Positions 1 through 64,000 of a stretch of 64,000 nt of DNA are shown one piece after another. This stretch comes from Eubacteriales bacterium (GTDB lineage Bacteria; Bacillota; Clostridia; Oscillospirales; Oscillospiraceae), in assembly GCA_030536515.1 (NCBI GenBank), contig JAUNPV010000013.1, forward strand, positions 1-64,000. The letters run 5' to 3'. Within the stretch, counting starts at the first letter, position 1. Every line of letters starts with the position of its first letter. The notes beneath the pieces were generated by a model. It searched no databases. It was not told the DNA's origin and saw only the letters and a program-made list of their open reading frames with translations. The position numbers and the translations under genes are program-made.

Positions 1-252
1 CCGGGGGGAAGGTGCCCCAGTGCGCACACTGGGGCGGATGAGGGATGGCGTGCACTTGGTTTTAGTGAATCGTGAAGAAGTAAGAAGTGCGGTATTGGCT
101 TCGCCGATGAATTTTAATAAGTGGCGAAGCCACACCTCAACTCTTCACTCTTCACTATTACTTCTTCACTAATTTTAAGCGGTCGCCATCCCTCATCCGT
201 CTTGCCCTTCGGGCAATCCACCTTCCCCCCGGGGGAAGGTATTGGGGTGCGG
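1..252. repeat. Terminal-inverted-repeat element, copy 1 (left end cut by window)
   Basis: This is the right part of a roughly 250-265 bp non-coding element seen six times here. Both ends carry the self-complementary block CCTTCCCCCGGGGGGAAGG, followed inwards by a small hairpin and GGATGAGG; the outer right flank is TATTGGGGTGCGG. The core of this copy differs from the others and is rich in GAAGAAGTAAGAAG-like sequence. No ORF is convincing in it. Confidence 0.8.
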
Positions 253-285
253 CAAAAAAATTTTCTCCTAAAAAGTAAAGCGCCC

Positions 286-335
286 TTGACATTTCCGAAA
301 ACTGTGCTATACTAACAATGTAAAGCGAGCTTTAC
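286..335 (+). promoter_or_regulatory. Promoter and palindromic operator of the XRE gene
   Basis: TTGACA (286-291), a 16-base spacer and TATACT (308-313) with an upstream TG form a strong promoter. Just downstream, GTAAAGCGAGCTTTAC (320-335) is a 7+7 inverted repeat with a 2-base centre, placed to block transcription. A half site GTAAAGC lies at 275-281. Autoregulation by the XRE protein that follows is an inference from this position. Confidence 0.7.
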
Positions 336-350
336 TTCAAGGAGGTGCCT

Positions 351-548
351 ATGAAAAATAAAATTGTGGAACTGCGCAAAAGCCGGGAGCTGACCCAGGC
401 CATGCTGGCGGATGCATTGGGGGTGTCCCGGCAGACCATTATTTCCCTGGAAAACGGGCGGTACAGCCCGTCCCTGGCCCTGGCCCATAAGATTGCCGGG
501 GTCTTCGGCCTGACCATTGAGGAAATTTTTATCTTTGAGGAGGACTGA
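351..548 (+). CDS. Small XRE-family transcriptional regulator
   Basis: This 65-residue protein is essentially one Cro/CI helix-turn-helix domain. The HTH covers about residues 14-38 (LTQAMLADALGVSRQTIISL) and ends in an acidic tail, so it should bind DNA as a dimer with no effector domain. AAGGAGG ends directly before the ATG at 351 region with normal spacing; an in-frame GTG at 345 lies inside the ribosome binding site and was rejected as start. It is followed after 2 bases by a membrane-protein gene, a common pairing in Firmicutes in which the regulator controls its membrane partner. The palindrome at 320-335 is its likely operator. Confidence 0.85.
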   Translation: MKNKIVELRKSRELTQAMLADALGVSRQTIISLENGRYSPSLALAHKIAGVFGLTIEEIFIFEED

Positions 549-550
549 AA

Positions 551-952
551 ATGTATAACAAAAAGAAAATGACCCTGTATGCCCTGTATCTTGTCCTGGG
601 CGTTGGCATTGTCATCGCCAGCATCTGGCTGGATGACCACAGCTTCTGGGGCGGCTTCGGCGGCGCAATAGCCGGTGTCGGCGGAATGCGGCTGTACCTG
701 GGTCTGCGCTACCGGAAGGATGCGGAATTCGCCAAGAAAACCGACTACACCTATCAGGACGAGCGGATGCTGTATCTGGCGGACAAGGCCCGGTCGGTGA
801 CGTTTATCCTGTCCGTGCTCGCCCTGGCCCTGGCCTCCATCGTCCTGCGGTTCTGCCAAATGGAGCCCCAGGCCAACCTCTGCGCCTGGATTTTGATGGG
901 AATGGTGGCCGTCTACTGGCTGGCCTATTGGCTGCTGGGGAAGAAATACTGA
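551..952 (+). CDS. Small multi-pass membrane protein, partner of XRE regulator
   Basis: The 133-residue product has four hydrophobic segments, near residues 8-27, 33-48, 82-101 and 110-128. Between the second and third is a charged cytoplasmic stretch containing TYQDERMLYLADKARS. That stretch resembles the DUF2178-type proteins commonly coded after small XRE regulators. Gene order, the 2-base gap and a GAGGAGG ribosome site indicate cotranscription with the upstream regulator. No catalytic motif is visible and the function is unknown. Confidence 0.75.
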   Translation: MYNKKKMTLYALYLVLGVGIVIASIWLDDHSFWGGFGGAIAGVGGMRLYLGLRYRKDAEFAKKTDYTYQDERMLYLADKARSVTFILSVLALALASIVLRFCQMEPQANLCAWILMGMVAVYWLAYWLLGKKY

Positions 953-961
953 GGTGGGCCT

Positions 962-1132
962 ATGCGGCACTGTTACATTCGCCTGACCCTGGGCATCGTG
1001 TTTGTGGTGTGCCTGGTGTTCAGCCTGCTCACCGCCAATATTCCCTTTGCCCTGCTGTATCTGGTCTTGGCCGTGACCTATCTGGTCTCCGCCTGGTCCA
1101 TCTGGAAGAAGGAGAGGGGGGACCGGCCTTGA
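962..1132 (+). CDS. 56-residue membrane protein
   Basis: This short ORF starts with ATG 9 bases after the previous stop, with GAGGTGGG as ribosome binding site. It encodes 56 residues with two hydrophobic helices, ending in the basic/acidic tail KKERGDRP. Its TGA overlaps the TTG start of the ABC ATPase (TTGA), a typical translational-coupling junction, which supports it as a real gene. The function is unknown; it may be a small accessory subunit of the transporter or of the 133-residue protein. Confidence 0.65.
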   Translation: MRHCYIRLTLGIVFVVCLVFSLLTANIPFALLYLVLAVTYLVSAWSIWKKERGDRP

Positions 1133-1833
1133 CCGGCCTGCTGTCCCTCCGGGATTTGACCGGCTGGTACACCCCGGACCGGCCGGTGCTGGACCGGCTC
1201 AGCCTGGAGCTGGAGAGCCATGAGGTGGTGGGCCTGATGGGGCTGAATGGGGCGGGGAAGACCACTCTGCTGAAAATTCTATCGGGTCTGCTGGGCAGCT
1301 TCCGGGCCGGGGAAACGGCCTGGCATGGGCGGCCCGTGTCCTTCCGGGACGAGGCTTTCAAGCGAAGCCGGTTTACGGTGCTGGCCGAGGGCTGCCCCTT
1401 CCGGTATTTCACCTTCCGGGAGTATCTGGCCTATGCGTCGGCCTGCTATCAAAGGCCGCTGCCAGAGGTGGGGGAGCTGGTGGAGGGCTTCGGCTTTGGC
1501 CGGTACACCGACTACCTGTTGAAGGACCTGTCCACGGGGAATCTGAAAAAGGCATACCTCATCACCGCCTTCGCCCTGGGGCCGGAGCTTCTGCTGCTGG
1601 ACGAGCCGGTGAACGGCCTGGATTTTCAGAGCACCGAATATCTGTACCGGCGCATGGGGGAGTACAAGGCCCGGGGGACCATCCTCTTTTCCTCCCACAT
1701 TCTGGAAAGCCTCTGCCTGACGGCGGACCGGGTGCTGGTGCTGGACCGGGGGCGCATCTGCCGGAGCTTCACCGGCCCGGAGCTGGATGCCGGGGCCATC
1801 CGGGAGGTGCTGAACCGTGAAAGCCAGTCTTAA
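1129..1833 (+). CDS. ABC transporter ATP-binding protein
   Basis: This 234-residue nucleotide-binding subunit has Walker A GLNGAGKTT near residues 38-46, Walker B LLLLDEP and an H-loop SSHI. The signature reads LSTGN rather than LSGGQ, an unusual but seen variant in ABC-2 type exporters. The TTG at 1129 was chosen because it follows GGAGAGGGGGG at good spacing and overlaps the preceding stop; the open frame runs further upstream but without a sensible start. It overlaps the downstream permease by 17 bases, so the two form one exporter. The cargo is unknown. Confidence 0.85.
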   Translation: MTGLLSLRDLTGWYTPDRPVLDRLSLELESHEVVGLMGLNGAGKTTLLKILSGLLGSFRAGETAWHGRPVSFRDEAFKRSRFTVLAEGCPFRYFTFREYLAYASACYQRPLPEVGELVEGFGFGRYTDYLLKDLSTGNLKKAYLITAFALGPELLLLDEPVNGLDFQSTEYLYRRMGEYKARGTILFSSHILESLCLTADRVLVLDRGRICRSFTGPELDAGAIREVLNRESQS

Positions 1834-2989
1834 AGCGGTGCTCCGGCAGCTGCTGGGGCCGGGATACGGCCAGGCGGGGAAAAGCCTGCTGACCTGCGGA
1901 ATTTTGTTCTGCTCCCTGTATTTTGCGGAAATCCGGCTGAAAACGGCGCCGATTGTGGTGTATTTGACCTCCTTTGCCCTGTCAGGCGCTGCCCTGTGGC
2001 AGAGCCTTCAGGCGGCGGGCCGGGGGGAGCTGGTCCGGGGGCTGCTTCTGCTGCCCGGCAATGGCCGGAGGCTGCCGCTGACTCTGGCGCTGGCCTTTGG
2101 GACCCATACCCTGCTGACCAGGACGGCCCCGGTGTGGGCGGTGCTGGCGGCGGTCTCGCCCCGGCCGCCTCTGGAAATGGCGGCGGCCCTTCTGTGGGGC
2201 ATTCACGGCTGTCTGGCGGCGGCGGGGGCCTGGGCTCTGGCACGGGAGAAGCGGGGGATGCTTTCCTGGCTGGCCGCCCTGTCCATCCCCGGGGCGGCGG
2301 TGTGGTATCTGCTGCACATGGACCCCTATAGGCTCCTGGCGGAAGGCCCCGCCTCCCGGGCCCGTCGACTCAGAGCCGCCGGAGTGGCCGGGTATCTGCT
2401 GCGGTATCTGCTGGACAACAAAGGCTGCCTGGTCAATACCCTGGCCATGGCGGGGGCGGGGTGCGTCCTGCCTGCCCTGCTGGGCCGGGGGCTGCTGGCG
2501 CTGGGCCTTGCCATGGTGACCATGAACACGCCACTGTCCGTGCTGATTTCCCGGGACCGGGATTTGGAGCTGGCCCTGGGAACTCTGCCAGGCCGGGGCC
2601 GTCGGTTTTGCCGGGGGTACTGGCTGGGCCTTTCCGGGGTAAACCTGGCGGTGAGCAGCGTGTATCTTCTCAGCTTTCAGGTCCAAATCGGGGGCGTTGC
2701 GGGGCGGGAGGCGCTGCTGGCGGTCCTGTTTGCCCTGCAAAGTGCCCTTTTGTCGGTGCGCCTGGAATGGAAGCACCCCATCCGGGGCTGGAAAACGGAA
2801 AGCGACCTGTGGCGGCACCCCCGGAAGTACCTGACGCCGGTGGCAATGCTGCTGGCGGCGGTGGCGGTGAGCACCTGGCCGGTGCTGATTTGGGTGTGGC
2901 CGGGGGTTCTGGGCATCGAGTGGGTCCTGTTTTTCCTTTTTCCGGGGGAATGCGGATTGCCGCGCCGGTGTGCCGCTGGCTCGCAATGA
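1817..2989 (+). CDS. ABC exporter membrane subunit (repeat-derived C-terminus)
   Basis: This 390-residue multi-pass protein has about ten hydrophobic stretches and no recognised catalytic motif. It starts with GTG inside the ATPase gene (17-base overlap), so it is the probable permease of that exporter. The last about 15 codons, from 2944 on, are not native. They read through a half copy of the GTCATTGCGA dispersed repeat, and the stop TGA lies inside CGCAATGAC. The original C-terminus was therefore replaced or extended by repeat insertion, probably without loss of function because the tail follows the last helix. Confidence 0.75.
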   Translation: MKASLKAVLRQLLGPGYGQAGKSLLTCGILFCSLYFAEIRLKTAPIVVYLTSFALSGAALWQSLQAAGRGELVRGLLLLPGNGRRLPLTLALAFGTHTLLTRTAPVWAVLAAVSPRPPLEMAAALLWGIHGCLAAAGAWALAREKRGMLSWLAALSIPGAAVWYLLHMDPYRLLAEGPASRARRLRAAGVAGYLLRYLLDNKGCLVNTLAMAGAGCVLPALLGRGLLALGLAMVTMNTPLSVLISRDRDLELALGTLPGRGRRFCRGYWLGLSGVNLAVSSVYLLSFQVQIGGVAGREALLAVLFALQSALLSVRLEWKHPIRGWKTESDLWRHPRKYLTPVAMLLAAVAVSTWPVLIWVWPGVLGIEWVLFFLFPGECGLPRRCAAGSQ

Positions 2990-2990
2990 C
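2944..2990. repeat. Half copy of GTCATTGCGA-type interspersed repeat
   Basis: GGATTGCCGCGCC...GGCTCGCAATGAC matches the right half of the elements at 8611-8757 and 24453-24554. It supplies the C-terminus and stop codon of the permease gene. Confidence 0.75.
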
Positions 2991-3013
2991 GATGCATAGG
3001 CTGCCAGAATGAC

Positions 3014-3283
3014 AAAAAAACGTCCCTCCGGGCTTCGGAGGGACGTTTCAGTCTGTCGAAAAACCCCTTCGGGGCTTTCCGACAGAGGGGATGCAGCCTG
3101 CTGCGTGCATAATTTGTACGCCTATGGCGTACAAATTCCACACTTGCAGTCTGAGATGTATTTTCGTCCAGGTACACGCCCCGGCCGAAAATGATTTAGA
3201 ATTTATTTGCCGCTGCGGCGGCAAACTCTGCGAGGCTTTTTCGATGCCCTGAAACGTCCCTCCGGGCTTCGGAGGGACGTTTT
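3014..3283. repeat. Intergenic hairpin cluster with duplicated terminator hairpin
   Basis: The same hairpin, with arms CGTCCCTCCG and CGGAGGGACG, occurs at 3020-3046 and 3253-3281 and bounds this stretch. Between them are the hairpins CTGTCG/CGACAG around 3052-3085 and TTTGTACGCC/GGCGTACAAA around 3114-3135. The second hairpin lies next to the stop of the minus-strand gene at 3287 and should act as its terminator; the first can end the plus-strand ABC operon. No gene is seen. Confidence 0.65.
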
Positions 3284-3286
3284 GGA

Positions 3287-3928
3287 TTATTCGGCATCCC
3301 AGGTTCTCTGGGCGGTGTAGACCGGGTCGTCCCGTCTGGGGGGCATTCCCAGGTCCTTGGTCCGGTTGAAGAACAGGAAGAAGGGCTCGGTGACGCCGAA
3401 CAAAATGCTCAGCACCAAAAACACCACGCAGTTGTTGGGGTCCATGGACTTGTACACATCGTACAGGGCCATGTAGTAGATAATGGCCTGGGCAATGGCA
3501 ATGGCGGCGGCAGGCAGCCCCAGCCCCAGAATCCGCAGGATGGGACCGGTGACGCTGTCAAACAGCACCGCCTGGGGGGTACCGCTGATAACGCCCCAGA
3601 CCAGATTCCACACCATGCCCGCAGTCATGGCCCCGGAAATCACCCCCAGAATGGCGGACAGGATTTTCAGAGTCAGCAGGCTTTTCCGCTTGGAGCGGTT
3701 CTGGCCCAGCACCACATACCGGTACTGGTCCGACAGGGAGCCCAGAATCCACACGTTGGCCACGGGAATCCAGGCCAGCCAGGGGCTGTGGATGCCCCGG
3801 CGCTTGGCCAGGGTGTACAGGGCCAGAGAGGACAGCACATACCCGGCAATGCTCAGCATGGCAGGCAGAGTCAAAGTGGGGACCAGCCCCATCAGCAGCC
3901 GCATTTCATAATAATCGAAATTGGTCAT
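3287..3928 (-). CDS. Multi-pass membrane protein, unknown function
   Basis: The product has 213 residues and about five hydrophobic helices. Motifs are KRRGIHSPWLAWIPVANVWI (after helix 1) and SDQYR. The first is shared by a clostridial family of unknown membrane proteins. A hydrophilic tail of about 30 residues follows the last helix and ends in TWDAE. The ATG is preceded by AACGGAGGT on the minus strand. It stands alone, convergent with the ABC operon. It carries no catalytic signature. Confidence 0.75.
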   Translation of the reverse strand: MTNFDYYEMRLLMGLVPTLTLPAMLSIAGYVLSSLALYTLAKRRGIHSPWLAWIPVANVWILGSLSDQYRYVVLGQNRSKRKSLLTLKILSAILGVISGAMTAGMVWNLVWGVISGTPQAVLFDSVTGPILRILGLGLPAAAIAIAQAIIYYMALYDVYKSMDPNNCVVFLVLSILFGVTEPFFLFFNRTKDLGMPPRRDDPVYTAQRTWDAE

Positions 3929-4021
3929 AACAGAACCTCCGTTTCTCTATATGGGTCCAGTGTACCACAGGAACAGGCCGGGCGCAAGAAAAATAATTGT
4001 GAATAGACCATAAAACACACT

Positions 4022-4246
4022 GTAGGGCGGCCTGCCCTCAGGCCGCCGCAATCGTACAATCCGTAGGGCGGCCTGCCCCCAGGCCGCCGCAACCGTACAA
4101 CCCGTAGGGCGGCCTGACCTCAGGCCGCCACAATGTCACGATGCTGAGTGTGAAAAAGGAAAAGAAAAAACCACAAAAAACCGCATTTAATTGCTGCCTC
4201 GAATACGTAAGTGCCCGGCGGCCTGGGGGGCAGGCCGCCCTACGGG
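4022..4246. repeat. 41-bp tandem GGCGGCCTG repeat with inverted partner
   Basis: Three head-to-tail units begin at 4022, 4063 and 4104. Each starts GTAGGGCGGCCTG and is itself palindromic (GGCGGCCTG/CAGGCCGCC). A reverse copy lies at 4215-4246. The pair of outward-facing copies matches other elements of this family in the window (8329-8464, 21253-21351, 22150-22289). The 325 bases between the flanking genes hold this and an A-rich stretch only. Confidence 0.8.
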
Positions 4247-4253
4247 TACTTGG

Positions 4254-6143
4254 TTATTTCATCAGCTTACAGACCAGCTCGGTATAGGCGTAGGGGTCGT
4301 CCAGGGGCAGCTCGGCCATGAGCTGGGCCTGATAGCACAGCAGCTGGGCGTAGTCCTTGGCCTTCACGGGGTCCTCGGTCATGGCGGCTTGCAGGGCCTT
4401 CACGGCCTCATGCTCGGTGTTCAGCTCCAGAATCCGGCCAACAGGGAAGGCAAACTCCGGGTTGGCCCGCTTCATGTACTTCTCCATTTCGAAGCTCATG
4501 CCGGCCTCCGGGGTCATGCACACGGGGTGGCTGCCCAGGTTGTCAGACAGCCGGACCTCCTTCACCTGGTCCCCCAGGCTCTCCTTGACGAAGGTCAAAA
4601 AGCCCTTGAGCTGCTCGGCCTTTTCCTCGGCCTGCTTCTTTTCCTCCTCGGTCTGAAGGCCCAGGTCTTCGGAGGAGGCGTTGCAGAAGCTCTTTTCCGC
4701 ATAGCTCACCAGAGTCTGGGGGATGAACTCGTCCACATCCTCGCTGAACAGCAGCACATCGTAGCCCTTCTTGTCAAGGGTCTCCACCTGGGGCAGCTTG
4801 GAAAGCCGGTCACGGTTCTCGCCGGGGACGTAGTAGATTTTCTCCTGGCCCTCGGCCATGGCATCCACGTACTCTTTCAGAGAAATCAGCTTGCCCTGCT
4901 TGTGGCTGTAGAACAGCAGCAGGTCCTGGCAGGCTTCCTTGTGGGCGCCGTACTCGGCCACGGTGCCGTATTTCAGCTGGCGGCCGAAGGCGGCGAAGAA
5001 CTCCTGGTACTTTTCCCGCTCATTATCCAGCATGGCCTTCAGCTCGGACTTAATCTTCTTTTCGATGTTCCGGGCGATGATGGTCAGCTGGCGGTTGTGC
5101 TGGAGCATTTCACGGCTGATGTTCAGAGAAAGGTCCTGGCTGTCCACAATGCCCCGGACGAAGCGGAAGTGCTCCGGCAGCAGGTCCTCGCAGTTTTCCA
5201 TAATCATCACGCCGCTGCTGTACAGCTGCAGGCCCCGCTTGGCGTCCTTGGTGTAGAAATCGTAGGGGGCCTTGCTGGGGATGTACAGCAGAGCCTTGAA
5301 GCTGACGCTGCCCTCCACGCTGGAATGAATCACCCGCAGGGGAGGGGCGTAGTCGAAGAACTTCTCCCGGTAGAAGGCGTTGTACTCATCCTCAGTGACA
5401 TCCTTCTTGGCCCGCTGCCAGATGGGCACCATGGAGTTGAGAGTTTCCATTTCGGTGTAGCTCTCGTACTCGGGCTTATCCTCCGGGGAGTCCTCCTTCT
5501 TCCGGGACTTGGTGACCTCCATGCGGATGGGGTAGCGGATGTAATCGGAGTATTTTTTCACCAGATTGCGAAGCTCGTATTCCTCCAGGAAGTTGGAGAA
5601 CTTGTCCTCGTCGGTGTCCTTTTTCAGAGTCATAATCACGTCGGTGCCGGGGTAGTCCCGCTCGCACCGCTCCATGGTGTACCCGTCGGCCCCGTCGGAG
5701 ACCCACATCCAGGCGGTATCCTGGCCGTACTTCCGGGAGATGACGGTGACGGAGGAGGCCACCATAAAGGCGGAGTAGAAGCCCACGCCGAACTGGCCGA
5801 TGATGTCGATGTCCTCATTTTTCTCCATGGCCTGCTTGAAGCCCAGAGAGCCGGACTTGCAGATGGTGCCCAGGTTTTCCTCCATCTCCTCCTTGCTCAT
5901 GCCGATGCCGTTGTCGGACACGGTGAGCTTGCCCGCCTCAGGGGCCCGGGTGATGGTGATGGCGAAATCCTCCCGGTTGATGCCCACCTTGTCATCGGTC
6001 AGGGCGGTGTAGGCCAGCTTGTCGATGGCATCGGAGGCGTTGGAGATAATCTCCCGAAGGAAAATCTCCCGGTGGGTGTAAATGGAGTTGATCATCAAAT
6101 CCAGCAGACGCTGGGATTCGGCCTTGAATTGCTGCTTTTCCAT
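4254..6143 (-). CDS. htpG: Molecular chaperone HtpG (bacterial Hsp90)
   Basis: This 629-residue ATP-dependent chaperone folds client proteins in the cytosol as a dimer. The N-terminal GHKL ATPase shows SNASDAIDKL, DNGIGMSKEE and GQFGVGFYS. The middle domain carries the client and gamma-phosphate region, with the conserved RGIVDSQDLSLNISRE, and the C-terminal dimerisation part ends near LVCKLMK. The length is normal for HtpG. I prefer the ATG at 6143; an in-frame TTG at 6164 lies before it but overlaps the AAGGA ribosome site. The gene stands alone behind a perfect CIRCE operator, so HrcA repression and heat induction are expected. Confidence 0.96.
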   Translation of the reverse strand: MEKQQFKAESQRLLDLMINSIYTHREIFLREIISNASDAIDKLAYTALTDDKVGINREDFAITITRAPEAGKLTVSDNGIGMSKEEMEENLGTICKSGSLGFKQAMEKNEDIDIIGQFGVGFYSAFMVASSVTVISRKYGQDTAWMWVSDGADGYTMERCERDYPGTDVIMTLKKDTDEDKFSNFLEEYELRNLVKKYSDYIRYPIRMEVTKSRKKEDSPEDKPEYESYTEMETLNSMVPIWQRAKKDVTEDEYNAFYREKFFDYAPPLRVIHSSVEGSVSFKALLYIPSKAPYDFYTKDAKRGLQLYSSGVMIMENCEDLLPEHFRFVRGIVDSQDLSLNISREMLQHNRQLTIIARNIEKKIKSELKAMLDNEREKYQEFFAAFGRQLKYGTVAEYGAHKEACQDLLLFYSHKQGKLISLKEYVDAMAEGQEKIYYVPGENRDRLSKLPQVETLDKKGYDVLLFSEDVDEFIPQTLVSYAEKSFCNASSEDLGLQTEEEKKQAEEKAEQLKGFLTFVKESLGDQVKEVRLSDNLGSHPVCMTPEAGMSFEMEKYMKRANPEFAFPVGRILELNTEHEAVKALQAAMTEDPVKAKDYAQLLCYQAQLMAELPLDDPYAYTELVCKLMK

Positions 6144-6171
6144 AGTGAATGACACATCCTTCAAAAAAGTT

Positions 6172-6227
6172 TTAGCACTCTATCTTGCTGAGTGCTAATA
6201 TTATAGCGCACATAAAAAAATTTGCAA
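6172..6227 (-). promoter_or_regulatory. CIRCE operator and promoter of htpG
   Basis: TTAGCACTC (6172-6180), nine bases, GAGTGCTAA (6190-6198) is an exact CIRCE element, the HrcA binding site. On the minus strand TTGCAA (6222-6227), a 16-base spacer and TATAAT (6200-6205) form the promoter, and CIRCE begins at the -10 box and covers the start site. Confidence 0.93.
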
Positions 6228-6278
6228 CCCCTTTGTGAGAAAATTCTCTGATTATTCATAAATGGCACCGTACCAAAA

Positions 6279-6546
6279 CCTTCCCCCGGGGGGAAGGTGC
6301 CCCAGTTCGCAAACTGGGGCGGATGAGGAATGCGGGCAGTAACCTAAAGTACGGTACAGGTACGGGCTTGCTGGTGGCTATCGTTTACCGTTCAGCAAGC
6401 ACGTACGTTTCTAACATCCAGACTTGCCGCCCGCATTCCTCATCCGTCACGGCTTACGCCGTGCCACCTTCTCCCCGCAAGGGGGACGCCGCATCCGTAA
6501 GCCGCTGAAGCGGCAACGGCTGCGCGGCCCCCGGGGGAAGGTTTTG
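6279..6546. repeat. Terminal-inverted-repeat element, copy 2
   Basis: CCTTCCCCCGGGGGGAAGG at 6279, the hairpin GCCCCAGT/ACTGGGGC and GGATGAGGAATGCGGGC face an inverted GCCCGCATTCCTCATCC near 6430-6446. The right end is enlarged by about 50 bases (Arg/Gly-codon-like GC sequence) before CCCCCGGGGGAAGG. It fills most of the gap between htpG and the ABC-F gene and contains no gene. Confidence 0.85.
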
Positions 6547-6568
6547 GAGCCTCAAAATAATTTACCCC

Positions 6569-6642
6569 TTGATTATTCCAATATTTCTGGTACAATTATT
6601 CTGTGAAATGATATTTAACAAGGAGCACGAATGAATTTATGA
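6569..6642 (+). promoter_or_regulatory. Promoter and three-codon leader ORF of the ABC-F gene
   Basis: TTGATT (6569-6574), 16 bases, TACAAT (6591-6596) form the promoter. AAGGAG (6620-6625) sits 5 bases before an ATG at 6631 that opens the minimal frame ATG AAT TTA TGA. Its stop overlaps the ABC-F start (ATGA at 6639-6642), and the real start is 13 bases from the ribosome site. Translation of the ABC-F gene may therefore depend on reinitiation. Confidence 0.5.
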
Positions 6643-8240
6643 TTACTGTCAGCAATTTGGGAATGCAATTCGGCGGTCAGTGGCTGTTTCAGCACGTGGA
6701 TTTGCAGTTCCTGCCCGGCAACTGCTATGGCATCATCGGCGCCAACGGGGCCGGTAAGTCCACCTTCCTGCGGATTCTCACCGGGGAGCTGGACTCCACC
6801 ACCGGCAGCATCTCCATCGACCCGGACAAGCGGCTGTCGGTTCTGAAGCAGAACCAGAACGCCTACGACGACTACACCGTCCTGGACACCGTTATCATGG
6901 GCAACCAGCACCTGTACGACGTGATGAAGGAAAAGGACGCCATCTACGAAAAGCCTGACTTCTCCGACGAGGACGGCCTCCGGGCCGCCGACCTGGAGGC
7001 GGAGTTTGCGGAGCTGGGGGGCTGGGAGGCCGAGTCCGACGCATCCCGGCTGCTCCAGGGCCTGGGCATCGGCACGGAGCTGCACTATGACATGATGGGC
7101 ACCACGGACCCGAGGCTCAAGGTGAAGGTGCTGCTGGCCCAGGCCCTGTTCGGCAATCCCGACATCGTCATGCTGGACGAGCCCACCAACAACCTGGACA
7201 TCGAGGCCATCAACTGGCTGGAGGACTTCCTGCTGGACTTCCCCGGCATGGTCATCGCCGTGTCCCACGACCGCCACTTCCTGAACACCGTCTGCACCCA
7301 CACCGTGGATATCGACTACGGCAAGATTAAGATGTACGTGGGCAACTACGATTTCTGGTACGAGTCCTCCCAGCTGGTCCAGGCCATGATGCGCAACAAG
7401 AACAAGCGCAACCAGGAGAAGATTGAGGAGCTGCAGCTGTTCATCCAGCGCTTCTCCGCCAACAAGGCCAAGGCCAAGCAGGCCACCGCCCGCCGCAAGC
7501 TCCTGGACAAGCTGACGGTGGAGGAAATGCCCTGCTCCTCCCGCCGGTACCCCTTCGTGGGCTTCCAGCCCGAGCGGGAGCTGGGCAAGGACATCCTCAC
7601 CGTCAAGGACGTGTCCGTCACCGTCGACGGCGTGAAGCTGCTGGACAACGTCTATTTCTCCGTGGGCAAGAACGACAAAATCGCCTTCGTGGGCGAAAAC
7701 GAGCTGGCCCAGACTGCCCTGTTTCAGATTCTCATGGGTGAGCTGGAGCCCGACGAGGGCAGCATCAAGTGGGGTATTTCCACCTCCCGCAGCTACCTGC
7801 CCAAGGACAACTCCGCCTATTTTGAGGGCAACGAGGACGAGCTGGTGGACTGGCTGCGCCAGTATTCCGCCAAGAAGGACGACGTGTACCTCCGTGGCTT
7901 CCTGGGCCGGATGCTGTTCGGCGGCGAGGATGTGTTCAAGCACGTGAACGTCCTGTCCGGCGGCGAGAAGGTCCGGTGTATGCTGTCGAAAATGATGCTG
8001 TCCGGGGCCAACGTGGTGCTGCTGGACCAGCCCACCAACCATCTGGACATGGAGTCCATCCAGGCGGTGAACAAGGGCCTGGAGGCCTTCCCCGGTGTGG
8101 TGCTGCTTGCCTCCCACGACCACGAGATGCTGAGTTCCGTCTGTAATCGTGTCATCGCCTTCCAGCCCGACGGCACCATCGTAGACCGCTACGGCACTTA
8201 TGACGAATACCTGTTCTGGACGGAACAGCAGAAGAAGTAA
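6639..8240 (+). CDS. ABC-F ATP-binding protein with degenerate second site
   Basis: This 533-residue soluble protein has two nucleotide-binding domains, as in ribosome-associated ABC-F factors of the YkpA/YbiT type. Domain 1 has Walker A GANGAGKST (34-42) and Walker B VMLDEPTNNLD (about 178-188), then a charged linker (about 240-300). Its signature is lost, with DPRLKVKVLLAQ where LSGGQ belongs. Domain 2 keeps LSGGE (439-443), but its P-loop reads GENELAQTA (Lys to Gln, near 352-360) and its Walker B reads VVLLDQP (catalytic Glu to Gln). One composite ATP site is thus complete and the other is lost. It may gate translation or protect ribosomes; the role is inferred from the family. Confidence 0.9.
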   Translation: MITVSNLGMQFGGQWLFQHVDLQFLPGNCYGIIGANGAGKSTFLRILTGELDSTTGSISIDPDKRLSVLKQNQNAYDDYTVLDTVIMGNQHLYDVMKEKDAIYEKPDFSDEDGLRAADLEAEFAELGGWEAESDASRLLQGLGIGTELHYDMMGTTDPRLKVKVLLAQALFGNPDIVMLDEPTNNLDIEAINWLEDFLLDFPGMVIAVSHDRHFLNTVCTHTVDIDYGKIKMYVGNYDFWYESSQLVQAMMRNKNKRNQEKIEELQLFIQRFSANKAKAKQATARRKLLDKLTVEEMPCSSRRYPFVGFQPERELGKDILTVKDVSVTVDGVKLLDNVYFSVGKNDKIAFVGENELAQTALFQILMGELEPDEGSIKWGISTSRSYLPKDNSAYFEGNEDELVDWLRQYSAKKDDVYLRGFLGRMLFGGEDVFKHVNVLSGGEKVRCMLSKMMLSGANVVLLDQPTNHLDMESIQAVNKGLEAFPGVVLLASHDHEMLSSVCNRVIAFQPDGTIVDRYGTYDEYLFWTEQQKK

Positions 8241-8274
8241 GCCCGCATAGTCGTCAGCAAACAGAAACGTTTCA

Positions 8275-8311
8275 AAAACAGGCCGCACCCGGTTTGGTGC
8301 GGCCTGTTTTG
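8275..8311 (+). terminator. Terminator after the ABC-F gene
   Basis: ACAGGCCGCACC and GGTGCGGCCTGT form a 12-bp stem with a 5-base loop, followed by TTTT. It begins about 35 bases after the stop. Confidence 0.85.
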
Positions 8312-8328
8312 CCGTCCGCTGGATGCAC

Positions 8329-8822
8329 CGCAGGGCGGCCTGCCCCCAGGCCGCCGGGCAGTTGGTTTCCGGAGGCAGTAGAATCAAAGGGCAACCGTTT
8401 CCGTATTCATCCAAAGGCCCGGTCCCGTCAGGTTGCGGCGGCCTGGGGTCAGGCCGCCCTACGGCTGTGTTCATCCGTTGGCGGAGCGGCCGGCCGGACA
8501 GCCGCGAGGGCTGTCCCTACGCATACGGGAGCACCGTAGGGCCCGGCATCCTTGACGGGCCGCAGCCGAAGCGGCACGTCCGGGAGGCCGTGCCCTACGG
8601 GTGCGTAGAATATGTCATTGCGAACCATCCCGCAGGATGGTGTGGCAATCCGTTCTCTTTTTCATTTTTCCAAAGGAAAAATGAACTGGTTGGTGCTACG
8701 CGCCAACCAGAGGGGATGCGGATTGCCACGCCAGGAAAGAGGACTGGCTCGCAATGACATTATGGAATTTTTGGGTTGTCCCCCAGGGCCGGACAGCCGC
8801 AAGGGCTGTCCCTACGCATTTA
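8329..8822. repeat. Cluster of mosaic intergenic repeats
   Basis: This gene-free stretch is built from known modules. A GGCGGCCTG inverted pair spans 8329-8464. A GGACAGCC/GGCTGTCC hairpin ending CCCTACGCAT lies at 8492-8524. A GTAGGGC...GCCCTAC block is at 8536-8600, and a full GTCATTGCGA element with inverted ends at 8611-8757. A second GGACAGCC hairpin lies at 8791-8820. The promoter of the lipoprotein gene follows, with TATAAT near 8870. Confidence 0.75.
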
Positions 8823-8900
8823 GGTGAAATCTCTTTATACGGGCTCTTTCCTTCTTACACCATCTGATGTATAATGAAAGAAAAACAAGGAGGCTTTGCC

Positions 8901-9929
8901 ATGAAGAAAATGACTTTGGTCCTGATGCTGGCGGCCATGCTCCTGCTGAGCGGCTGTGCCAGGAAGGAAGCACCGGCGGTTACCGGCGGGACCACGACCC
9001 CAGTCCAGACGGAGGTCACCGCCCCGCCCACGGCCCCGGCTCCCACCCAGGCCCCTACCCAGGCCCCCACCCAGCCGGAGGAATCCGTCTTTGCCAGCCT
9101 GGGGAACCGGTATTTTACCTTTTCCAGCGGGGCCGGCGGCTGGGCGACGGAGCTTCGCATCCGGCCCGACGGCAGCTTTTCCGGTGAATACCAGGACAGC
9201 GACATGGGCGACAGCGGACCGGACTATCCCAACGGCACGGTGTACCGGTGCAGCTTCACCGGCCGGTTCAGCCAGCCGGAGCAGGTGGACGACACCTGCT
9301 GGGCCTTTACCATGGAGGATATCCAGTTTGCGAACCCTTTGGGTGAGGAGCTGGTTGACGGTCGGCGCTGCATCTACACCGATGCATACGGCCTGGAAAA
9401 CACCCAGACGCTCTACCTCTACACCCCCGGCAGAGCCCTGGCGGACCTGCCCCAGGCCTTCCTGGACTGGGTGGGCCTGCACAACTGGCAGACCATGGAG
9501 AAAACGGCCCTGGACTTCTATGGCCTTTACAACGAAAATGACCAGACGGGCTTTCGCAGCTGGTGCCCCTACGAGCAGGTGCTTGACATGATTGATAATG
9601 CGGAGGCCGCGGCGGCGGAGCTGGAGGAAAAGGTCCGGACCGACGGCTCCATGACCCAGGCGGAGTTGAATGAAAATGCCGAGACCCGGTATCGCGTCTG
9701 GGACGACGTGCTGAATATGCAGTGGCGTCTGCTCCTTGACAGTCTGGACCAAAAAACCATGGATACCCTGACCCGGGAGCAGATGGACTGGATTGCCGAA
9801 AAGGAGGCGGCGGCGGACAAGGCCGCCGAGGAGGTCCAGGGCGGCAGCCTGAGTCCCGTTTTCTACTATGGCAAGGCCGCAGAAATGACCCGGGACCGGG
9901 TCTACGCCCTGGCGGAGTATTTGAAGTAG
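8901..9929 (+). CDS. Lipoprotein with LprI-like C-terminal domain
   Basis: The ATG at 8901 follows AAGGAGG with 6-base spacing; an in-frame ATG at 8874 precedes the ribosome site and was rejected. The product has 342 residues. Residues 1-18 are a lipoprotein signal with lipobox LLSGC, then a Thr/Pro-rich linker with the repeat PTQA. A beta-rich middle domain without recognised family follows. The last about 110 residues resemble the LprI/DUF1311 lysozyme-inhibitor fold, with LNMQWRLLLDSL and LTREQMDWIAEKE. It should be anchored outside the membrane; inhibition of host or phage muramidases is a family-based guess. Confidence 0.75.
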   Translation: MKKMTLVLMLAAMLLLSGCARKEAPAVTGGTTTPVQTEVTAPPTAPAPTQAPTQAPTQPEESVFASLGNRYFTFSSGAGGWATELRIRPDGSFSGEYQDSDMGDSGPDYPNGTVYRCSFTGRFSQPEQVDDTCWAFTMEDIQFANPLGEELVDGRRCIYTDAYGLENTQTLYLYTPGRALADLPQAFLDWVGLHNWQTMEKTALDFYGLYNENDQTGFRSWCPYEQVLDMIDNAEAAAAELEEKVRTDGSMTQAELNENAETRYRVWDDVLNMQWRLLLDSLDQKTMDTLTREQMDWIAEKEAAADKAAEEVQGGSLSPVFYYGKAAEMTRDRVYALAEYLK

Positions 9930-9957
9930 GTGAACAGCGTAGGGGAGGGGGCCCCCG

Positions 9958-10110
9958 CCGTTCCGCCGAAGCGGCCCGTCAAGGATGCCGGGCCCTACGA
10001 GTGCACCCTGTAGGGGAGGGTCACTGACCCTCCCGGTCATTCCCCCAGGGAATGACGCCATTTCCCCACGGGGAAATGGCCGGACAGCCGCAAGGGCTGT
10101 CCCTACGCAT
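9958..10110. repeat. GTAGGGGAGGG / GGACAGCC hairpin mosaic
   Basis: A run of hairpins is bounded by GTAGG and CCTAC: GGGAGGGTCA/TGACCCTCCC, GTCATTCCC/GGGAATGAC, CCATTTCC/GGAAATGG and GGACAGCC/GGCTGTCC. The same module order recurs at 23568-23659, and its last part at 63862-63909. Confidence 0.75.
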
Positions 10111-10121
10111 GGTTTGAATCG

Positions 10122-10151
10122 AAAAAGGAGGGCTTTCGCCCTCCTTTATTT
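10122..10151. terminator. Bidirectional terminator
   Basis: AAAAAGGAGGGC TTTC GCCCTCCTTTATTT is flanked by A and T runs, so it can end the lipoprotein transcript (plus) and the sugar transferase transcript (minus). Confidence 0.8.
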
Positions 10152-11553
10152 ATTGATTTTCCTCCCGGTCCAGCTCTGCCAGCAGCTTGGCGGCCTGGGT
10201 TTGGAGTTCCTCGGCCTTGTCGATGCCCTCGGTGCTGTCCTTGCTGAAAATAATCCGCAGGGTCAGGATGATGAGCTTGATGTCCAGCATCAGAGAATAG
10301 TTCTCAATATACATCAGATCCAGCCGCAGCTTGTCGTAGGCGGAGGTGTTGTACTTGCCGTAAATCTGGGCGTAGCCCGTCAGGCCGCCCCGGACCTTCA
10401 GCCGGTAGGCAAACTCCGGGATATCCTTGCAGTATTCGTCGGCGATGACCTTCCGCTCGGGCCGGGGGCCAACGATGGACATATCGCCCTTGAGAATGTT
10501 GAGAATCTGGGGCAGCTCGTCCAGCCGGGTAGCCCGGATAAAGCGGCCCACTTTGGTGATGCGGGGGTCCCGGTCGGTGGCAAGCACCGGCCCGGCCTGC
10601 TTTTCTGCATCCACAATCATGCTGCGGAATTTGAGAATGTCGAACTCCCGGCCGTTCCGGGTCAGCCGCTTCTGGCGGAAGAACACCGGCCCGCCGTCCT
10701 CCAGCTTAATGGCAATGGCCACCACGGCCATAATGGGGGCCGCCACAATCATGGCAACCGAGCACAGCACAATGTCCACCGCCCGCTTGGCCACCCGCTG
10801 GGCGGGGGTCAGGCCGCTGCCCTTGACCAGCAGCAGAGGGGTGTCGAACAGGGTGTTGTTCCGGGCACCCCGGAGCATAATGTCCGTCAGCTTGGGGGCC
10901 ACATAGGTGCGGACCCGGTGCTGGTAGCAGTATTTGAGAATGTCGTTGCGGACCTGGGCGGGAACATCGTTGAGAATCACGGCGTCAAAATTGCGGACCT
11001 CGGCGAAAATCGCGTCCAGGCCGTCGTCCACGCACATGAGGCGGCTAATGTTATATTTATCCCGGCGGGAGTCCATTTTGATTTTCAGGCTTACGCCCCG
11101 CTTGTTGCCGTAAATCAGCAGCATATCGTGGGGGGCGTAGAGCTTGTGGTAAAGGCCGGTGTAGATAAACACCAGCACCACCGCCGCCAGAGCCTCCCAC
11201 AGCAGCAGCCACAGCAGAGGCACCGGGGAGAGCATATGCTGGGCAATGAGGCACAGCTGGAAATAGGTGACGAAATTCACCAGCAGCAGGGCGATGACCT
11301 GGCCCAGAATCAGGTCCACCCGCTGCAAATGCCCGAACATGGTGCAGTCGGAGTTCTGGAAGAAGATATACATGAGGACGGCGTATACCCCCATCAGCAC
11401 ATACTTGCCCTTGTAGCCAAAGGCGGGAATATCGTAGCCCCGCTTGAAGGTCATGTAGTACATAACCGACAGCGCCAGCACCTCCAGCACAGTCTCCGCC
11501 ACCCGGACAAAGCCCTTCATATCCTCATAGGCCCCACGGCTCAGCTTTTTCAT
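10150..11553 (-). CDS. Polyprenyl-phosphate sugar transferase (exopolysaccharide priming)
   Basis: The 467-residue protein has four N-terminal hydrophobic helices (about residues 15-125) and a nucleotide-binding-like middle part. The bacterial sugar-transferase domain follows, with KRAVDIVLCSVAMIVAAPIM, LKFRSM, TRLDELPQILNILKGDMSIV and PRPE. Such PHPT enzymes put a sugar phosphate on undecaprenyl phosphate at the membrane to start capsule or exopolysaccharide units. The ATG at 11553 is preferred because AAAGGA lies 14 bases before it, while the alternative ATG at 11568 abuts that site. No other glycan genes are nearby, so it may act for a distant locus. Confidence 0.9.
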   Translation of the reverse strand: MKKLSRGAYEDMKGFVRVAETVLEVLALSVMYYMTFKRGYDIPAFGYKGKYVLMGVYAVLMYIFFQNSDCTMFGHLQRVDLILGQVIALLLVNFVTYFQLCLIAQHMLSPVPLLWLLLWEALAAVVLVFIYTGLYHKLYAPHDMLLIYGNKRGVSLKIKMDSRRDKYNISRLMCVDDGLDAIFAEVRNFDAVILNDVPAQVRNDILKYCYQHRVRTYVAPKLTDIMLRGARNNTLFDTPLLLVKGSGLTPAQRVAKRAVDIVLCSVAMIVAAPIMAVVAIAIKLEDGGPVFFRQKRLTRNGREFDILKFRSMIVDAEKQAGPVLATDRDPRITKVGRFIRATRLDELPQILNILKGDMSIVGPRPERKVIADEYCKDIPEFAYRLKVRGGLTGYAQIYGKYNTSAYDKLRLDLMYIENYSLMLDIKLIILTLRIIFSKDSTEGIDKAEELQTQAAKLLAELDREENQ

Positions 11554-11660
11554 ACGATTTGTGCACATCCTTTGATGTCGTTATTTTGTACATTTTACCA
11601 CATTTTACCCAAGGTTGCAAGTGTTTTATCCGATGCCAAAATTTTTGCTGCACAAAAAAA

Positions 11661-11899
11661 CCTTCCCCCGCACCCCAATACCTTCCCCCGGGGGGAAGGT
11701 GCCCCAGTGCGCACACTGGGGCGGATGAGGAATGCGGGCAGTAACCTTAACTGATAGCATCGCTTCGTGCCTGCTGGTGGGTATGTTTTACCATTCAGCA
11801 AGCACGGACGTTTTTATCATCCAGCCTTGCCGCCCGCATTCCTCTTCCGTCACGGCTACGCCGTGCCACCTTCCCCCCGGGGGAAGGTATTTGGGGTGC
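11661..11899. repeat. Terminal-inverted-repeat element, copy 3
   Basis: This copy shows the outer flank CCGCACCCCAATA before CCTTCCCCCGGGGGGAAGG, the GCCCCAGT/ACTGGGGC hairpin, inverted GGATGAGGAATGCGGGC arms and the right end GGTATTTGGGGTGC. The core contains CAGCAAGCACGGACG, close to the core of copy 2. Confidence 0.85.
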
Positions 11900-11920
11900 T
11901 CCGCTGGTTTTGCACAATCC

Positions 11921-12064
11921 CGTAGGGCACGGCCTCCCGGACGTGCCTACCTGGCTGAATCGGCTTTCCGATAAGGAAAGCCGATTGCGGCCCCCTCGCC
12001 GGGGGCCGACGGGAGGGTCAGTGACCCTCCCCTACGGGTGCGCCCAATAGCTTCCCCCCGGGTG
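11921..12064. repeat. GTAGGGC and GGGAGGGTCA hairpin modules
   Basis: CGTAGGGCACGGCCTCCCGG begins this run, followed by GGCTTTCC/GGAAAGCC, GGCCCCC/GGGGGCC and GGGAGGGTCA/TGACCCTCCC ending in CCCTAC. An isolated end of the CCTTCCCCC element (AATAGCTTCCCCC) closes it. Together with copy 3 it accounts for the 520-base gap before the exporter genes; no ORF is convincing. Confidence 0.65.
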
Positions 12065-12074
12065 CGTTGTTGCT

Positions 12075-13949
12075 TTACTTTTCTTCCACGTAATACTGTG
12101 CCTGGGCGTTCCACAGGTCCTGGTATTTGCCGCTTGCGGCCACCAGGGAGTCGTGGGTGCCGGTTTGGACGATACTTCCGTGGTCAAAGACGGCGATTTC
12201 GTCGCAGAAGCGGCAGGAGGACAGGCGGTGGGAGATGTAAATGGCGGTTTTATCGGTGACGATGTCGTTGAATTTGCTGTAAATCTCCGCCTCGGCGATG
12301 GGGTCCAGGGCGGCGGTGGGTTCGTCCAGGATGATGAAGGGGGCGTCCTTGTACAGCGCCCGGGCAATGGCGATTTTCTGGGCCTCGCCGCCGGATACCT
12401 CCACGCCCTCCTTGTCAAAGTCCTTGTAGAGCATGGTGTCCAGGCCCTTTGGCATGGTGGACAGCCGCGTATCAAAGCCTGCATCCCGGAGGGCCCGGGC
12501 GGCCTTGTCCCGGTCAAAGTCCTTAGCCCCCGCCACGTTGGAGCCCAGGCTCTGGCTCAGGAGCTTGAAGTCCTGGAACACCACGGAGAAAATGCCCATG
12601 TAGTCGTCGTAGCGGTACTTGCGGATGTCGATGCCGTTGAGCAGAATCTGCCCCTCCTGGGGGTCGTAGAGGCGGCACAGGAGCTTGATAAAGGTGGTCT
12701 TGCCGGAGCCGTTCTCGCCCACCACGGCAAGGCGGGAGCCCACGGTGAATTTGGTGGACACATGGCGCAGAGCCCAGCTGTCTGCGCCGGGGTAGCGGAA
12801 GGACACATCCTTAAATTCCACCTGATACTTCCGGTCGGCCCGCTTCTCGGTGGTGAGACTGCCCTGGTACATTTTGTTGGGGATGTCCAGGAAGGTAAAC
12901 ACATTGAGAAGATAGGGGGCGTTGTTTTTCAGCTGCCCCAGGCCCTCGGCGAGCCGGCTGACGCTGCCGGTGAGGGCGGCGACGGCTCCCACATACTGGG
13001 TGACGGAGCCAATGCCAAAGGCCCCGGCCCAGGCCTTCAGACACACGAACACATAGATAAACGCGGTGACGATGACGCCCCCGGCGCTGCCCATAGCGCC
13101 CCACAGGCCCATGGGGCCTCGGGCAAACCGGGCGATAGGGCCGTTTGCGCTGAAGGCAGTATCCTTGGTTTCGTAGTAATCTGCAATATCGCGCTGATTG
13201 TACATCCGGCGGTCCATGGCCTTGGAGGCATCATCGCCCAGAAAGCCGAAAAAGGTGAACAGGCGGTTGCCCAGCATACTTTCTTCGCCTGCCCGGGTCC
13301 AGTAGCCCTCTGCCCTGGTTTCGCACGCCGGGCCCAGCATGGAGACCGCCAGCAGAACGGCCAGGGTCGCCAGAAGAAACAGCGGATGGTTCAGCACCGT
13401 CCAGCCGCCTGCCGAGGCAGGCACCGGGGTGGCGAACAGGCTTACGGTCAAAACCACAGCGCCCAGAATGCCCATGACGCCCCATGTCATATGGTTCGCC
13501 CCCCATATCAGCGTATCCAGGCCCCAGCTGTGCCAGTTTTCGCCCTGTTGAATCTGGGAGTACAGGTCGCTGGTCTCGGTTTTGTCCACATCGGCAAAGT
13601 CCATGCCGAGGAACTTTTCGGAGAACATCCAGATCTTCCGCACAGCATATTGCTCCTGCTTTGCGGTCACCCACCGGTCCAGCACGCCTCGCAGAAGGGT
13701 GGTCAGGGCAATGGCGGCAACGGTCAGCGCCACCAGGGGCCACAGAACGTCGGAGCGCCGCTGGCCTGCCAGCTCGTTGACCACCCGGGCGGACAGCCAG
13801 ATGGTCAGATATGGACTCAGAGCTTCCGCTGCGGTGGACAGAAACACAGCGCTCAGCAGCCGGGGACACAGCTTGCGGAGCACCCGGTAGCCCCGGAGAC
13901 TCAGCCGGGAGACCTGCTTCCAGCTTATGGTAGCTTCCTTCTTTGCCAT
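12075..13949 (-). CDS. ABC exporter, fused membrane and ATPase domains (second half-transporter)
   Basis: The 624-residue half-transporter has an N-terminal six-helix membrane domain (to about residue 350). The C-terminal ATPase has Walker A GENGSGKTT, signature VSGGEAQKIAIARAL, Walker B FIILDEPTAALD and switch His in YISHR. It has no C39 peptidase domain, so it would not itself cut a leader peptide. Its start overlaps the stop of the upstream exporter (TAATG), so the two are translated together and probably act as a heterodimer. The position after a small peptide gene suggests the peptide as cargo; that is inference. Confidence 0.92.
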   Translation of the reverse strand: MAKKEATISWKQVSRLSLRGYRVLRKLCPRLLSAVFLSTAAEALSPYLTIWLSARVVNELAGQRRSDVLWPLVALTVAAIALTTLLRGVLDRWVTAKQEQYAVRKIWMFSEKFLGMDFADVDKTETSDLYSQIQQGENWHSWGLDTLIWGANHMTWGVMGILGAVVLTVSLFATPVPASAGGWTVLNHPLFLLATLAVLLAVSMLGPACETRAEGYWTRAGEESMLGNRLFTFFGFLGDDASKAMDRRMYNQRDIADYYETKDTAFSANGPIARFARGPMGLWGAMGSAGGVIVTAFIYVFVCLKAWAGAFGIGSVTQYVGAVAALTGSVSRLAEGLGQLKNNAPYLLNVFTFLDIPNKMYQGSLTTEKRADRKYQVEFKDVSFRYPGADSWALRHVSTKFTVGSRLAVVGENGSGKTTFIKLLCRLYDPQEGQILLNGIDIRKYRYDDYMGIFSVVFQDFKLLSQSLGSNVAGAKDFDRDKAARALRDAGFDTRLSTMPKGLDTMLYKDFDKEGVEVSGGEAQKIAIARALYKDAPFIILDEPTAALDPIAEAEIYSKFNDIVTDKTAIYISHRLSSCRFCDEIAVFDHGSIVQTGTHDSLVAASGKYQDLWNAQAQYYVEEK

Positions 13950-15760
13950 TAGAATTCTCTCCCTTCCCGGTAGTACCGGCTCTGGACCTCAAAGAGGTCT
14001 GCGTATCCGCCGCCCATTTTCAGCAGCGCCTCGTGGGTGCCTTCCTCCGCCACCTTGCCGTTCGCCAAATAGATAATCCGGTCGCAGAACCGGGTGGAGG
14101 CCAGGCGGTGGGAGATGAACAGGGAGGTCTTTCCGGCGGTCATGTCGTTGTACTTCCTGTAGATATCGTTTTCCGCAATGGGGTCCAGGGCGGCGGTAGG
14201 CTCATCCAGCATGAGAATGGGGGCCTCTTTATACAGCGCCCGGGCCAGCATCAGCCGCTGGGTCTGGCCGCCGGAGAACAGAACGCCGTCGTAGTACACA
14301 TCCCGGCCCACGTGGGTCTCGATGCCCTGGGGGAGGGTTTCAATGAATTCCGTCAGCCCGGCCCGGTCCAGACAGGTGCGGACCTTGCGCTCGTCAATGT
14401 CCTTGTAGTCCTGGGCCACGTTTTCCGCAATGGTGCATTGGAGCAGGTCGTACTCCTGGAACACGGCGGAGAGCTTTGCGTAGTATTCCTGGCGGTTAAA
14501 CTCCCGGATGTCGATGCCGTTGCAGAGGACCCGGCCCTCGGTGGGGTCGTAGAAGCCGGACAGGAGCTTGACCAGGGTGGTCTTGCCGGCGCCGTTGAGG
14601 CCCACCACCGCCAGCTTTTCCCCGGGGTGGACGGTGAGGTTCAGATGCTCAAACAGATTTTTCTCGGAGCCGGGGTAGCGGAAGGTCACGTCCTCCAGCC
14701 GCAGCTCATAGCCCTCGCTCTGGGGCACCGGGCGGCCGCCCTGGAAGCGGAAGGACTCGGAATAGTCCAGGTATTCCCGGATGATGGAAATGCCCAGGCT
14801 CTCCTTGCGAAGGGTGGCGAAGCCCTTCAGAATGCCGGTGACCCAGCTGGAAAAGCCGGAGACAGCGGCAAAATACAGCAAAAACTGAGAAGCGGGCAGC
14901 CCCCGGTCCAGGGCCAGGCGGATGAGGTACAGGTAGGCAATGCCATTCCGGGCCACAGCCACCAGGGTATCCACCACGGTGGCCCACACGTAGACCCTTT
15001 CCCGGCGGCGGAGGAAGGCACCCAACATCCGCTGGCCGCTTTCGTGGATATCCCGGAGCCACTGGCCCAGGCCGAAAATCCGGATATCCTTTGCGTAGCT
15101 CCGCTTCATGGCGTGATTGGCGGCGTAAGTTACGGACTTGGAAATATCCGCCCGCTCCTCCCGGTGGCGGTAGCCCCAGTCGTTGATTCGGCGGCTGATG
15201 AAAAAGCCCAGAACGGAGCTGACCAGCACCACCGCAATGAGCAGGGCGTTGAGGTTCGCCAGCAGGGTCAGGTACACCGCAAAGCCCAGCAGATTCAGCA
15301 GCACCTCCGTCAGGGTCTCCCAGATGTGCTCTGCGGAGGACTGGTTGGAGTTTATGTGGTCATGGGCGTTCTCCCGGAGCTTGAGGAACTGAGGGTCCCG
15401 GGTGTTGGGGTAGGAGGTCTCGCAGCCCTTCCGGTCCATGGCACGGGTAATGAAGGTCCGCACATCGATGCGGCCAAAGAGCTTGTTCTGATTCAAATAG
15501 CCAAAGAGGCCGTACAGCAGGAACAGACCGGCGCAGAAGCCGCCGATGGTCCCCAGCAGCTCCCCCAGCGGGGCGTGGGTCTCCACCCGGGCCAGAACCT
15601 GAGGGGCCAGGAACAGCTCGGTCAGATTGATGGAAAGCCGGACGGCCACAATGACCAGGCAGAGAAGGGGAACGCTCATGCGCCCGGACTTCCAGGCGCA
15701 TTTCAGCATGAACCAGGTGTTCTGCCATTCGGTGTATTTTGCTTTTTCGTGTTTCTTCAT
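13949..15760 (-). CDS. ABC exporter, fused membrane and ATPase domains (first half-transporter)
   Basis: This 603-residue protein begins at ATG 15760, preceded by AGAGG at 7-base spacing, 14 bases after the stop of the 31-residue peptide ORF. The frame is open further upstream, but that region is the peptide gene in another frame. The membrane domain takes about residues 1-340. The ATPase follows with GLNGAGKTT, FSGGQTQRLMLARAL and ILMLDEPTAALD. Both half-transporters keep complete ATP motifs, unlike many heterodimers with one dead site. No peptidase domain is present. It forms an operon with the peptide and the second exporter. Confidence 0.92.
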   Translation of the reverse strand: MKKHEKAKYTEWQNTWFMLKCAWKSGRMSVPLLCLVIVAVRLSINLTELFLAPQVLARVETHAPLGELLGTIGGFCAGLFLLYGLFGYLNQNKLFGRIDVRTFITRAMDRKGCETSYPNTRDPQFLKLRENAHDHINSNQSSAEHIWETLTEVLLNLLGFAVYLTLLANLNALLIAVVLVSSVLGFFISRRINDWGYRHREERADISKSVTYAANHAMKRSYAKDIRIFGLGQWLRDIHESGQRMLGAFLRRRERVYVWATVVDTLVAVARNGIAYLYLIRLALDRGLPASQFLLYFAAVSGFSSWVTGILKGFATLRKESLGISIIREYLDYSESFRFQGGRPVPQSEGYELRLEDVTFRYPGSEKNLFEHLNLTVHPGEKLAVVGLNGAGKTTLVKLLSGFYDPTEGRVLCNGIDIREFNRQEYYAKLSAVFQEYDLLQCTIAENVAQDYKDIDERKVRTCLDRAGLTEFIETLPQGIETHVGRDVYYDGVLFSGGQTQRLMLARALYKEAPILMLDEPTAALDPIAENDIYRKYNDMTAGKTSLFISHRLASTRFCDRIIYLANGKVAEEGTHEALLKMGGGYADLFEVQSRYYREGREF

Positions 15761-15774
15761 GGCGTTACCTCTTT

Positions 15775-15870
15775 TCAAAAGCCCAGCAGGCCAAAGCCGG
15801 GATACGGGGACCGGCAGCGGCCATAGGCGCTGACCCGGGCATTGCGGAAAATAGAATGCAGTTTCATCAT
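15775..15870 (-). CDS. 31-residue candidate signal or precursor peptide
   Basis: This short ORF has a strong ribosome site (AAGGAAGG, 5 bases before ATG) and sits at the head of the two-exporter operon. The first half is basic and amphipathic (MMKLHSIFRNAR). The second half contains one Cys, and the product ends RCRSPYPGFGLLGF, with two prolines, three glycines and a hydrophobic terminus. One Cys near a hydrophobic C-terminus recalls thiolactone autoinducers, but there is no AgrB-type protease here. It could also be a modified or unmodified bacteriocin-like peptide. Coding status is supported by the ribosome site, promoter and spacing; the function is inferred from context. Confidence 0.6.
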   Translation of the reverse strand: MMKLHSIFRNARVSAYGRCRSPYPGFGLLGF

Positions 15871-15911
15871 ACAGACCTTCCTTTCCTGTGCGGTTTGATT
15901 TCACTGGCATC

Positions 15912-15978
15912 ATCATAGCACAGAAAAATCAAAACGGCACATTCCGGGGACGAATTGTAGTTTCCGGGGGACGAATTG
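15912..15978 (-). promoter_or_regulatory. LytTR-type direct repeat and promoter of the peptide/exporter operon
   Basis: On the minus strand CAATTCGTC occurs at 15978-15970 and again at 15957-15949. These 9-bp direct repeats lie 12 bases apart (21-bp period), the layout of AgrA/LytTR boxes; the half site resembles the AlgR sequence CCGTTCGTC. An extended -10 TGCTATGAT (TATGAT at 15917-15912) follows, with no good -35 at the expected place. This fits a promoter that needs an activator bound just upstream. Confidence 0.65.
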
Positions 15979-15991
15979 CAAAAATCATCCT

Positions 15992-16222
15992 CCGCACCCA
16001 ATAGCTTCCCCCGGGGGGAAGGTGCCCCAGTTCGCAAACTGGGGCGGATGAGGAATGCGGGCGGAGACCTAACGTGCGGTACAGGTCCGTGCCTGCTGAC
16101 AGGTATCGTTATCCACCTGGAGGCACGAACCGATACAACAGTTAATGTTGCCGCCCGCATTCCTCATCCGTCAGGGCTTACGCCCTGCCACCTTCCCCCC
16201 GGGGGAAGGTATTGGGGGTGCG
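15992..16222. repeat. Terminal-inverted-repeat element, copy 4
   Basis: CCGCACCCAATAGCTTCCCCC and the inverted right end GGGGGAAGGTATTGGGGGTGCGG bound a copy with GGATGAGGAATGCGGGC arms. The core GCACGAACCGATACAACAGT is shared with copy 6. It separates the two-component genes from the peptide/exporter operon they probably control. Confidence 0.85.
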
Positions 16223-16237
16223 GGGGAAGGCATTATC

Positions 16238-16906
16238 TTACTCCTTCGGCTGAGGCAGAAGAATCTCCGTTGTAAAGGCCCCGTCCTCGGAGTTTCTGGA
16301 AATATACCCCTCCAGCCGCTCCACGATGGTGTCGATGCGGACCAGGCCGAAGCCGTGGCCGTCGCCCTTGGTGGTCTGGAAGCGGCTGCCCAGCTTTTGG
16401 AGCTTCTTTCCGGCGGTGAAGTTGGTGAAGGAGATGTACAGCTGGGTCCCCTTCATGTCCATGTACACCCGAATCAGCCGCTGGTCCTGGGGCAGGGGGA
16501 GGCTGGCCTCGATGGCGTTGTCAAAGAGATTGCCGATGATGCAGCACAGGTCCAGCTCCGACAGCCGCAGCTTCACGGGGATGTGGGCGTCGGCCTGGAC
16601 CGGGATGCCCTTGGCCGTGGCCAGGGAGATTTTGGAGTTCAAAATGGCGTCGGTCATGGGGTTGCCGGTTTTGATGACCGTGTCCACGGTGTTCAGGTCC
16701 GTGTCCAGCTCGTCTAAGTAGGTGCAGATGGCATCCCAGTTGCCCTGGGCGGCGTAGGCCTTCATCAGCTGGATGTGGTTGCGGTAGTCGTGGCGCCAGC
16801 CCCGAATCTGCCGGTACATATTTTCCACCTCGGCGTAGTGGGTTTCAATCAGCTCCCGCTGGTAGGCGGCCAGCTGCTTGTCGATTTTCTTTGATAAAAT
16901 TCCCAT
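16238..16906 (-). CDS. GHKL-domain histidine kinase without membrane sensor
   Basis: This 222-residue kinase of the AgrC/ComD (HPK10) type starts with a coiled-coil-like helix and the phospho-acceptor box RHDYRNHI near residues 38-45. The N box is GNLFDNAIEA, and the glycine-rich ATP lid is GDGHGFGL. AgrC-like kinases are usually about 430 residues with six membrane helices. Here the membrane part is absent and the protein has no hydrophobic helix, so it must sense a cytosolic cue or be driven by another protein. It lies 4 bases after the response regulator, in one operon. It should phosphorylate that regulator. Confidence 0.9.
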   Translation of the reverse strand: MGILSKKIDKQLAAYQRELIETHYAEVENMYRQIRGWRHDYRNHIQLMKAYAAQGNWDAICTYLDELDTDLNTVDTVIKTGNPMTDAILNSKISLATAKGIPVQADAHIPVKLRLSELDLCCIIGNLFDNAIEASLPLPQDQRLIRVYMDMKGTQLYISFTNFTAGKKLQKLGSRFQTTKGDGHGFGLVRIDTIVERLEGYISRNSEDGAFTTEILLPQPKE

Positions 16907-16910
16907 GGCG

Positions 16911-17609
16911 TTACCTCATGCTGATAATGGCCCGGTTCACCTTCTCATAGGCCCCCCGGGGCAGGGGCAGACTGTCCCCGTCCTCTAAATAAATGTCGGT
17001 TTTGGTCACCCGGCTGATGCAGGTCAGATTCACAATGGCCGACCGGCCCACCCGGCAGAACCGCTCGTCCAGCTGCTTTTCCAGCTCCCCCAGAGGCATT
17101 TTCACGGTGAAGGGGGCCTTGGCGTGGACGGTGATGTAGTTGGACTGGACCTGGGCCCAGCGGATTTGATACACCGGCACCCGCAGGACCTCGCCGCCGA
17201 CCTCAAAGGTCAGCACCCGCTCGTTCTTTTGCAGCTTCACCGCCGCCCGGTCCAGCACCGCCAGGAGCTTTTCGCCGTTGACCGGCTTCATTAAATAATG
17301 GAGGGCCGCCACCTCGTAGCCCTCGGAGATATAGTCGGAGTAGCCGGTGACGAAAATAATCTGCACAGTCTCATTCTCCCGCCGAAGCCGCTTCGCCAGG
17401 GTCACCCCGTCCATGTCCCCCATTTCCACATCCAGCAGGGCGATGTCATAGTCCTTGACCTCGGCATAGTGAAACAGAAACTGCTCCGCCGAGGAAAACA
17501 CATCCAGCTGAATCCCAGCCCCCCGCATCGCCGCCCAGGACCGGACAAACCCCTCCACAAACCGGGCATCCTCCGGGCAGTCATCACAAATGGCAATTTT
17601 ATAACTCAT
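16911..17609 (-). CDS. LytTR-family response regulator
   Basis: The 232-residue regulator has a receiver domain (residues 1-120) and a LytTR DNA-binding domain (about 130-232). The receiver has acidic pair CDD near residue 9, phospho-acceptor Asp in LLDVEMGDMDG and conserved Lys in MKPVNG. The DNA-binding domain includes FCRVGRSAIVNL. The ATG at 17609 follows GAGGTG; the upstream in-frame extension has no ribosome site. LytTR proteins bind paired 9-bp direct repeats, and exactly such a pair stands before the peptide/exporter operon 1 kb away. It is first in the operon with the kinase. Confidence 0.93.
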   Translation of the reverse strand: MSYKIAICDDCPEDARFVEGFVRSWAAMRGAGIQLDVFSSAEQFLFHYAEVKDYDIALLDVEMGDMDGVTLAKRLRRENETVQIIFVTGYSDYISEGYEVAALHYLMKPVNGEKLLAVLDRAAVKLQKNERVLTFEVGGEVLRVPVYQIRWAQVQSNYITVHAKAPFTVKMPLGELEKQLDERFCRVGRSAIVNLTCISRVTKTDIYLEDGDSLPLPRGAYEKVNRAIISMR

Positions 17610-17634
17610 ACCAGCACCTCGTTTCCTTGGGGAT

Positions 17635-17663
17635 ATTGTAACAGAGCGGGGGAGGAAAATCAA
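17635..17663 (-). promoter_or_regulatory. Promoter of the LytTR/GHKL operon
   Basis: On the minus strand TTGATT (17663-17658), 17 bases, TACAAT (17640-17635) precede the regulator gene. Confidence 0.65.
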
Positions 17664-17691
17664 TGCGCAGGAAAAGAAAGGAATAACCTCG

Positions 17692-17880
17692 TAGGGCGGC
17701 CTGCCCTCAGGCCGCCGCCAACTGTCTATAGGACAGTTGGTTTTTGGGTTCGAGTTTCTGCGAACAGAAAAAAACCAGACACCCTAAAGGGTGTCCGGTG
17801 GTTGCATAACGGCAAAAGGGACTCGATTGCCGAATTTTCCTTCTGTGGGGCGGGGAATTCGTAAGGTGGGCGGGCAGTTT
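17692..17880. repeat. Degenerate copy of the tRNA-Arg 3' region
   Basis: A GGCGGCCTG palindrome (17692-17716) is followed by CAACTGTC/GACAGTTG. GGGTTCGAG (T-arm-like), an ACCAGACACCC/GGGTGTCCGGT hairpin and ACGGCAAAAGGGACTCGA (17809-17826) come next. The last 18 bases equal the tRNA-Arg 3' end on the plus strand (18222-18239). The order parallels 18129-18245, so this is a decayed duplicate. Confidence 0.65.
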
Positions 17881-17882
17881 TA

Positions 17883-18053
17883 GTGAAATATTCTGCTGAC
17901 GCAGAATGTGAAATGTGGGCTTACGCCTACGTGAAATATTGCTGCGCAATGTGAAATGAAATAAATCCCCTCACGCCCGCAGGCATTTCACGTGCGAAGC
18001 ACATTTCACGCCCGCAGGGCATTTCACAAATCCCGAAGGGATTTATTTCACTG
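17883..18053. repeat. Array of GTGAAAT/ATTTCAC-spaced small hairpins
   Basis: Six or more GTGAAAT or ATTTCAC words separate short palindromes such as TTCTGC/GCAGAA, TTGCTGCGCAA, GTGCGAAGCAC and TCCCGAAGGGA. The left side reads GTGAAAT and the right side ATTTCAC, so the whole array is a large inverted structure. No ORF is present. Confidence 0.7.
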
Positions 18054-18217
18054 AGTCCCTTTTGCCGAATTTTCCTTCCGTGGGACGGAAAATTCGTAAG
18101 GTGGGCTGCCAGTTTTTGAACTGGCAGCCTCCAACTGTCCACCGGACAGTTGGATTTGATGGGTTCGAGTCCCTGAGCGTACCAAAAAAGCAGACACCCT
18201 TCGGATGTCTGCTTTTT
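18053..18217. repeat. Inverted tRNA 3'-end copies next to tRNA-Arg
   Basis: GAGTCCCTTTTGCCG (18053-18067) is a reverse copy of the tRNA 3' end. GGGTTCGAGTCCCT (18163-18176) followed by GTACCAAAAAAGCAGACA repeats, on the other strand, the T-arm, CCA end and terminator arm of the tRNA gene. The arms with 18184-18245 form a palindrome of about 40 bases each. Confidence 0.65.
18184..18217. terminator. Terminator of tRNA-Arg (bidirectional)
   Basis: AAAAAAGCAGACACCC TTC GGATGTCTGCTTTTTT has A/T runs on both sides and begins right after the tRNA CCA end on the minus strand. Confidence 0.85.
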
Positions 18218-18220
18218 TGG

Positions 18221-18294
18221 TACGGCAAAAGGGACTCGAACCCCCGACCTACTGATTCGTAGTCAGTCACTCTATCCAACTGAGCTATTGCCGC
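18221..18294 (-). tRNA. tRNA-Arg (anticodon ACG)
   Basis: On the minus strand the acceptor stem is GCGGCAA paired with TTGCCGT (first pair G-U). The D-arm contains AGCTCAGTTGGATAGAGT. The anticodon arm CTGAC TACGAAT CAG gives ACG, and the T-arm is GGGGGTTCGAGTCCC. Discriminator A is followed by an encoded CCA at 18220-18218. Length is 74 without CCA. It reads CGN arginine codons through inosine. Confidence 0.93.
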
Positions 18295-18444
18295 ATAACG
18301 CCTCAGCGCTCAGATATAATAGCACATCCCGTCAGAAATTGCAAGCCTTTTTTTCATATATTTGAAAATATTTTTAAACTGCGCCGCCTTGACAGGGGGA
18401 CCGGGGGTATAGTAAAATATAAGTCGAAAAAAGGAGGGCGGAAA

Positions 18445-19494
18445 TTGGAGAAAAAGGTTGACTTATCCCCGCTGCCCGGGGTGCTGCTGCCCTGGTATCG
18501 GGCTAATCGGCGGGACCTGCCCTGGCGGGCGGACCGGGAGGCGTACCATGTGTGGCTGTCGGAGGTCATGCTCCAGCAGACCCGGGTGGAGGCGGTGCGG
18601 GGCTACTATGCCCGGTTCCTGGAGCAGCTGCCCACGGTGGAGGCCCTGGCTGCGTGCGATGACGAGGTGCTCCAAAAGCTCTGGGAGGGCCTGGGCTATT
18701 ACAGCCGGATGCGGAACCTGAAAAGGGCCGCCCAGGCGGTGATGGAGCGCCACGGCGGGGTATTCCCCCGGGACTATGGGGCGGTGCGGGCGCTGCCCGG
18801 CATTGGGGACTATACCGCCGGGGCCATCTGCTCCATCTGCTACGACCTGCCCACCCCGGCGGTGGACGGCAACGTGCTGCGGGTCCTGGCCCGGCTCACC
18901 GACGACCCCGCCCCCATCGACCTGCCCGAAACCAAGCGGCGGGCGGGCCAGGCCCTGGCGGACATCTACCCAAGGGAGGCCGGGGCCTTTACCCAGGCGC
19001 TGATGGAGCTGGGGGCTACCCTCTGCGGCCCCAACCGGAAGCCGGACTGCGTCAGCTGCCCCTGCCAGGCCATTTGCTTAGGCTTTGCCAACGGCACGGC
19101 GGAAAATCTTCCGGTGAAGTCCCCCAAAAAGCAGCGGCGGCAGGAGGACATCACGGTGTTCATCCTCAGCTGCGACGGCCGGTATGCCCTTCAGAAGCGC
19201 CCGGGCAGGGGGCTGCTGGCGGGGCTGTGGCAGTTTCCCAACGTGACCGGCCGCCTGGACACGGCCCAGGCCCTGGAATCGGCGTCTTCCCTGGGGGTCT
19301 CGCCCCGGGAAGTCTACAAGGAAGTGGAAAGAAAGCACATTTTCACCCACATTCAGTGGAATATGAAGGGAATTTATTTGGAGGTTTCCGAACCGGCCGG
19401 GGACTTCCAGTGGTTTACGGCGGAGGAAATCCGCACCCGGGCGGCGCTGCCCACGGCGTTCCGCCTGTTTTGGGAGGAGGAGCAGAATGTTTGA
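18445..19494 (+). CDS. mutY: A/G-specific adenine glycosylase MutY
   Basis: This 349-residue DNA repair enzyme removes adenine mispaired with 8-oxoguanine. It shows the helix-hairpin-helix LPGIGDYTAGAI with catalytic Asp in PAVDGNV. An iron-sulphur loop follows, with cysteines at spacing 7-2-5 (CGPNRKPDC, then VSC and PCQAIC). The Nudix-like C-terminal recognition domain starts near residue 225. The start is TTG at 18445, 7 bases after GGAGG; no ATG fits. It overlaps the next gene by 8 bases, so the two are coupled. Confidence 0.95.
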   Translation: MEKKVDLSPLPGVLLPWYRANRRDLPWRADREAYHVWLSEVMLQQTRVEAVRGYYARFLEQLPTVEALAACDDEVLQKLWEGLGYYSRMRNLKRAAQAVMERHGGVFPRDYGAVRALPGIGDYTAGAICSICYDLPTPAVDGNVLRVLARLTDDPAPIDLPETKRRAGQALADIYPREAGAFTQALMELGATLCGPNRKPDCVSCPCQAICLGFANGTAENLPVKSPKKQRRQEDITVFILSCDGRYALQKRPGRGLLAGLWQFPNVTGRLDTAQALESASSLGVSPREVYKEVERKHIFTHIQWNMKGIYLEVSEPAGDFQWFTAEEIRTRAALPTAFRLFWEEEQNV

Positions 19495-20272
19495 TTTTCA
19501 TATGCACTCCCGGGTGTCCTTTGACGGGCACGACCGGGGAGAGGACATGGCGAAAGCGGCTGCGGCGGCGGGCTTGAAGGAGGTCTGCTTTACAGACCAT
19601 GTGGACTACGACCCCGCCGGGAAAATCCCCGGCATGGCCTTCGACACGGCGGCCTACAACCGGGAATACGACGGGCTGGACGTGCCGGGGCTGTTCATCC
19701 GCCGGGGCATGGAGTTTGGCCTGACCCCGGACAACCGGGAGGATTTGCGGCGGGACCTGCAGCGGCGGCCCTTTGACTTTGTGCTGGGGTCCATCCACTT
19801 TGTGGACGGGCTGGACGTGTACTTTGAGGATTTCTGGCGGGGCAAGACCGTGTTCCAGGCGGAGCGCCGGTGCCTGGAGGAGACGCTGGCCTGCCTGCAG
19901 GTCCACGACGATTTTGACGTGCTGGCCCACCTGACCTACATCAGCAAGACCCGCTGCCATCCGGCCCCCAGGCCGGTGCCCTTTGAGGACCACCGGGAGC
20001 TCATCGACGAGATTCTGCGGCTGACGGCGGCCAAGGGCAAGGGCCTGGAGCTGAACACCAGCGGCATGGACCGGTGCGGCGGCTTCCTGCCCACAGCGGA
20101 TTACTTCCGCCGGTTCCGGGAGCTGGGCGGCGAAATCGTCACCGTGGGCTCCGACGCCCACAACACCGGCCGGGTGGGCCAGTACACCCGGGAGGCCTGC
20201 GGGCTTCTGGGGGAAATTTTCGGATATGTCTGCACCTTTGCGGAAAGAAAGCCGATTTTCCATAAGATTTAG
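19487..20272 (+). CDS. Histidinol-phosphatase of the PHP family
   Basis: The 261-residue protein has the PHP metal motif DFHMHSRVS at residues 3-11, FTDHVDYD near 36-43, GSIHF and a late GSDAHNTGRVG, all metal ligands of a trinuclear site. HisJ-type enzymes dephosphorylate histidinol phosphate. No other histidine genes are near, so another small phosphate ester is possible. The start overlaps mutY by 8 bases. Confidence 0.85.
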   Translation: MFDFHMHSRVSFDGHDRGEDMAKAAAAAGLKEVCFTDHVDYDPAGKIPGMAFDTAAYNREYDGLDVPGLFIRRGMEFGLTPDNREDLRRDLQRRPFDFVLGSIHFVDGLDVYFEDFWRGKTVFQAERRCLEETLACLQVHDDFDVLAHLTYISKTRCHPAPRPVPFEDHRELIDEILRLTAAKGKGLELNTSGMDRCGGFLPTADYFRRFRELGGEIVTVGSDAHNTGRVGQYTREACGLLGEIFGYVCTFAERKPIFHKI

Positions 20273-20344
20273 TAGGAAAATATCCATTTTCCGGAGGAAT
20301 GCTTCCCTGCCCGGGGCACCGTAAAAGGACATATTTTTCATCAC

Positions 20345-20371
20345 ACGTCCGCCCTGCACGGGCGGACGTTT
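20345..20371 (+). terminator. Terminator after the phosphatase gene
   Basis: ACGTCCGCCC TGCA GGGCGGACGT (allowing one offset) is followed by TTTCT. Confidence 0.7.
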
Positions 20372-20391
20372 CTGCTGGGAGAACATTTTGC

Positions 20392-20420
20392 TTGACAATT
20401 TGCCTCCGGTGGAGTAACAT
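20392..20420 (+). promoter_or_regulatory. Promoter of the esterase/ATP-grasp group
   Basis: TTGACA (20392-20397), 17 bases, TAACAT (20415-20420) lie about 70 bases before the first esterase gene. Confidence 0.55.
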
Positions 20421-20488
20421 ATTGGAAACCGAGGGAAGCTCCTGACGATTGACGCAGAGTTTCCCAAGCAATCGAAAGAAGGAAAACC

Positions 20489-21244
20489 ATGGTCAAAAAA
20501 TGGAATGTCACCATTCCGAAGCTGTCCGGCGACACCCCCCGCCTGGCCTACATCTACCTGCCGGAGAGCTACCTCACCGACGACACGGCCCGCTATCCCG
20601 TTTTGTATATGTTCGACGGCCACAACGTCTTTTTTGACGAGGACGCCACCTACGGCAAGTCCTGGGGCATGAACAAATACATGGAGGAAAGCGGCAAGGA
20701 GCTGATCATCGTCGCCGTGGAGTGCAATCACGAGGGCAACCGCCGTCTCATCGAGTATTCCCCCCTGAACTTCCAGAATTCCGAGCTGGGGGTCATCCGG
20801 GGCAAGGGGCACATTCTGATGAACTGGATGGTGGGGACCCTGAAGCCCTACATCGACGCCAACTACCGGACCCTGCCGGACCGGACCCACACCATCATCG
20901 CCGGGTCCTCCATGGGCGGGCTGATGGCCCTGTACGCCGTCACCGCCTACAACCACATTTTCCAGCGGGCGGCCTGCCTGTCCCCCAGCCTGTGGGTGGC
21001 CCCGGGGAAGGTGCTGGAAATGGTAGCCCGGGCCCACATCCGCCGGGACACCACCATTTATATGGACTACGGCGAAAAGGAAATCTTCAACCACCCGGCA
21101 AACCAGGAGTCCATGATTTCCACCGCCCACCTGCTGATGACCAAGCGGGTGAACCTGGCCCTGCGAATCGTCCCCGGCGGCGACCACTCCGAGGCCTCCT
21201 GGGAAAGACAGGTGCCGATTTTTATGGAGTGCCTGGGACTATAG
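20489..21244 (+). CDS. Alpha/beta-hydrolase, esterase D-like (enterochelin-esterase fold)
   Basis: This 251-residue cytosolic hydrolase has the early strand YPVLYMFDGHNVFFDE, nucleophile elbow GSSMGG (about residues 137-142) and a late GGDHSEASW that supplies the catalytic His. It resembles the putative esterase family that includes Fes and esterase D. No signal peptide is present. It is the first of three genes, with a second esterase and an ATP-grasp ligase following. An inverted repeat pair separates it from the second, but all share strand and closeness, so a common pathway is likely. The substrate is unknown. Confidence 0.85.
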   Translation: MVKKWNVTIPKLSGDTPRLAYIYLPESYLTDDTARYPVLYMFDGHNVFFDEDATYGKSWGMNKYMEESGKELIIVAVECNHEGNRRLIEYSPLNFQNSELGVIRGKGHILMNWMVGTLKPYIDANYRTLPDRTHTIIAGSSMGGLMALYAVTAYNHIFQRAACLSPSLWVAPGKVLEMVARAHIRRDTTIYMDYGEKEIFNHPANQESMISTAHLLMTKRVNLALRIVPGGDHSEASWERQVPIFMECLGL

Positions 21245-21252
21245 CAGCACCG

Positions 21253-21351
21253 TAGGGCGGCCTGCCCCCAGGCCGCCGCAATCTGACGTGTTGAACGCAC
21301 ATACCACAGCGGCTTACGCCGACGGCGGCCTGGGGGCAGGCCGCCCTACAC
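21253..21351. repeat. Short inverted-repeat element, GGCGGCCTG family
   Basis: GTAGGGCGGCCTGCCCCCAGG at the left and its reverse complement at the right bound a core of about 40 bases. The whole fills the gap between the two esterase genes. Confidence 0.85.
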
Positions 21352-21379
21352 AGAGGTAATGATTAAGGAGGAGATACAC

Positions 21380-22138
21380 ATGAACATCCAATACCGCTGC
21401 CATTGGAGCAGCTATCTGAACCGGAATATGGAGTACAAGATTTACGGTCACGGCGGAAAGCCTGTGCTCTTTATTCCCTGCCAGTCGGGCCGGTTCTTTG
21501 ACTTTGAGGGCTTCCACATGACCGACCACTTTGCACCCTGGATTGAAAGCGGCCGGTGCATGGTCTTTTCCGTGGACACCATCGACAACGAGGCCTGGGC
21601 CGCCCAGGGGGCGGACAACCGCTGGCGCATCCAGAACCACGAAAACTGGATGAACTACATTTTCAACGAGCTGGTGCCGGCCATTAAGCATGAGGCAGGC
21701 CTGGCCAACGGCCATGACCAGGGCATCCTCACCTTTGGCTGCTCCATGGGGGCCATGCACGCCGCCAACCTGTACTATCGCCGGCCGGACCTGTTCGACA
21801 GCTGCTTTGCCATTTCCGGCCTTTACGACAACAAGCTGTTCTTCGGCGACTACTGTGACGACCTGGTCTACAACAACTGCCCCTGCCTGTACTTAGACAA
21901 TCTGCCCGGGGACCACTTCTACCGCCAGATGTACAACAGCCAGAAAAGCCTCATCGTCTGCGGCCAGGGAGCCTGGGAGGAGCCGCTGCTGGAATCCACC
22001 CGGTGGCTGGACACGGTCTGCTGCCGCCAGGGCATCGGCACCCGCTTTGAATACTGGGGCTACGATGTCAACCACGACTGGCCCTGGTGGTATAAAATGG
22101 TGGAAACCTACCTGCCCTGGTTCCTGGGCGACTGCTGA
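21380..22138 (+). CDS. Second esterase-family alpha/beta-hydrolase
   Basis: The 252-residue product starts at ATG 21380, after AAGGAGG; an in-frame ATG at 21359 lies before the ribosome site. It has KPVLFIPCQSGRFFDFEG, nucleophile elbow FGCSMGAMHA (about residues 120-129), an acid in DTVCC-region loops and a late VNHDWPWW with the likely catalytic His. It differs clearly from the upstream esterase, so it is not a simple duplicate. Cysteine and tryptophan content are high. The protein is cytosolic. It probably cuts or transfers an acyl group in the pathway shared with the ATP-grasp gene. Confidence 0.8.
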   Translation: MNIQYRCHWSSYLNRNMEYKIYGHGGKPVLFIPCQSGRFFDFEGFHMTDHFAPWIESGRCMVFSVDTIDNEAWAAQGADNRWRIQNHENWMNYIFNELVPAIKHEAGLANGHDQGILTFGCSMGAMHAANLYYRRPDLFDSCFAISGLYDNKLFFGDYCDDLVYNNCPCLYLDNLPGDHFYRQMYNSQKSLIVCGQGAWEEPLLESTRWLDTVCCRQGIGTRFEYWGYDVNHDWPWWYKMVETYLPWFLGDC

Positions 22139-22149
22139 ATCAGATTAGC

Positions 22150-22289
22150 CGTAGGGCGGCCTGCCCCCAGGCCGCCGCAATGTAAAAACCATTGGGTGGT
22201 AAATTGAACGGGATAATTTACCATATACGGCATATACGGCACATTTCGAATTGTGAAGTGCCCGGCGGCCTGAGGGCAGGCCGCCCTAC
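22150..22289. repeat. Short inverted-repeat element, GGCGGCCTG family
   Basis: GTAGGGCGGCCTGCCCCCAGG and a reverse copy ending GCCGCCCTAC bound a core of about 80 bases. A CATATACGG tandem lies inside. Confidence 0.8.
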
Positions 22290-22322
22290 AAAACACGGAT
22301 TTGCGAAAAGGAGAGAGAACCC

Positions 22323-23516
22323 ATGAAAAATTTTGTCTTTATTTCCCCCAACTTCCCCCTGACCTACTGGAAATTCTGCCGGGAGCTGAAAAACAACGGG
22401 ATGCGGGTGCTGGGCATCGGCGACTGCCCCTATGACCAGCTGCTTCAGGAGCTGAAGGACTCCCTGGACGAGTATTATAAGGTATCCAGCCTTGAAAACA
22501 ACGATGAGGTCTTTAAGGCCGTGGCCTTCTTCTCCTTCAAGTACGGCAAAATCAGCTGGCTGGAAAGCAACAACGAATACTGGCTCATGCGGGATGCCTG
22601 GCTGCGGACCGAGTTCAACATTACCACCGGCCCCAAGCTGCCGGACATGAACAAAATCAAGTTCAAGTCCGCCATGAAGGAATACTATGCCAAGGCCGGC
22701 ATCCCCACCGCCCGGTACCATATGGTGGAGGGCTATGACGACTGCGCCGCATTTATCGAGACCGTGGGCTACCCGGTGGTGGTGAAGCCTGACAACGGCG
22801 TGGGAGCCAACAACACCTATAAGCTCACCTCCGACGAGGACCTGCGGTTCTTCCTGGACCACAAGGACGACAATGTCTACATCATGGAGGAATTCGTCAA
22901 GGGCTATGTCCAGACCTACGACGGCATTGTGGACTCCCAGGGCCAGCCCCTGTTCGAGTCCGGCAACGTCACCCCCCACTCCCTCATGGACATCGTCAAC
23001 GAAAACGGCGACTGCACCTACTACCTGGTGAAGGACCTGCCGGAGGAAATTCGGGATGCGGGCCTGCGGACCGTCAAGTCCTTCGGAGTCAAGAGCCGGT
23101 TCATCCATCTGGAGTTCTTCGTCCTCACCGAGGACCAGGAGGGCCTGGGCAAGAAGGGGGATATTCTGGGCCTGGAGGTCAATATGCGCCCCGCCGGCGG
23201 CTTCACCCCGGAGATGTACAACTACTCCCAGGAGACCGATGTTTACAAAATCTGGGCCGACATGGTGGCCTTTGACACCAACACCAAGGGCACCGGCAAG
23301 CACCACTACTGCGCCTTCTACGGCCGCCGGGACGGCCGCAGCTACAAGCTGGACGACTACGAGGTGATGATGAAGTACGGCGACAAAATGGTCATGTGGG
23401 GCCGCACCCCCGACGCCCTCTCCGGCGCCATGGCCAACCAGATGTACGTAGGCAACTTCGACACCGAGGAAGAAATGATGCAGTTCTATGCCGACGTGTC
23501 GGCACCGATGGAATAA
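22323..23516 (+). CDS. ATP-grasp carboxylate-amine ligase
   Basis: This 397-residue enzyme has an N-terminal Rossmann-like region (residues 1-110), then an ATP-grasp core. YPVVVKPDNGVGANNTYKL is the ATP-binding strand and loop, YIMEEFVKG the hinge, and GLEVNMRPAGGFTPEM the magnesium site with Glu and Asn. ATP-grasp ligases join a carboxylate to an amine or thiol through an acyl phosphate. The substrate-binding N-terminus resembles the broad carbamoyl-phosphate/biotin-carboxylase-like group only. With two upstream esterases it suggests synthesis and hydrolysis of an amide or ester product. AAAGGAGAG precedes the ATG. Confidence 0.85.
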   Translation: MKNFVFISPNFPLTYWKFCRELKNNGMRVLGIGDCPYDQLLQELKDSLDEYYKVSSLENNDEVFKAVAFFSFKYGKISWLESNNEYWLMRDAWLRTEFNITTGPKLPDMNKIKFKSAMKEYYAKAGIPTARYHMVEGYDDCAAFIETVGYPVVVKPDNGVGANNTYKLTSDEDLRFFLDHKDDNVYIMEEFVKGYVQTYDGIVDSQGQPLFESGNVTPHSLMDIVNENGDCTYYLVKDLPEEIRDAGLRTVKSFGVKSRFIHLEFFVLTEDQEGLGKKGDILGLEVNMRPAGGFTPEMYNYSQETDVYKIWADMVAFDTNTKGTGKHHYCAFYGRRDGRSYKLDDYEVMMKYGDKMVMWGRTPDALSGAMANQMYVGNFDTEEEMMQFYADVSAPME

Positions 23517-23519
23517 AAA

Positions 23520-23544
23520 CTTGGGAGGGCCTCGGCCCTCCCAA
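23520..23544 (+). terminator. Terminator after the ATP-grasp gene
   Basis: TTGGGAGGGC CTC GGCCCTCCCAA begins 4 bases after the stop. Confidence 0.75.
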
Positions 23545-23567
23545 ATTGTATATGTGCAGCAACCTCT

Positions 23568-23700
23568 GTAGGGGAGGGTCACTGACCCTCCCGGTCATTC
23601 CCTCCGGGAATGACACCATGCGGAGCATGGCCGGACAGCCGCAAGGGCTGTCCCTACGAAGTGGGTGCGCAGGGGAGGGTCATTGACCCTCCCCGACAGG
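23568..23700. repeat. GTAGGGGAGGG / GGACAGCC hairpin mosaic
   Basis: The module order matches 10012-10109. A second GGGAGGGTCA/TGACCCTCCC unit (23673-23693) directly precedes the stop of mtnN on the other strand. Confidence 0.8.
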
Positions 23701-23707
23701 CACATTT

Positions 23708-24418
23708 TTATGCTTCCTCGCTCTCCCGCAGGTGTTTGGCCAGGGCTTTGGTTACCTGGGCGCAGCGGTGGGCGGCGATGGCTTCGAAGGTGGGGTAGTC
23801 CATTTCGGCGGAGTCGTCGGCCTTGTCGGAGATGGCGCGGAGGATGACGAAGGGGATGCCGTTGCGGTAGGCGGTCTGGGCGATGCCGGCACCTTCCATC
23901 TCCGTGCACAGGGCCTGGGTCACCTGGATGATGCGGGCCTTCTGGACGTGGGTGCAGACGAACAGGTCCCCGGTGGCCACCCGGCCGATTTTGGTGTGGC
24001 CGGGGTTGACTGCCTCGGCGGCGGCGAAGGCCAGGCCCAGCAGGGTATCGTCCGCCGGGAAGGCGGTGACATCCAGGCCCGGCACCTTGCCCACGGGATA
24101 GCCCACGGCGTTGCAGTCAAAGTCGTGGTACATGGCGTCCCGGCTCACCACCAGGTCCCCGATGTCCAGCTCGGCGCTGAGAGACCCGGCCACGCCGGTG
24201 TTGACGATGTGACTGACATTGTAGAAATCGCACAGGGCCTGGGTAATCATGGCGGCGTTGACCTTGCCCACGCCGCACTGGACCACCACCGCAGAAAGCC
24301 CCTCCAGGGTTCCCTCGTAGAAGACGGACCCGGCCCGGGTCTGCTCCCGGACATTCTCCATGGCCCCCACCAGGGATTCAATTTCCACTTTCATTGCGCC
24401 GATAATGCCAAGTTTCAT
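23708..24418 (-). CDS. mtnN: 5'-methylthioadenosine/S-adenosylhomocysteine nucleosidase
   Basis: This 236-residue enzyme removes adenine from methylthioadenosine and S-adenosylhomocysteine, yielding S-ribosylhomocysteine for LuxS. It shows the nucleoside phosphorylase pattern: GIIGAMKVEIESL at the start, NTGVAGSL phosphate/ribose loop, TGDLFV, the catalytic region EMEGAGIAQTA and AISDKAD with the purine-binding Asp. AAGGAG stands 8 bases before ATG. luxS lies upstream on the same strand across a short repeat, so the two steps of the activated methyl cycle are adjacent. Confidence 0.95.
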   Translation of the reverse strand: MKLGIIGAMKVEIESLVGAMENVREQTRAGSVFYEGTLEGLSAVVVQCGVGKVNAAMITQALCDFYNVSHIVNTGVAGSLSAELDIGDLVVSRDAMYHDFDCNAVGYPVGKVPGLDVTAFPADDTLLGLAFAAAEAVNPGHTKIGRVATGDLFVCTHVQKARIIQVTQALCTEMEGAGIAQTAYRNGIPFVILRAISDKADDSAEMDYPTFEAIAAHRCAQVTKALAKHLRESEEA

Positions 24419-24452
24419 AGGTTTTTCTCCTTTTTAATAATAAATAGGTATG

Positions 24453-24554
24453 TCATTGCGAGGAGCGAAGCGACGTGGCAATCCGTCCTTCCTTACACGG
24501 TGCGGGGGAATACGGATTGCCACACCAGTGCTGCGACACTGGTTCGCAATGACA
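24453..24554. repeat. GTCATTGCGA interspersed element between luxS and mtnN
   Basis: GTCATTGCGAGGAGCGAAGC at the left, ATTGCCAC...CGCAATGAC at the right, and an inner CGGATTGCC/GGCAATCCG match bound about 100 bases. Copies or halves are at 8611-8757 and 2944-2990. Confidence 0.85.
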
Positions 24555-24561
24555 GAATATT

Positions 24562-25038
24562 TTATTCCGGGTAATGCAGATGGGCCTCGTCGATGGTTTC
24601 CAGAAGCTCCGAATACCGCCGGCCCCAGTAGTTGGCCATGGGCAGGTTCATGTCCAGGTAGTTGCCGCAGTCCCGGGCGGAGGCCCCGGGAATTTCGTCG
24701 TGATAATCCCGGATGAAGCGGAAGCAGTTCAGCACCAGAGGCAGGACCTCCCGGGCACTCAGGTCCCCGGTCAGCAGCAGGTAGAACCCGGTCCGGCAGC
24801 CCATGGGGCCGAAGTAGAGGACTCGGTCCTTCCACTGGGGGTCGTTTCGCAGATATGTCGCCGCCAGGTGCTCCATGGCGTGGATTTCGGCGGTGTTCAT
24901 AACCGGCTCGCCGTTGGGCTTGGTCAGCCGCAGGTCGAAGGTGGTGACGGTCTCGGCCCCCACCCGGTCCTTCCGGGACACATACAGCCCCGGCTCCAGT
25001 TTGATGTGGTCAATGGTAAAGCTGGTGATTTTTTCCAT
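24562..25038 (-). CDS. luxS: S-ribosylhomocysteine lyase LuxS
   Basis: The 158-residue metalloenzyme splits S-ribosylhomocysteine into homocysteine and the precursor of autoinducer AI-2. The metal motif is HAMEH (about residues 53-57), with the later Cys ligand in YFGPMGCRTGFYL and substrate residues in RDCGNY. Length is typical. GAGG lies before ATG. It pairs with mtnN in SAM recycling, and AI-2 production is expected as by-product. Confidence 0.96.
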   Translation of the reverse strand: MEKITSFTIDHIKLEPGLYVSRKDRVGAETVTTFDLRLTKPNGEPVMNTAEIHAMEHLAATYLRNDPQWKDRVLYFGPMGCRTGFYLLLTGDLSAREVLPLVLNCFRFIRDYHDEIPGASARDCGNYLDMNLPMANYWGRRYSELLETIDEAHLHYPE

Positions 25039-25076
25039 GATGATAACCTCGTTTGCTTCTGTTTGGAATGACTTTT

Positions 25077-25550
25077 TTAGATTTTTCCGCAGTTGGCGGC
25101 GTCGATGGCGATGACCAGCAGAAGGCCGGGCATTTCGTTTTCCGGGTCGGGAACGTCCAGAACGTAGGTGTCGGTCCAGTTGAGGACCTCCTTGGAAATG
25201 GTCATCACCGGGCGGCCGCCGGAGGTGACCCGGTAGTCCCAGCCCAGGAAGTCTCCGGCCACCTCCCAGCCCCGGTAGTCCACCGAGTAGCGGGGGCGGA
25301 AAAGGGTCAGCTCCCTGGACACCGTGCCCTGGACCTGGCCGCCGATGACGATGTCGAACCGGGGCAGGAGGGTCAGAAGATGCTGGTGGATGGAGCCCAC
25401 CTCCCGGCCCGTCCCCTTTTGGTAGATATGAATCTGGTGGCCCAGGGTCAGCAGCTCCGCCCGGACCTCATAGCGGGCCACCCCGGCCTCGTCGTAGACA
25501 TCGTAGCTGTCCGTCCAGGAAAACATCCGCTGCCGGATGAGAAGTTTCAC
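25077..25550 (-). CDS. LURP-one-related (YxjI/DUF567) family protein
   Basis: This 157-residue protein folds, by family, as a tubby-like beta barrel with a central helix. Seen here are alternating beta strands, the opening LLIRQRMFSWTDSYDVYD and closing NWTDTYVLDV, both typical of the family. The start is GTG at 25550 after AAGGAGGG. A phospholipid-scramblase-like or membrane-associated sensing role is only suggested by relatives. It is divergent from the XRE membrane regulator. Confidence 0.8.
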   Translation of the reverse strand: MKLLIRQRMFSWTDSYDVYDEAGVARYEVRAELLTLGHQIHIYQKGTGREVGSIHQHLLTLLPRFDIVIGGQVQGTVSRELTLFRPRYSVDYRGWEVAGDFLGWDYRVTSGGRPVMTISKEVLNWTDTYVLDVPDPENEMPGLLLVIAIDAANCGKI

Positions 25551-25768
25551 AGAAATCCCTCCTTTTTGATGGTATCATAGCATAAGAAGTCCCAAATAGC
25601 AAGTCTCCTCCGGCAGGCCCGATGGGGGAAAACACCGGTTCAACTGTCCGTTGAGAGGAAAACAACCGGCGGTTGTGTGAAAAAATCCCGGGACTTAACG
25701 AATCATTGATAGCCTTTCCGGCAAATTTGTGGTATTGTATACCTATCGAAAAAAGAGGAGGGTTATTC

Positions 25769-26785
25769 ATGGAAATGACACTTGGAAAGCGGCTTGCCGC
25801 CGAACGCAGGAAGCTGGGCATCACCCAGGACAAGCTGGCCGAGCAGCTGGGGGTCACCGCCCAGGCGGTGAGCAAATGGGAAAACGACCTGTCCTGCTCC
25901 GATGTGACCATGCTGCCAAGGCTGGCGGAGATTTTCGGCACCACCACCGACGCGCTGCTCGGCATGGAGCCGGTCCACCAGGCGGAGGTGGTGAGCACCG
26001 GCGAGGCGGAGGAGGAGGGCTTCCACTATCAGGACGACCGTGTGGAAATCCGCTATGACGGCGGCCGCCGGGGGACCTTGGGCATTGCCCTGTGGGTGCT
26101 GCTCACCGGCGCTGTGCTGCTGGCAAGCGTCCTGCTTCCCAGGCTGGCGCCTCAGATGACGGTTCTGCCCCTGTCTCTGTGGAGTGCGGCATGGCCGGCG
26201 GGGCTGCTGGTGTTCGGCCTCATGGGGCTGTATCCGAAGCTGTCCTTCTTCCGGCTGGGCTGCGCCCTGTTCGGCGGGTATACCCTGGCCGGGTATTTCC
26301 TTGGCCGCTTCTTTAACAGAGATGTGCTGCTGCCCTTTATCCTGGTGGTTCTGGGCCTGAGCCTGCTGGCGGATGCCCTGCGCAAGCCCAAAAAGCCCCG
26401 CTTCTCCGTCCGGGGCGGCGGCAGGATGGACCGCAGCCAATTCACCACCCAGGGCCAGGGCTTCACCTGCTCCACCTGCTTCGGCGAGGACACCCGCCGC
26501 ATCGACCTGGCCCGGCTGATGTCCGGCGATGCCTCGGTGAGCTTCGGCGAGCTGACGGTGGATTTGACGGACTGCGGCCAAATCGGCCCCAACGCCCGGG
26601 TGAATCTCAGCTGCTCCTTCGGCGAGCTGTGCGTCCTGGTGCCCAGGACCTGCCAGGTGGAGTACACCGACAGCAGCAGCTTCGGCGGCGTGGAGGTCAA
26701 GGGCCGCCCGAACGACGATGCCCGGGACCATCTGACGCTGGAGTGCAACGTCAGCTTCGGCAGCATTGAGGTCCGGTACGTATGA
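25769..26785 (+). CDS. XRE regulator fused to membrane helices and a LiaF-like domain
   Basis: The 338-residue protein begins with an XRE helix-turn-helix (ITQDKLAEQLGVTAQAVSKW, residues 18-37). A linker and four hydrophobic helices follow (about residues 106-205). The C-terminal beta-rich domain has repeated SFGE and SSFGGVEV motifs, as in LiaF/DUF1707-linked cell-envelope stress proteins. This suggests a membrane-bound regulator that senses envelope state and controls genes from its cytosolic end. The ATG at 25769 follows AGAGGAGGG; the frame is open upstream without a start site of quality. The intergenic stretch has the near palindrome CCGGTTCAACTGT. Confidence 0.8.
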   Translation: MEMTLGKRLAAERRKLGITQDKLAEQLGVTAQAVSKWENDLSCSDVTMLPRLAEIFGTTTDALLGMEPVHQAEVVSTGEAEEEGFHYQDDRVEIRYDGGRRGTLGIALWVLLTGAVLLASVLLPRLAPQMTVLPLSLWSAAWPAGLLVFGLMGLYPKLSFFRLGCALFGGYTLAGYFLGRFFNRDVLLPFILVVLGLSLLADALRKPKKPRFSVRGGGRMDRSQFTTQGQGFTCSTCFGEDTRRIDLARLMSGDASVSFGELTVDLTDCGQIGPNARVNLSCSFGELCVLVPRTCQVEYTDSSSFGGVEVKGRPNDDARDHLTLECNVSFGSIEVRYV

Positions 26786-26810
26786 TTTTGTATATAATTC
26801 TATCCAGGAA

Positions 26811-26833
26811 GGGGAGGGCGGAAGCCCTCCCCG
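26811..26833 (+). terminator. Terminator after the XRE membrane regulator
   Basis: GGGGAGGGC GGAA GCCCTCCCC is followed by a short gap and TTTTT. Confidence 0.6.
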
Positions 26834-26887
26834 GATGCTTTTTCCTGGAAAATTGGAATATGCCGATAAAATATCTTGCGATTCATC

Positions 26888-26916
26888 TTGCTTTTTTTGT
26901 GCAGGGATGCTAGAAT
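26888..26916 (+). promoter_or_regulatory. Promoter of the deacetylase-like gene
   Basis: TTGCTT (26888-26893), 17 bases, TAGAAT (26911-26916) with an upstream TG. Confidence 0.65.
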
Positions 26917-26950
26917 AAGATTGACTACAGCATAAAGGTAGGGATGATAA

Positions 26951-28891
26951 ATGGCAAAAGACGAGTTTGACATCGATTTCGACTTTGAGGACGAATACGG
27001 CTTTGACCCCAAGGCCTTTCTGAGCAACGAGGAATACGATGAGGATATTGACCTGGACCAGTTCACCGACGAGGAGCTGGGCCTTCACGACCCCAGCGAG
27101 GAGGAATCTGCTGACGAGCCGGAGGCTGTTGACCAGCCGCTTCCGGAGGACGAGGAGCTGCCCTATGCCCCGCTGGAGGATTTCCAGCACTACGGCGAGG
27201 CCCCCTATGCCCCCGACGCCTCCTATGAGGAGGAGCCGGAGGAGGAGCTGACCGGAGAGTTTGAGGGCGAGGAGCCGGAGGAGCCCGACGACGCTGAGCC
27301 TTTGGAGGAAGAGCCTGTGGACGAGGAGCCGGAGGACGACCAGGAGCCGAAAAAGCCCAGGCGGACCAGAAAGCCCCGGGAGCCCAAGCCCAAGCGGGAA
27401 TTCCACACCCCCAAGTTCCTGGAAAAATTCTATGACATCTACTTCGCCCCCCTGACCAACAAGCGGATGCTGGAGGAGCCCCAGGACCCCAACAACCCCC
27501 GCCGCCGCCGCCGGAAGACCCGGGGCCAGATTTTCAAGGAGGTCTATCTGCCCGCCATTCTGGTGGGGCTGTGCATGGTGATGGTGCTGTCGTTCGCCAT
27601 GGGGGCCGTGGCCAACGCCATTTCCCAGTACACCGCCGACAGGGCCCTTCAGCAGGGGCAGCTGGAAACCTCCAGCAATGCGGCCCAGCTGGCCCAGCAG
27701 GAGTACCAGCGCATCATGCAGGAGGCCGAGGCCTATGCCACCGAGTATAACTATGAAAAAGCCATTGAGGTGCTCAACGGCTTCACCGGCAGCGCCACCG
27801 AGTTCCCCGACGTGTCCGCCAAGAGCGCCGAGTACGCCCAGATTCAGAATCAGCTGGTGGAGTACAAGGACCCCTCGCTGATTCCCAACCTGTCCTTCCA
27901 TGTGCTCATCAACGACTTTGAGCGGGCCAAGCAGAATACGGAGCTGGCCGGCAAGTACAACCAGAACTTTGTCACCACCAAGGAGTTCAAGGCCATTCTG
28001 GACCAGCTCTACGCCAACGGCTATGTGCTGGTGGATTTGGACAGCTTTATCAGCACCCAGAAGGGCGTGGACGGCAGCGATATGTTCTTCGACGTTCCCG
28101 TTCTTCTGCCCGACGGCAAGAAGCCTGTGATGCTCACCCAGACGCTGGTCAATTACTACGGCTATATGATTAACGACGAGGACGGCAAGCTGGAGGCGGA
28201 TGCCAACGGCGACGGCTTCGCCAGCAAGCTGGTGCTCCAGAACGGAGAAATCAAGGCCGAGTATGTGGATGCCACCGGGGCCACCCTGGTGGGCGACTAT
28301 GACTTCGTGCCCATTCTGGAGACCTTCATCGCAGAGCACCCCGACTTTGTCTACCGGGGCGCCCGGACCATTCTGGCCGTCACCGGCAACCAGGGCGTCT
28401 TCGGCTACCGCATCAACACCGACCTCATCAGCACCAAGGGCAACGACTACCACGACAAGGAGGTGTCGGGTGCCAAGGAGATTGTCCAGGCCCTGCGTGA
28501 CAAGGGCTACCGCATCGCCAGCTTTACCTACGGCAACAAGAGCTACAAGGAATTGACCGTCGCCCAGATTCAGGACGACCAGAAGAACTGGGCCTCCCAG
28601 GTCACCCCCGTCATCGGTGCGGTGGACACCTTGGTGTACGCCCAGGAGGCGGATATTTCCGAGTACCCCGGCGCCGCCTTCGACGTGCTGTACAACGCCG
28701 GCTACCGCTTCTTCATTTCCAACACCACCGACGACCCCTGGGCCGAGGTCAACGCCAGCTACGTCCGCCAGAAGCGCCTGATGGTCAGCGGCAAGAACAT
28801 GATGTGGCACAAGGACGCCTTCGACGGCATCTTCGACTGCGGCGCAGTCCTTGACCTGAACGTCCGCGGCGGCACAGTGCCCAATTCCTGA
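26951..28891 (+). CDS. Membrane-anchored polysaccharide deacetylase-like protein
   Basis: The 646-residue protein has an unusual Asp/Glu/Pro-rich N-terminus (residues 1-135), then a basic stretch with RRRRRK. One membrane helix follows (about 198-222), then a helical stalk with Ala/Gln/Glu repeats (about 225-300) and an extracellular domain. That domain resembles divergent NodB/polysaccharide deacetylases of clostridia: IPNLSFHVL, LTQTLVNYYGYM, PDFVYRGARTILAVTG and SFTYGNKSY. The classic NodB metal triad (Asp with HxxxH) is not clear, and several expected His are replaced, so activity is uncertain. GGTAGGGATG precedes the ATG. It stands alone. Confidence 0.75.
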   Translation: MAKDEFDIDFDFEDEYGFDPKAFLSNEEYDEDIDLDQFTDEELGLHDPSEEESADEPEAVDQPLPEDEELPYAPLEDFQHYGEAPYAPDASYEEEPEEELTGEFEGEEPEEPDDAEPLEEEPVDEEPEDDQEPKKPRRTRKPREPKPKREFHTPKFLEKFYDIYFAPLTNKRMLEEPQDPNNPRRRRRKTRGQIFKEVYLPAILVGLCMVMVLSFAMGAVANAISQYTADRALQQGQLETSSNAAQLAQQEYQRIMQEAEAYATEYNYEKAIEVLNGFTGSATEFPDVSAKSAEYAQIQNQLVEYKDPSLIPNLSFHVLINDFERAKQNTELAGKYNQNFVTTKEFKAILDQLYANGYVLVDLDSFISTQKGVDGSDMFFDVPVLLPDGKKPVMLTQTLVNYYGYMINDEDGKLEADANGDGFASKLVLQNGEIKAEYVDATGATLVGDYDFVPILETFIAEHPDFVYRGARTILAVTGNQGVFGYRINTDLISTKGNDYHDKEVSGAKEIVQALRDKGYRIASFTYGNKSYKELTVAQIQDDQKNWASQVTPVIGAVDTLVYAQEADISEYPGAAFDVLYNAGYRFFISNTTDDPWAEVNASYVRQKRLMVSGKNMMWHKDAFDGIFDCGAVLDLNVRGGTVPNS

Positions 28892-28933
28892 TGACTGAAC
28901 CAATTTATTAAAAAATACATATCAGCCGCAAAA

Positions 28934-28977
28934 GGGCACAGAATTGGAAGCACCTTCCAATTCTGTGCCCTTATTTT
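28934..28977. terminator. Strong terminator shared by convergent genes
   Basis: GGGCACAGAATTGGAAG CAC CTTCCAATTCTGTGCCC is a 17-bp perfect stem followed by TTATTTTTATTT. It lies between the deacetylase-like gene and the end of the ADP-ribose operon. Confidence 0.9.
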
Positions 28978-29765
28978 TATTTGCGGACGGCTGTCAGGAC
29001 CTCGCGCATTTGTGCGGGAATGCGGTGCAGGCACTCCTGTTTCAGGTCTTCGGGAACGCCGTAGAACGCCTCGGCGATGCTGCCTGCGATGGCGGTCAGG
29101 GTGTCGCAGTCGCCGCCGAGAGAAACGGCGGTGCGGATGACATCTTCGAAGCTGTCGCCTTCCAAAAAGGCGGTGATGGCTTCCGGGACGGTTTCCTGGC
29201 AGGATTCCACGTGGCGGTAGGCCGGGCGGATTTCGTCGCAGATGCGGCTTAGGTCGTATTGAAACTCTCCGCAGATGTAGTCCCGGATTTCGGCCTTGGT
29301 GTGGCCGGTTCGGGCCAGGAAGATGGCGGCGGCGGTGGCCTCTGCGCCCTTGATGCCCTCCGGGTGGTTGTGGGTGACCTCGGCGGTGGCCCGGGCTGCT
29401 TCCCGGGTGCGGTCCAGGCTGTCATAGAGCCACCCGGCGGCGGAGACCCGCATGGCGGAGCCGTTGCCGTAGCTGCCGTAGGGGGCCGGGCTGGGGCTTT
29501 GCAGCCACAGGTGGAAGCTGCCGCCGTAGCCTGCCCAGGGGTACTTGCGCCCCCAGAAGCGCAAGCTGCGGATGCAGTTGCGACGGATGGTTTCCTCATC
29601 TGCATCCACCCCGGCCAGCATCAGAGCCTCCGCCACCGCAATGGTCATGACCGTATCGTCGGTGAATTCCGACCGTGGTGAAAAGAGGGGAAGATCCTTG
29701 GTTTTCCTGCTCCGGTCAAACTCATAGGGACTGCCGATGATATCGCCTAAAATTGCTCCGTACAT
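28977..29765 (-). CDS. ADP-ribosylglycohydrolase
   Basis: This 262-residue protein of the ARH/DraG family removes ADP-ribose from modified targets. The dinuclear magnesium site is visible as FTDDTVMT (about residues 34-41) and GGDCDTLTAI (about 216-225). The opening GAILGDIIGSPYEF and HNHPEGIKGAE are family hallmarks. It is the last gene of a minus-strand operon with a tandem homologue, DUF1810, VWA and macro-domain genes. Base composition matches the genome, unlike the tandem homologue next door. It is probably cytosolic, with no signal peptide. Confidence 0.93.
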   Translation of the reverse strand: MYGAILGDIIGSPYEFDRSRKTKDLPLFSPRSEFTDDTVMTIAVAEALMLAGVDADEETIRRNCIRSLRFWGRKYPWAGYGGSFHLWLQSPSPAPYGSYGNGSAMRVSAAGWLYDSLDRTREAARATAEVTHNHPEGIKGAEATAAAIFLARTGHTKAEIRDYICGEFQYDLSRICDEIRPAYRHVESCQETVPEAITAFLEGDSFEDVIRTAVSLGGDCDTLTAIAGSIAEAFYGVPEDLKQECLHRIPAQMREVLTAVRK

Positions 29766-29799
29766 ATTGAACTCTCCTTTTCCATTTTATGTTCATTTG

Positions 29800-31959
29800 T
29801 TACTTTTCTTCAAAGGACTTGACCCGGATTCCGCAAGTGTCGATACCGCGGAAACAGCCCAACTCCCAGATGCTTTTTATATGGTGGTGGGTTTTGGTCA
29901 TGCAAAGAGAAGAATAGGCCACATTCAAGGTACTCTCCAGCCACTTTTCATCTGCATCGTAAAGCGAGTATCCATTGCTCTCATAATCTGTGTTAAAATA
30001 TATCATTTTGTTGGCGGTCAAACAATGCTGTCCGAGAATGCAAAAATGGTTTCCCACCACAGCTTCGTCCGCAATCTTGCTGAAATTGACATTGGTCACC
30101 ACCGGCTCCATTTTCCGATCCTTTTTTATATGCCGTGAATCAAAATAAGCACAAGCTCTGGAAATGCGGCTGATGACCCTGCCGGGCATTTGATCTTCGC
30201 TAATTTTTCCAAGGAAGTATGTAGGGTTGTAGTAGAACTCGTAGTAGCCGTCTATATGCAGTACCCAGTAATAATCGTTCACAAATAGCTGCCACCGCTT
30301 GTGATTTTCTATACGGCTGTCAATTCTAATCGGCACATTACATTTTAATGTCTCAAAATTATTTTCCGGGTATGCCACTTGCTGCCGCTCAATGTGAAAG
30401 TCATTTCTCGCCACCGCTTCACAATAGTCAGCCATTTCCGAAGGAATTCGCTTCCGACACTCTTCCTCCAATTCCTCCGGCATTCCGTAAAACGCCTCGG
30501 CAATGCTGACAGCAATGGCCGTCAAGGTGTCGCTGTCGCCGCCCAGGGAGACGGCGGTGCGGATGACATCTTCAAAGTCCCTGCCTTCCAGGAAAGCGGT
30601 GATCGCTTCCGGGACAGTTTCCTGGCAGGTGGCTCTGGGGAAATAGGTAGGACGGATTTCATCACAGGTACGGCTCAAATCGTAGCCGAAGGTTTTCACG
30701 ATATACGCCTTGATTTCTTCTTTGGACTTCCCGGTACGTGCCAAATAGATTGCTGCTGCAACAGCCTCGGCACCCTTGATTCCTTCCGGATGATTGTGCG
30801 TCACCTCAGCGGTGGCCCGTGCTACTTCAACCGTTCTCTCCAAGCTGTCGTAAAGCCAGCCGGCGGCGGAAACACGCATGGCAGAGCCGTTTCCGAAACT
30901 GTTATAGGGCTGTGGATTTTCTTCAGCCAGCCATCGCCGGAATGCGCCGCCATAGCCGGCCTGGGGATACCTGCGCCCCCATTTCTGCATTTCCTCCCGG
31001 ACATTGGCTCGGATGGTGTTTAGTTCTGCATCCTTGCCCGATTTCAGCAATGCAGACGCAACAGCAATCGTCATCACCGTATCGTCGGTGAATCTGGAGC
31101 GCTCACTGAACAACGGAAAGTTTTTTGTTTTAATGCAGTGCCTGAATTCGTAGGGACTGCCGATAATATCGCCTAAAATTGCTCCGTACATATCCTTTTC
31201 TCCAAATAATTGAAATTTACTTCGCACTCCATATATGCTGATAACTCGGTCACAGACGTAAACCATTGGCTCTGTCATTCGAAATTTGCACGCCTTCTTC
31301 AATCCTTCCGGCATCCCGTAGAAAGCTTCAGCGATACTGCACGCAATTTCCACGACCTCCTGCGAAGAAGTTTTCAACGCAAGGCGAGTGACACTTTCAA
31401 AAGAATCCCCCTCCAAAAAAGCAGCTATTGCTGCTGTAATAATACTCTGCCGCCATTGTTCATAGGTATCGACTCTTTCAGATATACAGAGTAATTCAGC
31501 GCAGCTACGACAAAAATCAAGTTGAAATTCTTTACAAATGTACATTTTAATCTTCTTTTTGGATTTTCCTGTACGAGCCATGTAAATGGCAGATGCAATT
31601 GCTTCATCAATTTGATTGCCACTGACAATTCTGGACACCGCTCTTGTTCGCTCCATTGTATCGAAGCACCATCCAGCTATACAAACTTGAATCTCATCAT
31701 CAGGATCGCCTATACCTCCCCATATAGTATCCCAGCTGTTATACCACCAATCTATTGAACTATACAAATCTTCCCGGACCTTTTGGTCATCTGCACCTGG
31801 ATCCAACCCAAGGAAAGCGTCTGCCATGGCAACGTACACAGTCGAACATCCGCTGGCATACAGCAGTTGCTCCGGCTCAAGCATAAAATCTATATTTTTT
31901 CTACTCGGATCAAGCGATAATGTGTAGCATATGATATCACCCAGAATTTCTCCATACAT
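29800..31959 (-). CDS. Tandem ADP-ribosylglycohydrolase fusion with pseudo-domain and novel tail
   Basis: The 719-residue protein has three parts. Residues 1-250 form an ARH-like domain that has lost both metal motifs: LYASGCSTVY replaces FTDDTVMT and KTSSQEVVEI replaces GGDxDT. Residues 257-510 are a complete ARH domain with FTDDTVMT and GGDSDTLTAI, very close to the neighbouring 262-residue enzyme. About 205 C-terminal residues match no family known to me and are rich in aromatic residues and Lys/Asn. GGAGAAAAGG precedes an internal ATG at 31191, so the active part may also be made alone. The gene is clearly more AT-rich than its surroundings. Two bases separate it from the DUF1810 gene. 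Confidence 0.88.
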   Translation of the reverse strand: MYGEILGDIICYTLSLDPSRKNIDFMLEPEQLLYASGCSTVYVAMADAFLGLDPGADDQKVREDLYSSIDWWYNSWDTIWGGIGDPDDEIQVCIAGWCFDTMERTRAVSRIVSGNQIDEAIASAIYMARTGKSKKKIKMYICKEFQLDFCRSCAELLCISERVDTYEQWRQSIITAAIAAFLEGDSFESVTRLALKTSSQEVVEIACSIAEAFYGMPEGLKKACKFRMTEPMVYVCDRVISIYGVRSKFQLFGEKDMYGAILGDIIGSPYEFRHCIKTKNFPLFSERSRFTDDTVMTIAVASALLKSGKDAELNTIRANVREEMQKWGRRYPQAGYGGAFRRWLAEENPQPYNSFGNGSAMRVSAAGWLYDSLERTVEVARATAEVTHNHPEGIKGAEAVAAAIYLARTGKSKEEIKAYIVKTFGYDLSRTCDEIRPTYFPRATCQETVPEAITAFLEGRDFEDVIRTAVSLGGDSDTLTAIAVSIAEAFYGMPEELEEECRKRIPSEMADYCEAVARNDFHIERQQVAYPENNFETLKCNVPIRIDSRIENHKRWQLFVNDYYWVLHIDGYYEFYYNPTYFLGKISEDQMPGRVISRISRACAYFDSRHIKKDRKMEPVVTNVNFSKIADEAVVGNHFCILGQHCLTANKMIYFNTDYESNGYSLYDADEKWLESTLNVAYSSLCMTKTHHHIKSIWELGCFRGIDTCGIRVKSFEEK

Positions 31960-31961
31960 AG

Positions 31962-32387
31962 TTATTTCCCCTTTCCCAAAATATTTAGGGTTCGATACTC
32001 ATGCTGCCCCTGGTAGTATTTGTCCAGCACCTGGCCGAAGACTTTTTCTTCGGGGGCAACGATTTGGAAGAGAGTCATGCAGCATTGCAGCTTCCACGCA
32101 TCGGTAGAACCGAAGATTTGTTCAGCCGTCAGCCCATCCAGATGCAGCAGTGCCTGTGTAATCTCCACCAGCCGCTTTCCAAGCACCGGGTGATGGATGA
32201 ATGCCTTTGCTTCGTCTGCACCGCGAAGTCCGTAAAGCCGAGCCATTTCGCTATGCCCCAGTCCCCATAAAATCGGAAAGACGTACCACATCCAGTGGCT
32301 GTATTTGCAGCCCGCTCTGATTTCTTGTAGTGCAACTTCATAGGTATATTCCTGCGCCTGCAAAAATCTAGCCAGCGATTCATCCAT
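31962..32387 (-). CDS. DUF1810 family protein
   Basis: This 141-residue protein carries the DUF1810 core: LARFLQAQEYTYEVALQEIR, the hallmark SHWMWYVFPILWGLG, AKAFIHHPVLGKRL and IFGSTDAWKLQCCMTLF. The ATG at 32387 was chosen for GGAGG 9 bases upstream; an in-frame start 13 codons earlier has none. The biochemical role is not established. Its strict placement in an operon with ADP-ribosylglycohydrolases and a macro domain points to ADP-ribose chemistry. Base composition is AT-rich like the downstream fusion gene. Confidence 0.88.
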   Translation of the reverse strand: MDESLARFLQAQEYTYEVALQEIRAGCKYSHWMWYVFPILWGLGHSEMARLYGLRGADEAKAFIHHPVLGKRLVEITQALLHLDGLTAEQIFGSTDAWKLQCCMTLFQIVAPEEKVFGQVLDKYYQGQHEYRTLNILGKGK

Positions 32388-32401
32388 TTTGCTTGTCCTC
32401 C

Positions 32402-33031
32402 TTATTTTCTCAGCTTCTTTTTCCACTCCGATGCCATCATCGGTTTGCTGCGCCGAACAGCCTCTACGGCGCAGTCAACTGCTTCATAGACGCTTTGGGT
32501 TCCTCTCGAAGTCTGGCTGTAGTTGGCCGCCCGCTCCGGCCGGATTCCGATATGAGCGGCAGTTTCCACGGCATCGATGTTCGCCGCCACAAACAGGAAC
32601 TCCCAGCCGTACTGCTCCTGCTGGCGGGTAATCAGCTCCTTGACCCGGCGGCTGCTGTACTCCCGGCTGGCGTTTTCCATGCCGTCGGTGGTGATGACGA
32701 ACACGGTTTTCTCCGGCACATCCTCGGGGCGGGCGTATTTGTGGACGTTGCCGATGTGGTGAATGGCCCCGCCGATGGCGTCCATGAGGGCGGTGCAGCC
32801 CCGGACCACGTACTGCTCCCGGGTCATGGGCTGGACCTGCCCGATGTCCACCCGGTCGTGAAGCACCTGGCAGTCGTTGTCAAACAGCACCGTGGACACA
32901 TACGCCCTGCCGGGAAGCCGTTTCTGCCGCTCAATCATGGCATTGAAGCCCCCGATGGTATCCGCCTCCATGCCCGCCATGGACCCGCTGCGGTCCAGGA
33001 TGAAAACCAATTCTGTGATGTTGTTACCCAT
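32402..33031 (-). CDS. VWA-domain protein
   Basis: The 209-residue protein is essentially one von Willebrand A domain. The MIDAS metal site is formed by DRSGSM near residues 13-18, a Thr in GCTALMDAIG and Asp in TTDGMENAS. VWA proteins bind partner proteins through a magnesium-held acidic group, so it may act as a scaffold. The ATG at 33031 follows GGAGG with 7-base spacing. There is no signal peptide. It lies 14 bases upstream of DUF1810 and 141 bases downstream of the macro gene. Confidence 0.9.
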   Translation of the reverse strand: MGNNITELVFILDRSGSMAGMEADTIGGFNAMIERQKRLPGRAYVSTVLFDNDCQVLHDRVDIGQVQPMTREQYVVRGCTALMDAIGGAIHHIGNVHKYARPEDVPEKTVFVITTDGMENASREYSSRRVKELITRQQEQYGWEFLFVAANIDAVETAAHIGIRPERAANYSQTSRGTQSVYEAVDCAVEAVRRSKPMMASEWKKKLRK

Positions 33032-33172
33032 AATGAAATCCTCCAAATTCTGTTGGTTGGTTCTTACGGGGATATTGTACAGAATTGGCGGGGAAATTTG
33101 GTCGCTTGGCGGGAGACTTTTTTTAATATATCTAATGTGTTTATTCCAGATACTCCATGTGATAACTTGATT

Positions 33173-34192
33173 TTAGCACCCCAGCAGCACCTGGTCGAAT
33201 TCAAACAGCGCCTGATTGATTTCGTAAATATCGTAAATCCCCTTTGCAATAAAGTATTCGATAATCAAATCAAACTTGTTGCTTCTGGACAGGGTCATGC
33301 CCACCGTCCTCAGCAGCTGCTGGGTTTCCTCCAGGTTCAGCCTCAGCGCAATGCAAAAGGCCACGGCGGTGGGCTTGGAGGGGCGGTAGTCCGGCTTGCA
33401 TTTGATTTTGGAGAAGGTCTTTTTGTCCACGTTGGCCCGCTTGTAGCACTCCACGTCGGTCATGCCCTTGGCGTCGATAAGGGCGAACAGGGTCTCGGCG
33501 AAGCCTGCGTCCATTGTTTCCAGAAAGTCGGAAAGGCTTCCGGCGGGCCCAGGGCACGGCATGGTGCAGGGCATGGCCTCCGGTATGGCCTCGCAGGGGG
33601 CGGCCTTTTCCTTCCGGGGGATGAGGGGGCGCCGGGCCATTTGGGGACGGGCCATCTGGGGCAGGGGGAGGCTGCTGGCGTTGATGAAGCGGGAAATGTC
33701 GGCGTACAGGCTGCGGCTGAACTCGTAGGAGGCCGGGTCGAAAACGCAGAGGAACACCGTCAGCTCCTCGTATTTCAGGTATTCCGAGATGGCCGCCACG
33801 GCCTGGCGGAGCACCTGGTCCTTGGGGTAGCCGTAATACCCGGAGGAAATCAGGGGAAAGGCCACGGTTTCGCAGCCCTGCGCTTTGGCCAGGCCCAGGG
33901 ATTCCAGGTAACAGGACCGCAGCACCGCCCGCTCCCCATAGCCCCCGCCCTTCCAGACCGGCCCGGAGGTGTGGATGATGTACTTGCAGGGCAAGGAGAA
34001 GCCCGGCGTTATTTTTGCAAACCCCAGCTCCAGCGGAGCCAGCTCCCGGCAGGCCGCATCCAGCCCCGGTCCGGCCTTCTGGTGGACCAGGCGGTCAATG
34101 CCGCTGTAGCCCACCATGCGCTCGTTGGTGGTGTTCACAATGGCGTCCACGTTTACGGTGGTGATGTCCTGGCGGATGATGTGTAAGGGCAT
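33173..34192 (-). CDS. Macro-domain protein with helical C-terminal extension
   Basis: The 339-residue protein has an N-terminal macro domain (residues 1-150) that binds or hydrolyses ADP-ribose. It shows DAIVNTTNERM, GFAKITPGFSLPCKYIIH, SSGYYGYPKD and the strand TVFLCVF. A Pro/Ala/Met-rich linker (about 175-210) follows, then an all-helical domain of about 130 residues. That domain has KGMTDVECYKRANVDKKTFS, which reads as a HTH-like or death-domain-sized helical bundle; I do not recognise its family. Start ATG 34192 follows GAGGTG. It heads the ADP-ribose operon, so the extension may provide target recognition. Confidence 0.88.
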   Translation of the reverse strand: MPLHIIRQDITTVNVDAIVNTTNERMVGYSGIDRLVHQKAGPGLDAACRELAPLELGFAKITPGFSLPCKYIIHTSGPVWKGGGYGERAVLRSCYLESLGLAKAQGCETVAFPLISSGYYGYPKDQVLRQAVAAISEYLKYEELTVFLCVFDPASYEFSRSLYADISRFINASSLPLPQMARPQMARRPLIPRKEKAAPCEAIPEAMPCTMPCPGPAGSLSDFLETMDAGFAETLFALIDAKGMTDVECYKRANVDKKTFSKIKCKPDYRPSKPTAVAFCIALRLNLEETQQLLRTVGMTLSRSNKFDLIIEYFIAKGIYDIYEINQALFEFDQVLLGC

Positions 34193-34263
34193 GGCGCTCA
34201 CCTCGTTTTTTCTTCCATTATAGCACCGGATTCCCGGGAGCACAAGGAAGGTCCGCAAAAAAA

Positions 34264-34302
34264 TGCCCCCCGATTGAATTTTTGACGTTCAATCGGGGGT
34301 TA
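34264..34302. terminator. Terminator-like hairpin upstream of the macro operon
   Basis: CCCCCGATTGAA TTTTTGACG TTCAATCGGGGG lies between the divergent-order genes. It probably ends the minus-strand transcript of the 422-residue gene. Confidence 0.7.
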
Positions 34303-34343
34303 TCCGAACTTACCGTAATGCGGTTGAATCGGGTTTTGAAAAA

Positions 34344-35612
34344 TTAGTATGAGGCCGGTTTGCTGTTCAACATATCGTGCAGCTTCTTCCGGCTGAAGGG
34401 GGCGATGGCCGAGGTGGCGATTTCGCCGGATTCGTACCCCGCCAGCAGGTAGGCCGCAGCCTCACGGCAGTCGGTGGCGCCGCTTTTCAGTGCAAGCTGA
34501 AAATCTCTTGTGTGAATGGTAATCGAGGGCCGATGGCCAGGGCGGCTTCCGGCCTTTGCGGTGCAGTACACATGGGTAATCTGACCGTATGGAATGGATG
34601 TATAGGATAATTCGGTGGCTTTTACCCGCTTTTTCATCTGATAATCCCGTTTTTTGTAGCTTGTGAGAGCTTCCTTGCAGGTGTTTGAAACGGCCCGGCG
34701 GTCAATCTGCCCGGCTTGGCACTGGTTCAGCAGATACTCCGCCATTTCGGAAAAGCCCTTCATGCTGTGCTCCAGCTTCAGCGTCCGGTCCTTGGTTTTG
34801 ATGGTGAGATAGTAGACGGGCGCACTGATTGCCTTATGATGGAGCATTTCCTTGGAGCAGAAAACCCGGCTGATCTTTGAACAGGGAAATGAGAACCTTT
34901 TTCCGCTCCGGGTCCGGCCCTCCAGCGTGGAGCGGCTGACCTTGATTCGAAACAGCATTCTCGGGATGAGGGCGGCGGCCGTCATCAGGCAGTAAATCAG
35001 AGCAATCCAAAGGGTGCACCTTATTTCCTGCGTAAAGCCGGCTGACAGGCCGTACAGAACCGTTATCACCGTCAGAGACAGGGGCAGGACAATCCATCCG
35101 GCGATGCTGAGCCTGGAATAGGATATCTCAAATGCTGCCTTTTCCATCCCCCTTTTACCCGGTCCCAGCGACATCACACGGTCGCAGTATTCCAGCTCCG
35201 TCAGCCATCCGTCACGCCAAAGCCCGTAGGTATCACCGGGATACCACGACTGAATTTCCTTTTTCCAGGCCTCCGGGCTTTCGTAATACTTCAAAACCAT
35301 CTCCTGGGACTTTTCGCACAGCTTGCGCAGCTCCTTTTCGAGGAGCTCAGCGAAAAAACGGTCCGTTTTTGTATAGTATGAGAAAATGCAGTCATGCCCT
35401 TTGGCTGTCAGAACCCAAACGGCATTGTTTCCGGCTGCCTTTGGAAAATACGCCTGCTTTTTCAAAATACGGAACAGGTCCTGATAGGTGGCATCGCCGG
35501 GCAAGGAGACTTGCCTGCGGTGATTTGCCGCGGCATCCTCTGGGCAGACGCTGTCCCGGTCCACCACAATTTCCAGAGCCGGTATCCGGCTTCTGCCAAA
35601 AAGCTGCTTCAT
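34344..35612 (-). CDS. Membrane protein with two PH-like modules, unknown function
   Basis: The 422-residue product begins at ATG 35612, after AAGGTGG; an in-frame extension upstream lacks a ribosome site. Residues 1-150 form a soluble part with VWVLTAKGHDCIFSYYTK. Two hydrophobic helices lie near 172-190 and 200-222. Two related beta-rich segments follow, about 235-330 (SKISRVFCSK, YYLTIKTKDRTLKLE) and 330-415 (GQITHVYCTA, SITIHTRDFQLAL), which look like duplicated bacterial PH-like modules. I do not recognise the family. The function is unknown. It is monocistronic. Confidence 0.7.
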   Translation of the reverse strand: MKQLFGRSRIPALEIVVDRDSVCPEDAAANHRRQVSLPGDATYQDLFRILKKQAYFPKAAGNNAVWVLTAKGHDCIFSYYTKTDRFFAELLEKELRKLCEKSQEMVLKYYESPEAWKKEIQSWYPGDTYGLWRDGWLTELEYCDRVMSLGPGKRGMEKAAFEISYSRLSIAGWIVLPLSLTVITVLYGLSAGFTQEIRCTLWIALIYCLMTAAALIPRMLFRIKVSRSTLEGRTRSGKRFSFPCSKISRVFCSKEMLHHKAISAPVYYLTIKTKDRTLKLEHSMKGFSEMAEYLLNQCQAGQIDRRAVSNTCKEALTSYKKRDYQMKKRVKATELSYTSIPYGQITHVYCTAKAGSRPGHRPSITIHTRDFQLALKSGATDCREAAAYLLAGYESGEIATSAIAPFSRKKLHDMLNSKPASY

Positions 35613-35747
35613 AAGAATTCCACCTTTCTGCCCAATCACCCGGTTGTGCGCCCGGGATTTTGGCTCCGCTGCATGGTGCATTTTCTATATTATAGCACGG
35701 CGGCCCGGCGTTGGCTATACCTTCTGCGCAAAAGTTCCGATTCTCTG

Positions 35748-35793
35748 GTTATAATAACAGAAGAAACAGGAGTTATAATAAAAGAAGAAAGGA
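35748..35793 (+). promoter_or_regulatory. Tandem 23-bp repeat with -10-like boxes before trxB
   Basis: GTTATAATAACAG... at 35748 and GTTATAATAAAAG... at 35771 repeat head to tail, each holding TATAAT. The second copy ends in the AAAGGAG of a very short ORF. No convincing -35 box was found. Confidence 0.5.
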
Positions 35794-35879
35794 GCCAACG
35801 AATATGGCTGTGAAAAACAGGAACGCAGAGGCATTTGACCGGCGCATCCGGGACCGGCTGGGACGCTGAGGGAGGGCCT

Positions 35880-36854
35880 ATGGAACACATTTACGATATG
35901 ATTGTCATTGGCGGCGGTCCCGCCGGATACACCGCCGCTCTCTATGGTTCCCGGGCGGGGCTGGATACCCTGGTGCTGGAAAAGCAGTCCGCCGGAGGCC
36001 AGATGGCCATTACTAACCGGGTGGACAACTACCCCGGCTTCCCGGAGGGCATCGACGGCTACCGGCTGGGCCAGAGCATGGAGCAGGGGGCCCGGCGGTC
36101 TGGGGCCAAAACGGAGTATGCCGAGGTCACCGCTGTCCGCCTGGCGGGGGCGGTCAAGGAGGTGGACACCGGCGCAGGGACCTTTCGGGCCAGGACCGTG
36201 GTGCTGGCCACCGGGGCGGAGCCCAGGGAGCTGGGGCTTCCCGGGGAGGGGGCGCTGGTGGGCCGGGGGCTGCACTACTGCGCCGCCTGCGACGGAATGT
36301 TCTACCGGGGCAAGACCGTGGTGGTGGTTGGCGGCGGGAACACCGCCGCCGCCGATGCCCTGATGCTGTCCAGGCTTGCCCAGCGGGTGATTCTGGTCCA
36401 CCGGCGGGACAGCCTCCGGGCCGCAAAAATCTACCACCAGCCTCTGAAAAGCGCCGCCAATGTGGAGCTTCGGTGGAACACCGTTCTGACGGAGCTGGTC
36501 TGCGGAGACAAGCTCACCGGCGTTGGGCTGCGCAATGTTCTGACCGGGGAGGAAAGCCGCCTTGCCTGCCACGGGGTGTTCGTCAGCATCGGCAGAAGGC
36601 CCGCCACCGAGCTGGTCCGGGGCCAGCTGGTGCTGGACGAGGGGGGCTATGTGATGACGGACGAATCCACCCGGACCAATGTGCCCGGGGTCTTCGCCCC
36701 CGGGGACGTGCGGACCAAGGCCCTGCGCCAGATTGTCACAGCAGTGGCCGACGGCGCCATGGCGGCACAGGGAGCGGAGGAATACCTGGCCGCCCGGGAC
36801 GGTGCCCCATCGCCGCAGGCAAAAAATCTTCTTAAAGATTTTCCGCTAAAATAG
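35880..36854 (+). CDS. trxB: Thioredoxin-disulfide reductase family flavoprotein
   Basis: The 324-residue protein has FAD-binding GGGPAGYTAALY (about residues 11-22), then the redox-active pair CAACDG (about 136-141). NADPH-binding GGGNTAAADALML follows, with a second FAD motif in VFAPGDVRTKALRQIVTAVADGA. This is the complete architecture of low-molecular-weight thioredoxin reductase, which passes electrons from NADPH to thioredoxin. No thioredoxin gene lies next to it. The ATG at 35880 follows GAGGGAGGG; upstream in-frame codons lack a start. An alternative partner could be a glutaredoxin-like protein elsewhere. Confidence 0.92.
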   Translation: MEHIYDMIVIGGGPAGYTAALYGSRAGLDTLVLEKQSAGGQMAITNRVDNYPGFPEGIDGYRLGQSMEQGARRSGAKTEYAEVTAVRLAGAVKEVDTGAGTFRARTVVLATGAEPRELGLPGEGALVGRGLHYCAACDGMFYRGKTVVVVGGGNTAAADALMLSRLAQRVILVHRRDSLRAAKIYHQPLKSAANVELRWNTVLTELVCGDKLTGVGLRNVLTGEESRLACHGVFVSIGRRPATELVRGQLVLDEGGYVMTDESTRTNVPGVFAPGDVRTKALRQIVTAVADGAMAAQGAEEYLAARDGAPSPQAKNLLKDFPLK

Positions 36855-36912
36855 TATGACTTCTGCTCCATCTGTGGTACAATGAAAGAAAAACCGCCGG
36901 AGGAGAGAAAAA

Positions 36913-38124
36913 ATGCCCAAGGAATACCGGAAAACCGCCTACGCCTGCTATCTTGCAGATATGATTCAGGCTGTGGTCATCAATTTGACGCCCCTGCTGT
37001 TCGTGCTGCTGAAGGACGCTTACGGTCTGCGCTATTCCCAGTTCGGGACCCTGGTGTTTGTGAATTTTGCCACCCAGGTGCTGGTGGACATCGGATGCAG
37101 CAAGCCGGTGGACCGGTATGGCTACCGGCCCTTTGTGGTGGCGGCCCATTTTCTCTGCGGCGGCGGGCTGTGCTTCTTTGCGCTGACCCCCTGGCTGCTG
37201 CCCGGCCGTGAATTTGCCGGATTTCTGATAGGCACCGTGATTTTCGCCGGTGCGGGAGGCCTGTTTGAGCTGCTGCTGAGCCCCATTGTGGATGCGCTGC
37301 CCAGCGAAAACAAGGCCCGGGAGATGAGCCTGCTTCACTCCATGTATGCCGTGGGCAAGCTGGGCTGCATCATCCTGACCACCCTGGCCCTGGTGCTGGG
37401 GCTGAGCTGGCAGAGCATCGTGCTGACGTATGCGGCGCTGCCGTTTCTCAACGCCCTTTTCTTTTTCAAGGTGCCGCTGGTCCGGAAATGCAAAAGGGAG
37501 GAGGTGACCTCCTCCGGGAAAATGCTGATGTCGCCCACCTTCCTGCTGGCGCTGGCGGCGATTTTGTTCAGCGGCGGGGCGGAGTGCACCATGTCCCAGT
37601 GGAGCAGCACCTTTATGCAGGAGGGCCTGGACCTGCCGAAGGCCTGGGGAGACCTGCTGGGCGTGGGAGGCTTTGCCCTGATGCTGGGGCTGGGCCGCCT
37701 GGTCCATGGGCTGTACGGCTACCGGTTCGACCTGTCCAGGCTGCTGGTGCTGGGCAGCTGCCTGGCGGTTTGCAGCTATCTGGTGGCGGCGGTGGCCCCG
37801 GTGCCCTGGATGGGGGCAGCAGCCTGCGCGCTGACGGGCTTCTTTGTGAGCATCTCCTGGCCCGGGACCCTGTCCATGGCCTCGGCCAGCCTGCCAAAAG
37901 CGGGAACGGCCCTGTTTGCCCTGCTGGCCGCCGGCGGCGACATGGGCGGCTCCATCGGCCCGTGGATTGTGGGAAAAGCGGCGGATATGCAGATTCTTCA
38001 CGGTGTCAGCAGTGAGAGAAGTTTAAAAAACGCCATTTTCCTGGCAGCCCTGCTGCCCCTGACCGCTGCCTTCTTCCAATGGAGGCTGGGCAAAGCCCGC
38101 CAGCCGTCCCGGGAGGGTACATAA
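36913..38124 (+). CDS. MFS transporter
   Basis: The 403-residue protein has about twelve hydrophobic helices and the major-facilitator pattern, with the loop after helix 2 reading SKPVDRYGYRPFV in place of the canonical GxLaDrxGrr. A large cytoplasmic loop is present near KVPLVRKCKREE. It resembles FucP/sugar-type family members more than drug pumps, but the substrate is not evident. TACAAT stands near 36889, and GGAGGAGAG precedes the ATG. It lies between trxB and the corrinoid genes and may serve either. Confidence 0.85.
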   Translation: MPKEYRKTAYACYLADMIQAVVINLTPLLFVLLKDAYGLRYSQFGTLVFVNFATQVLVDIGCSKPVDRYGYRPFVVAAHFLCGGGLCFFALTPWLLPGREFAGFLIGTVIFAGAGGLFELLLSPIVDALPSENKAREMSLLHSMYAVGKLGCIILTTLALVLGLSWQSIVLTYAALPFLNALFFFKVPLVRKCKREEVTSSGKMLMSPTFLLALAAILFSGGAECTMSQWSSTFMQEGLDLPKAWGDLLGVGGFALMLGLGRLVHGLYGYRFDLSRLLVLGSCLAVCSYLVAAVAPVPWMGAAACALTGFFVSISWPGTLSMASASLPKAGTALFALLAAGGDMGGSIGPWIVGKAADMQILHGVSSERSLKNAIFLAALLPLTAAFFQWRLGKARQPSREGT

Positions 38125-38135
38125 TCAGAAAAACC

Positions 38136-38169
38136 AAAAGGAGGTATCGCCGAAGCGATACCTCCTTTT
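38136..38169. terminator. Bidirectional terminator
   Basis: AAAAGGAGGTATCGC CGAA GCGATACCTCCTTTT is a perfect stem between the MFS gene and the corrinoid protein gene. Confidence 0.9.
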
Positions 38170-38184
38170 ATCATGTATGGGAAA

Positions 38185-38820
38185 TTACTTCTTGGCCAGA
38201 GCCTTGGCGGTTTCGGCGGCGGAAGCGGCGTCGTCGGAGTAAGCGTCGGCACCGATCTCCTCTGCGAAGGCGGGGGTGATGGGCGCACCGCCGACGATGA
38301 CCTTGAACTCGCTGCGGCGGGGATGCTTGTTCAGCGCAGCAACGGTCTCCTGCATGGCGGGCATGGTGGTGGTCAGCAGAGCGGACACGCCAATCAGGGT
38401 GATTTCGGGGTCGGAGGCGGCCTCCATGAAGCGCTCCACGGGCACGTCGATGCCCAGGTCCACCACCTCGTAGCCGGTGGACTCAATCATCATAATGACC
38501 AGGTTCTTGCCGATGTCGTGCAGGTCGCCGGAAACGGTGCCCATGGCCATCTTGCCGATTTTGGCGGAGTTGTCACCGGCCAGATGGGGCTTCAGGACCT
38601 CAACGCCCTTCTTCATGGCCTTGGCGGCAATCAGCATTTCGGGAACGAAGATTTCGTTCTTCTTGAACTTGTCGCCCACGATGGCCATGGCGTCGATCAT
38701 ACCCTTGTTCAGAATGTCGATGGGGGCGTTGCCCTCATCCAGGGCCTCCTGCACCAGGCCGGGGACCAGCTTGGCCTTGCCGATTTCTACTGCATGAGCC
38801 AGTTCTTCAATCTTGGACAT
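38185..38820 (-). CDS. Corrinoid protein of a methyltransferase system
   Basis: The 211-residue protein has the helical cap of methionine-synthase type (residues 1-90) and a cobalamin-binding Rossmann domain. That domain has TVSGDLHDIGKNLV (cobalt-ligand His in DLHDIG), GVSALLTTTM and VGGAPITPAFAEEIGAD. It carries a methyl group on cobalt between a substrate methyltransferase and the pterin methyltransferase upstream in the same operon. Length fits the MtaC/MttC/OdmA group. AGGAGGAAAA precedes the ATG. Confidence 0.95.
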   Translation of the reverse strand: MSKIEELAHAVEIGKAKLVPGLVQEALDEGNAPIDILNKGMIDAMAIVGDKFKKNEIFVPEMLIAAKAMKKGVEVLKPHLAGDNSAKIGKMAMGTVSGDLHDIGKNLVIMMIESTGYEVVDLGIDVPVERFMEAASDPEITLIGVSALLTTTMPAMQETVAALNKHPRRSEFKVIVGGAPITPAFAEEIGADAYSDDAASAAETAKALAKK

Positions 38821-38875
38821 AATGTTTTTCCTCCTAAAAATATGTGATGATTTGAATGGTCACATGACCAAAGGT

Positions 38876-39676
38876 TTACGCTTTCACAGGGCCGAACTTG
38901 TTCTCCCGGTAGGCACCGATGTACTCCATGCAGTATTCGTCCAGGCCCAGCATGGCCTCGGTGGCGTACATCATGCCCATCATGTCCCGGTTGGTGGGGT
39001 CCATAACGCCGGAGTCCATGCCGGCGTTCATTGCCAGCACCAGGAAGGCCTGGTTCAGCAGCTTCCGGACGGGCAGGTTGAAGGAGATGTTGGAAACAGC
39101 GCCGGTGACATGGATGGCGGGGTACTGCTTCTTGACGCTCTGGATGACCTCGATGACCATGGAAATGCCGTCCTCAGAGGTGCACAGCATTTCAACCAGA
39201 GGGTCGATGTGGATACGGCTGGGGGCGATGCCGTACTCCTTGACCTTGACCATCAGCTGGTCGAACACCTGCAGCCGCTCCTCGGCGGAGGAGGGGATGC
39301 CCTTGGCGCACAGCAGGGCCACGCACTGCCAGCTGGTATTGGCGATGGCCGGGAAGACCACGTCCACCTTGTTGCCCTCCATGGAAACGGAGTTGATCAT
39401 GCCGGGCCTCTTGCAGAAGGGCATGGCGGCAACGCAGGACTCGGGATTGGGGCTGTCGATGCAGATGGGGGTGTCGGTGACCTCCTGGACCAGGTCGATG
39501 AGCCAGTGGAGGGTCTCCACCTCGTTGTCCTTCACGGATGCACAGACATCGATGAAGTCAGCGCCGGCCTCGGTCTGAATCTTGGCCAGGTGACGAATCC
39601 AATCCTCGTTGCGCTCGGCAATGGCCTTGGCCACGGAGGGAATGGAGCCGTTGATTTTTTCGCCAATAATGATCAT
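38876..39676 (-). CDS. Methyltetrahydrofolate:corrinoid methyltransferase
   Basis: This 266-residue TIM-barrel enzyme of the pterin-binding family has IIIGEKINGSIPSVAKAI at the start, AGADFIDVCA, PICIDSPNPE, and NSVSMEGNK with later GAVSNISF. These match methyltransferase II of acetogenic O-demethylases and AcsE. It would move the methyl group from the corrinoid protein to tetrahydrofolate or back. The ATG at 39676 was chosen for AAGGAG 9 bases upstream. An extended -10 (TGCTATAAT, TATAAT at 39719-39714 minus strand) precedes it. The corrinoid protein follows after 55 bases. Confidence 0.93.
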   Translation of the reverse strand: MIIIGEKINGSIPSVAKAIAERNEDWIRHLAKIQTEAGADFIDVCASVKDNEVETLHWLIDLVQEVTDTPICIDSPNPESCVAAMPFCKRPGMINSVSMEGNKVDVVFPAIANTSWQCVALLCAKGIPSSAEERLQVFDQLMVKVKEYGIAPSRIHIDPLVEMLCTSEDGISMVIEVIQSVKKQYPAIHVTGAVSNISFNLPVRKLLNQAFLVLAMNAGMDSGVMDPTNRDMMGMMYATEAMLGLDEYCMEYIGAYRENKFGPVKA

Positions 39677-39713
39677 GGTTTGCAACTCCTTCTTAGTTAT
39701 TATGGATAATTGC

Positions 39714-39825
39714 ATTATAGCATAGATTGTCGAAATGAAAAGCAGTTGTATTTTGCGGCTTTACGCAAATTTTCGTTGCGCCCCTGCATCTTACTGTTGC
39801 GTTCTGTCAAAGGCTGTGATAGAAT
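39714..39825. promoter_or_regulatory. Divergent control region, LysR-type palindrome
   Basis: TTTGCG GCTTTA CGCAAA (39752-39769) is an inverted repeat of the size LysR proteins bind. It lies between the minus promoter (TATAAT at 39719-39714) and the plus promoter of the LysR gene (TTGCGT 39797-39802, 17 bases, TAGAAT 39820-39825). Confidence 0.6.
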
Positions 39826-39852
39826 GGAAAAAAAGGGGAGAGGAGGGACCGC

Positions 39853-40716
39853 ATGGAACTGAGGCAGCTTCGGTATTTTTTGGCGGTGGCGGACAGCCGC
39901 AGCATCGTCAGCGCGGCGGAGTCACTGTACATTTCCCGCCAGGCGGTGTCCAAGGCGGTCTGCCGCCTGGAGGAGGAGCTGGGGGTGGAGCTGTTCGTCC
40001 GGGACTCCGGCGGCGTGTTTCTGACCCCCACGGGGGTGCTGTTTTACGAGCGGGTCCGGGCGGTGGTCAAGGAGCTGGACAGCATTGCCGACCAGATGCG
40101 CACCAGCACCGAGCGGTTCCGCCTGCGCATCCGCATGGCCTTTGCGGCGGGAACCCTGCTGCTGTTGGAGGATAATCTGATGCGCTATTGCAGCCAGAAG
40201 GAGAATCTGGAAATCTCCTGCTCTGAGCACACCCAGGAGGAGTGCACCCGGCTGCTGCAGGAGCACCAGGTGGACCTGGCGGTGGGCGGCGCAGCCTCGG
40301 ACAATCCCCAGTTTGTTTCGGAGGAGCTGCTCCGGTCCCCCATCGGCCTGCTGCTGCGCAACCAGCCGGACCTGGAGGACATGGACATCATCGACATCAG
40401 CGACCTGAGCTGGCTGGCGGTGGCGGTCCTCAGCGACGCCCAGCTGCTGGCCTTCTGCCAGCGGCACAAGCTAAGCCCCCAGTACCAAGGCCAGGACCTC
40501 TACCGGCTGTTCACCCTGACGGCGGCGGGCAAATGCGCCCTGCTGCTGCCAAAATGTATGACCCCCCGGGAGGACCCCCGGCTGCGGTGGTTCCCCCTCC
40601 GGCAGGAGGAGGACTGGAGGCTCTATTGGACCTATCCGCAGATTGCGGAGGCAAATCTTCTGTTCAGCTCGGCCCTGGAGGAGCTGCATCTTCATCTGGG
40701 ACCGGCAGTAGAATGA
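39853..40716 (+). CDS. LysR-family transcriptional regulator
   Basis: The 287-residue regulator has the N-terminal winged helix-turn-helix LRQLRYFLAVADSRSIVSAA and ISRQAVSKAVCRLEEELG, then a periplasmic-binding-like effector domain (about residues 90-285). It is divergent from the corrinoid/pterin methyltransferase pair, with a palindrome between, and directly upstream of the RACo gene by 13 bases. It is therefore the likely regulator of the whole methyl-transfer set, responding to the methylated substrate or a product. AGAGGAGGG precedes the ATG. Confidence 0.92.
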   Translation: MELRQLRYFLAVADSRSIVSAAESLYISRQAVSKAVCRLEEELGVELFVRDSGGVFLTPTGVLFYERVRAVVKELDSIADQMRTSTERFRLRIRMAFAAGTLLLLEDNLMRYCSQKENLEISCSEHTQEECTRLLQEHQVDLAVGGAASDNPQFVSEELLRSPIGLLLRNQPDLEDMDIIDISDLSWLAVAVLSDAQLLAFCQRHKLSPQYQGQDLYRLFTLTAAGKCALLLPKCMTPREDPRLRWFPLRQEEDWRLYWTYPQIAEANLLFSSALEELHLHLGPAVE

Positions 40717-40729
40717 AAGGAAGGATCGC

Positions 40730-42193
40730 ATGGACTACAAGGTAACCATTCAGAACACAGGCCGGACCCTGCGTGCGCCGGCGGGGGAGACGCTGCTGGG
40801 GGTCCTGCAAAGGGGCGGGGCTGCGCCAGACGCGCCCTGCGGCGGCCACGGCACCTGCGGCAAGTGCCGGGTGCTGGTGGACGGGAAGGAGCAGCTGGCC
40901 TGCGGCACGAAAATTGACAGGGACATCACTGTGACCCTGCCGGAAAAAACCAAAACCGACATTCTCACCGCATCGGTGGAGGTAAGTGCCCAGGCAGACG
41001 GGGAATGTGACTACGCCGCCGCCTTCGACGTGGGCACTACCACGGTGGTGTGCTATCTGCTCAGCGGCCGGGACGGGCACCTCCTGGCCCAGGCCAGCGC
41101 CGTGAACCCCCAGACCCGGTACGGGGCCGACGTGATTTCCCGCATCCAGTATGCCATGGAGCAGGATGCCGCCGCTCTGTCCGGCTGCATCCGCCATGGC
41201 ATGGAGGCTCTGCTGCGCCAGGTGTCGGAGCAGGCTGCCATCGACCCGGCTCAGATTGGCCTGATCAGCATTGTGGGCAACACCGCCATGCACCATCTGC
41301 TGCTGGGCATCGACCCCAAATCCCTGACGGTGCCCCCCTATATGCCCAAGGTCAGCCACGCCATGGACTTGGCGGGGAAGGACCTGCTGCCGGTGTGCCC
41401 CGGGGCCCGGGTGCGGATGCTTCCCAACATTGCAGGCTTCGTGGGGGCGGACACCGTGGGCTGCCTGGTGGCAACCCGGTTTGACCGGCTTCAGGAGCTG
41501 ACGCTGATGATTGACATTGGCACCAACGGCGAAATGGTGCTGGGCGACAGCCGCCGCCGGATTGCCTGCTCCACCGCCGCGGGACCGGCCTTCGAGGGGG
41601 CCAAGATTCAGTGCGGAATGCGGGGGGCTGTGGGGGCTGTGGACCACGTGGCCTGGAAGGATGGAAACATCACCTTCTCCGTCATCGGCGGCGGGGAGCC
41701 GGTGGGCCTGTGCGGCTCGGGGCTTCTGGACCTGGTGACGGCTCTGCTGCAAAAGGGCGACATCGGCGAAAGCGGCCGCATGGAATGCGGCGACCGGTAC
41801 ACCCTGGAGGGAACGGCCGTATTTCTGACCCAGAAGGACGTCCGGGAGGTCCAGCTGGCCAAGGCCGCCATTCGGGCGGGCATCGAGCTGATGTGCAGGG
41901 CCATGGGTGTCACCCCGGCGGATATCCGGCGGGTGTACCTGGCCGGGGCCTTCGGCAATTACTTAGACCCCGCCTCCGCCTGCGCCATCGGCATGATTCC
42001 GCCGGTGCTGCTGGACCGGATTCAGCCCATTGGCAATGCGGCGGGAGCCGGGGCACGGCTGTGCGCCGTCAGCGCAGGGGAGTTCCAGTACAGCACAGCC
42101 CTGGCCCAGGGAACGGAATTTTTGGAGCTGGCCTCCCGGCCGGAGTTCAACGATACCTATGTAGACTGTCTGATGTTCGAGGAGGATGAATAG
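40730..42193 (+). CDS. RACo-type corrinoid activation ferredoxin (DUF4445)
   Basis: The 487-residue protein starts with a plant-type [2Fe-2S] domain (CGGHGTCGKC about residues 37-46, further Cys in LACGTK). A linker and a large ASKHA-type domain follow: FDVGTTTVVCYLL, GNTAMHHLLLGI, DIGTNGEMVLG, GLCGSGLLDL and LAGAFGNYLD. Such reductive activators rescue cobalt(II) corrinoid proteins to the active cobalt(I) state with ATP. It fits the adjacent corrinoid protein. The gene lies between LysR and DUF2284 genes with almost no gaps and ends with TAG, showing that TAG is an ordinary stop here. Confidence 0.94.
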   Translation: MDYKVTIQNTGRTLRAPAGETLLGVLQRGGAAPDAPCGGHGTCGKCRVLVDGKEQLACGTKIDRDITVTLPEKTKTDILTASVEVSAQADGECDYAAAFDVGTTTVVCYLLSGRDGHLLAQASAVNPQTRYGADVISRIQYAMEQDAAALSGCIRHGMEALLRQVSEQAAIDPAQIGLISIVGNTAMHHLLLGIDPKSLTVPPYMPKVSHAMDLAGKDLLPVCPGARVRMLPNIAGFVGADTVGCLVATRFDRLQELTLMIDIGTNGEMVLGDSRRRIACSTAAGPAFEGAKIQCGMRGAVGAVDHVAWKDGNITFSVIGGGEPVGLCGSGLLDLVTALLQKGDIGESGRMECGDRYTLEGTAVFLTQKDVREVQLAKAAIRAGIELMCRAMGVTPADIRRVYLAGAFGNYLDPASACAIGMIPPVLLDRIQPIGNAAGAGARLCAVSAGEFQYSTALAQGTEFLELASRPEFNDTYVDCLMFEEDE

Positions 42194-42194
42194 C

Positions 42195-42731
42195 ATGGAT
42201 TATGCGGAAGCGGCTGCCCTGGCGGAGGCCACGGGCTTTACCCACACCGGGCCTCTGGACCCCAAGACCCTGGTTTTGAAGCAGGAGGTCCGCCAGATGT
42301 GCCAGGCCAACACCTGCGGCCAGTACGGCAAGCGGTGGAGCTGCCCTCCGGGCTGCGGCACCCTGGAGGAGCTGGCCGCCCAGATTGGGGCCTGCACCAG
42401 CGGCATTCTGGTCCAGACCGTGGGCCAGCTGGAGGACAGCATGGACTGGGAGGGCATGATGGAGGCGGAGGCCCGGCATAAAAAGCACTTTTTGCAGATG
42501 TACGAGTCCCTCCGGACCCGGGGCGTTCCGGTGCTGGCCATTGGGGCCGGGTGCTGCACCCAGTGCAAGACCTGCTCCTACCCCGACGCTCCCTGCCGGT
42601 TCCCGGAGAAAATGGTCCGGTCCATGGAGGCCTTCGGCATGGTGGTGTCCGAGGCCTGCAAGGCCAATCACCTGCCCTACTACTACGGCCCAGACACCAT
42701 CGCCTATACCAGCTGCTTTTTGTTTGAATAA
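42195..42731 (+). CDS. DUF2284 metal-binding protein
   Basis: The 178-residue protein is cysteine-rich, with CQANTCGQYGKRWSCPPGCG in the first third and GAGCCTQCKTCSYPDAPCRF in the last. The cysteines suggest one or two iron-sulphur clusters. DUF2284 proteins often accompany corrinoid methyltransferases in anaerobes, and electron delivery to the activator is a reasonable guess. Start ATG 42195 is 9 bases after GGAGG and 1 base after the RACo stop; an ATG at 42186 is less well spaced. Confidence 0.88.
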   Translation: MDYAEAAALAEATGFTHTGPLDPKTLVLKQEVRQMCQANTCGQYGKRWSCPPGCGTLEELAAQIGACTSGILVQTVGQLEDSMDWEGMMEAEARHKKHFLQMYESLRTRGVPVLAIGAGCCTQCKTCSYPDAPCRFPEKMVRSMEAFGMVVSEACKANHLPYYYGPDTIAYTSCFLFE

Positions 42732-42737
42732 TACGAA

Positions 42738-42857
42738 TTGTGCTTATCGGGTTAGCTCAGCAAAGCCGATAAGCAAACAATGCTATCCCCCCGCCGCAAT
42801 GCGCCTGAGAATGGCAGAATATAGAGCCCCCCTGATGCTATTGCACCAGGGGGTTCG
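42738..42857. terminator. Two hairpins between convergent genes
   Basis: GTGCTTATCGG...CCGATAAGC (42738-42775) is a fragment of the terminal inverted repeat of the element at 53263-53497. CCCCCTG ATGCTATTGCA CCAGGGGG (42836-42853) with GTTCGTT after it is the terminator proper. Confidence 0.65.
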
Positions 42858-42862
42858 TTAAT

Positions 42863-43852
42863 TTAGAAATATCTCTTGCTTGCCAGGTCAATCTGGCGGG
42901 TGGTTTCCTCGTAAACGCCGGGGAAGGTGCTCATGGGCAGACCCTGGGAGGCGCCGGGGATGAAGTAGAGCTTGCCGCACTCGGCGCAGGCCCGGTCCAC
43001 CTGCTTGGCCACGACCTCGGGGGTCCAGCCCTCGTAGTCGATGGTGGCGCTGTCGATGCCGCCCATGAAGGAGATTTTGCCGCCGTACTTTTTGATGAGC
43101 TCGGGGATGTTGTTGGTGGTCATCACGCCCTGCCAGATGTCGATGCCCATGTCAATCATGTCGGGCACCAGGGTGGCGGCGTAGGAGTCGGAGTGGTGGA
43201 TGACCAGCTCGACACCGTGGGACTTGTAGTAGCCGTAGATTTTCTCGTAGGCGGGCTTGAAGAACTCCCGGAACATATCGGGGGAGATGAAGGTGGACTG
43301 CTGGCTGCCCCAGTCGTCGTGGTGGAAGATGGCATCGGGCTTGATGTACTTGCACAGCTCGGCGGCGTAGTCCAGCTCAAACTGGGTGATGCAGTCCACC
43401 AGCTCGTGCATCTCGTCGGGATACTCATAGAAGGCCATCAGGCAGTTCTGAATCTCCATCAGGTAGTGGCACTGCTCAAACACGCCGGGGGCAAAGAAGG
43501 GAGCCAGGAACTGCTCCTTGCGGTCCACGGCCTCGGCCTTGGCAATGAAGGGCTCCCACTCCTGGGCATCGTAGACCACACGGGGGACCTTCACATACTC
43601 ACGCCAGTTTTCGATGTCCTTGATGACGATTTTATCGGGGGTGTGGACAGGGAAGGCGCCGGGGGTGCCCACGGGGAAGGACTTGGTCACGCCCCAGGCG
43701 TTGACCACATTCATCTCGCCGTACTTGGGGTTGGGGTTGCGGTTGCCGAAGGGGGAACCCAGGAGGATGTTGAAGGCCTCGTACTGGTTCACAAACCGGT
43801 CGGGGTGGCCGCCGTGGATGGTTTCCAGAAGATTCTGACGCTTGGTTAACAT
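42863..43852 (-). CDS. UroD-like (MtaA/OdmB-type) methyltransferase 1
   Basis: This 329-residue protein of the uroporphyrinogen-decarboxylase superfamily keeps the TIM-barrel motifs HHDDWGSQQS, FISPDMFREFFKP, VIHHSDSYAATL, IWQGV and FMGGIDS. In anaerobes these enzymes mostly transfer methyl groups to corrinoid proteins rather than make haem. Together with the nearby corrinoid protein it is a candidate substrate methyltransferase (methyltransferase I). Start ATG 43852 follows GGGAGG. It is a paralogue of the 333-residue protein at 52215, with the same opening MLT..QN.LET and GHPDR. The arylamine acetyltransferase gene is 38 bases upstream in the same direction. Confidence 0.88.
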   Translation of the reverse strand: MLTKRQNLLETIHGGHPDRFVNQYEAFNILLGSPFGNRNPNPKYGEMNVVNAWGVTKSFPVGTPGAFPVHTPDKIVIKDIENWREYVKVPRVVYDAQEWEPFIAKAEAVDRKEQFLAPFFAPGVFEQCHYLMEIQNCLMAFYEYPDEMHELVDCITQFELDYAAELCKYIKPDAIFHHDDWGSQQSTFISPDMFREFFKPAYEKIYGYYKSHGVELVIHHSDSYAATLVPDMIDMGIDIWQGVMTTNNIPELIKKYGGKISFMGGIDSATIDYEGWTPEVVAKQVDRACAECGKLYFIPGASQGLPMSTFPGVYEETTRQIDLASKRYF

Positions 43853-43890
43853 GGTATGTACCTCCCAATTATAATTTTCAAAATATATTT

Positions 43891-44685
43891 TCAGGAAAGG
43901 GTCAGCCCGAATTCCTGAGAAATAACGGTTTGCACCTGCTCCGGCGCCAGGTCGGCCTCCGTCCGCAGGCCCCGGTCCAGGCGGACCAGGTGCCTGTCCA
44001 CCAGGGAAATCCAGCCCCCGGGGGTGCAGCGGTAGAGCACGGCCTTGCCTTTGAAGGGGGAGTGGGGGTGGGCGGCAAAGTAGCCGCTGAGGGTGCCGAA
44101 GTCCTGGTCCTGCCAGACATCGGTGTCCCGGAAGCACAGCACCGGCTCCCAGCGGCCGCCGTCCAGGCGGGAAATGGTGATTTCGCCGGGGTACCAGCCG
44201 GTGTAATCGCCGGTGTTGGGGGTGACGCGGAAGGTGTCGCCGAAAACGGTCTGTTCACCGTCGGTGTCAATGGCAATGGCCCCCTTGGGTCCGGCACCGC
44301 CGAAGCCCACGTCACAGTACCAGGTCCGGCCGCCGGCGGTCACAAGGGTGGCCCGGTGGGTGACGGGACGGATGACCGTCCGCAGGTGAATCACCCGGGC
44401 GGGGACGCTGCGGCAGCGGTAGCCCAGTTCGGTCAGCAGCAGATAAAACAGCTTGTTCAGCTCAAAGCACCAGCCGCCCCGGCGGCGCTCCACCACCTTC
44501 CGGTACAGCCCCTCCGGCGAAAGGTCGGGCTCCCGGCCCTCCAGGCAGACCTCCAGATTCTCAAAGGGCACCGCCTCCAGATGGGCCCGGGTCAGCCGGA
44601 GAAGATTTTCCGCCGTGGGCTCCAGCGGCCCTTCCATGCCGATGCGGCGCAGATAGGCGGCGGTATCGAGTTTGAATTGAGACAT
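43891..44685 (-). CDS. Arylamine N-acetyltransferase
   Basis: The 264-residue enzyme has the Cys-His-Asp triad of the family: Cys in RRGGWCFELN (about residue 70), His in THRATLV (about 109) and Asp in YCDVGFGG (about 125). It transfers acetyl from acetyl-CoA to aromatic amines or hydrazines. Its place before a UroD-like methyltransferase suggests shared aromatic substrates such as methoxylated or amino aromatics. The ATG at 44685 follows GAAGG with workable spacing; the ATG at 44691 abuts it. Confidence 0.93.
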   Translation of the reverse strand: MSQFKLDTAAYLRRIGMEGPLEPTAENLLRLTRAHLEAVPFENLEVCLEGREPDLSPEGLYRKVVERRRGGWCFELNKLFYLLLTELGYRCRSVPARVIHLRTVIRPVTHRATLVTAGGRTWYCDVGFGGAGPKGAIAIDTDGEQTVFGDTFRVTPNTGDYTGWYPGEITISRLDGGRWEPVLCFRDTDVWQDQDFGTLSGYFAAHPHSPFKGKAVLYRCTPGGWISLVDRHLVRLDRGLRTEADLAPEQVQTVISQEFGLTLS

Positions 44686-44886
44686 TTTCATCCTTCTTTA
44701 TGGAAAAATTTGCGGAAATACAGGGAAAAAGCCACTGCCCCATTCGCAGAAATGAGGGAAGCCCGCCCGGGAGAAATGCTTGCTTTTTGTGCATAATTTA
44801 TAATTATAGGATACCACCGAACATGGTTATTGTCAAATAGAACTTACAGAACAAAATAAATTCCTTCTTTTTATTGATTTCGGATA

Positions 44887-44915
44887 TTGCTTTTCCTAAA
44901 AAATAAGGATACAAT
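44887..44915 (+). promoter_or_regulatory. Promoter of the PucR-type regulator
   Basis: TTGCTT (44887-44892), 17 bases, TACAAT (44910-44915), 31 bases before the start codon. The stretch 44770-44930 is notably AT-rich. Confidence 0.65.
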
Positions 44916-44946
44916 GAAGAAAATTTGACGCAGGGAGAGGATTGCC

Positions 44947-46506
44947 ATGCAGAGCTTGCAGCCCCGGGACACCCGGACCATCCGGCTGAATATTCAGATG
45001 CTCGCCGATACCATGGAGGAGCTGTGGTGGGAGTTCGAGGCCCACCGGCCCGGGGAGGCTCCCTGCCTGTCCGGCTGCCAGATTTACTGGGGCCAGGGGG
45101 AGCTGCGGCGGGATATCCTCTATCTGATTCCCCAGGGGGCGGAGGCGGGCTTTCCGGCGGACGAGTTCTGCTATGTGACCACCGGCCCGCTGGCGGGGGA
45201 CGCGCCCCATCTGCGCCGGGTGGACAAGCCCTTTCCCCAGGTGGCCAACCATGTGATGACCACCTTCCAGCGCTACGGCGAATTTGAGCACCGGATTAAC
45301 AACATCATCAGCGGCGGCGGGACCCTCCAGGAGCTGTGCCGGGCGGCGTCGGAATTTTTCCGGAACCCTCTGTACATCCACGACAATATGTTCTCCGTCA
45401 TCGCCATGTCCAACCATGTGGACGGAATGCTGGAATTTGAGTACAACGACAAGACCCAGAAAACCTACATCCCCCTGTGGCTCATCGACGAATTCAAATT
45501 TGACGATGCCTACCGCAAAACCATGCAGCTGCACCACGCCGGAATCTGGGACATCGACCAGTATCCCCACAATATGCGCAGCCTCTACGTGAACCTCTGG
45601 GACGGGGACCACTACTGGGGCCGCCTGCTCATCAACGAGCTGGGCACCCCCCTCCAGCCCGGCCAGGCCTGGGCGGCGGAGTATTTTGGGGAGTATATCA
45701 TCGCCTGGATGCGCAGCATGGACCAGCGCAGCTACCGGCGGAGCCACAATTTTGAGGAGACCCTGGTGGAGCTGATGACCACCGGCAAGACCAACGAGCG
45801 GGATTTGCAGGCGGTGCTGAGCATCCTCAACTGGAAGCCCGAGGAGCAGTACCTGTGCCTGAAGGTCCAGAACCAGAACCAGAGCCTGTCGGTCCGGTCT
45901 GACGACGCGCTCAACAGCCGCCTGTCCTCTATTTTGGCCGGGTGCGTCACCTTTTTCTACGACCAGCAGCTGTGCGCCGTCATCAACATGGACCGGTCCC
46001 CGCTGAAGTTTGCCGACGTTCGGGCAAGGCTGGCCCCGCTGATTCGGGACGCCTGTATGTACTGCGGCATTTCCAACCCCATCAGCGGCATCCAGGCCAT
46101 GCAGCAGGGCTTTTTGCAGGCGGATATCGCCATGCGCTACATCGTGGAGGAGGACAGCAGCGACTGGCTGGTCTCCTTCGCCGCCTGCGCCCTGTCCTAC
46201 ATCCGGGACCGGTCCTGCGGGGAGCTGCCGGTGACCATGGTGGTCCATCCGGTGCTGCTGGAGCTGAAGGCCCACGACCAGGCGGTGGGCAGCGAGTATT
46301 ACAAGACCCTGAAGGTCTACCTGCGCTGCGAGCGGAGCGTGCCGCTGACGGCCTCCGCCCTCATCATCCACAGAACCACCCTGACCTACCGGCTGGGCAA
46401 AATCCAGGAGCTGACCCGCCTGAACCTGGACGACGCTTCCCTGCGGCTGTACCTGCTGCTGTCGTTTCAGCTGCTGGATGCGGCGGACATGGCAAGGCAC
46501 AGATGA
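44947..46506 (+). CDS. PucR/CdaR-type transcriptional regulator
   Basis: The 519-residue regulator has a long N-terminal sensory part with ISGGGTLQELCRAASEFF near residues 117-134. A GGDEF-like remnant middle lies about 290-400, and the PucR C-terminal helix-turn-helix reads LKVYLRCERSVPLTASALII then HRTTLTYRLGKIQELT. PucR proteins activate catabolic genes in response to their substrate. Divergent placement to the acetyltransferase/UroD genes suggests those are targets. A GCAGGGAGAGG ribosome site precedes the ATG. Confidence 0.9.
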   Translation: MQSLQPRDTRTIRLNIQMLADTMEELWWEFEAHRPGEAPCLSGCQIYWGQGELRRDILYLIPQGAEAGFPADEFCYVTTGPLAGDAPHLRRVDKPFPQVANHVMTTFQRYGEFEHRINNIISGGGTLQELCRAASEFFRNPLYIHDNMFSVIAMSNHVDGMLEFEYNDKTQKTYIPLWLIDEFKFDDAYRKTMQLHHAGIWDIDQYPHNMRSLYVNLWDGDHYWGRLLINELGTPLQPGQAWAAEYFGEYIIAWMRSMDQRSYRRSHNFEETLVELMTTGKTNERDLQAVLSILNWKPEEQYLCLKVQNQNQSLSVRSDDALNSRLSSILAGCVTFFYDQQLCAVINMDRSPLKFADVRARLAPLIRDACMYCGISNPISGIQAMQQGFLQADIAMRYIVEEDSSDWLVSFAACALSYIRDRSCGELPVTMVVHPVLLELKAHDQAVGSEYYKTLKVYLRCERSVPLTASALIIHRTTLTYRLGKIQELTRLNLDDASLRLYLLLSFQLLDAADMARHR

Positions 46507-46520
46507 TAGGATACTAAAAA

Positions 46521-46557
46521 CTGCCGCACCGGCCAGAAAACCGGTGCGGCTTTTTTC
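46521..46557 (+). terminator. Terminator after the PucR-type gene
   Basis: GCCGCACCGG CCAGAAAA CCGGTGCGGC is followed by TTTTTT. Confidence 0.92.
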
Positions 46558-46638
46558 AAAACCAGCCGAAAGTTTTTTCAGTATGCCGCACATTTGGCAT
46601 GGGGAAACCGTTAATCATTGTGAAAGGAGGTTTTGCCG

Positions 46639-47091
46639 GTGGCAATGGATTTGGAAGAACAATATGACCGCATCTACCGCTACTGCTATTTCAAGGTCCG
46701 CCAGCGGGAAATGGCGGAGGACCTGACCCAGGAGACCTTTCTCCGGTTTCTGGAAAGCGGAGAGCAGGGCGGCGGGCGGTCCATGCAGTATCTGTACACC
46801 GTGGCCCGAAACCTCTGTGTGGACGAATACCGCCGGCACAAGCCGGAGCCGCTGGACGAGCAGGCGCTGGAAGGGGACGGGGAGGACGCCATGCTCACCC
46901 GGGCCGCCGTGCGGATGGCCCTGGCGGAGCTGGATGAGGCGGACCGGGAGCTGCTGCTGCTGCGCTATGTCAACGAGGTGCCCATGTCGGTGCTGAGCGG
47001 CCTGTACGGCCTGTCCCGGTTTTCTCTGTACCGCCGGGTATCCCAGGCGGCGAAAAAGCTGAAGAAAAAATTAGGGGAGGAGTATGGATGA
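46639..47091 (+). CDS. ECF-type RNA polymerase sigma factor
   Basis: The 150-residue sigma factor has region 2 (YDRIYRYCYFKVRQREMAED then LTQETFLRFLE) and region 4 with helix-turn-helix (LRYVNEVPMSVLSGLYGLSR). Region 3 is absent, as in group 4 factors. GTG 46639 is 8 bases after AAAGGAGG and is preferred over TTG 46633 and ATG 46645. It overlaps the next gene by 4 bases (ATGA). No recognisable zinc anti-sigma motif is in the neighbouring membrane protein, but that protein could hold it at the membrane. The ABC transporter downstream is a likely target. Confidence 0.9.
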   Translation: MAMDLEEQYDRIYRYCYFKVRQREMAEDLTQETFLRFLESGEQGGGRSMQYLYTVARNLCVDEYRRHKPEPLDEQALEGDGEDAMLTRAAVRMALAELDEADRELLLLRYVNEVPMSVLSGLYGLSRFSLYRRVSQAAKKLKKKLGEEYG

Positions 47092-47798
47092 ACAAAAATT
47101 TGAAAAACGCACTGAAAACCGCCTTTGAGCCCCCAAAGCCCGCCGGGAAGCGGGCATTTCTCCGGGCCCTGCCGGCACCGTCCATGGGCACCCCGGCCTT
47201 TCTGCTGGCCCAGGCGGGGTATGTGCGCAAATGGGTCTGGGTCCTGTCCGGGGCGCTGTTTGCCGGGGCGCTGGCTGGGACGCAGTGGCTGGAACGGGAT
47301 GTGCTGTGGTGGCTTTCGGCGTGTATGCCCCTGCTGGCCTTGTCGGTGCTGACGGAAAGCGGCCGGTCCCAGCGGTGGGGGATGGCGGAGTTTGAGCTGT
47401 CCACCCGGTTTTCGCTGAAAAGCGTAGTGCTGGCCCGGCTGCTGATTTTGGGGGCGGCCAACGGCGCTCTGTTCTGCCTGCTGGTGCCCTTTGCCGCCAA
47501 AAGCAGCGGCGTGGGGCTGGCCCAGACCGCCGCCTGCATGGCCTGCCCCTATCTGCTCACCGCCTTTGGGGGGCTGTGGGCGGTCCGCCGGGTCCGGGGC
47601 CGGGAGGGGGACTTCCTGTGCGCCGGGATAGCGGCGGCGGTGTGCGCCGGAAGCACATTTCTGCACCAGTCCTTCCCGGCAGCCTATGAGGCCCCGGCCC
47701 TGGCCTGGTGGCTGGCAGCCCTGGCGCTTCTGGGCCTGGGTACCACAAAGCAATGCTGGCAAATGGTAAAACAAACGGAGGAATTGGCATGGAGCTGA
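47088..47798 (+). CDS. Membrane protein cotranscribed with sigma factor and ABC genes
   Basis: The 236-residue protein has a cytosolic N-terminus of about 45 residues (LKTAFEPPKPAGKRAFL) and about six hydrophobic helices, with the loop WGMAEFELSTRFSLKSVVLA. It has no family I can name. A soluble tail plus helices and the 4-base overlap with the sigma gene fit an anti-sigma or sensor protein, or an extra permease subunit. It overlaps the ATPase gene start by 10 bases. Confidence 0.75.
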   Translation: MNKNLKNALKTAFEPPKPAGKRAFLRALPAPSMGTPAFLLAQAGYVRKWVWVLSGALFAGALAGTQWLERDVLWWLSACMPLLALSVLTESGRSQRWGMAEFELSTRFSLKSVVLARLLILGAANGALFCLLVPFAAKSSGVGLAQTAACMACPYLLTAFGGLWAVRRVRGREGDFLCAGIAAAVCAGSTFLHQSFPAAYEAPALAWWLAALALLGLGTTKQCWQMVKQTEELAWS

Positions 47799-48484
47799 TG
47801 ATTGACAGACTGACCAAGCAGTATCAAAACAAAATTGCGGTGGACCGCATTTCCCTGACCCTCCACCGGGGGGTATACGGCCTGCTGGGGGCCAACGGCG
47901 CAGGAAAGACCACCCTCATGCGGATGATCTGCGGCATTTTAAAGCCCACCGGCGGCACCGTCGCCTTTGACGGCATCGACGTGGGGCAGGAGCGGTACCG
48001 GGCCGTGCTGGGGTATCTGCCCCAGGATTTCGGCTACTACCCGGAGTTCACCGGACGGGACTTTCTGCTGTACATGGCGGCGCTGAAGGGGCTGCCCAGG
48101 GCCGTGGCCCGGCGGCGGACGGAGGAGCTGCTGGCGCTGGTGTCCCTGGAGGGGGCGGCGGGGAAGAAGGTCAAAACCTACTCCGGCGGCATGAAGCAGC
48201 GGCTGGGCATTGCCCAGGCCCTGCTGAACGACCCGAAGCTGCTGGTGCTGGACGAGCCCACCGCCGGGCTGGACCCCAAGGAGCGGGTCCGCTTTCGCAG
48301 CCTCATCGAGGACCTGGGCCGGGACAGCATCGTGCTGCTGTCCACCCACATTGTCTCGGACATTGAACACATCGCCCAGGAGGTGCTGATGATGAAGGAC
48401 GGACAGCTGATTTACAGCGGAGAATGGGACGAATCCAGGGGAAGCCTGGAGGAGTTCTACCTGCGCCGGTTCGGGGAGGAATGA
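47789..48484 (+). CDS. ABC transporter ATP-binding protein
   Basis: This 231-residue nucleotide-binding subunit has GANGAGKTT (about residues 35-43), Q-loop LPQDFGYY, signature YSGGMKQRLGIAQAL, Walker B LLVLDEPTAGLD and STHIVSDIE. The pattern is that of ABC-2 exporters for peptides, drugs or lipids. ATG 47789 follows GGAGG. The open frame continues upstream only because of overlap with the previous gene. It pairs with the permease 3 bases downstream. Confidence 0.94.
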   Translation: MELMIDRLTKQYQNKIAVDRISLTLHRGVYGLLGANGAGKTTLMRMICGILKPTGGTVAFDGIDVGQERYRAVLGYLPQDFGYYPEFTGRDFLLYMAALKGLPRAVARRRTEELLALVSLEGAAGKKVKTYSGGMKQRLGIAQALLNDPKLLVLDEPTAGLDPKERVRFRSLIEDLGRDSIVLLSTHIVSDIEHIAQEVLMMKDGQLIYSGEWDESRGSLEEFYLRRFGEE

Positions 48485-48487
48485 GCC

Positions 48488-49702
48488 ATGCATATCTTTG
48501 GAAGACTGTACCGCTTTGAGTGCAAAAAAATATGGGACCGGAAGCTGGTGAAAACTGCCTTCGTCCTGTGCCTGCTGGTGGCTGTGGTTTGCAGCACCGC
48601 CCGGCTGTTTGGCCGGTATGTGGTGGACGGGGCGGTGATGGGCTCAGCATACGATGAAATCCGGAAGGACCAGGCCTATGCCCGGGCGCTGGACGGCAGA
48701 CCCATCGACCAAAGGCTGCTGGAGGAAATGTCCCGGGCCTATCAGAAGGTCAGAATCGTCCCGGGAAAGCACTATACCGGCACCCCGGAATACCAGACCT
48801 ATGCCCGTCCATACAGCGAAATTTTCAACTTTGCCCTGGGAAACACCGCCCTGACGGGGACGGACATTATCGAGGGCAGAGCACCCACCGAGCAGGCGCT
48901 CTACGCCCAGCGGCAGACCCTGCTGGAGCAGAACTGGCGGGACGCCCGGCTGACAGAGGGGGAGATTGCCTTCTGGACGGAGCGGGAGAGCCGCATTGAA
49001 AAGCCGGTGGTGTTCCGGGAGTACGAGACCTATAACCAGATTTTCCTGGGCTATCAGACCGTGGGATTCCTGGTTATCCTGTTTTTGTCCATTGCCCTTT
49101 CCGGGGTGTTTCCGGAGGAGCACAGCCGCAGAACGGACCAGCTGCTGCTCAGCAGCCCCAGAGGAAAGGGCCAGCTGTACTGGGCGAAAATGCTGGCCGG
49201 CATCAGCTGTGCGGTGGCGGCTGCCCTGGTGCTGTGCGCCGTGACCGTGGCCATCACCGTCATGCTGTACGGCGGCGGCGGGTTCCACGGGGCCTTCCAG
49301 CTGGACAACCGGGGCAGCTCCGACCCCATCACCTGCGGCCAGGCCATGCTCATCGCTTACGGCAATCTGCTGGTGACGGCGGTGCTTGTGGCCGTGGCTG
49401 TGATGCTCCTGTCGGAGCTGCTGCGCAGCAGCATGGCGGCCATGGCTATTTCAGCGGGGATGCTGCTGGCATCCATGCTGGTAAACGTGCCGGAATATGA
49501 CCGGGTGCTGGCCCAGCTGTGGGACTGGCAGCCCTGGGCCTTCCTGGCCCCCTGGAATGTGTTCGGGCGATACACCCTGCCTGTACCCGGCGGGTATCTG
49601 ACTGCCTGGCAGGCGGTGCCAATCCTGTATGTCCTGGTCTGCGCGGCGGCGGCCTGGGGCGGAAGGTGGGTCTACCGGCGCTACCAGGTATCCGGGCGGT
49701 AG
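48488..49702 (+). CDS. ABC-2 type permease
   Basis: The 404-residue protein has one N-terminal helix (about 20-40) and a long extracytoplasmic loop of about 130 residues rich in charged and aromatic residues. Five more helices lie near 193-215, 238-262, 290-318, 320-340 and 367-390. Motif EEHSRRTDQLLLSSPRGKGQ between helices is typical of ABC-2 membrane proteins. It forms an exporter with the ATPase encoded 3 bases upstream. The large outer loop suggests binding of a peptide-sized substrate. It is the last gene of the sigma-factor operon. Confidence 0.9.
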   Translation: MHIFGRLYRFECKKIWDRKLVKTAFVLCLLVAVVCSTARLFGRYVVDGAVMGSAYDEIRKDQAYARALDGRPIDQRLLEEMSRAYQKVRIVPGKHYTGTPEYQTYARPYSEIFNFALGNTALTGTDIIEGRAPTEQALYAQRQTLLEQNWRDARLTEGEIAFWTERESRIEKPVVFREYETYNQIFLGYQTVGFLVILFLSIALSGVFPEEHSRRTDQLLLSSPRGKGQLYWAKMLAGISCAVAAALVLCAVTVAITVMLYGGGGFHGAFQLDNRGSSDPITCGQAMLIAYGNLLVTAVLVAVAVMLLSELLRSSMAAMAISAGMLLASMLVNVPEYDRVLAQLWDWQPWAFLAPWNVFGRYTLPVPGGYLTAWQAVPILYVLVCAAAAWGGRWVYRRYQVSGR

Positions 49703-49704
49703 AA

Positions 49705-49743
49705 AAATGGGCTTTCCTCATTACTGAGGAAAGCCCATATGTT
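49705..49743 (+). terminator. Terminator of the sigma factor/ABC operon
   Basis: ATGGGCTTTCCTCA TTA CTGAGGAAAGCCCAT, then ATGTTTTTC. Confidence 0.92.
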
Positions 49744-49823
49744 TTTCTCACGAAAATGTGCATTGAATTATTGTGCTGTTTGCATATATAATAGGAGTAT
49801 CATCCGGGGCGGTTTGGAGATAT

Positions 49824-50501
49824 TCACTGATTCTCCCCGGCTGCCGGAGCCTTGTCCTCCCGGGGCGGCTTCCCAACGGTGACGGGCAGCCCGCCGTCAA
49901 AGAGCACCATCACAGTATAGCGGATTTCCCCGCCGCCCGGCACCTCCGCCAGCCCATCGCACAGGAACAGGTCCCGGTTTTGAACCCTGGCGTGCATATC
50001 CCGCAGGGGATAGGTTTTCAGCCAGGTGCGAAGGCACTTGCCCATGCGTCTGCCGTCCTGGCCGCACAGGGCCGCCGTATACTGGACCGGAAGCTCCCGG
50101 CGGTTTACCACCTCCAGCCGGCGGGCGAAAATGGGATGCTCTCCGGAAAGGGTGTCCAGCGACCGGGCCACCATGTCCATATAAACAGGCTCGGTATCGG
50201 CGTTCAGTGCCAGCGACTCGGTCATGGCCAGCACCCGGATGCCCTGGGTGTGGGCGGGGACGTCCTGGTCCGGCTGATCCTCCAGCCCCCGCTCAAAAAA
50301 GGGAGTCAGGGCGGGCAGGGGGAAGTACCTGGCCCGGAACCGGTCCCACAAAATCAGCACAAAGCTCACCACAGACTTGCCCACCAGCATGGCCACCACC
50401 GCAATGAGAATGGACACAAAATAGTTTTTCGTCCACAAAAAGCCCAGCGCTGCCGCAGCCAGCGACAGCATTCCAACAACCAAAGATGAAGCAGTTCCCA
50501 T
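49824..50501 (-). CDS. Membrane-anchored protein of unknown function
   Basis: The 225-residue product has two close N-terminal hydrophobic helices (residues 5-22 and 27-52) and a soluble domain of about 170 residues with RFRARYFPLPALTPF, HTQGIRVLAM and RLEVVNRRELPVQY. The end is Pro/Lys/Glu-rich. I do not recognise the family. It is monocistronic and lies between the sigma operon and the GPH transporter. AGAGAGA precedes the ATG, a weak ribosome site. Confidence 0.7.
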   Translation of the reverse strand: MGTASSLVVGMLSLAAAALGFLWTKNYFVSILIAVVAMLVGKSVVSFVLILWDRFRARYFPLPALTPFFERGLEDQPDQDVPAHTQGIRVLAMTESLALNADTEPVYMDMVARSLDTLSGEHPIFARRLEVVNRRELPVQYTAALCGQDGRRMGKCLRTWLKTYPLRDMHARVQNRDLFLCDGLAEVPGGGEIRYTVMVLFDGGLPVTVGKPPREDKAPAAGENQ

Positions 50502-50675
50502 CGTATTCTCTCTCTTTCGTAGGTTATGGCATCATTATAGCAGAAGCTGCGGCGCAGTGCAACGCTTTATTTGGTTTCAATCCGTACCTTCCCTTCACGG
50601 CAGGGCCCGGGTTTAAACGGTCCGGCGGGATAAGCGCCTCCGGGCAAATATATATTTTTACAGAGGAGGATCATC

Positions 50676-52109
50676 ATGTCACAGAAAGCTCCCGCAACCG
50701 AAAAGAAGCCCCTGTCCAATGCCCTGAAATTCTGGTATGGCTTTGGCGACTTCGGTTTCACCCTCATGACCAACGTTGAAACGTTCTACTTCAACGCGTT
50801 CATGACCAACGTCGCCGGCTTCAGCGCAGCTCTGGCCGGTACCGTCAGTACCATCACCTCCACCGTGGATGCCTGCCTGTCCTGGGTTTACGGCGGCATC
50901 ATCGACGCTGCAAAGGCCGGCAAATGGGGCCGCTACCGCACCTGGCTGATTATGGTGCCCTGGATTATTCCCTTCCTGTTCGCCTTCCAGTTCCTGAACA
51001 TCAGCGCCAACCCCACTGTCTCCGCCGTTGTCATCTGCGCCGCCTTCATCCTCAGCCACATCGGCTGGAACTTCCCCTATGTTGCAAACGTGGCCATGGT
51101 TTCCAAGGCCGGCGGAACGCCGGAGGGCCGCGCGGCTCTGGCCTCCTCCCGTGCCACCTGGAATAACCTGTCCGGCGTGGTCTTCTCCTATGCCTTCCAG
51201 GCTGTGGCCATTGTGGTGGCGGACAAGCTGGGCGCTGACGGCTATCAGTACGCCGCCGCTGCCTTCCTGTTCGGCGTTGTGATGGCTGTGGGCTACTTCG
51301 TCCACTTCAAGATCACCGACGGCTACGAGGAAATCGAGGACCCCAAGGCCCCCAGAATCAAGCAGAAGCAGACCACGCCCAAGGATATGGCCAAGGCCCT
51401 GCTGGAAAACCAGCCCCTGCTGCTGCTGGTCCTGGCTGATTTGGCCAAGTGGATTGTCAAGTTCCTGGTGGCTGCCTCCGCCGTTTACTACTTCAAGTAC
51501 GCCATGGGCACCGGTTTGCAGATTACCTATGTGTTCTTCGCCAACCTGGCCGCCGTGCTGGGCGCTTTCCTGGCCCGGTACATTGCCAAGAAGATGAGCA
51601 ACCGTGGCTGCATCCTGTTTGCCTATCTGGCCATGGCCATTCTGATGATTGCCGCCTACTTCCTGTACGCCATGCCCACGGTGGTGTTCATCCTCATGCT
51701 GCTGGCCCAGTGCGGCTACGGCGTGTGCTACGCCTGCTCACCCGCTCTGTACGCCGACACCGCCGTCTACGCCAAGTGGAAGTCCGGCAAGGACAGCACC
51801 GGCTTCATCATGGGCCTGCAGAACGTGCCTCTGAAGGTGGCCGTTATGATTAAGTCCGTCATCCTGAACGCCTGCCTGGCTCTGGCTGGCTACGATGCAT
51901 TCAAGACCCTCATCAACGAAGGCGTTGCCGCTCTGGACTTCAGCTATGTGGCCCAGCTGCCCGCCTCCCTGCAGCGGGGCATCTGCGCCTCCTTCTGCCT
52001 GTGGCCCGCCGTGTTCCTGCTCATCGGCTTCTTCCTGCTGAAGTTCGGCTACAAGCTGACCAACGAGCGCATCGAGCAGTACCAGGCCGAAATCGACGCA
52101 AGAGCCTGA
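50676..52109 (+). CDS. GPH-family (glycoside-pentoside-hexuronide) cation symporter
   Basis: The 477-residue protein has twelve hydrophobic helices and the GPH/MFS_2 pattern: LKFWYGFGDFGFTLMTNV at the start, the loop GGIIDAAKAGKWGRYRTWL and CGYGVCYACSPALYADTAVY with KWKSGKDSTGFIMG later. Such carriers import sugars, glycosides or uronides with sodium or protons. It stands 105 bases before the second UroD-like methyltransferase on the same strand, so it may import the methylated (perhaps glycosylated) substrate. AGAGGAGG precedes ATG at normal spacing. Codon use is even and highly expressed-like. Confidence 0.92.
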   Translation: MSQKAPATEKKPLSNALKFWYGFGDFGFTLMTNVETFYFNAFMTNVAGFSAALAGTVSTITSTVDACLSWVYGGIIDAAKAGKWGRYRTWLIMVPWIIPFLFAFQFLNISANPTVSAVVICAAFILSHIGWNFPYVANVAMVSKAGGTPEGRAALASSRATWNNLSGVVFSYAFQAVAIVVADKLGADGYQYAAAAFLFGVVMAVGYFVHFKITDGYEEIEDPKAPRIKQKQTTPKDMAKALLENQPLLLLVLADLAKWIVKFLVAASAVYYFKYAMGTGLQITYVFFANLAAVLGAFLARYIAKKMSNRGCILFAYLAMAILMIAAYFLYAMPTVVFILMLLAQCGYGVCYACSPALYADTAVYAKWKSGKDSTGFIMGLQNVPLKVAVMIKSVILNACLALAGYDAFKTLINEGVAALDFSYVAQLPASLQRGICASFCLWPAVFLLIGFFLLKFGYKLTNERIEQYQAEIDARA

Positions 52110-52151
52110 TACCCCCATAAACCTGTAAGCACATACATTATATGATATAAG

Positions 52152-52187
52152 CGCTTACGCAGAGAATTTCATATTCTCTGCGTAAGT
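52152..52187 (+). promoter_or_regulatory. Strong hairpin between the transporter and UroD-like genes
   Basis: CTTACGCAGAGAAT TTC ATATTCTCTGCGTAAG forms a long stem with little poly-T after it. A second TTACGCAACGC word follows. It may be a leaky terminator or mRNA-processing site that sets the ratio of the two products. Confidence 0.55.
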
Positions 52188-52214
52188 TTACGCAACGCAT
52201 AGGAGGAACGACAT

Positions 52215-53216
52215 ATGCTTACCGCAAAGCAGAATTTTCTGGAGACCCTGAAGCCCGACGGCCACCCGGACCGGCTGGTCAACGACTACGAGGCCGTCAA
52301 GGCCGTGATGGTGGACCCGGTCCAGCGGTTCACCCGGGGCAACCGGAAGAAGGGCTTCACCACCAAGGACCAGTGGGGCACCACCTACCTGTGGCCCGAG
52401 ACCCAGATGTTTGCATTCCCCAGCGAGGACGATTTGGTCTGCCCGGAGGTCACCGAGTGGAAGGACACCGTGAAGGTCCCCGACCTGGTGGCCAACTGCT
52501 CCGCTCCCGAGCTGTGGGCGGATGCCAGGGCGGCCGCTGCCCAGGTCAACCGTGACGAGCAGCTGGTCATGTCCTTCATGGGCACCGGCGTCTGGGAGCA
52601 GGCCCACAACCTGATGGGCATTGAGAATCTGTGCATCAACCTGAAGCTGGAGCCCGAGGACACCCTGGAGCTGCTGGAGGCCATCGGCGAGTACCGCTTC
52701 CAGTACACCAAGCTGCTGGTGGACAACCTGCACCCGGACATCATCATCTCCCACGACGACTGGGGCAGCAAGGGAAGCCTCTTTATCAGCCCGACTGACT
52801 GGCGGGAGTTCATCAAGCCCCAGTACGTGAAGATGTACAACTACATGAAAGACCACGGCGTTCTCATCATGCACCACTCCGACAGCTACTGCGAGCCTCT
52901 GGTGGAGGACATGGTGGAGCTGGGCATTGACATCTGGCAGGGCGTGCTGAATACCAACGACATTGTGGGCATTCAGAAGCGGCTGAACGGCCGCATGACC
53001 CTGATGGGCGGCATTGACTCCATCATCGACCGGCCCGATGCCACCGAGGAAGAAATCCGTGCCGAGGTCCGCAAGGTCTGCCAGACCTACGGTCCCGGCG
53101 GCCACTTCATCCCCAGCATCACCTACGGCCTGCCCGGCACCCTGTACCCCCACGTCAACCCCATTATGGTGGACGAAATCGCCCGCTACAACAGGGAAGT
53201 CTACGGCGTCGGCTAA
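52215..53216 (+). CDS. UroD-like (MtaA/OdmB-type) methyltransferase 2
   Basis: The 333-residue paralogue of the protein at 42863 shows ISHDDWGSKGSLFISP, WREFIKPQYVKMYNY, IMHHSDSYCEPL, IWQGVLNTND and LMGGIDSI. This copy has a Cys after the HHSDSY motif that the first lacks (HHSDSYCEP against HHSDSYAAT). That could be a zinc ligand difference and so a different substrate or role. AGGAGGAACGAC precedes ATG. It follows the GPH transporter. I infer a corrinoid methyltransferase and not a haem enzyme, since the haem-family substrate arginines near the N-terminus are not evident. Confidence 0.88.
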   Translation: MLTAKQNFLETLKPDGHPDRLVNDYEAVKAVMVDPVQRFTRGNRKKGFTTKDQWGTTYLWPETQMFAFPSEDDLVCPEVTEWKDTVKVPDLVANCSAPELWADARAAAAQVNRDEQLVMSFMGTGVWEQAHNLMGIENLCINLKLEPEDTLELLEAIGEYRFQYTKLLVDNLHPDIIISHDDWGSKGSLFISPTDWREFIKPQYVKMYNYMKDHGVLIMHHSDSYCEPLVEDMVELGIDIWQGVLNTNDIVGIQKRLNGRMTLMGGIDSIIDRPDATEEEIRAEVRKVCQTYGPGGHFIPSITYGLPGTLYPHVNPIMVDEIARYNREVYGVG

Positions 53217-53227
53217 CTTTCATCTGC

Positions 53228-53257
53228 AATCCCCGGAGCGAAAGCTCCGGGGATTTT
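53228..53257 (+). terminator. Terminator after methyltransferase 2
   Basis: AATCCCCGGAGC GAAA GCTCCGGGGATT then TTATAAT. Confidence 0.9.
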
Positions 53258-53262
53258 ATAAT

Positions 53263-53497
53263 GTGCTTATGGGTTTCGCTCAGCAAGCAAGCATGGCACA
53301 GGCCAAAGGCTCCCCTGTGTAAGGGGAGCTGGCTGCCCGAAGGGCAGACTGAGGGGTTGTCTGGCAGCTGCCCACTGCACAGGAGCCTGGAATATTGTGC
53401 AAACCATAGGCTCTCCAAGCAACCCCTCCGACCCGGCTTACGCCGGGCCACCTCCCCTTACACAGGGGAGGCTTTGCTGAGCTAACCCGATAAGCAC
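53263..53497. repeat. 235-bp MITE-like element
   Basis: Ends are GTGCTTATGGGTTTCGCTCA at the left and TGAGCTAACCCGATAAGCAC at the right, imperfectly inverted. Inside, CCCCTGTGTAAGGGGAG faces CTCCCCTTACACAGGGG, and CAACCCCTCCGACCCGGC faces CTGAGGGGTTG. There is no transposase. A fragment with the perfect end sequence lies at 42738-42775. Confidence 0.85.
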
Positions 53498-53540
53498 ATT
53501 TTGCCATGTCATCCTGAGAACCCTCCGGCAGAAAAATGCA

Positions 53541-53593
53541 GTTGACAACTGTAGTCTCATATGCTATACTACCAGTAGACCACAACTGTAGTC
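53541..53593 (+). promoter_or_regulatory. BlaI-type operators and promoter
   Basis: TTGACA (53542-53547), 17 bases, TATACT (53565-53570). Operator 1 (GTTGACAACTGTAGTC, 53541-53556) covers the -35 box; operator 2 (GACCACAACTGTAGTC, 53578-53593) lies after the start site. Both contain ACAACTGTAGTC, 37 bases apart. The second is the better inverted repeat. The layout fits autorepression by the next gene. Confidence 0.8.
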
Positions 53594-53608
53594 CAAGGAG
53601 GTATCCCC

Positions 53609-53980
53609 ATGGAAGAGATTTTTGAGAAGATATCCGATTCGGAGCTGGAGGTGATGAAGGTCCTCTGGGCTTCGGCGGAGGCGCTGCCTGTTTCGGTGCT
53701 GCGGCAGACCCTCCGGGCCTCCCAGGGCTGGGAGGCCACCACCGTCAAGACCCTGGTCCAGCGGCTGTGCGCCAAGGGAGCTGTGACCCAGGAGAAGCGG
53801 AAGATTTTCTACTACCGGGCGGCGGTTTCCCAGACCGATTACAACAGCTGGGCCGCCAGAAGCCTGGTCAGCAAGCTCTACCAGGGCCGGGCCAGCAACC
53901 TGGTGGCCGCGTTGGTGGACAGCAAGGGCCTGTCCGCCGACGACATCGCCGAGCTGAAGGCCATGTTCGAGAAATTCTGA
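53609..53980 (+). CDS. BlaI/MecI/CopY-family repressor
   Basis: The 123-residue repressor has the winged helix (ISDSELEVMKVLWASAEALP, then ATTVKTLVQRLCAKG with recognition helix) and C-terminal dimer helices (NLVAALVDSKGLSADDIAEL). BlaI-type repressors are cut by the M56 membrane protease coded next to them when the outer sensor is triggered. Here the protease gene follows after 13 bases. No beta-lactamase gene lies nearby. Its targets include its own promoter, as shown by the two operators. Confidence 0.94.
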   Translation: MEEIFEKISDSELEVMKVLWASAEALPVSVLRQTLRASQGWEATTVKTLVQRLCAKGAVTQEKRKIFYYRAAVSQTDYNSWAARSLVSKLYQGRASNLVAALVDSKGLSADDIAELKAMFEKF

Positions 53981-53993
53981 GGGAGGTGTCAAA

Positions 53994-56891
53994 ATGCAGG
54001 ACTTTATCAAATGTCTGCTGTCCCTGACCGTGGGCGGCAGCGTCCTGGCGGCGGCGCTGCTTCTGCTGGGGCGGATAAAAAAGCTGCCCAGGAGCTTCCT
54101 CTACTGGGCCTGGGTGCTGGTGCTGCTGCGGCTGGCTCTGCCCATGCCCGGTGCCCTGACGCTGAAAGCGCCCCAGCTCCCTGCGGCCCTGGTCAACACC
54201 CAGCCCGCCCCCCGGGTGCTGCTCCCGGCGGACGTGACCTGGGAGGACGCTCTGTTTCAGGCCCCTGCCCCGGCGGAAACCACCCCGGTGCGGCCCTATC
54301 TGGACGTTCAGGAAAGGCCGGACCCGCCGCAGCCGTATGTGATGAATCCCAGGACCGTTTCCGGCTGGGACGGGCTGTTTGCCCTGTGGCTGCTGGGCTT
54401 TGCCGGGTGCCTGGGCTGGGAGCTGGCGGGGTATTTCCGGTTCCGCCGCCATGTGATGAAGGCGGCAATCCCGCCGGACAGCTCGGACTTGGCCCTTTAC
54501 GCCCCCCTGGCGGGAAAGAGAGGGCCGAGGCTCATGCGGTGCGCCGCCGTGGACAGCCCTATGCTTCTGGGGGTCCTGCGCCCGGTGCTGGTGCTGCCGG
54601 ACCGGGCCTACAGCCCGGAGATTTTGCAGTGCGTCTTCCGCCACGAGCTGACCCACTACCGGCGGGGGGACATTTGGCTTAAATGGCTGGCCATGCCCAT
54701 TCTGGCGGCCCACTGGTTTAACCCCTTGACCGTCCTCATCCGCCGGGCCTTTCACCAGAGCTGCGAGCTCAGCTGCGACGAGCGGATTCTGAAAACCATG
54801 GACCACCACCAGCGGAAATGCTACGGCGAGACCCTGCTGGTGCTGGCGGCCCGGGGGGACCCGGGGAGGACCGCCCTGTCCACCAGCTTCTGCGCCGAGA
54901 AGCGGAATCTGAAAGAAAGGCTGGTGCATATTATGAATTTCGGACCCAAATCCAAGTGGATTCTTGCCATAACCGCCCTGCTGGTGGTGGCTGTGACCGC
55001 CGCCTGCCTGGCCCTGGGCCCCGCCCGGGAGAAGGCCCTGGAGGAGCCTCAGGAAACCCATGCCGCCGAGGCGGTCCAAGGTGATAACAGCTATCTCTCT
55101 CTGGGCTGGAAGGAGGTTCCTCAGGCCTACACCGGCGAACCCCTCCACGTCATTCCGGAGCTGAAGGCCTCCAAGGACAACTGGGGCGACGGCATCGGCC
55201 TGCTGCTCCTGCTGAACGGCCGGCCCCAGCCCTACAAAACTGCCGAGGATGCCACCCTGCGCTATATGCACACTTTTTCCAAACCGCTGAAGGGGTCCTG
55301 CCAGCCGGAGCTGATTATCGAGCCGGTGGCGGGCCATGAGGGCGAAACGGTGACCCTTTCGGCCTTCACCGTGAAAAATCCCCGGCGGTACACCTTTGAT
55401 GCAAGCGTCCCCTTTGACCATGCAGACGGCGCACTGGCCGCCACCGCCAAGCTGGAGCTCCAGGCGGAGCCGGCTTTGCCCCGGAGTCCCGATACCCCCA
55501 GCATGGGGGAGATTGCGGAGATTGATTTCCAGAAGCGCACCGGGGATTCCTACGGGTTCACCTTCACCCCCGGCGTCCGTCTGGGGGATACCCAGAAGTT
55601 CCAGGCCTCGGCCTCCGGCCCCGCCGGGGCGGAGCTGTGCTATGTCATCTACTTCAACAACGAGCCGGTGTTCTGCCATCCCTTCTTTGTAACCGAAGGC
55701 CGGCAGCAGACGACCATTGACACCAACCTGAACTTCCGGAACTTCCAGGGGGAGGGCATGGTTTACGCCGTCCTCTCCGGAAAGAAACCCAATGACCCCG
55801 GCGCCAGTTTCATCGACATCAGCGACACCTATTACCTCACCGTCCCCAAGGTGGACCGGGTGGTCCAGGGGGCGGATGTTCAGACCAATAAGACTGTGGC
55901 GGTTGTCTCCAACGTGGATGAATTTCTGGCGGCCATCGGCCCGGACACCATCATCGCTATGAAGGCCGGGGTCTATGACCTCACCACCGCCAGCGACTAC
56001 GGCCAGTCCGGCGGCCCGTCTCCCTACTACCTCTGGAATCCGGTTTCCGACGGCTACGGCCTGAGCATTTACAACGTGGACAACCTGTTTATCACCAGCG
56101 AGCGGACGGACAGCTGTGAGATTATCACACAGTCCAAGCGTGCCCCGGTGCTGGACTTTGTCAAATGCAATACCATCGACCTCAACTGCATCAACGCCGG
56201 GTTCGGGGACCAGGCCGCCGGAGCCACGGCCCCGGTGCTCCGGGCCAACGGATGCAAAGACTTCTTCGTTCGTGATTGCGAGTTCTACGGCGGCAGCCGG
56301 GCCCTTCAGCTGAAGGACTGCGAAACCCTCACCGTCTGCAACTCCCGGCTCCGGGACTGCTCCGACGGTGCGGCGATACTGACCTCCTGCGTGGACACCT
56401 TCCTGTATAGCAGCCCGGTCGCCGGCATCGGCGCACCGGCAAAGGCGGATTCCAACGAGGTCCCCCGGGCCCTGTATGAGGTGTACACCTCCAGCAGCTG
56501 CGCCGTGCTGGACTGCCACATGACGGACAGCATTGCCAAGAGCCTGCTGCTCACCGACGAGTCCCAGCAAATCTACTTCATGGGCAACACGGAAAGCGGC
56601 CTGGATATCCGGGACGGGGTATTCGCCAGCTGCAACGGGGCCCCCATCGTAGACGGCTGCCAGCTGCAATACGGCGAGAACACGGTCTGGATGAATGAGG
56701 AATACGGCGGCATCGACTACGTCTATTCCATCCAGGGCGACAAGCTCTACAGCGAGGACCTGGATGAGATGGATTACCGCTCCTGGCCCCTGCCCCTGTC
56801 CTTTATGAAGCCGGAATATGTGGACTACTACCAGGAAAACCAGACGGAATGGGACCGCCTGAAGGCAATCCGGGAAATGCTGAGACAATAA
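53994..56891 (+). CDS. BlaR1-type M56 membrane protease with beta-helix-like sensor domain
   Basis: The 965-residue protein has N-terminal helices (about 5-25, 36-53 and 123-142) and the zinc-protease motif HELTHYRRGD at 217-226, with Glu in SCELSCDERI. A last membrane helix follows (about 320-342), then about 620 outer residues. BlaR1 normally ends in a penicillin-binding domain with SxxK; here that fold is not seen. Instead there are immunoglobulin-like parts (about 360-620). A segment of about 300 residues of short strand repeats then recalls a right-handed parallel beta-helix, with SIYNVDNLFITS, RANGCKDFFVRDCEF, LKDCETLTVCNSRL and SSSCAVLDCHM. It likely senses a glycan or wall component and cuts BlaI. 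Length is nearly double the family norm. Confidence 0.9.
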   Translation: MQDFIKCLLSLTVGGSVLAAALLLLGRIKKLPRSFLYWAWVLVLLRLALPMPGALTLKAPQLPAALVNTQPAPRVLLPADVTWEDALFQAPAPAETTPVRPYLDVQERPDPPQPYVMNPRTVSGWDGLFALWLLGFAGCLGWELAGYFRFRRHVMKAAIPPDSSDLALYAPLAGKRGPRLMRCAAVDSPMLLGVLRPVLVLPDRAYSPEILQCVFRHELTHYRRGDIWLKWLAMPILAAHWFNPLTVLIRRAFHQSCELSCDERILKTMDHHQRKCYGETLLVLAARGDPGRTALSTSFCAEKRNLKERLVHIMNFGPKSKWILAITALLVVAVTAACLALGPAREKALEEPQETHAAEAVQGDNSYLSLGWKEVPQAYTGEPLHVIPELKASKDNWGDGIGLLLLLNGRPQPYKTAEDATLRYMHTFSKPLKGSCQPELIIEPVAGHEGETVTLSAFTVKNPRRYTFDASVPFDHADGALAATAKLELQAEPALPRSPDTPSMGEIAEIDFQKRTGDSYGFTFTPGVRLGDTQKFQASASGPAGAELCYVIYFNNEPVFCHPFFVTEGRQQTTIDTNLNFRNFQGEGMVYAVLSGKKPNDPGASFIDISDTYYLTVPKVDRVVQGADVQTNKTVAVVSNVDEFLAAIGPDTIIAMKAGVYDLTTASDYGQSGGPSPYYLWNPVSDGYGLSIYNVDNLFITSERTDSCEIITQSKRAPVLDFVKCNTIDLNCINAGFGDQAAGATAPVLRANGCKDFFVRDCEFYGGSRALQLKDCETLTVCNSRLRDCSDGAAILTSCVDTFLYSSPVAGIGAPAKADSNEVPRALYEVYTSSSCAVLDCHMTDSIAKSLLLTDESQQIYFMGNTESGLDIRDGVFASCNGAPIVDGCQLQYGENTVWMNEEYGGIDYVYSIQGDKLYSEDLDEMDYRSWPLPLSFMKPEYVDYYQENQTEWDRLKAIREMLRQ

Positions 56892-56895
56892 AAAC

Positions 56896-56924
56896 ACCCC
56901 GGGCGGAAATTCCGCCCGGGGCCT
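56896..56924 (+). terminator. Terminator after the BlaR1-type gene
   Basis: CCCCGGGCGG AAATT CCGCCCGGGG then CCTTGTG; the stem is very strong, the T-run weak. Confidence 0.75.
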
Positions 56925-56930
56925 TGTGCT

Positions 56931-57181
56931 GTAGGGCGGCCTGCCCTCAGGCCGCCGAAAAAACCTTCCCCCGGGGGGAAGGTGGCCGAGCGTAAGCGAG
57001 GTCGGATGAGGAATTCGGGCGGCAATGTCCTGTGTTGTATATTTTAGTGCTTGCTGAATCTTACATATACGACGCACGAAGGTATCCAACAACGCAGATT
57101 ACTGCCCGCATTCCTCATCCGTCAAAGTCCGCCAAAGTCGGCCTTTGCCACCTTCCCCCCGGGGGAAGGTTTTTGGTGCGG
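56931..57181. repeat. GGCGGCCTG palindrome and terminal-inverted-repeat element, copy 5
   Basis: A single GTAGGGCGGCCTG palindrome (56931-56957) stands directly before CCTTCCCCCGGGGGGAAGG (56964 on). The arms carry GGATGAGGAATTCGGGC and GCCCGCATTCCTCATCC, and the right end GGTTTTTGGTGCGG. The inner hairpins differ from other copies (GGCCGAGCGTAAGCGAGGTC). The 333-base gap holds no gene. Confidence 0.8.
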
Positions 57182-57224
57182 CAGAAGATATCAAATACAA
57201 AAAGGAACGGACAAAATCCGTTCC

Positions 57225-58112
57225 TTACAGGCTTAAAAAATTGGAATTCCCGGTGCCAAGAGTGTCGAGATTTTGCAGGTCGGCTTCTCTGACTGCAAAA
57301 GCCCCCATGGCTTCCAGCTCGTTTGCGCTCTGGCTTCCGTCGTCAAACACCGCCACGGGGCTCCACCCCCGGTCCAGGTTTTTTGTGGTGCCGTCCCAGG
57401 TGCCGCCCTGGCCAAAGGTGCACTGGGCCACGAACACCAGGGACCCCAGACAGTGGATGATGCGGTTGCGGCTCAGGGCCCGCTGGGCGGAGAAGGGGGC
57501 GTCGCAGTCCTCCTCGCTGACAAACAGCAGGTTTTTGGAGGGGATTTTCGTGGAAAGCTCGTCGGCCACCACGCTGATGACCCGGCCTCCCGCCGCCAGA
57601 CAGGCATCCTGGGCGGCCCGGTCGGCCCCCCGGGCGTTGCCGGACACCAGGGTCAGCCCCTGACGGGCGGCCTCCAACCCCACGGCCCGGGCAAAGTCCC
57701 GGTTGGCGGGCTGGAGGTCCCGGCTGCCCACCAGGGCAACGGTGGGGCTGTCCAGCAGGGAACAGTCCCCGCTGGTCCACAGGCAGCCGGGGGCATCCTC
57801 GCCCAGCCGCCGCCGGAGCAGGGGCGGGTAGTGGGCATCCGCCCGGGTGACGGGGGTCATGCCCCGGTTTTTTTGCAGATAATGGTCCAGCACATCCTCC
57901 TGGCTTAAAAGAAGCAGGATTTGGGCCGCCGCACCGGGGCCGTAGCCCAGGGCCAGCAGGTCCCGTTCATTCAGCTCCCGGTCCTCCCCGGGCCGGTCCC
58001 AGGTCTGGACCCGCCGGGCCAGCAGCCGCAGCTGGGCGGTGGTCAGAGGCCTTCGCTGGGGGTCCCCCAGGTGGCTGCACAGCAGCAGAAAGCCCCGCTG
58101 GGCCCCGGTCAA
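57225..58112 (-). CDS. dprA: DNA-processing protein DprA-like
   Basis: The 295-residue protein has an N-terminal helical part, HYPPLLRRRLGEDAPGCLW and the Rossmann core VALVGSRDLQPANRDFARAV then LTLVSGNARGADRAAQDACL. Later NRIIHCLGSLVFVAQC carries the end of the fold. DprA loads RecA on single-stranded DNA taken up in competence and also guards incoming plasmids. I chose TTG 58112, whose last bases overlap the helicase stop (TTGA) and which follows AGAGGCGG. No upstream ATG avoids the helicase gene. No other competence genes are near. Confidence 0.85.
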   Translation of the reverse strand: MTGAQRGFLLLCSHLGDPQRRPLTTAQLRLLARRVQTWDRPGEDRELNERDLLALGYGPGAAAQILLLLSQEDVLDHYLQKNRGMTPVTRADAHYPPLLRRRLGEDAPGCLWTSGDCSLLDSPTVALVGSRDLQPANRDFARAVGLEAARQGLTLVSGNARGADRAAQDACLAAGGRVISVVADELSTKIPSKNLLFVSEEDCDAPFSAQRALSRNRIIHCLGSLVFVAQCTFGQGGTWDGTTKNLDRGWSPVAVFDDGSQSANELEAMGAFAVREADLQNLDTLGTGNSNFLSL

Positions 58113-59290
58113 CGGAACCGCCTCTTGGGGGCGGGAGGGGCCTTGACAACCTCCTCGGTGAGGCTGCCGTCGTCGGCCATGACCATGGATTTGATTTGAA
58201 AATCGCAGAATTTGGCAATTTCGTCCAGCTTGGCCTTTTCGGGGAAGTTGCCGATGATGCTCCAGGCCTGGCCCTTGCGCTTGGCCCGGCCGGTGCGGCC
58301 GATGCGGTGGACGTAGTATTCGTTTTCCTCGGGCACGTCGTAGTTGATGACGCAGTCCACGTCGTCCACGTCGATGCCCCGGGAGGCCACGTCCGTGGCG
58401 ATGAGCACCGCCAGCTTTCCGTCCCGGTAGCGCTGCATGGTCTTTTCCCGCTGAATCTGGCGGATGTCGCCGTGGATGCAGTCGCAGTCCAGGCCCGCCC
58501 GCTGGAATTCGTCGGACAGCCGCTGGCACATATGCTTGGTGTTGCAGAAAATCATCACCCGCTCAAAGCCCTGGGATTTGATGAGCTTCAGAGTTTTCTC
58601 CGCCTTTTCCAGAGGGGTGCAGGTGATGGCGTACTGGGCGATATCCGGCCGGTCCTCCTGCTTGGGCTCCACGGTAATCTCCACCTCGTCCCGCTGGTAC
58701 ATCCAGGACACGGTCATCACCTCCTGGGAGATGGTGGCGGAGAACAGGCCCAGATTCCGGCGGTTTTTCACCTTGTCGATGATGCGGGTTACGTCCTTGA
58801 AAAAGCCCATGTCCAGCATCCGGTCGGCCTCGTCCAGCACTACGGTCTGAATTTTGTCCAGGCGGATGGTCTTGCGGTTGTAGTGGTCCATGAGCCGGCC
58901 GGGGGTGGCCACCACAATCTGGGGCCTGCGCTCCAGCTGCTTGATCTGGCCGCCGATGCCGGCGCCGCCGTAGAGCACCGCCACCCGGATGCCCTCAAAA
59001 TAGGTCAGCAGCCCCCGCAGCTCGTCGCCAATCTGAATGGCCAGCTCCCGGGTGGGGGCCAGAATCAGCCCCTGGACATCCTGACAGCCGGGGTCCACGT
59101 GCTCAATCATGGGAATGCCAAAGGCGAAGGTCTTGCCGGTGCCGGTGGGGGCCTTGGCGATGACGTCCTTCCACTGCATGAACTCCGGAATGGCCTGGGC
59201 CTGGATGGTGGTGGGGTAGCCGTAGCCCTTGGCCTCCAGGGCTTTCAGCATAGCCCCGGACAGCCCGAGGCTTTCAAAAGTGATTTCCAT
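58109..59290 (-). CDS. DEAD-box RNA helicase
   Basis: The 393-residue enzyme has the Q motif, Walker A APTGTGKT (about residues 45-52), PTRELAIQI, TPGRL, VLDEADRML (DEAD box), SATIS, and RGIDVDDVDCVINYDVP plus HRIGRTGRAKRKG in the second domain. It lacks a long C-terminal extension and ends soon after the core, so it is a minimal helicase for RNA unwinding in translation or RNA decay. It is translationally coupled with dprA by a 4-base overlap. Confidence 0.96.
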   Translation of the reverse strand: MEITFESLGLSGAMLKALEAKGYGYPTTIQAQAIPEFMQWKDVIAKAPTGTGKTFAFGIPMIEHVDPGCQDVQGLILAPTRELAIQIGDELRGLLTYFEGIRVAVLYGGAGIGGQIKQLERRPQIVVATPGRLMDHYNRKTIRLDKIQTVVLDEADRMLDMGFFKDVTRIIDKVKNRRNLGLFSATISQEVMTVSWMYQRDEVEITVEPKQEDRPDIAQYAITCTPLEKAEKTLKLIKSQGFERVMIFCNTKHMCQRLSDEFQRAGLDCDCIHGDIRQIQREKTMQRYRDGKLAVLIATDVASRGIDVDDVDCVINYDVPEENEYYVHRIGRTGRAKRKGQAWSIIGNFPEKAKLDEIAKFCDFQIKSMVMADDGSLTEEVVKAPPAPKRRFR

Positions 59291-59392
59291 AACTATTTCT
59301 TTCCTTTGTCTGAATTCATTCCGATATTATACCATAATGCCGTGAAATTTGCAACTGTGGAATGAAGAAACAATGTGATGGCACGAATAAAG

Positions 59393-59642
59393 CCTTCCCC
59401 CGCGCCCAATACCTTCCCCCGGGGGGAAGGTGGCACGGCGAAGCCGTGACGGATGAGGAATGCGGGAGGCAAGGCTGGATGTCGGAAACCTGCGTGCCTG
59501 CTGAAAGGTAAACAATACCCAACAGCAAGCACGAACCGATACAACAGTTAAGATTTCCGCCCGCATTCCTCATCCGCCCCAGTGTGCGCACTGGGGCACC
59601 TTCCCCCCGGGGGAAGGTATTGGGGGTGCGGGGAAGGTATTG
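59393..59642. repeat. Terminal-inverted-repeat element, copy 6
   Basis: CCTTCCCCCGCGCCCAATAC and the right TATTGGGGGTGCGGGGAAGG bound a copy. The left inner hairpin is GGCACGGC/GCCGTG and the right one GCCCCAGT/ACTGGGGC, reversed relative to copies 2 and 3. The core GCACGAACCGATACAACAGT matches copy 4. It fills most of the 438-base gap before tmk. Confidence 0.85.
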
Positions 59643-59657
59643 GGAAAACATTTTACA

Positions 59658-59686
59658 TTTACAAAACGACTTTTCTGTGGTATATT
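59658..59686 (+). promoter_or_regulatory. Promoter of the tmk operon
   Basis: TTTACA (59658-59663), 17 bases, TATATT (59681-59686). Confidence 0.55.
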
Positions 59687-59728
59687 GTATTCTATGATAT
59701 TATGTCCAAGCTGTAAGGAGATAGGAAA

Positions 59729-60403
59729 ATGGGCAAACTGATTGTGATTGAGGGGACGGACGGCTCCGGCAAGTCCACCCAGTTCAGGCGCTTGACAGAC
59801 CGGCTGGAGGCCCAGGGATGCAGCTTTCAGCGGCTGATTTTTCCCCAGTATTCCGAGCCCAGCTCGGCGCTGATTCGGATGTACCTGGGAGGCGAGTTTG
59901 GCAGCAGCCCCTCGGATGTCAACGCCTACGCCGCCTCCGCCTTCTATGCGGTGGACCGGTATGCATCCTTCAAAAAGGTCTGGGGAGAGTGGTATGAAAA
60001 GGGCGGCCTCATCGTGTCCGACCGGTACACCACCTCCAACGCCGTCCACCAGGCCTCCAAGGAGCCGGAGGAGAAGCAGAGGGCCTTTCTCAAATGGCTC
60101 TACGACTTTGAATACGACAAGCTGGGCCTGCCCAGGCCCGACCTGGTAATCTACCTGGATGTGCCCACGGACTTTACCGAGGCCATGATGCGCCGCCGGG
60201 AGCAGGACACACACACCAGCGCCGACATCCACGAGCAGGACATGGCATACCTCGCCACCTGCCGCCGGATGGGCCGGGCCGCCGCCGCCTACTACGGCTG
60301 GACGGTCATCGACTGCGTCAAAAACGGGGCCATGCGCTCCGTGGAGGATATACACGAGGAAATCTACCGCCATGTGGCGGCCTGTTTGGAGGAAACAAAA
60401 TGA
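59729..60403 (+). CDS. tmk: Thymidylate kinase
   Basis: The 224-residue kinase phosphorylates dTMP to dTDP. It has P-loop EGTDGSGKST (about residues 8-17), the DRY-type motif VSDRYTTSNAVHQ, PDLVIYLDVP and LID-region MRRREQDTHTSADIHE. This is the larger clostridial form. AAGGAGATAGG precedes ATG. Its stop overlaps the next gene (ATGA). The operon continues with DJ-1, mltG and U32 genes. Confidence 0.96.
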   Translation: MGKLIVIEGTDGSGKSTQFRRLTDRLEAQGCSFQRLIFPQYSEPSSALIRMYLGGEFGSSPSDVNAYAASAFYAVDRYASFKKVWGEWYEKGGLIVSDRYTTSNAVHQASKEPEEKQRAFLKWLYDFEYDKLGLPRPDLVIYLDVPTDFTEAMMRRREQDTHTSADIHEQDMAYLATCRRMGRAAAAYYGWTVIDCVKNGAMRSVEDIHEEIYRHVAACLEETK

Positions 60404-60939
60404 TTTATATGCTGCTTGGAACCGGCTTTGAGGAAACCGAGGCCGTGGCCCCCCTGGACCTGCTGCGCCGGGCCGGACTGGATGTAAAGACAGTTGGCAT
60501 CAACGGAAAAACCGTCTACGGCAGCCACAAAATCGGTATTGAGGCAGATATTCTGCTGAAGGACGTGGACGAAGGGAACCTGGACATGGTGATTCTGCCC
60601 GGCGGCCTGGGCGGCGTGGCTTCTATCAAGGCAAGCCCCGAGGCCCTGACCTTGGTGAAAAACGCCTGGAAGGCGGGGAAGTATGTGGCCGCCATCTGCG
60701 CCGCCCCCACCATCCTGGCGATGCTGGGCATTGCGGAGGGCAGAAGGGCCACCTGCTACCCCGGCTGTGAGGAAAGCATGGCGGGAGCCGTCATGGTAAA
60801 CGCCGCCGCCGTCACCGACGGGAAGCTCATCACCGGCACCTCTGCCGGCTGCGCCGTGCCCTTCGGCCTGGCGCTGATTACGGCGCTGAAGGGGCCGGAG
60901 GCCGCCCGGGCTGTGGAAGCGCAAATTGTCATCCGCTGA
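60400..60939 (+). CDS. DJ-1/PfpI family protein
   Basis: The 179-residue protein has the class-I glutamine-amidotransferase-like fold with the nucleophile Cys in VAAICAAPTIL (about residue 105), Glu in GFEETEA (about 15) and VILPGG. DJ-1 family members act as deglycases, chaperones or redox sensors; YajL/ThiJ-like is the closest description. Start overlaps the tmk stop by 4 bases, so expression is coupled. Confidence 0.92.
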   Translation: MIYMLLGTGFEETEAVAPLDLLRRAGLDVKTVGINGKTVYGSHKIGIEADILLKDVDEGNLDMVILPGGLGGVASIKASPEALTLVKNAWKAGKYVAAICAAPTILAMLGIAEGRRATCYPGCEESMAGAVMVNAAAVTDGKLITGTSAGCAVPFGLALITALKGPEAARAVEAQIVIR

Positions 60940-60952
60940 CAGGAGGAACACT

Positions 60953-61150
60953 ATGGATTTGAAAGATTACCCTCAGGACGAAAACGAAATGCTCCCTCTG
61001 GAGCTGGAATTCGTCCCTGAGGACCAGCAGCCCCCGGCCCAGGAGCCTATCCCGGAGGACATCCCCGCCCTGGAGCAGACTGCCCCGGAGGAGGAAGTGA
61101 CTGCTTCTGAGGAAGAGCCTGCCGCTGAGGAGGTGAGTGTCTGTTCTTAG
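60953..61150 (+). pseudogene. Acidic N-terminal part of mltG, ended by in-frame TAG
   Basis: ATG 60953 has an excellent ribosome site (AGGAGG, 7 bases). The 65 codons are Glu/Pro/Ala-rich, and the last before the stop read EEVSVCS. The TAG at 61148-61150 is in the same frame as mltG. The 55 sense codons after the TAG continue the same acidic repeat style without another stop. This is best read as the interrupted beginning of the mltG gene. Sequencing error, polymorphism or a recent nonsense mutation are possible; RACo and the phosphatase gene use TAG as a normal stop. Confidence 0.7.
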
Positions 61151-61315
61151 GAGGGTGCCGCTGAGGAGGGGCCTGTTGCTGCGGAGGAGCCTGCCGCCGT
61201 TGAGGAGGAGCCTGCCGTTGCGGAAGCCCCCGCTCCTGCGGAGGAGCCCCCTGCCCAGGAGGCGCCTGCCTTCCCCCAGGAGACCGTCCCGCCGGAGGAC
61301 GACATCCTCCGGGAG

Positions 61316-62617
61316 GTGGAGTCCCTGCTGGCACCCAAGCCGGAGCCGCCGGTCCAGGAGGACAGCACCCCCGACCAGGAATACCGGGACAACGGCCCGG
61401 AGTTCGACGAAATCATGAACGCCCCGCCGCCGGAGCGGAAGGTCCCCTCCCGCAAGCGCCCCGCCCGGAAGGGCCGCCCCAAGAAAACCACCGGCGAGGG
61501 CCTGTGGGGCATCCCCAACATTTTAGTAACGGTGGTGTGGCTGGCTCTGATTGTGGCCATCGGCGTCACCGCAGGGCGGATGATGTGGGTCTGTGCCGCC
61601 GACGTGCTGGCTTTTGGCCGGGAGGACAAGGCGGTCACCGTCACCGTCTACGAAACGGACACCATGGACGACATTGTGGACAAGCTCTACGATGCGGGCC
61701 TGATTCGCTACAAGAGCCTGTTCAGCTTCTACGCCAAGTTCGCCCATGCCGAGGAAAAAATCCAGCCCGGCTTCCATGACCTGAACACCAAGTACGACTA
61801 CCACGCCCTGGTGAACTTCATGGGACCCAGATCCAGCCGGACCGTTATCAAGCTGATGATTCCCGAGGGCTACACCAGCGCTCAGATTTTCGCCCTGCTG
61901 GAGGAAAACAAGGTCTGCACCGCCGTGGACATTGCCTCCTATGCGGCCACCGGGGAGCTGGACGATTACTGGTTCCTGGCGGACGTGGAGCGGGGCAGCT
62001 CCAATTCCCTGGAGGGCTTCCTGTTCCCGGATACCTACGAGTTCTACCAAAACGACACCCCCCGGAACATTCTGCAAAAAATGCTGAACAACTTCGATAA
62101 CCGCTTCGACGAGGAGATGATTGGAAAAATCGACAGCCTCAACGCCTACCTGGCGGACCTGATGCGCCGCAACGGCCGGGACGAGAGCTATATCGAAGAG
62201 CACCGCTTCACCGTCCGGGAGGTGGCCATCGTGGCCTCCATGATTGAAAAGGAGACCGCCCACTCCGGCGAAAGCCCCATCATCGCCTCCGTCATCTACA
62301 ACCGTCTGTTCAACTGGGGCGACACCCCGGCCTATCTGAACATCGATGCCGCCATTGTCTATGCTCTGGGAGGCAAGACGGACCTGACCCGGGAGGATTT
62401 GCAGGTGGAAAGCCCCTACAACACTTACCTGAACACGGGCTTGACCCCCACCCCCATTGCAAACCCGGGCCTCACCAGCCTGAAGGCGGCTTTGGAGCCG
62501 GAGTCCACCGACTACTACTTCTACGTGCTGAATCCTGCCGAGGGCAGCCACCAGTTCGCCACCACCCGGGAGGAGCACGAGGCCAACGTGGCAAGATTCA
62601 ATTCGGCGGAGGGCTAA
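61316..62617 (+). CDS. mltG: Endolytic transglycosylase MltG
   Basis: The 433-residue form begins at GTG 61316, right behind GGGAGG without spacing; the natural start is probably 60953, now cut off by the TAG. A basic stretch (RKRPARKGRPKK) precedes a membrane helix (about residues 69-92). A LysM-like part follows (VTVYETDTMDDIVDKLYDAG), then the YceG core FTVREVAIVASMIEKET (catalytic Glu) with IASVIYNRLF and SPYNTYLNTGLTPTPIANPG. MltG cuts nascent peptidoglycan at the membrane and limits glycan length. Everything needed for activity lies after the TAG; only the cytosolic acidic tail is lost. Confidence 0.9.
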   Translation: MESLLAPKPEPPVQEDSTPDQEYRDNGPEFDEIMNAPPPERKVPSRKRPARKGRPKKTTGEGLWGIPNILVTVVWLALIVAIGVTAGRMMWVCAADVLAFGREDKAVTVTVYETDTMDDIVDKLYDAGLIRYKSLFSFYAKFAHAEEKIQPGFHDLNTKYDYHALVNFMGPRSSRTVIKLMIPEGYTSAQIFALLEENKVCTAVDIASYAATGELDDYWFLADVERGSSNSLEGFLFPDTYEFYQNDTPRNILQKMLNNFDNRFDEEMIGKIDSLNAYLADLMRRNGRDESYIEEHRFTVREVAIVASMIEKETAHSGESPIIASVIYNRLFNWGDTPAYLNIDAAIVYALGGKTDLTREDLQVESPYNTYLNTGLTPTPIANPGLTSLKAALEPESTDYYFYVLNPAEGSHQFATTREEHEANVARFNSAEG

Positions 62618-62618
62618 C

Positions 62619-63836
62619 GTGAGAAAATTAGAGCTTTTAAGCCCCGCGGGCGATATGGAGCGGCTGAAAATGGCCGTCCTCTACGGGGCGGATGCTGTGT
62701 ACCTGGCGGGGACCAGCTTTGGAATGCGCTCCTTTGCGGGGAACTTTTCCCCCGAGGAGCTGCCCCGGGCGGTGAAATTTGCCCACGACCACGGGGTCAA
62801 GGCCCACGTCACCGTCAACACCATGCCGAGAAACGACGAAATCGCCCAGCTGCCCGCATATTTGGAGCAGCTGGACGACGCCGGGGTGGATGCGCTGATT
62901 GTGGCGGACCTGGGGGCCTTCACCCTGGCGGGGAAGTACGCCCCCCGCTGTGAGCGGCACATCTCCACCCAGCAGTCCATCGCCAACTACGCCTGCGCCC
63001 AGGGCTGGTTTGATTTGGGGGCCAGGCGGGTGGTGCTGGCCCGGGAGCTGAGCCTTCCCGAAATCCGGACCATCCGGGAAAAGGTGGACCCGGCCCTGGA
63101 GATTGAGACCTTCGGCCACGGGGCCATGTGCGTCAGCTATTCCGGCCGGTGTCTGCTGAGCAACTATATGACGGGCCGGGACTCCAACCGGGGAGCCTGC
63201 GCCCAGCCCTGCCGCTACCAGTACGCCCTGATGGAGGAAAAGCGGCCCGGGGAGTATTTCCCGGTTTTCGAGGACGAAAAGGGGACCTACATCTTAAATT
63301 CCCGGGATATGTGCACCATTGACCACCTGAAGGACCTGATGGATGCCGGCATCGACTGCATCAAAATCGAGGGCCGGGCCAAGTCCGCCTACTATGCGGC
63401 CATCGTCACGGGAGCTTACCGCCACTGCATCGACGATGTGGCGGCGGGCCGGGAGCCGGACCCGGTGTGGCGGGACGAGGTGGAGCACGTGTCCCACCGG
63501 ATTTATTCCACCGGCTTCTACTTCGGCCAGCCCGGGCAGTATACGGAAAATTCCCGGTACATCCGCCAGTGGCAGATTTGCGCCCGGGTGGAGTCCTGCG
63601 ACGAAAACGGCGTGGCCCTTTGCAGCCTCAACAACAAATTCCGGGCGGGGGATAATCTGGAAGCCGTTGGCCCGGACCTGCGGCCCTTCCCCTTCACGGC
63701 CCGGGACATGAAAACCGAGGACGGTTTTCCTCTGGACGAGCCCCGGACCCCCCAGATGAAATTCACCCTCCGGCTGCCCAAGCAGGTCCCGCCCCTGACC
63801 ATGCTGCGGCGGGGCGTGGATTTGTCGGCAAAATAA
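62619..63836 (+). CDS. U32-family peptidase (tRNA hydroxylation TrhP-like)
   Basis: The 405-residue protein has the U32 pattern: LLSPAGDMERLKMAVLYGAD at the start, GHGAMCVSYSGRCLLSNYM (family signature, conserved Cys), GACAQPCRYQY with two Cys and IDCIKIEGRAKSAYYAA. The cysteines probably hold an iron-sulphur cluster. In relatives, U32 proteins make 5-hydroxyuridine in tRNA or modify 23S rRNA instead of cutting peptides. The start is GTG 62619, 1 base after the mltG stop, with GGAGGG in the mltG end. mltG-U32 adjacency is common in Firmicutes. Confidence 0.93.
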   Translation: MRKLELLSPAGDMERLKMAVLYGADAVYLAGTSFGMRSFAGNFSPEELPRAVKFAHDHGVKAHVTVNTMPRNDEIAQLPAYLEQLDDAGVDALIVADLGAFTLAGKYAPRCERHISTQQSIANYACAQGWFDLGARRVVLARELSLPEIRTIREKVDPALEIETFGHGAMCVSYSGRCLLSNYMTGRDSNRGACAQPCRYQYALMEEKRPGEYFPVFEDEKGTYILNSRDMCTIDHLKDLMDAGIDCIKIEGRAKSAYYAAIVTGAYRHCIDDVAAGREPDPVWRDEVEHVSHRIYSTGFYFGQPGQYTENSRYIRQWQICARVESCDENGVALCSLNNKFRAGDNLEAVGPDLRPFPFTARDMKTEDGFPLDEPRTPQMKFTLRLPKQVPPLTMLRRGVDLSAK

Positions 63837-63861
63837 AACAAAACTGCCCAGGGACTTGCAA

Positions 63862-63909
63862 TGATGCCATGCAGAGCATGGCCGGACAGCCGCAAGGGCT
63901 GTCCCTGCG
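63862..63909. repeat. Partial GGACAGCC mosaic element
   Basis: AATGATGCCATGCAGAGCATGG is followed by the GGACAGCC/GGCTGTCC hairpin and CCCTGCGCAT. This equals the right half of the element at 23568-23659. Confidence 0.75.
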
Positions 63910-63928
63910 CATCAAACAAGGAGAAACC

Positions 63929-64000
63929 ATGGAACCAAACGAACTGAAAGAGCGGATGCACAGCGGCAGGCTCTACTATCCCGGCGACCCGTCGCTGATG
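63929..64000 (+). CDS. Start of a sugar O-acetyltransferase (cut by window end)
   Basis: ATG 63929 follows AAGGAG at 5-base spacing. The 24 visible codons read ELKERMHSGRLYYPGDPSLM, like the N-terminal helix of maltose/galactoside O-acetyltransferases (K..M..G.LY...DP.L). The left-handed beta-helix that would confirm this is outside the window. Confidence 0.6.
   Translation, partial: MEPNELKERMHSGRLYYPGDPSLM

Follow-up and report, generated by a model that had tools for sequence, protein, structure and literature searches.

A putative self-switched export module of LytTR regulator, membrane-free GHKL kinase and paired ABC exporter halves

The Agr, Blp, and Com pheromone systems combine a GHKL (HPK10-type) kinase with a LytTR regulator, and pheromone reception of the Agr/Blp type requires a kinase with a membrane sensor. 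Bce modules (BceRS-BceAB) serve in antimicrobial-peptide resistance, and their transporter acts as the sensor (PMC10314905, excerpt). The LytTR Regulatory Systems of Streptococcus mutans include HdrRM, BrsRM, and ABC-linked examples, and the spacing published for LytTR regulatory operons is 9-12-9-10-(-35)-13-TGN-(-10) (PMC6193735, excerpt). The locus described here shares features with each of these. It lies in a 64,000-nucleotide stretch of DNA from an Eubacteriales bacterium (the window), and is on balance probably a self-contained, self-switched export module of four genes with a kinase, a regulator, and an exporter pair, judging from its sequence and that of its relatives. No paper on this four-gene cassette was found in the open-licence literature.

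The cassette and its relatives

All five reading frames lie on the minus strand, as read from the sequence and translations of 12075..17663 (Table 1), in agreement with the five same-strand genes of the preliminary description. The LytTR frame given there is real, but its start at 17663 is an upstream TTG in the same frame, and the ATG at 17609 was taken here, with the stop at 16911. The regulator has a Response_reg domain, and its partner is the kinase (Pfam). The latter consists of a SPOB_a-type DHp region, with H39 within RHDYRNH, and an ATPase domain (Pfam HATPase_c_5, i.e., GHKL). No membrane segment was seen by hydropathy in its 222 residues (open frame 225 aa); the best 19-residue value is 1.23 and falls inside the catalytic domain. 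Among the eleven PF14501 frames of its own genome this is the shortest (225 vs 335-484 aa).

Table 1. Features of the locus in window coordinates
Feature	Position	Strand	Basis
LytTR response regulator, receiver and LytTR DNA-binding domain, 232 aa	16911..17609	-	Pfam Response_reg 2.7e-17, LytTR 1.3e-13
GHKL histidine kinase, membrane-free, 222 aa	16238..16906	-	Pfam HATPase_c_5 6.8e-18, SPOB_a 2.2e-7
Interspersed repeat with inverted ends, between kinase and operator	15997..16234	.	Own-genome matches
LytTR-type operator repeat 1, GCAATTCGT	15971..15979	-	Kept in relatives
LytTR-type operator repeat 2, ACAATTCGT, 12 bp past repeat 1 (period 21)	15950..15958	-	
Extended -10 of exporter promoter, TGC-TATGAT	15912..15920	-	Read from sequence and geometry script
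Ribosome-binding site of small ORF, GGAAAGGAAGG	15876..15886	-	Sequence
31-residue upstream ORF, MMKLHSIFRNARVSAYGRCRSPYPGFGLLGF	15775..15870	-	Coding-like codon usage; species-private among searched genomes
ABC1 ribosome site, AAAGAGG	15768-15774	-	
ABC1, exporter half, membrane part and ATPase	13949..15760	-	Pfam ABC_tran 5.4e-31; MsbA/P-glycoprotein-type matches
ABC2, second exporter half	12075..13949	-	Pfam ABC_tran 2.5e-28

ABC1 and ABC2 each contain a Walker A, a signature, a Walker B with the following glutamate, and an H-loop (by eye, from the translations), and ABC2 overlaps ABC1 through TAATG, confirming the two half-transporters with complete ATP sites reported earlier. Two adjacent halves, each with a membrane part and an ATPase, are the arrangement of a heterodimeric MsbA/P-glycoprotein-like exporter. 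At E <= 0.001 Pfam lists ABC_membrane for neither half, and the membrane parts are accordingly divergent. Pfam/NCBIfam searches of the cassette proteins turned up neither AgrB nor a C39 peptidase nor a modifying enzyme, and the Agr, Com/Blp, and lantibiotic layouts were not matched, as had been stated before.

The cassette common to relatives comprises the LytTR regulator, the short GHKL kinase, and the two ABC exporter halves. Since loci found through ABC1 (35 of 116) contain ABC1 by construction, linkage was counted on the 80 loci found through the kinase: the regulator is just upstream of the kinase in all 80, and the ABC1 start is downstream in 67. Duplicate loci (L119, L136, and L141) were removed, as were identical gaps from the gap and operator counts. 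The four-gene order exceeds chance. The earlier view that the LytTR and GHKL genes form one regulated unit with the exporter is supported. The ABC1-start test failed in 14 of the 116 loci; at L176 and L181 unrelated genes are found downstream, while in several of the failures a contig end cuts the locus or the ABC1 match occurs only further on. No fifth gene was common to the 15 loci studied with larger flanks, except for a FeoB-like gene in three. The kinase is the best-conserved part, with a median identity of 82% vs 56% for ABC1 in an unfiltered set of 31 ABC1-found loci, and its identity is above that of ABC1 in 31 of 31; another identity comparison kept loci with a kinase identity of at least 70% and is biased toward the kinase. 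Two locus pairs have identical kinases (L087/L111 and L088/L127), and one genome (G183) has seven kinase matches.

The kinase-exporter gap

The gap between kinase and ABC1 is 478 bp here vs a median of 104.5 bp in 102 loci. A multicopy repeat of about 235 bp, with inverted arms at its ends, separates the kinase gene from the exporter promoter; it has 98 matches in its own genome at E <= 1e-5, many of which are both strands of one place. This repeat is outside the conserved cassette and is inserted between the kinase and the operator.

The gap also holds a LytTR-type operator, two 9-mers with 12 bp between them, above a TG-extended -10. The geometry in the window, GCAATTCGT-12-ACAATTCGT-10-(-35)-13-TGC-TATGAT, has the spacing of a LytTR-controlled promoter. 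A TTGACA-like -35 is absent from the expected spot in the window, and a simple sigma-70 scan did not include the extended -10 at 15912..15920 among its predictions. In the relatives, the TG of the extended -10 is exactly in place in 43 of 60 gaps, and within one base of it in all 60, both counted at a fixed position, the first -10 search having favoured TG. The best repeat period found de novo is 21 in 73 of 95 distinct gaps, while the largest class in shuffles is 11 (period 14); the 21-bp period exceeds chance. Both half-sites are present with at most two mismatches in 18 positions in 51 of 60 gaps. The repeats vary among members, including ATTCGTCCC, ATTCGTGCA, TTTCACGT, and others, and operator class tracks the regulator tree, with 14 changes vs 31.2 in shuffles (0 of 200 as low), although the classes are approximate (55 C, 28 other, 8 G) and near-copies aid the clustering. 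Some rows classed as other within the C clade, such as L039 and L124, carry ATTCGTCCC-like repeats, and miss the C class since trimming at the kinase stop had shortened the gap. In the genome of origin the operator pattern was counted once, which equals the reversed-pattern control (1) and is therefore not significant alone.

A separate observation concerns repeat 2, which can pair with a downstream arm as a hairpin in 52 of 60 gaps, 49 of them with a T tract (12.6% and 1.75% in shuffles). With such a hairpin, transcription of the regulator genes would stop immediately upstream of the exporter promoter. No such hairpin exists in the window, and the idea is left as a side observation because an RNAalifold consensus on a MAFFT alignment of the hairpin segments gave no structure (energy 0).

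The 31-residue reading frame

The strong ribosome site previously noted for the 31-residue ORF is present in the sequence, with GGAAAGGAAGG ending five bases before the ATGATG of the small ORF, and the stop is 14 bases before the ABC1 start. The codon usage looks coding, with a score of 0.324 in frame, whereas the alternative frames score -0.31 and -0.43, and for this reason it is taken as an upstream ORF that is probably translated, although private. The preliminary description would be refuted if related loci did not conserve the ORF, and they do not: in all 59 other distinct gaps examined between kinase and ABC1, among them those of the two loci closest on the regulator tree, the ORF is missing, while the exporter, kinase, regulator, and operator are kept. 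The 31-mer matches no Pfam/NCBIfam family, and no convincing homologue was found in 136 same-genus genomes (best other E 0.0012 per genome) or in 394 same-order genomes (best other E 0.0165 per genome). The E 0.0012 match is in G085 (L058), and ABC, kinase, and regulator matches are absent from L058. On the relatives' gaps and the genus and order searches, a conserved peptide cargo was rejected. The ORF was also considered as a fragment copied from another gene of its own genome, and this was rejected with DNA matches no longer than 16-23 bases.

The leader in the window, at 149 nt, is the longest of 60. A second locus with a leader ORF is L123 (131 nt leader), where the ORF has 28 residues and a sequence unrelated to the 31-mer. 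No terminator was found in 15700-16260 (shuffles 1.0), the leader RNA is no more stable than its shuffles (z +0.88, with 163 of 200 shuffles equally or more stable), and no Rfam family was found in the leader. On these results an RNA attenuator was rejected.

Export of the 31-residue peptide as the product of the module, and perhaps as its signal, was proposed earlier but is unsupported and now seems very improbable. The strong ribosome site, the position directly before the exporter, and a codon score that none of the 170 intergenic ORFs of the window reaches would all suit an exported peptide; however, relatives retain the whole exporting and regulatory apparatus with the ORF missing, the genome searches gave no convincing homologue, the kinase has no membrane receptor, and no processing enzyme was found among the cassette proteins. 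A leader peptide of the BmrB kind, with ribosome stalling controlling transcription or translation of ABC1-ABC2 in response to antibiotics in this lineage only, has a precedent in bmrB before bmrCD in Bacillus subtilis (PMC4191407, excerpt). The leader length, the coding-like ORF, and the ORF at L123 are consistent with such control, but the terminator and fold results and the absence of such an ORF from the 59 other gaps argue against it, and it is considered unlikely. Somewhat less doubtful, though still improbable, is the reading that the leader was lengthened recently and came to contain an open frame by chance, with no translation of any effect. The ORF is private to one species, an open frame of its length survives in 53% of letter shuffles and 25% of Markov sequences, and 156 of 5342 stop-free 30-codon intergenic stretches score as high, all from three places; the frame-specific codon usage and the 0 of 170 intergenic ORFs speak against chance. 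If translated, the ORF may have a private role.

Proposed mechanism and comparison with known systems

In the proposed module, the kinase and the LytTR regulator would come from one transcription unit, as suggested by gene spacing. The phosphorylated regulator would bind the pair of direct repeats that closely precedes the extended -10, called as an operator because of their conservation and their match to proven LytTR operators, and would thereby turn on the two-gene heterodimeric ABC exporter operon. The kinase has neither a membrane domain nor a recognisable sensor domain, so that its cue would have to arrive inside the cell, as a cytosolic ligand or through contact with the exporter, and we infer an internal cue, perhaps the exporter's own state. 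Contact between the kinase and the exporter itself is the preferred guess, a tentative one given less than even odds, in which export demand would set the exporter level. The kinase could instead be the soluble partner of another, unlinked membrane receptor, with the cassette as its output arm. The lack of a sensor domain, the very high kinase conservation, which would fit an additional partner, and the few kinase loci without an exporter (L176 and L181) are compatible with this, yet the nearly constant ABC1 linkage in kinase-found loci and the single operator pattern in the genome make it an improbable account. The cargo is unlikely to be a peptide encoded by the cassette, in which no conserved fifth gene was found; a toxic or antimicrobial compound is the likeliest candidate. 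The 31-residue ORF would have arisen in this lineage between the promoter and ABC1 and, probably translated, would at most tune ABC1 translation.

If the regulatory reading is true, this is a common gut-bacterial export module whose four genes and readable promoter switch can be studied as one unit, and the differing operator repeats among its members make them candidates for insulated parallel circuits. The sensorless kinase raises the direct question of what signal it reads; the exporter-state reading, if true, would mean flux sensing without any membrane sensor. A broader and rather doubtful extension is a widespread, undescribed class of gut-Clostridia modules, many in parallel per cell, as with the seven kinase matches in G183. 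In these a wholly cytosolic GHKL kinase would sense how a P-glycoprotein-like exporter is working, and a LytTR regulator, whose operator code is diversified and private, would set the level of that exporter. Correction of the peptide reading matters in practice, as that reading would have steered experimenters to a product that relatives do not have.

Like the Agr/Blp/Com systems, the cassette pairs a GHKL kinase with a LytTR regulator, but it has no kinase membrane receptor part, AgrB, C39 exporter, or conserved peptide. It resembles BmrCD in having a small ORF (bmrB in that case) directly before a heterodimeric ABC exporter pair; however, bmrB has alternative stem-loops including an intrinsic terminator, with none found here, and the two-component pair of the cassette has no counterpart named for BmrCD in the excerpt (PMC4191407). 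In Bce modules, too, a dedicated two-component pair goes with an ABC transporter gene pair, which it controls there, and the kinase lacks an external sensor, but BceS has two membrane helices, while the GHKL/SPOB_a kinase here has none (PMC10314905, excerpt). The regulator here is of the LytTR type, and fused MsbA/P-glycoprotein-like half exporters replace the BceB-type permease and separate ATPase. The LytTR Regulatory Systems share with this locus a LytTR protein and 9-bp direct repeats, which are spaced by 12 bp and lie some 10 bp above the -35; an extended -10 is frequent, and some of the systems are linked to ABC genes (PMC6193735, excerpt). They differ in that a membrane inhibitor, with no kinase, stands where the cassette has a receiver domain and a kinase, and in that their repeats drive the regulator's own operon, whereas those of the cassette lie between the regulator and exporter genes (PMC6193735, excerpt).

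Composition and conservation of the cassette

All five reading frames claimed in the preliminary description are present as described, in the sequence and in translation. The host genome comprises 2.63 Mb in 48 contigs, and the closest named relatives of ABC1, the first exporter gene, are mostly from uncultured gut Clostridia (Oscillospiraceae, Lachnospiraceae, and others). Among the matches listed for the cassette proteins, no NCBIfam model reached its cut-off, and the 31-residue peptide had zero NCBIfam matches. The solved structures nearest to the exporters are P-glycoprotein-like and MsbA-like exporters, a likeness that leaves the substrate unfixed.

Features of the cassette and its surroundings
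Feature	Position	Strand	Domains or family
LytTR response regulator	16911-17609	-	Response_reg, LytTR
GHKL kinase	16238-16906	-	SPOB_a, GHKL ATPase
Operator repeat 1	15971-15979	-
Operator repeat 2	15950-15958	-
31-residue ORF	15775-15870	-
ABC1	13949-15760	-	ABC_tran
ABC2	12075-13949	-	ABC_tran
Gut-1 RNA	17980-18053	-	RF01706
Gut-1 RNA	17881-17962	+	RF01706
tRNA-Arg (acg)	18218-18294	-
Repeat of ~235 bp	15997-16234
Repeat of ~235 bp	11661-11899
Repeat of ~235 bp	6273-6477
Repeat of ~235 bp	59387-59641

The Gut-1 RNA matches, both above gathering score, lie just upstream of the cassette in opposite directions, with the tRNA between them and the next gene. The interspersed repeat has near-perfect inverted ends and at least 98 genome matches (E ≤ 1e-5; 40/235 candidates scored), often on both strands of one place; one copy sits between kinase and operator.

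The ABC1 search was positive in 30 of 136 same-genus genomes (E ≤ 1e-150; own genome counted), and the kinase search (E ≤ 1e-60) in 53 of 394 genomes at order level and 15 of 391 at class level; the resulting locus set includes 116 with a kinase (114 distinct sequences). Linkage was counted among the loci found through the kinase alone: the regulator is just upstream of the kinase in 80 of 80, and the ABC1 start is downstream in 67. The other 13 include contig ends, late-beginning exporter matches, and two loci (L176 and L181) with unrelated genes. Of the 15 loci whose flanks extend further, all have kinase and exporters and 14 have the regulator; the sole further real gene recognised as common is FeoB-like (three loci), and other shared clusters appear to be shadow frames from the cassette. 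One locus from a Lachnospiraceae-labelled MAG (L090, 2236-9665) has tandem exporter pairs, ABC1-ABC2-ABC1-ABC2, behind a single kinase. Two genomes have several kinase matches with different operator letters (G183, seven; G286, four), which suggests parallel modules.

Operator and promoter

The gap between kinase and ABC1, with a median of 104.5 bp in 102 loci versus 478 bp in the window, bears two direct repeats. Among periods of 13 to 32 bp, 21 bp was best in 73 of 95 distinct gaps, versus a largest class of 11, at period 14, in a shuffle control; it was also best in 20 of 31 gaps whose kinase is <70% identical, and distant cassettes keep this period with changed repeat letters. Both half-sites match two copies of ATTCGTCCC with at most two mismatches in 51 of 60 distinct gaps and at most three in 56, the poorest match being a paralogue with another code (L044). 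Regulator and operator agree: operator class changes 14 times on the regulator tree versus 31.2 with shuffling, and none of 200 shuffles gave so few changes. The own genome has a single TTCRTCCC-N11-15-TTCRTCCC site, located at this promoter, and likewise a single match to the reversed pattern used as a control.

Written as 9-mers, the window arrangement is GCAATTCGT-12 bp-ACAATTCGT-10 bp-(-35 position)-13 bp-TGC-TATGAT, a spacing equal to that published for LytTR operons in Streptococcus mutans, among others (PMC6193735). The TG of the extended -10 is at the exact position in 43 of 60 gaps and at most one base off in all 60. A general promoter scan did not predict the window site because no TTGACA-like -35 is there, which would be the expected look of an activator-dependent extended -10 promoter. 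A terminator-like hairpin with repeat 2 as its 5' arm is possible in 52 of 60 gaps, with a T tract in 49; it is absent from the window, and an alignment fold of the gaps gave no consensus structure.

The 31-residue ORF

The proposal that the 31-residue peptide is the exported product or signal is not supported: it was found in none of the 59 other distinct gaps and had no convincing homologue in 136 same-genus and 394 same-order genomes. The ORF is also absent from the window's nearest loci on the regulator tree (L105 and L113) and from three kinase-less ABC1 loci (L033, L097, and L102). Since it is missing from the gaps and nearest loci and has no convincing counterpart in the genomes searched, it lies outside the conserved system. 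In 58 of 60 gaps, the distance from the -10 to the ABC1 start is 10 to 97 nt; the longest leader is that of the window (149 nt), followed by L123 (131 nt). Other ORFs of at least 20 residues (ATG, GTG, or TTG start) occur in 5 of 59 gaps (L041, L092, L106, L115, and L123). That of L123 (genome G410) has 28 residues unrelated to the window peptide and a TTG start after the ribosome site GAGGTGATCA; it is absent from same-genus L121, and an independent gain is possible.

The 31-residue ORF stops 14 bases short of the ABC1 start codon and has a codon score of 0.32, versus a window gene mean of 0.34 (-0.31 and -0.43 in the other two frames). This score was reached by 0 of 170 intergenic ORFs (best 0.21) and by 156 of 5342 stop-free intergenic stretches, from three places that may hold uncalled genes, the control having used crude gene calls. 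We read the 31-residue frame as an upstream ORF that is private to the lineage and probably translated.

The kinase and comparison with Bce modules

The kinase (222 aa) starts 4 bases past the regulator stop, in a frame open for only 225 aa, and has no membrane segments; its top 19-residue hydropathy is 1.23, within the ATPase domain (ABC1, 2.55). Hydropathy exceeds 1.6 in 9 of 115 kinases, always within the same catalytic segment. Among 33 open stretches of 19 or more residues upstream of kinases, 6 pass this value; all 6 belong to distant paralogues (L201-L207), so that a membrane helix is possible in some distant relatives. The own genome has 11 PF14501 frames, those besides the cassette kinase being 335-484 aa. 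Seven aligned kinases show no variation at the predicted phospho-accepting H39, in the N box, or in the G box. Median identity to the window in 31 ABC1-found loci is 82% for the kinase and 56% for ABC1, with the kinase higher in all 31; for the regulator it is 66% (24 of these loci).

The phosphorylated regulator would activate ABC1-ABC2, and the kinase would sense some cue inside the cell. Within this model, that the cue is the state of the exporter is a guess which we consider less likely than not. For Bce modules, the transporter has been proposed as the sensor (PMC10314905). Compared with the modules as described there, the cassette is similar in having a kinase without a sensor that is tied to one exporter, but its kinase lacks membrane helices and its regulator and transporter are of other classes. 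The cassette is not a Bce-type member; as predicted from its sequence, it is a case of two-component control of an ABC exporter by a cytosolic kinase.
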